From Periconia sp. R9002 (lineage: Eukaryota; Ascomycota; Dothideomycetes; Pleosporales; Periconiaceae): a DNA stretch of 15,840 nt. Positions 1 to 15,840 of the stretch are shown piece after piece; position 1 is the stretch's first letter; each line of letters opens with the position of its first letter. The DNA lies in assembly GCA_023627715.1 (NCBI GenBank), contig JAMAHW010000211.1, positions 1 through 15,840 on the forward strand. Reading direction: 5' to 3'. The notes below the pieces were generated by a model. It was not told where the DNA came from and ran no database searches. It was given only the letters and a program-made list of their open reading frames with translations. A program made the translations under genes and the position numbers.

Positions 1-69
1 AGAGGCACTTGTGGCTGAGCATATGGTGTAAAAATGAGTTGTGCCACAATTTCTGTACATTTCGAAGCG

Positions 70-125
70 TCTGCAAGAGCGTGGCAGGAGCGGGTCGGCC
101 ATCTTCCTCGCCAACGGTGGCAACT
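70..125 (+). repeat. Dispersed repeat, copy A (diverged)
   Basis: This segment shares the core GTGGCAGGAGCGGGTCGGCC and the following GGTGGCAAC block with three other places in the window (2297-2388, 8358-8475 and 15448-15600). It is the most diverged copy, and only the core can be aligned by eye. The element has no coding capacity that I can defend. Confidence 0.6.
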
Positions 126-239
126 TCTGGCTACACCTTGTTACTTTACATTGGTCAGCATGTGTTACCCGGGGGCTGGATGATAACTGTAATACCGCAG
201 ACTATGTTACAGATTACCTGTTCTTCATAGCTGCTTATG

Positions 240-393
240 TCTAGAGGTATTGCGCATCTGTCGCGCGTCTTGCAACGGCTCAGCCTTGCGCTGCCACGCC
301 AAGTCGCTCGTGCTTTCCGGCTCTGCTACCCCGCCATGCTTCTGCCTTGCGCTGTTCAGCCTTTAAGATAGGGTTTGACCAGACACCTCTAGA
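240..393. mobile_element. Candidate MITE-like element with 9-bp inverted ends
   Basis: The segment begins TCTAGAGGT (240-248) and ends with the exact reverse complement ACCTCTAGA (385-393), enclosing about 135 bp of GC-rich, non-coding sequence. The right end lies inside a perfect 14-bp palindrome (384-397). I see no clear target-site duplication, so this could be coincidence. A non-autonomous transposon remnant is the most economical reading. Confidence 0.3.
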
Positions 394-562
394 GGTGGCA
401 ATTAGTATCAATTCTTGATGTCGGAGAATTTGGTATGCATTAGTTTCTAAATAATCTCCCAGGTCTGTGCATTTCTACGCTATCAGAGCGAGGTACTCTA
501 ACCCCCACTCTCTCAGCCTAGAAGTCACTGCTAATGCCTGAGCCCTGTAGACATTTACAAAG

Positions 563-2191
563 ATGAAAATCTTCTGCTACACACCACTCCATCTCGAGCG
601 CCCCGCATTCCGACTCTTACAGCTCCTACGAGGCGAGGGGTCGGTCATCGAGTGTCTGCTGCACCAGGTCTACCTCGACGGTACCGACACAGTTCCCTAC
701 AACGCTTTATCATATACGTGGGGCGGCACTGAAAAGACTTCAACTGTGATAGTAGATGGGAAGATACTTAGTGTGACTGAAAACCTATACATGGCCCTTC
801 AACATCTTCGTTTGAAAGATGTAGATCAGGTACTCTGGGTTGATGCTATTTGTATCAATCAAGAAAACATAGAGGAACGAGGGCACCAAGTCCGACATAT
901 GTGTAACATCTATTCGCAAGCGGAGGAGGTAATCGTCTGGTTAGGCGGAGCGACGGACGAAACTAATATACTGATGGATTCTCTTGGCCAACTTGAAGAG
1001 TACAGCTTAATGTACCTACACAGAAACTGGGATATCGCGCGCTGGACCCAATTATGGCTATCTATCCCTCAAAGTGCAAACAGCAACCCGCGCAAAGGGT
1101 TAGAGTTGCTTTTACAGAGACCTTAGTTCCAGAGAGTCTGGATATTGCAAGAAATAGCCAATGCGAAACGGGCAAGAGTGTGGTGCGGTATTAAATTTAT
1201 TAAGGCACATACCTTGGCTCTTGCACCGAAACTGATGGGCGTGAAACCGGAGCGTCACTGCCAAGCTGTCTTGGACATCATGCCTGGCAGCTTAAGGGAA
1301 GAGTCATGGTGGAACGAAAGTAGAGACCTATACAACCTTCTACTAAAGTTTAAGGACAGCGAAGCGACTGACTCACGAGACAAGGTCTACGCTTTACTTG
1401 GCATATCTTCAGACACACAGAGCACCAACATCCTACATCCAGACTATACAAAAAGTTTGCAGGAGGTGGTCCGCGATACTTCTTTATTCTTGTTCGGACT
1501 GTCAGACGTTTCTTATGAGACAATGTCAGAGCTCATAGAGAAAGTTGTTTCCCTGAATGCTTCGTCGTTCTGTCAACTTATAAAAGTATCAGATGCTAGC
1601 GAAGTAGGCAATTTCTTAATGCGACGAGGACTAGAGGTACCACTATCGGAGGGGATGATTACAGCCGCTGCAGGGAACCAAGGTTTTGGGAAAGATGTTA
1701 TGACCATTCTTCTTCAGCAACGCGGAAGCGAAGTCAAGGTGACAGAGGAGGCGGTCAAAGCCGCTGCAGGAAATGAAGCAAGTGGGAAGGATATAATAGC
1801 CTTTCTTCTTCAGCAACGCGGAAGCGAAATCAAGGTGACAGAGGAGGTGGTCAAAGCCGCTGCAGGAAACATGACAAGTGGGAAGAATATAATAGCCTTT
1901 CTTCTTCACCAACGCGGAAGTGAAGTCAAGGTGACGAAGGAGGTGATTAGAGCCGCTGCGGGAAACGGGGCAAGTGGGAGGGATATTATCACGCTTCTTT
2001 TTCAACAATACAGAAACGAAGTCGAGATGACAGCGGTGCTTGAGGCCGTTGCAGGAAACAGCAAAATTGGAAAATGGGTCACGGAGCGCATCAAAACGCT
2101 ACTACAGGAGTCTTTCGTTGAAGACCATTGGACAACGGTGAAATCAAAACATGCTTTCACTTTGCTTATGGGTCTCGCTAGAATGACCTAA
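563..2191 (+). pseudogene. HET-domain protein with 32-residue C-terminal repeats, one in-frame stop
   Basis: HET proteins trigger heterokaryon-incompatibility cell death in filamentous ascomycetes. The frame encodes 542 residues if codon 188 is read through. HET motifs are visible: PYNALSYTWGG (residues 45-55), LWVDAICINQ (91-100), IYSQAEEVIVWLG, then QRVWILQEIA after the stop, and DSRDKVYALLGI. TAG at 1124-1126 falls where the family has Trp (RPWFQRVW). Both sides remain in the same frame and are well conserved, so neither an intron nor a frameshift explains it. From about 1655 to 2060 the C-terminus has about five 32-residue (96-bp) units of the type AAAGNxxSGKDIIAFLLQQRGSEVKVTEE, a repeat common in fungal HET/NLR proteins. 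I read this as a recent pseudogene, or a gene whose UAG is edited to UGG. Without either, only a 187-residue truncated HET fragment is made. Confidence 0.85.
1655..2060 (+). repeat. Tandem 96-bp coding repeats of the HET gene
   Basis: About five units of 96 bp (32 codons) lie in tandem, for example gccgctgcagg at 1760 and again at 1856. The middle units are nearly identical in DNA and the outer ones more diverged. That is the usual sign of unequal exchange or gene conversion in repeat domains of fungal recognition proteins. Unit length is a multiple of three, so copy-number change keeps the frame. Confidence 0.8.
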
Positions 2192-2296
2192 CTGATCTCT
2201 GGCCAACATTACACAGCGGTTATGATATAGTAAAGTAAGAAAAGTCTGTTGTTGACTCTGCTATGTGGTCGTTATGAAAGCGAAGTGTGGCACACT

Positions 2297-2388
2297 CGCC
2301 ACCACAAGCTTGGTGGATGGCCGAGCCGCTCCTGCCACCCTCTTGCGCTGGAGGCGATAGTTTATAGATATGGCTGAGAAGAGTACTG
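2297..2388 (-). repeat. Dispersed repeat, copy B
   Basis: The reverse complement matches the core of the other copies (GCGCAAGAGGGTGGCAGGAG, then CTTGTGGTGGC). It also shares the upstream flank with copy D (a GGCRATAG block followed by a GAGAAAGAG-like stretch). It is intermediate in divergence. Copies B and D define the element's edge beyond the core. Confidence 0.65.
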
Positions 2389-2445
2389 TATGCAGCTCTA
2401 GATAGCGTAGTGCCTGGCCAAGCATAGCCATCATCACAGCTGTAA

Positions 2446-2465
2446 GATTGATTGATTGATTGATT
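2446..2465. repeat. (GATT)5 microsatellite
   Basis: Five perfect copies of GATT lie about 60 bp from the edge of dispersed repeat copy B. It might be the simple-repeat tail of a retroposed element, but the distance makes that weak. Confidence 0.85.
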
Positions 2466-2694
2466 AGATCCTACACGGTTTCAGCCGCGATTTCTGCGCA
2501 GCTATGCCCGGTGAGGGCGGGCTTGGCGGATAGCGGACGCGGCTCGGATCATTGTTGATCCGCTCCGCCCCACTTCATCCTGTAAAACAAGACCATCTGT
2601 CCCCAGAACCCACCCGTTTTCCCTCAACCACTATCTAAATATGCTGCCAGGCCCATCTAGATACTGGTTCTAATACTAATGTGCACTATCTTAC

Positions 2695-3262
2695 ATGCTT
2701 CGTAGAGGCGATCTCGCCTCGTTTGTCGCGTCCGTATACCTACAGTCTCCCCCCAGCGCACAACAACAGTCGCAATCAGGCGAGACGATCAAGAGTTACC
2801 AACTCTGGGTCTTCCGATTACAATCTGCGTTGGTGAGTGAGCGTATTCTATATGTGGGTTGATTCTGGGCTGATATTCTACAAAGAAGAAATAGAAGTAT
2901 CCCGGAGGCAAGCAATCGGCACCGTCTTTTCCAAATTGCAGGCTCTTCTCCAAGAGCTCCGCAGCCCACTTTATCGGTGCCCAAGCGGTGACTCGTTCGA
3001 ATGCGGATCTATGCTCTACGGTGCCTTAACTAAAGAGATGGAGCTGCAGGGATTACTGCCAGTCCCCACAGAACCATACTCTGGGCTCAATGTATCAGAG
3101 TTGTATACGAAGATGCAGCGTATTAGGTCTCCCTCATGGTATTCTTCACGTAAAAAGAAAAGTCAGCATTCCTGCAATCTCCGCGAAAAATTGATGGCTA
3201 TTGCTGACCCGGTCACTCGTCTTGCCAACGGCCCTGAACTGGGAGACTTTGAGTTATGTTGA
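2695..3262 (+). CDS. Hypothetical protein, two exons
   Basis: I do not recognise this family. The best model is ATG at 2695, exon 1 2695-2836, a 58-nt intron 2837-2894 (donor GTGAGC, branch-like GCTGAT at 2870-2875, acceptor TAG) and exon 2 2895-3262, giving 169 residues. The exon 1 frame is open for its whole length and joins in phase to the exon 2 frame. Exon 2 looks protein-like: an amphipathic stretch VFSKLQALLQELRSPLYRCP, then an acidic/aromatic middle, a basic SSRKKKSQHSC segment and an ending LREKLMAIADPVTRLANG. That layout, with a late Cys/His-Cys pair followed by a hydrophobic helix, recalls C-termini of many uncharacterised ascomycete proteins. It could be a small gene or the surviving 3' part of a larger one. 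Neighbours give no functional hint. Confidence 0.45.
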
Positions 3263-4380
3263 TCAACGTTCAATTGTTAAAAAGCCGCGCAGCTCGAGGC
3301 AGCCTTTACCCATTTACGCTCTCAACGACGTTGCACAGAATTATTGCAGGCTCACAAAATTCTGTTTTGTTTGGCCTTGCATGACTTTTACACTGAACCT
3401 CAAGTGTTACGAAAACTCTCCACTCCTTCCATTGGGTCACAACCCCCATCCATCGCATCTCAACATTGTGCAATAGAACAACCTGGACCGATCCCATCTT
3501 GTACAACACGAAGCGATGTTGTTTAAGTCTTCGAAGTGTCAACTTGTCCCACCACCCGGGAAAGGTTCACAATCGATACAGGTGGTTGGAGTGCTGGCCT
3601 GATGTCCGCTATTACCCAACACAACTATAGCCGTGTCGCGGCAGAGTTCCGTCCTGTGTGAACGATACTAACGTTGCCATGTCATATATAGATAACTGTT
3701 GCTGCGTTCGATGGACGTGTCATTGTGTAGATTGCTCGCAAATTTTGTGACGGGTATTTTAAAAATCGAGTTCTCGCTGTTGGTTTGGTCAAAGATCGTC
3801 AGTATATTAATGCCCAGAGTGGGGCAAGAGTAACGTCGGCAGCGGACTAATATTAGAAATCATCGAATTACAAAGACACTGCAGTGCTGCGCCATGTTAG
3901 CGCTACACTAGGCACCAGAAATGAACCCAGCTAGAACGCAAGGTATGTCAAAGAAAGTGTCGCAGGCCAAGGCATCATCCTGGGGAGCCTGAGGAAGAAA
4001 CTGTATTACTTAGTAATCTTGTCGTAGAATCTCAGACATGCGGGGCCAGGTTCACTAGACACACATACACACAATAAACTCTGCTGTTCATCATAAAATT
4101 TTCTTTTTGATTCTTCATCGCTTTAGCACACCCTAGTGCGACAGAAAGCGACCGTCAGCGATGACATTGGCACATGTCCTTCATCCAGAGTAGCGAGATA
4201 GGGTGGAACGAAAAATGGCTGCAGCAATTTGTGAGCCGCGCTTAGGCGGAAGCCGATTTCGCTAACCCAAACTTTAGTAATTCTTGAAGAATAACATTAA
4301 TATGATAGTTTGCAAAATTTATTATTAACGTTACATGACATGATTTCACATACACAGTCCTATACACATTGGTCATGATA
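3263..4380. other. Non-coding stretch (about 1.1 kb), no feature recognised
   Basis: Short open frames exist but have no conserved features and are interrupted on all strands. The right part (about 4070-4380) is AT-rich. It lies beyond the stop of the minus-strand receptor gene and would hold its 3' UTR. I see no transposon ends, RNA gene or tandem repeat. Confidence 0.5.
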
Positions 4381-7253
4381 CTAAAGAGAGAACTTTGAAC
4401 TTCTAATCCCTATCTTCATCAGCCAACGTGATAGCTTTGACCTCTTCTCGTTAGATATGTTTGCGACGTCGGTAGTTGGCATCGCACAAGAAAGGGTCGA
4501 CCGATCCCGCTCTTGCGACGCAAGCATTTCGCGATAATGTTGGCGACACGAGAGGGTAGTCGGATGGTCTTCTCCTAGGACGGCGGTGTATGCAGCGCAT
4601 GCCCGCTCGTATAGAGCGTGAGATTCGGTGAAGTGATGTTGATTGGCGAGGAGGCGGGCAAGGTTGTACACGCTCATCAGCGTGTCGGGATGCTCCCACC
4701 CAAGCACCTTCTCCCTCCGCGCCAGCGTCTCCCGGTTCATCGATTCCGCCTCCTCGTACTTGCCTTGGCGCCCCAGCACGAGCGCTAAGTTGTTCATGCT
4801 TGTCAGCGTGTCGGGATGCTCCCGCCCAAGTACCTTCTCACACATCGACAGCTCCTGCCTGTGCATCGATTCCGCCTCCTCGTACTTGCCTTGGCGCCCC
4901 AGCACGAGCGCTAAGTTGTTCATGCTTGTCAGCGTGTCGGGATGCTCCCGCCCAAGTACCTTCTCACACATCGACAGCTCCTGCCTGTGCATCGATTCCG
5001 CCTCTTCGTATTTGCCTTGGCTGTTCAGCACGAGCGCTAAGTTGTTCATACTCGTCAGCGTGTCGGAATGCTCATTCCCCAACTTCCTTTCTCTCAATGA
5101 CAGCGCCTGTCGGTGCGTCGTCTCTGCAGCAGGGTATTGACCGAGGCTGGTCTGACATCGTCCTATCCGATCTAGAAGCGAGGCTTTGGCTGTTTCTTCT
5201 AACACGCTGCCCGATCTAGTCACGTGTATTGCGTGCGAAAGGTAACCCGTCCACACTTCCTTCTTCTCGTGTCCACCGCGCGGGACCAGCTCTTCGAGTC
5301 GCTCCGCCGCTTTTACTGTCCAAGTCGACTGCTCATCATGTCCCTTCAGCCACCATGCCGACGCCATGTGGACCAGCCTGTGCATGTCGAAGTACTTCTC
5401 ACTACCCGGCTCCTGTGAAGCCTGCTGCCGCTCCGTGACGAACGCATATCCTTTCAGCGTCCCTATCGCTTTAGTCTGCTGCAGCACCGAGTCACCGGGA
5501 GGCAACAGCGATCGAGGGATGCTGATGCGATCGATGCACGCCATAAACGAAAGATACTCCGCAGCAAGCGGGTCTTGCCTCTGTATCTGGTCGAACGAGA
5601 TGTGCCAGGTCCTGGCGATCGTGCTTTCCAGCTCCTTGTATCGGCTGGGATCCTCGAAACGCTCACTGAAGAGCTCGGTCTCGGTGTTTGCTGTCCGGAA
5701 CAGCGAAAGGTACTCGGATACTGACACGTCGTTGCTGTTGATGAAGGCGGACGCCTGCACAACGGCAAGCGGCAGATACTCGAGTGACTTCAGCAACTGG
5801 TCTACAGCCTCCTTGTCTTTAAGCAGTGTCTGCTTCGATATCCGCCGCGCCAGCAGTTGCCGCGCTTCTGTTTGGCTCATATCCTCTAGCTCCAGAACAT
5901 GGCCCGGAGTCAACTCTTCGGCAGCTTTCCTGTTCCGTGTCGTGAACAGGATCTTGCCGTTGTTGCTATGCGGGAGGTAGTCCTGCAGACGAGCCGACCC
6001 AGCATCGACGCTAGTGCCGTCTGCGAGCACTTCAGTGTCATCTGCGAGAACGCCAGTGTCATCTGCATTGTCCACAATCATCACCCAGTGACCCGCGCCG
6101 TCCGAGCTCAACGCATCCTTAACAAGCTGCTTGATATCCGCGTTGTTCTCGCTGATGCCAGGCACGCGAAGACGGAGGCCGATGTCGCGAAACGCAAGCT
6201 CGAAGCTCTGGCGGCTGAGGGCCGGCACCCAGAAAACGGGACGCCCGGTGTGTCGAAGCAACGCGCGGTAGGCAAGCTCGAGGGCCAGCGCTGACTTCCC
6301 GCAGCCCCCCAGTCCATATATCGTCATGCGATGAGGTGTGCCGGAGTCGACGAAGTGTTCGAGAGAGTGAAGCTGGTCTTCTCGCCCGACAAACTGCTCG
6401 TTTCTCGGAAAGGGCAACGACGAGGAGACTGCGCTTCATTAGCTCGCATGCATGACTGTTGCTGCGCGAACGTACCCGTCAAGTCACGTACATGTCCAGT
6501 TCCTCCTCCCTTCTGCCGCCTCTGCACCTCTTCCTTCAGTCGTAGCCTTGCGTACGCTTCGCCTTCGCCGTAGATAAGCGGCAAGAACACTCCGCATATC
6601 CCCAGCAGGCAATACACCTTGTCCTCCTCCAACGTTGTTGTGCGCCTGGCTGCCCAGCTTATCCGTTCCTCGACGCTGAACTTGCTCAGACGCTGTTCCC
6701 TTAGCGCTTCGATAGGAACCTTGGTGATTTCATGTATTTCCTGCTCCAACGACATCCTGCTACCTATCCGCTTGCCCTCCTTGGAGAAGAACTCGACCGT
6801 GGCCGGCGCCAGCAGCTCTTGCAGCGTCCAGCCTCGCGTGAACCATCGGCTCCGTCGAAATGCAGCCTCCCACGAACTGCGAAGGAGCTGGGGATCAACA
6901 ACCTCGTCGGAGACCTCGACATCGGACAGATACACATAGCACTTGCTTGCCCGCTGGTACCAGCGGAACATGGAGTTGATCGCAGCGGAGAGCTCTGCAC
7001 TGCTGGACTTGTCGATGCAGCAGGTGTCCACCCACGAGTATTGCAGACCATCTTCATCCGCTCTATCCACGCAGAAGCGGAATTCGTCGTAGCCGGCCTT
7101 GTCCTTGCCTGTGCCCCCGACCAGCTCATGGTAGGAGACTTCCTGGCCCTCGGCCCATGTGTGCGACAGGATGGCATATGGAGGGAGGCTGCTGTTGTCG
7201 CTGAACAGAACCAGTTCGAGACCGCCGTGCGGCGAGCGCTTCAGAAGACGCAT
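4381..7253 (-). CDS. HET-NB-ARC-TPR receptor (fungal NLR/STAND)
   Basis: This is a three-part recognition protein: an N-terminal HET cell-death domain, a nucleotide-binding oligomerisation switch and a repeat sensor. ATG is at 7253. My model is exon 1 7253-6476, a 47-nt intron 6475-6429 (GTACGT donor, GCTAAT branch, CAG acceptor) and exon 2 6428-4381, giving 941 residues. A donor at 6487 (GTGACT, 59-nt intron) would join in the same frame. The HET domain spans about 24-230 (PPYAILSHTW, WVDTCCIDKSS, RGWTLQELLAP). NB-ARC begins near 265 with FVGRE, then P-loop GLGGCGKS (298-305), Walker B VMIVDNADD (375-383), ILFTTRNRK (420-427), LPLAV and an MHRLVHMA motif at the MHD position. Four to five 42-residue kinesin-light-chain-type TPRs follow (EHPDTLTSMNNLA, QGKYEEAE), two of them almost identical. 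All key motifs are present, so the gene looks functional. Ligand unknown. Confidence 0.9.
4675..5052 (-). repeat. 126-bp TPR-coding tandem repeats, nearly identical
   Basis: Three 42-codon units lie in tandem. Units 4801-4926 and 4927-5052 are identical over about the first 78 bp and differ at a few sites afterwards. Unit 4675-4800 shares the last roughly 60 bp exactly with unit 4801-4926 but not its first half. This mosaic pattern points to recent unequal crossing-over or conversion within the sensor domain of the receptor. Confidence 0.85.
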
Positions 7254-7990
7254 CGGACCGCCAAGTATCCCTGCGAGCAGCGAACGCTGGCCGGGTTCGA
7301 TGGCAATGCATGCGTGCTGTCGTGGTAGCTAAAATGGGAAGCGCAGAGAGCAGCGGCGCACATTTTCCAGCTTGATTGGGGTCGCGCGTGGAACTCATCG
7401 GCCAGGCTGCAGGCGCTTAAGAGGTGTCTGGGGGATCTGTAATGGGCTCACGTGCGCAGGGCTTGGTATCACGACCCAACTTTGAGCGAGCCATGCGCGA
7501 AATAAGCCATCACCTTAACCTTTAGATAAGGTCGCATGCAAAATAGTATAGTATATGGTAAACTTCAGAAGTCGCACATCGTGACAGTTTCATAGCAGTC
7601 ACATGGTATAAGTGGCTTCCTTGTCTAGGCTGCGCACAGCTACTGATCAGCCAGCTGCCAGTCTGACGTGTACCGTACTGTAAGTAAATTACGCCACGCG
7701 GATTGTGCACGACATGCGGGACTGTACCGCATTAGCTAGGATCCGCTATCGCTTGTATCAGGAGTACCAATCAATAGGGCAGCCCTGTATAAGGTTGCGC
7801 GCCACAGCAGGCACAAGGCCGATAAAGATTCCCCCGCATTGTAGCAAGGCTGCAATGTCCAGATACAATTCTCTTTATCTGTTATTAAAACGGGGAGAGG
7901 CAGATAGCGGCGGTGTAGGAGTCGCAGTCAGTTATTCTATAAAACAGGGCGCTCTATGAATTCCGCGCAGAAACGACGACGCGAATGTAA
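7254..7990. other. Non-coding stretch upstream of the HET-NB-ARC-TPR gene
   Basis: No gene is supported. It contains the promoter and 5' leader of the minus-strand receptor and then unassigned sequence. One open frame (7705-7959, first ATG at 7714) has no recognisable motif and may be chance or a relic. Confidence 0.5.
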
Positions 7991-8089
7991 TTTTTAGGTA
8001 GGAGCGGTTCTAGATGGGGAGACTGGGATCAAGAACTGACCATTTCTTCCGAACAACTCTGTGACTACCTCGCGGCAGCAGAGGCCAAG

Positions 8090-8290
8090 ATGCGGCAAGC
8101 AGGATCCCTTGGCCAGCATTCTATTGCCCCAGGAGTCAAAAAGAGAAAAAAGTCGGAAACCCCTCCAGAAGAGATTACAGCAAGTGATGAGGCGAGATAT
8201 ATTGAGCGGGAGGAGAGAGCAGCTAAGCGTTTAGTGCAAAATAATCCCGATTACGAAGATAGTTTATCTATAAACAACTCCTCGGAGTAA
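8090..8290 (+). CDS. Small orphan ORF, possibly the 3' end of a broken gene
   Basis: From ATG 8090 the frame gives 66 residues. The same frame is open upstream to a TAA at 7988-7990, and a possible splice acceptor (tttttag) ends at 7997, so this may be the last exon of a gene whose 5' part is lost or diverged. The product is hydrophilic: a basic VKKRKKSE stretch that could act as a nuclear localisation signal, then an acidic and charged helix (DEARYIEREERAAKRLV). The upstream extension (DWDQELTISSEQLCDYLAAAEAK) is also protein-like. I do not recognise a family. A remnant of a mobile-element protein is one possibility. Confidence 0.3.
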   Translation: MRQAGSLGQHSIAPGVKKRKKSETPPEEITASDEARYIEREERAAKRLVQNNPDYEDSLSINNSSE

Positions 8291-8357
8291 GACTGTAGGC
8301 TTGGTGATAGCTGTTCTAGTAGTACTTCTTAATCAATTCGATAAATTGTCGCCATCA

Positions 8358-8475
8358 GCGCAAGGTCGTGGCAGGTGCGGGTCGGCCGTCCTCCTGCTTG
8401 TGGTGGCAACATGCAGTGTCATGTTTCTTAGATTACCGTTACATGTCATTCCTAAGCACGCTTACACAGCTCATA
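8358..8475 (+). repeat. Dispersed repeat, copy C
   Basis: This is nearly identical to copy D (15448-15600, reverse) over about 115 bp, with only a handful of mismatches, from GCAAGGTCGTGGCAGG through GTGGTGGCAACATGCAGTGTCAT to CATTCCTAAGCA. Such similarity between two distant intergenic sites in opposite orientation indicates recent copying. The ORF through it has no support as a gene. Confidence 0.8.
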
Positions 8476-8550
8476 CCCTTCCACTTTGACACTAGCTTGA
8501 TATTCTACAAGTAAAGCAGCATCAATACCTATCTCCATATTCTCCATCTG

Positions 8551-8790
8551 CCAATAAGTTGATGTTTCAAGCGACAACTCTGCGTCGGGTGATTACCGTC
8601 AAGGATCTGTTTGCGCAGCGGAAAACATGTTTCCATCAATAAGATGGCCTCCTCGTAATGGCTTTGGGGCTTGAGCGTGAACGCGAGATTACCGATAACC
8701 GATAACCATTAAAGTGCTTGGATGCTCCTTCCGAAGCACCCTCTTTCTCATCTCCACCACTTGCACCTTCAGCTCCTCGGCCTCACCTTC
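8551..8790 (-). pseudogene. Decayed TPR fragment of an NLR-type gene
   Basis: The minus strand encodes GEAEELKVQVVEMRKRV, then LRKEHPSTLMVIG, which is a kinesin-light-chain-type TPR. The frame then breaks. In the next frame it continues NLAFTLKPQSHYEEAILLME, then TCFPLRKQIL and NHPTQS, the following TPR in correct register. The break coincides with a 7-bp direct duplication (GGTTATC twice, followed by GGTAATC), so a small tandem duplication caused the frameshift. No NB domain or start remains nearby. This is a relic of another TPR-bearing recognition gene. Confidence 0.7.
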
Positions 8791-9002
8791 CACCACCACG
8801 CAAGCATTGTTGCTAGTCTGCTTTTGACTACGCAGCCGGAGGCTTTTGGAACGTGACTGTAAACGTCGGTTCTTCATTAAATAACGTGACGAAGAGACTG
8901 ACTACTACATTAACTTTAGGCCCTAAAGGGACCAAATTAAGTACTAGCAGCGGTCACATTATACATACAGCATGGCCGAGACTCCATCACGTGCACCACG
9001 TA

Positions 9003-9189
9003 TCACGACAGGGCGATCAAGAATAAAAAGATTGCAGTATCTCGACCACGACCCTTGTATCTAATTTTCGCCCTTGGTAGCGGAATCCGACTGCTCTTTC
9101 TCATCGAATCAATGTCGACCTTACCCGTCCCCAAGTAAGAGCCTGACCACCGCCTCGTGCCCAAGTTCCTTCGCTCGACGTATTGGCGT
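9003..9189 (-). pseudogene. Ankyrin-coding sequence beyond the array, frame-broken
   Basis: A possible exon starts at 9189 after acceptor ACTAG and reads TPIRRAKELGHEAVVRLLLG, DG, then TAA at 9121-9123. The first part is a clear ankyrin repeat. One extra base in a GGGG run explains the break: in the shifted frame the sequence continues TGKVDIDS and RIPLPRA, and after a further shift VVVEILQSF, all ankyrin-like. It lies on the same strand as the NACHT-ankyrin gene and is in phase 0 with the array's last codon. I therefore read it as the 3' part of that gene. Either the protein ends at 9121 or the distal repeats are dead. Confidence 0.6.
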
Positions 9190-9230
9190 CTAGTCATAGT
9201 TTCAGAAGGGAGGATTTACTAAGAGTCGGA

Positions 9231-11144
9231 TTCACTCACAACCTATAACATCCAGAGACGCCAGGTTTAGTTGTCAAGTCCATAGAGGCATATGCCAAGC
9301 TCATGGTAGGTTCACTTACACGCTATAACAGCCAGAGACGCCAGGGTTAGCTATCAACTTCATAGAGGCATGTGTCAAGCTTATGGTGGGTCCACTTACA
9401 CGCTATAACAGCCAGAGACGCCAGGGTTAGCTATCAACTCCATAGAGGTATGTGCCAAGCTCAGGGTAGGTTCACTTACGCCCTATAACAGCAGAAACGC
9501 CAGGATTATCTATCAATTCCATAGAGGCATATGCCAAGCTCAAGGTGGGTTCACTTACGTACTATAACAGCCAGAGACTCCAGGGTTAGCTATCAACTCC
9601 GTAGGGATGTGTGCCAAACTTGAAGTAAGTTCACTCACAGGCTATACCAGCCAGAAACACCAGGGTTAGCCGTTAACTCGACAGAGGCATGTGCCAAGCT
9701 TAAGGTAGGTTCACTTACGCTCTATAATAGTAGAGACGCCAAGATTAGCTGTCAACTCCATAGAGGCATATGCTAATTTCAGAGTAGGTTCACTTACGTC
9801 CTATAACAGCAGAAACGCTAAAGTTAGCTATTAATTCTATAGACGCATGCACCAAGCTCAAGGTAAGTTCACTTACATACTATAACAGCCAGAGACGCTA
9901 GGGTTAGCTATTAACTCTACAGAAGCATGTGTCAAGCTTATAGTAGGTTTACTTACAATCTATAACAGCCAGAAACGCCAGGGTTAGCTATAGACCCTAC
10001 AAATGCATATGCTAAGCTCAAGGTAGGTTCACTTACACTCTATAACAGATAAAGACGCCAAGGTTAGCTATAGATCCTATAAAGGCATATGCCAAGCTTA
10101 TAGTAGGTTCACTTACGGGCTATACCAGCCAGAGACAACAGGGTTAGCTGTCAACTCCATAGAGGCATATACCAATTTCAGGGTAGGTTCACTTACAGGC
10201 TACAACAGCAGAGACGCCAGGGTTAGCTATAGACCCTATAAAGGCGTGTACCAAACTTAAATTAGGTTCACTTACACGCTATTACAGCAGAGACGCTAGG
10301 TTAGCTATCAACTCTATAGAGGCATATGCCAAGCTCAAGGTGGGTTTACTTACGTACTATAACAGCCAGGGACGCCAGGGTTAGCTATCAACTTCATAGA
10401 GGTATAGGCCAGGCTAAAAGTAGGTTCGCTTACGCCCTATAACAGTAGAGACGCCAGAGTTAGCTATAGACTCTATAAAGGCTTATGCTAATTTTAGAGT
10501 AGGTTCACTTACGTCCTATAACAGTAGAAACGCCAAAGTTAGCTATTAATTCTAGACGCATGCACCAAGCTCAAGGTAAGTTCACTTACATACTATAACA
10601 GCCAGAGACGCTAGGGTTAGCTATTAACTCTACAGAAGCATGGGCTAAGCTTATAGTAGGTTTACTTACAATCTATAACAGCCAGAAACGCCAGGGTTAG
10701 CTATAGACCCTATAAATGCATATGCTAAGCTCAGGGTAGGTTCACTTACGCTCTATAACAGCAGAAACGCCAAGGTTAGCTATCAACTCCATAAACGCAT
10801 GCGCCAAGCTCAAGGTAGGTTCACTTACGTCCTAGAACGGCAGAAACGCCAGAGTTAGATATAGACTCTATTAAGGCATGTGCCAAGCTCAGGGTGGGTT
10901 CACTTACGGGCTATACCAGCCAGAGACAACAGAGTTAGATGTTAACTCCATAGAGGCATATGCCAATTTCAGGGTAGGTTCACTTACAGGCTACAACAGC
11001 AGAAACGCCAGGGTTAGCTATAGGCCCTGTAAAGGCATGTACCAAGCTCGGGGTGGGTTCACTTACGCTCTATAACAGTAGAGACGCTAGGGTTAGCTGT
11101 CAACTTCATAGAGGCATGTGCCAAGCTCGGGCGGGTTCACTTAC
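9231..11144 (-). repeat. Tandem array of 24 intron-like ~80-bp units separated by single triplets
   Basis: There are 24 units of 77-81 bp. In the minus orientation each begins GTAAGTGAACC and ends with a TAG acceptor, usually TTATAG, about 25 nt after an AGCTAAC branch-site motif. Exactly 3 nt separate each acceptor from the next donor. Of 25 donors, 22 are GTAAGT, two GTGAGT and one GTAAGC. All 24 acceptors are TAG, and 22 of 24 units retain CTAAC or CTAAT. By eye, typical bodies differ from the consensus at roughly 8-10 positions. The 24 triplets are 11 different sequences, all sense codons on the minus strand. The array directly follows the phase-0 end of the ankyrin exon at 11145. It is either a series of true introns with one-codon exons or a minisatellite derived from one intron. 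Confidence 0.9.
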
Positions 11145-13648
11145 ATATACAGTATACTCATAGTCAATCTTGGCTCCAGATTTTAGTAGCAATTCAACCA
11201 CATCCTTGTGTCCTCCCTCTGTCGCCCACGATAGCGGATTCCACCCGTTCTGGTCCTCTGTGTGGACATCAACGTCTCCCGTAGCAAGAAAAAGCTTGAA
11301 GATGGCCCCTTGCCCGTTCCTAGCAGCTGCCAACAGTGGCGTCTGACCATCATTATCTCTTGCGTCCAAATCAGTCCTGCCCGTGTCGAGAAGCAACCTG
11401 ACCACGTCCTCATGCCCCTTCTTCGCGGCGGAGAACAGTAGCTCCTTGCTAATATCCTCAAAATCAGCTTGGGTATCTCCCTTGAGTAGTAGCTCAATTA
11501 TTTCCTTGTATCCGTTGCAAACCGCATACGATAATGGTGTCCCTCCGATTTCATCCTTCGAATCCGCTCGGGCTCCGGCCTTAATTAGCAGCTTGACGAC
11601 GGCCACGTTCCCACTCCAAACAGCATAGGATAATGGAGTTCGACCGTATCTATCCACTGTGTCGATTTTGGCTCTCTTCCTAGACAATAGCCTGACGACC
11701 CGCTGACGTGTACTAACATCATTGATCAATAGCTTGACTACGGCGTCAAAGCCAATTCCTGCAGCCCAGGATAGAGCCGACCGCTGGTAGGTATCATCCC
11801 GAGAATTCAAGTCAACGTCATCCATCTTAAGCAAATGCTTCACTGCTGTGCTCAGTCCGAAATACGATGCAATCATAAGATTGGTGAATCCCCGGGGAAA
11901 ACCCGTGTTTGTACTAATCCAATAGATTCTGAACCAAGTCAGGCAACGCCGTGAACTCATTTCACAGATCCTCAGGATTGATTGCGTCATTGTGCCTTGT
12001 GCCTCAATCTGCAATTCGCGGAAGTGAGCCGCCCAGTGCTTGGCAGAGTAGTCAAGCAAGGTATGATTCTCAACGTATTGGGATAATGGTCCATCTTCGT
12101 CGAGTGGATTGTTCTCAAAGTCTTCGAAAAGTAGATGCCAGATGCAGATTTCGGTGAGAATACGATGAGACTCTTGCGGCCGTAGTGAGTGCTTCCATTC
12201 GAGACCCATGGGAACGCCTTTGGGGAAATTCGCTGTATCATTCTGAACCAAGAATTCCTTCGCAGTCTGATGAAGCAGGTAGAGCCTCGAGTCGATGATC
12301 GTCACAAAAAGGCCACAGATGTCCCGTACATCCTCACAGAAACGGCATTCGGGTATGAGATCGGGATCGAGTCCATAATAAGACCGATGATTTTCTCGAA
12401 GAACGAACGCTAAGGCCATCTCTGTGACGGTCAAGGGCCTTGCTGCTGCTACAACAATATGCAGTATTTTCTTGGCCTTTTCCGGGTCGTGACTCTTAGA
12501 GAGAATCCTGTCGTATGCCTCATCGATGGTTTTGGGAAGGTGGGAAGTGACCTTGAGTATTCCAATTTTGTTCATGTACCTTTCCTTCACAAATAGGTCT
12601 AAGGTAAGGTGTACCCATAGATATGTCCTATTCGGAACTCTCATAAGCCCTCTTAGTAGAAGTTTTCGCTCTTCATGTGTGAGCCCCAGTCGTATGCCAA
12701 TATCCTGGACTCTGGCTTTGATGAAAACATCGATCTCTTGGGAAATCTTTTTCATCTCGTCGTCGCCTTCCCCACTCAAATGAATCATCGGCAATCCCGG
12801 GATCTTTAGGGGTTGGAAGCCCTGGCGAATTTCACCCCAGGGCCGACTTGTGAGGAGAAACTTCAAATTGAAGCCCTGTGGAGTGCCATATAGCTCGCAT
12901 AGCTTTTGGGCAAACTGGAACCTTCCTTGACCTTCGCATTCATCGAAAGCATCTAGAATACAGATGATTTCGCCGGTGTTCTCATCTTTTGCGACATTGA
13001 TAAGGATTTGCCAAAGATCAGTAAATGAACTGGTAAACGTCTCTCCGTCGATGTCGAACTGATAGAGAATTGCATCAGAGAGCAGGGCGGGTTTCTGTGT
13101 GAAAAGCTGGAGCAGGATGCAGCAAAGGGCGCTAACCACGTTTCTCTGGTCCTCAAAGTCGTCTTTGAAGAAGAAGTAACACACGGTTGTGGATTCCGTG
13201 GTCCGAAGAACAGAATTAACCAGGTGTTTTGCTAAAACTGACTTTCCGCATCCAGGGTCCGCAGACACCCAAAGCATTCTTGAAGACTTGCTCTCTTGCC
13301 AGTCCCGAAAAAACTTGTGAGATGTGAACCATTCACATGTCCCTGGGACCCGATCTGGGTTTCGTTCTTTTCGATCTCGGTATGGTGATTTGTTGAGGCA
13401 TCTCAGAAACGTTGTTTCCTTGTCCTTCCGGGGCGAGGCGGATGGTGATCGACCTTGCGACCCGCCTAGGTGGTAATGATTGTTCTGCAAGCCTGTCGAC
13501 GTTAGAATGGAATGAGACGTCGACGTCGACTGGACCCACCGATTACTTGTGCGTGGCCCGACGCGTCGCCAACCACAACCCCGCGATTGCTGGAAATCGC
13601 ATCAAACACCTTTGCGCCTGTCGCTATTGTCGGCGCGTTGCCGGTCAT
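11106..13648 (-). CDS. NACHT-ankyrin receptor with N-terminal signalling motif
   Basis: This is a fungal NLR. My model is exon 1 13648-13547, a 62-nt intron 13546-13485 (GTAATC, TTCTAAC branch, CAG) and exon 2 13484-11145. Beyond this it either ends at 11106 (first array intron retained) or continues through the array. Exon 1 holds a short motif (DAISSNRGVVVGDASGHA, residues 16-33) matching the C-terminus of the divergent hydrolase. A linker follows (FLRCLNKSPYRDR, GTCEWFTSHKFF), then NACHT with P-loop ADPGCGKS (109-116), Walker B ICILDAFDECE (208-218) and FLLTSRPW (243-250). The winged-helix region is about 340-450. Ankyrin repeats run from about 567 to 814 (YGRTPLSYAV, DGQTPLLAAARNG, NGWNPLSWATEGG). 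The motif, the switch and the repeats all look intact. It is expected to bind a cue through the ankyrins, oligomerise and template the effector's motif. Confidence 0.85.
13547..13648 (-). other. Exon 1 of the NACHT-ankyrin gene: receptor copy of the paired motif
   Basis: ATG at 13648 opens 34 codons that end at a GTAATC donor and join in phase 0 to AAC at 13484. Residues 16-33 contain NRGVVVGDA. The exon is short and easy to miss: without it the main frame has no ATG before the P-loop region. The match to the hydrolase C-terminus, with different third codon bases, supports it as real coding sequence. Confidence 0.75.
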
Positions 13649-13958
13649 TGCTTGTCGGGAAGATCATGTATCTGGAAAGCTCGAAACTATGGAATCCGTC
13701 TCCAAGGCAGCCGAAGATGTGTATTCAGCCTTATCGCACGAGCTGAGTGCGGCTGAGCCGAGCTGAAACTCAATGCGTGGTGCGAGGCGCTCAACCTACC
13801 CAATCATTACCAAACACGCCCGCAAGACTAATAAATGTACGGGGCCGTAATACCTAATAAAATTTGGAGCGGGGCACAATATGCACGGTGACTATGCTTA
13901 TCCCAGTTCCTACAACGCTACCTACCTTCCTCGACCACTTCATTGCTACATTGTCAAC
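13649..13958. promoter_or_regulatory. Shared intergenic region of the divergent receptor/hydrolase pair
   Basis: About 310 bp separate the two ATGs and must hold both promoters, which suggests co-regulation. AT-rich blocks (ctaataaatg near 13830 and taataaaattt near 13856) lie in the hydrolase-proximal half. An antisense open frame extends into this region but has no family features. I cannot identify specific transcription-factor sites. Confidence 0.5.
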
Positions 13959-15164
13959 ATGGCAGATTACGGATTTGGAGACCCTCTTTTCGATCCTGCG
14001 GAGGCGAAAATAGAGTATGGACAACCACCTCCCCTAAAGCCTAGCTAACAAGACAGTATCGTCTTCATACACGGACTTGGCGGCGATAGGACCAGGACCT
14101 GGACTTGGGAAGGGGACGGTAGGAAACATTTTTGGCCGAAAGATCTCCTGCCACAAGCTTGTCCAACGGCTCGAATTCTTTCTTTTGGCTACAATGCTGA
14201 ATTCGCCCACTTCTTTCCGTTCTATGGCCCAAAATTTATGCCGGAGCTGTTGACTATCGACGACCATTCGACAGCGCTGTTCCAGAGCCTGATTGGTCTG
14301 CGTGAGAAAACCAAGACTGTAAGGACTGGACGAGCGTACTCGTACTTTTGCAGCCATCAAGCTAACAATGTATCCATCTCTAGACAGAACGACCGGTGAT
14401 TTTCGTCTGCCATAGCCTAGGAGGCCTTGTTTGCGCCAACGCGCTGTCAAGGCACTACGGGACGGATCTGGCCGGTGCCAGTCTCGGGGAGAACACGATA
14501 GGAGTCATCTTTCTTGGAACACCGTTTGAAGGGACTTCGAAGGCGAAGTGGGCCGGGAGGGCTCTCAGAATGCTGGACTGGGTAAGCACGACGCACAAGG
14601 AGGATGTGAAAGATCTTGAAGAGCGCTCGGCAAAGCTCATGAGCATCAACGATGCTTTCCAGAAATTTCTCAAAGCGCGAGACCGGTCGGAAGCAAGGCG
14701 ATTCGTTGAGATAACTTGTTTTTTCGAGCAGTATGCCATGTACAAGGCTGGGAAAAAGATTGGAATCATCGTACCTAAGGAGTCAGCTTGTCTGCCCGGC
14801 ATCGATCCGCAGTCGATCCAAGCTAACCACGTCGACATGTGCAAGTACGAGGACGAAGATAGGGAGGGATACAAGAACATCTCACAACGATTGAGTCAAT
14901 GGGTATCTGATCTTGATAGGTGGCGTGAGGGTCCTGCTGCTAAGAGCCAGGTTCGACAGATTCCATTCTTATCTGAAGTTAGCTGACAGCTGACAGGCGC
15001 ACTCGGTGTACATGGGCGACGTTAACTATCGAGACAAGATTGAGAATAACCGGGGGGTGGTAATGGGTCATGCCCACAGCACGGCCACAGACGGGGTTAA
15101 AATAACTGGAAGCAGTACTAGCGTATGGAGTCAACGAATTCTTGCGGTTCGATCTCTACGCTAA
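13959..15164 (+). CDS. SesB-like alpha/beta hydrolase with C-terminal signalling motif
   Basis: This is a serine hydrolase of the lipase/DUF676 type used as an effector in fungal NLR systems. My model has four exons: 13959-14014, 14057-14318, 14384-14950 and 14997-15164, giving 350 residues. The introns are 42 nt (GTATGG, AGCTAAC, CAG), 65 nt (GTAAGG, GCTAAC, TAG) and 46 nt (CAG|GTTCGA, AGCTGAC, CAG). Motifs are DIVFIHGLGG (19-28), nucleophile elbow CHSLGGL with Ser117, VIFLGTPFEGTSKA, and a likely catalytic His256 in ANHVDM. The last exon carries DKIENNRGVVMGHAHSTA (308-325), matching the receptor's N-terminus. The third intron is the weakest: without it the protein stops at 14986 and lacks the motif. 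The donor is atypical beyond GT, but frame, branch site and motif conservation favour splicing. Confidence 0.8.
14997..15164 (+). other. Last exon of the hydrolase: effector copy of the paired motif
   Basis: The exon encodes 55 residues ending at TAA 15162-15164. Its frame is closed immediately upstream (TGA at 14991), so it must be reached by splicing. It contains NRGVVMGHA, aligned with NRGVVVGDA of the receptor, in a Gly/Asn/Ser/Thr-rich context typical of amyloid-forming tails rather than a folded domain. Confidence 0.7.
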
Positions 15165-15840
15165 CGGGGTGTGCAGAACACATACAATGGCATTAACCCA
15201 AATGGTTCCAGCGCGATCCCTGGATAGAGAAGGGGACAAAGCGTTGGGGTGCAATCAGAGGAGATGTGCAGGTATTGGTGTCAGGATGAAGTTTTTTCGA
15301 GCCTTCCGGAATTTCTCATCTCTTGTATTAGCGGCTGGAAGTTTGGAAGAAAGGGGAAAGGGAAATAGCCTGGTGGTTAGGAACAGAGATAGCACTTTGA
15401 CGCCGCTTTAATTTGTAGACGATAGAGCTGGTATGGATGCAGAACAGGTTAAGCTGTATAAGCATGCTTAGGAATGACATGTAACGGTAATCTAAGGAAT
15501 ATGACACTGCATGTTGCCACCACAAGCAGGAGGACGGCCGACCCGCACCTGCCACGACCTTGCCCTGGAGGCAATAGACTGTTAGTGCGGGTGAGAAAGA
15601 GATTGAAGGGCCACGTGAGAGCTGATGGTAAGACAGGCTAGAAGATATCATAGATTTAGATGCGCTGCCTTAAATATAGGAAAGCGCATTCTGCCACTTA
15701 TTTTATTACCCAGGAGGCATATTGATGTTAGATACAAGTAGTAGTCTATAAAAGTTCTTGGGACGGCAAATGACCGCCTTACCACTGCTTGGCGTAATAA
15801 TTCCCCATCTACCACTGTTTCCAATACACTACCACTAATG
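15165..15840. other. 3' non-coding end of the window
   Basis: Apart from dispersed repeat copy D I see no supportable feature. Open frames on both strands here run through the repeat or lack any motif. The first roughly 150 bp is presumably the 3' UTR of the hydrolase gene. Confidence 0.5.
15448..15600 (-). repeat. Dispersed repeat, copy D
   Basis: In reverse complement this is nearly identical to copy C (8358-8475). It extends further on one side, sharing a GCCTCCAGSGCAAG block and the adjacent flank with copy B. Together the copies suggest an element of at least about 150 bp. No terminal inverted repeats or target-site duplication are evident to me. Confidence 0.8.

Follow-up and report, generated by a model that had tools for sequence, protein, structure and literature searches.

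The 15,840-nucleotide stretch of DNA analysed here (the window), from contig C211 of Periconia sp. R9002, carries on its minus strand, from position 11144 down to 9240, a tandem array of 24 intron-like units; behind each unit lies a 3-nt spacer, a putative single-codon exon. The array is likely to be a chain of U2-type introns, which arose through the in-place duplication of a resident intron and left single-codon exons between its members. This reading is based on the anatomy of the array, the conservation of its splice signals, the excess variation of the first two spacer bases and the signs, at the protein level, of an intron in relatives.

A recount reproduced the minus-strand anatomy given in the original prediction. 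Donors of the form GT[AG]AG[CT] and TAG acceptors are present in all 24 units and a branch site, CTAA[CT] (CTAAC or CTAAT), in 22 of them, units 21 and 24 being the deviants. All 24 spacers measure exactly 3 nt, despite body lengths of 74-77 nt (77 nt in 13 units, 76 nt in eight, 75 nt in two and 74 nt in one), and pairwise identity among the 24 bodies averages 0.81 (range 0.68-0.97). Unit 1 (11067..11144, minus strand) comprises the donor GTAAGT at 11144, a TAG acceptor and the first triplet, AGC, at 11069-11067. The first 12 triplets are, in order, AGC CCT CCC GAC AGC ATT TAT GAC GGC TAC CGT CCT and the last 12 are CCC AGT ATT TAT GAC AGC CCT TAC GGC CGT CGT GTT. A three-unit block occurs in duplicate, as units 6-8 (10513..10749, minus strand) and units 15-17 (9798..10036, minus strand), with bodies that are 96-97% identical and the triplets ATT TAT GAC in both copies. 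A candidate 25th and last intron of 50 nt (9190..9239, minus strand) has its donor at 9239, starts with the unit-like GTGAGTGAA and ends CTATGACTAG; its resemblance to the units is limited to the 5' part, the remainder being unrelated, and its inspection for a branch site gave no good CTRAY match. Were this intron kept, the protein would end VVSESDS beyond the last triplet.

The chain sits in phase 0 in a NACHT-ankyrin gene, as had been proposed. The open reading frame 5' of the array (11145..13601, minus strand) encodes 831 amino acids, which include an NTPase of the NPHP3_N/NACHT type together with ankyrin repeats (Pfam NPHP3_N, E 4e-40; Ank_2, E 2e-60; NACHT PF05729, 24.4 bits, just under the 26.7 cut-off), the NTPase and ankyrin architecture of Tuber-type genes. 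Its exon ends ...KSGAKIDYEYTVY at 11145 in phase 0, and an ankyrin frame, TPIRRAKELGHEAVVRLLL, is found on the far side of the array, while without splicing the host frame terminates at 11106, inside unit 1 (...YVSEPARAWHMPL stop). The ankyrin-coding exon predicted beyond the array is thus present as a frame, but is less intact than had been implied. The candidate downstream exon, TPIRRAKELGHEAVVRLLLGDG (9121..9189, minus strand), extends over 22 codons to a stop, and the next repeat is a frameshifted remnant (GKVDIDSMRKSSRIPLPRAK..., VVVEILQSFYS and a stop; 9006..9120, minus strand), so that the 3' end of the gene may be decaying or mis-assembled. A protein search with the host frame returned 2563 matches. 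Among the best 120 of these the closest are two nameless proteins with 87 and 86% identity, followed by a Byssothecium circinans protein (81%) and proteins of Zopfia, Lindgomyces and Phaeosphaeriaceae, with one Geoglossum protein also included; Tuber does not occur among the organism names of these 120, many of which are nameless. The 3' parts of four NACHT-type/ankyrin paralogues (on C161, C30, C67 and C71; of 73 matches) contain no array. Elsewhere in the window, highly alike 126-nt tandem repeats (4663-5073; 91% matches) are found in an NB-ARC/TPR gene, and highly alike 96-nt DUF7104 tandem repeats (1707-2033) behind a HET domain. In gene content, the window resembles a cluster of the self/nonself-recognition type.

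Within the array, the splice signals are frozen while the triplets drift. The ten core signal columns (the GT and AG of GTRAG, the TAA of the branch site and the TAG) are all invariant across the 24 units, versus ten of the 66 remaining body columns (Fisher p = 1.9e-7, which is indicative only, as the units have common descent and conservation among such copies overstates selection), and the earlier remark that broken splice sites are rarer than chance would allow is upheld on these terms. On a tree of the bodies, the three spacer columns require 12, 10 and 7 changes, against a mean of 1.82 and a maximum of 9 for body columns, so that spacer columns 1 and 2 exceed every body column and column 3 does not. 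The entropies of spacer bases 1 and 2 (1.97 and 1.83 bits, respectively) are near saturation. The contrast between signals and triplets stands even with the p value weakened by shared descent, and the near-saturated codon positions 1 and 2 suggest selection for variability. Two observations bear on the idea of a mutation hotspot: the near-identical unit pairs 3 and 13, 6 and 15, 7 and 16, and 8 and 17 have the same triplets, and in 43 of the 52 unit pairs with a body identity of 85% or more, the first two triplet bases differ.

Relatives' proteins were compared at the same ankyrin position by a motif scan over 123 proteins (query included), in which the ankyrin loop DYxYx is followed by TPL or VS[EKR]. 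DYxYx passes directly to TPL in eight deposited proteins, six of them from Elaphomyces granulatus (P0026, P0043, P0047, P0048, P0053 and P0082) and the other two from Dendryphion nanum (P0018) and Immersiella caudata (P0104). In other relatives DYxY is followed by VS[EKR], which is how a GTNAGN donor is translated, and the tails of several correspond to a translated unit, VSEPALSLV..ELIANP..SGCYS (e.g. VSEPALSLVYAFVELIANPGISGCYSL). Dendryphion P0018 and Elaphomyces P0048 each contain both loop forms, a pattern that points to an intron and not to two designs of the gene. The comparison of orthologues put forward earlier as a check therefore points, in relatives known from their proteins alone, to the long-standing presence of an intron at this place in the ankyrin region; for some of the eight DYxYx-TPL proteins, the coding DNA may be uninterrupted. 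Insertion of the 2-kb array into an intact ankyrin exon was considered and dropped, since the relatives' proteins read into the unit at that place. A script for the tails gave 32 matches, including one false match (P0027) and the query itself; among 17 tails of 24-29 amino acids, 11 end [S/R][L/M/V]-stop and six do not, while P0029, which lies beyond the pattern of the script, is a twelfth with this ending. Such endings fit TAG-NNT-GTAA, and in several relatives a second donor therefore appears to lie 3 nt past the first acceptor. The P0029 segment RIRARDYPYHRYDRPYG resembles annotated spliced single codons, and may be a modelling accident; the chance of a 17-residue stretch without M, W, Q, K and E is about 3%. 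Protein searches with the tails of P0029 and P0018 returned two and three matches, respectively. Relatives' DNA was sought in viral contigs by the junction pattern, with two matches, neither an array, and scanning viral and genome contigs at the protein level turned up no relatives.

Further chains are found in the same genome (42.9 Mb in 267 contigs). A donor-branch-acceptor-3 nt-donor pattern occurs at 25 places, 19 in C211, four in C197 and two in C142 (control 0). Another pattern, restricted to a pyrimidine at the third spacer base, occurs at 36 places versus 18 for the control, with 30 of the 36 located in the C211, C197, C142 and C124 arrays and six single, one of which (C78) belongs to a chain; the fetched single-place loci on C4, C19, C50, C55 and C150 contain no chain. 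With the gap left free (0-30 nt), at least 186 places were counted versus at least 373 for the control pattern, a result that carries no information on spacing. In 65,366 bases from 15 fetched loci, chains of at least two junctions occur five times with 3-nt spacers and not at all with spacers of 1, 2, 4-9 or 12 nt, a spacer-length control that is biased, as the loci were picked mostly via 3-nt patterns.

Three of the chains are located in small secreted-protein-like genes (signal peptides judged by eye), whose exons ahead of the chain end in phase 0 and whose unit sequences are unlike that of C211. In C124 (locus L052, 3592-4361, plus strand), the exon MRTLAIFIATMVIPAIGGPVAPPGQLPTLDQRQT is followed by eight introns, separated by the seven triplets TGT ACC TGT GTC CCT TGC GGT, and then by PEKAA-stop. 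In C197 (locus L031, 4243-5330, minus strand), the exon MHFSPIILSMMIGAVLAAPVGQGPQRKALELR is followed by ten introns of 66-166 nt and the nine triplets TTC GGT GTT GGT TTC GAT AAT CGT CGC, after which a 12-codon exon, one further intron and PK-stop complete the gene; mean identity among the first nine bodies is 66% and the spacers are 3 nt in nine of nine cases. Intron 8 of this chain (L031 4533-4698, minus strand), at 166 nt, contains an extra stretch of about 90 nt and has kept its donor, branch site and acceptor. The divergent neighbour of the C197 chain gene is a trichodiene-synthase-like (TRI5) frame (L031 5513-6190, plus strand). In both C124 and C197, a phase-0 reading that begins at an ATG and runs through to a stop is possible. 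Schistosome micro-exon genes code for secreted proteins assembled from many small in-frame exons, and the C124 and C197 genes recall these; the schistosome exons are longer than 3 nt, and no homology is claimed. The third chain, in C142 (locus L030, about 4800-5400, minus strand), is partly decayed in look, with the exon MRSLMLFGLLMPSMAFALPSPSKPANDNVQGLEIRQ and five junctions that include one broken acceptor (TAA) and one CAA triplet. On C161 (34720-34950; locus L047, 1725-1945, plus strand), three TAG-NNN-GTAAGT junctions 68 nt apart, with the triplets GAA, CGT and ATT and no clear frame, are perhaps a relic. This contig also carries the closest NACHT-ankyrin paralogue. The C78 chain (locus L053, 1479-1886, minus strand) consists of six short introns (51, 59, 50, 67, 111 and 51 nt), mutually unrelated by eye, with 3-nt spacers, the triplets ATG GAT TAT GGA GTG GAT and then a further donor, the last acceptor being only tentatively placed. 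It sits between a protein-kinase-motif frame and a HET-like-motif frame (motifs judged by eye; Pfam on two short pieces adjoining the chain found nothing), and the upstream frame ends in phase 0. As it is not a tandem repeat, the C78 chain perhaps has another origin or is very old.

The triplets of the tandem arrays share a pyrimidine at the third base (NNY). This base is C in 12 and T in 12 of the 24 C211 triplets, and all 40 triplets of C211, C197 and C124 have a pyrimidine there; pyrimidines occupy 51% of the third positions in the upstream frame. No stop occurs among NNY codons and C/T exchange in them is silent. The original prediction rightly counted all 24 triplets as sense codons, yet this is not independent evidence, given that the third base is always C or T. 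A general NNY rule was dropped, as pyrimidines end four of five triplets in C142, two of three in C161 and three of six in C78, or 49 of 54 over all six loci, where exceptions are under-sampled because C124 and C78 were found by a pattern demanding a pyrimidine at matched junctions. The departure of the C78 triplets from NNY shows that it is not a requirement. NNY would keep a freely varying codon stop-safe and prevent an AG beside the donor.

The unit itself is confined to its array. A DNA search of the genome, with very common words skipped, found at least 21 matches to the C211 unit, all of them within the array and none outside it, and the junction pattern with at most one mismatch was found genome-wide at 25 places (control 1), 23 in the C211 array, one in the possible C161 relic and one on C127, the last an isolated junction that looks ordinary and was rejected as a further chain. 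The search for dispersed copies advised earlier thus gave no sign of a satellite at other loci or in both orientations, the counts being lower bounds. Across the genome the C124 and C197 units were likewise found at their own loci only, and the chains therefore appear to have grown in place. Fold z-scores were +1.9, +1.8 and -0.4 for three C211 units, -0.3 for C197 and +0.7 for C124, an unusually stable fold being observed in none of the five units tested, three of them from C211. The comparison with introner-like elements drawn in the original prediction is accordingly unsupported, and the successive insertion of such elements is hardly credible as the origin of the array. The units are intron-sized, near-identical and sense-oriented, and excerpts of two papers describe fungal introner-like elements as families of near-identical intron-sized sequences with symmetrical or stable secondary structure (PMC4457414, PMC9860276). 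Unlike these, the C211 units lie in tandem at one locus, with no dispersed copies found in these searches, only the C161 and C127 junctions outside the array and no stable fold. A likeness is also seen to the stwintrons of Hypoxylaceae, described in excerpts of two papers as complex intervening sequences of several U2 introns (PMC8469720, PMC12403724); stwintrons are nested, one intron interrupting the splice signal of the other, whereas the C211 introns lie side by side, 3 nt apart, with their signals intact.

It is very improbable that the array is unspliced, with the mRNA ending or stopping inside unit 1 and a non-coding 3' tandem repeat behind it. Such an arrangement would accommodate the stop at 11106 and the relatives' proteins that end in unit-like tails, many of which are possibly plain open reading frames, but the invariant donor, branch and acceptor columns are unexplained in an unspliced repeat, the eight deposited proteins pass from DYxYx to TPL, and phase 0 is held to the stop in two secreted-protein-like chain genes. 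Removal of the array mostly as a single 1.9-kb intron, or its skipping, with the codons as bystanders of a neutral intron minisatellite, is a less remote alternative, but still an unlikely one. With exons of one codon each, splicing from any donor to any downstream acceptor keeps the frame, the recent duplication of the three-unit block is in the style of an ordinary minisatellite, and the downstream exon is damaged. Neutral copies should, however, have lost GT, TAA or TAG in some cases, and none of the ten signal columns varies in 24 units, while the first two triplet columns are more variable than any body column. Furthermore, C197 has kept its nine 3-nt spacers despite 66% body identity and its wide range of intron lengths, and C78 keeps six among unrelated introns, for which tandem duplication alone is insufficient.

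The preferred reading, a chain of introns with single-codon exons, has a precedent. In excerpts of four papers (PMC4986451, PMC3689799, PMC10197012, PMC9815663), which cite Iotti et al. 2012 (Fungal Biol 116:261) for the truffle mini-exons, the NACHT-ANK ('nank') genes of Tuber melanosporum are reported to contain tens of 3-bp mini-exons that are alternatively spliced, and the original prediction that such chains were without precedent is superseded. The abstract of a 2024 paper states that functional microexons were not yet described in filamentous fungi (PMC11121469). The C211 gene resembles the nank genes, as presented in these excerpts, in its NACHT-ankyrin architecture and in its tens of codon-sized, here putative, exons toward the C-terminal recognition region, with 24 of 24 3-nt spacers between acceptor and donor signals, as read from DNA alone, in place of the tens of 3-bp exons. 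It differs in that its host is a Dothideomycete and not a truffle, and alternative splicing is reported for the truffle genes. By its anatomy, the C211 array probably belongs with the truffle genes, the new element being a Dothideomycete case, and the chains in secreted-protein-like genes and a kinase-HET region (C78) of the same genome appear to be a further new point. No report of such chains in secreted-protein-like or kinase-HET genes was found in the open-access literature, kinase-HET genes not being a named target of the search.

In the proposed mechanism, a single phase-0 intron, resident in a NACHT-ankyrin (NLR-like) gene of a fungus, would multiply by local tandem duplication, and the introns would be spliced one by one to give up to 24 consecutive single-codon exons. 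The retained codons would lengthen the ankyrin loop that lies between ...DYEYTVY and TPIRRA by a peptide of variable sequence, SPPDSIYDGYRPPSIYDSPYGRRV, and optional skipping would never shift the frame, such that one gene could in principle give many in-frame variants. The array is presumably transcribed and spliced, perhaps with a variable choice of exons, and the variable residues may have a role in recognition. A more tentative extension, to which somewhat less than an even chance is given, is that genes built codon by codon are a general device of this fungus and not special to NLR genes, with exon choice yielding libraries of peptide variants; the near-universal NNY of the tandem arrays would then make positions 1 and 2 stop-proof and the third silent, allowing free diversification, and C78 would be old or differently made. 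If spliced as read, the array would constitute a very dense arrangement of introns and a natural test of the spliceosome with 3-nt exons, would extend the truffle report to another ascomycete group and would show a route from a single old intron to a chain. It would also add secreted-protein-like and kinase-HET genes to those with such chains, with coding sequence that would escape standard gene finders.
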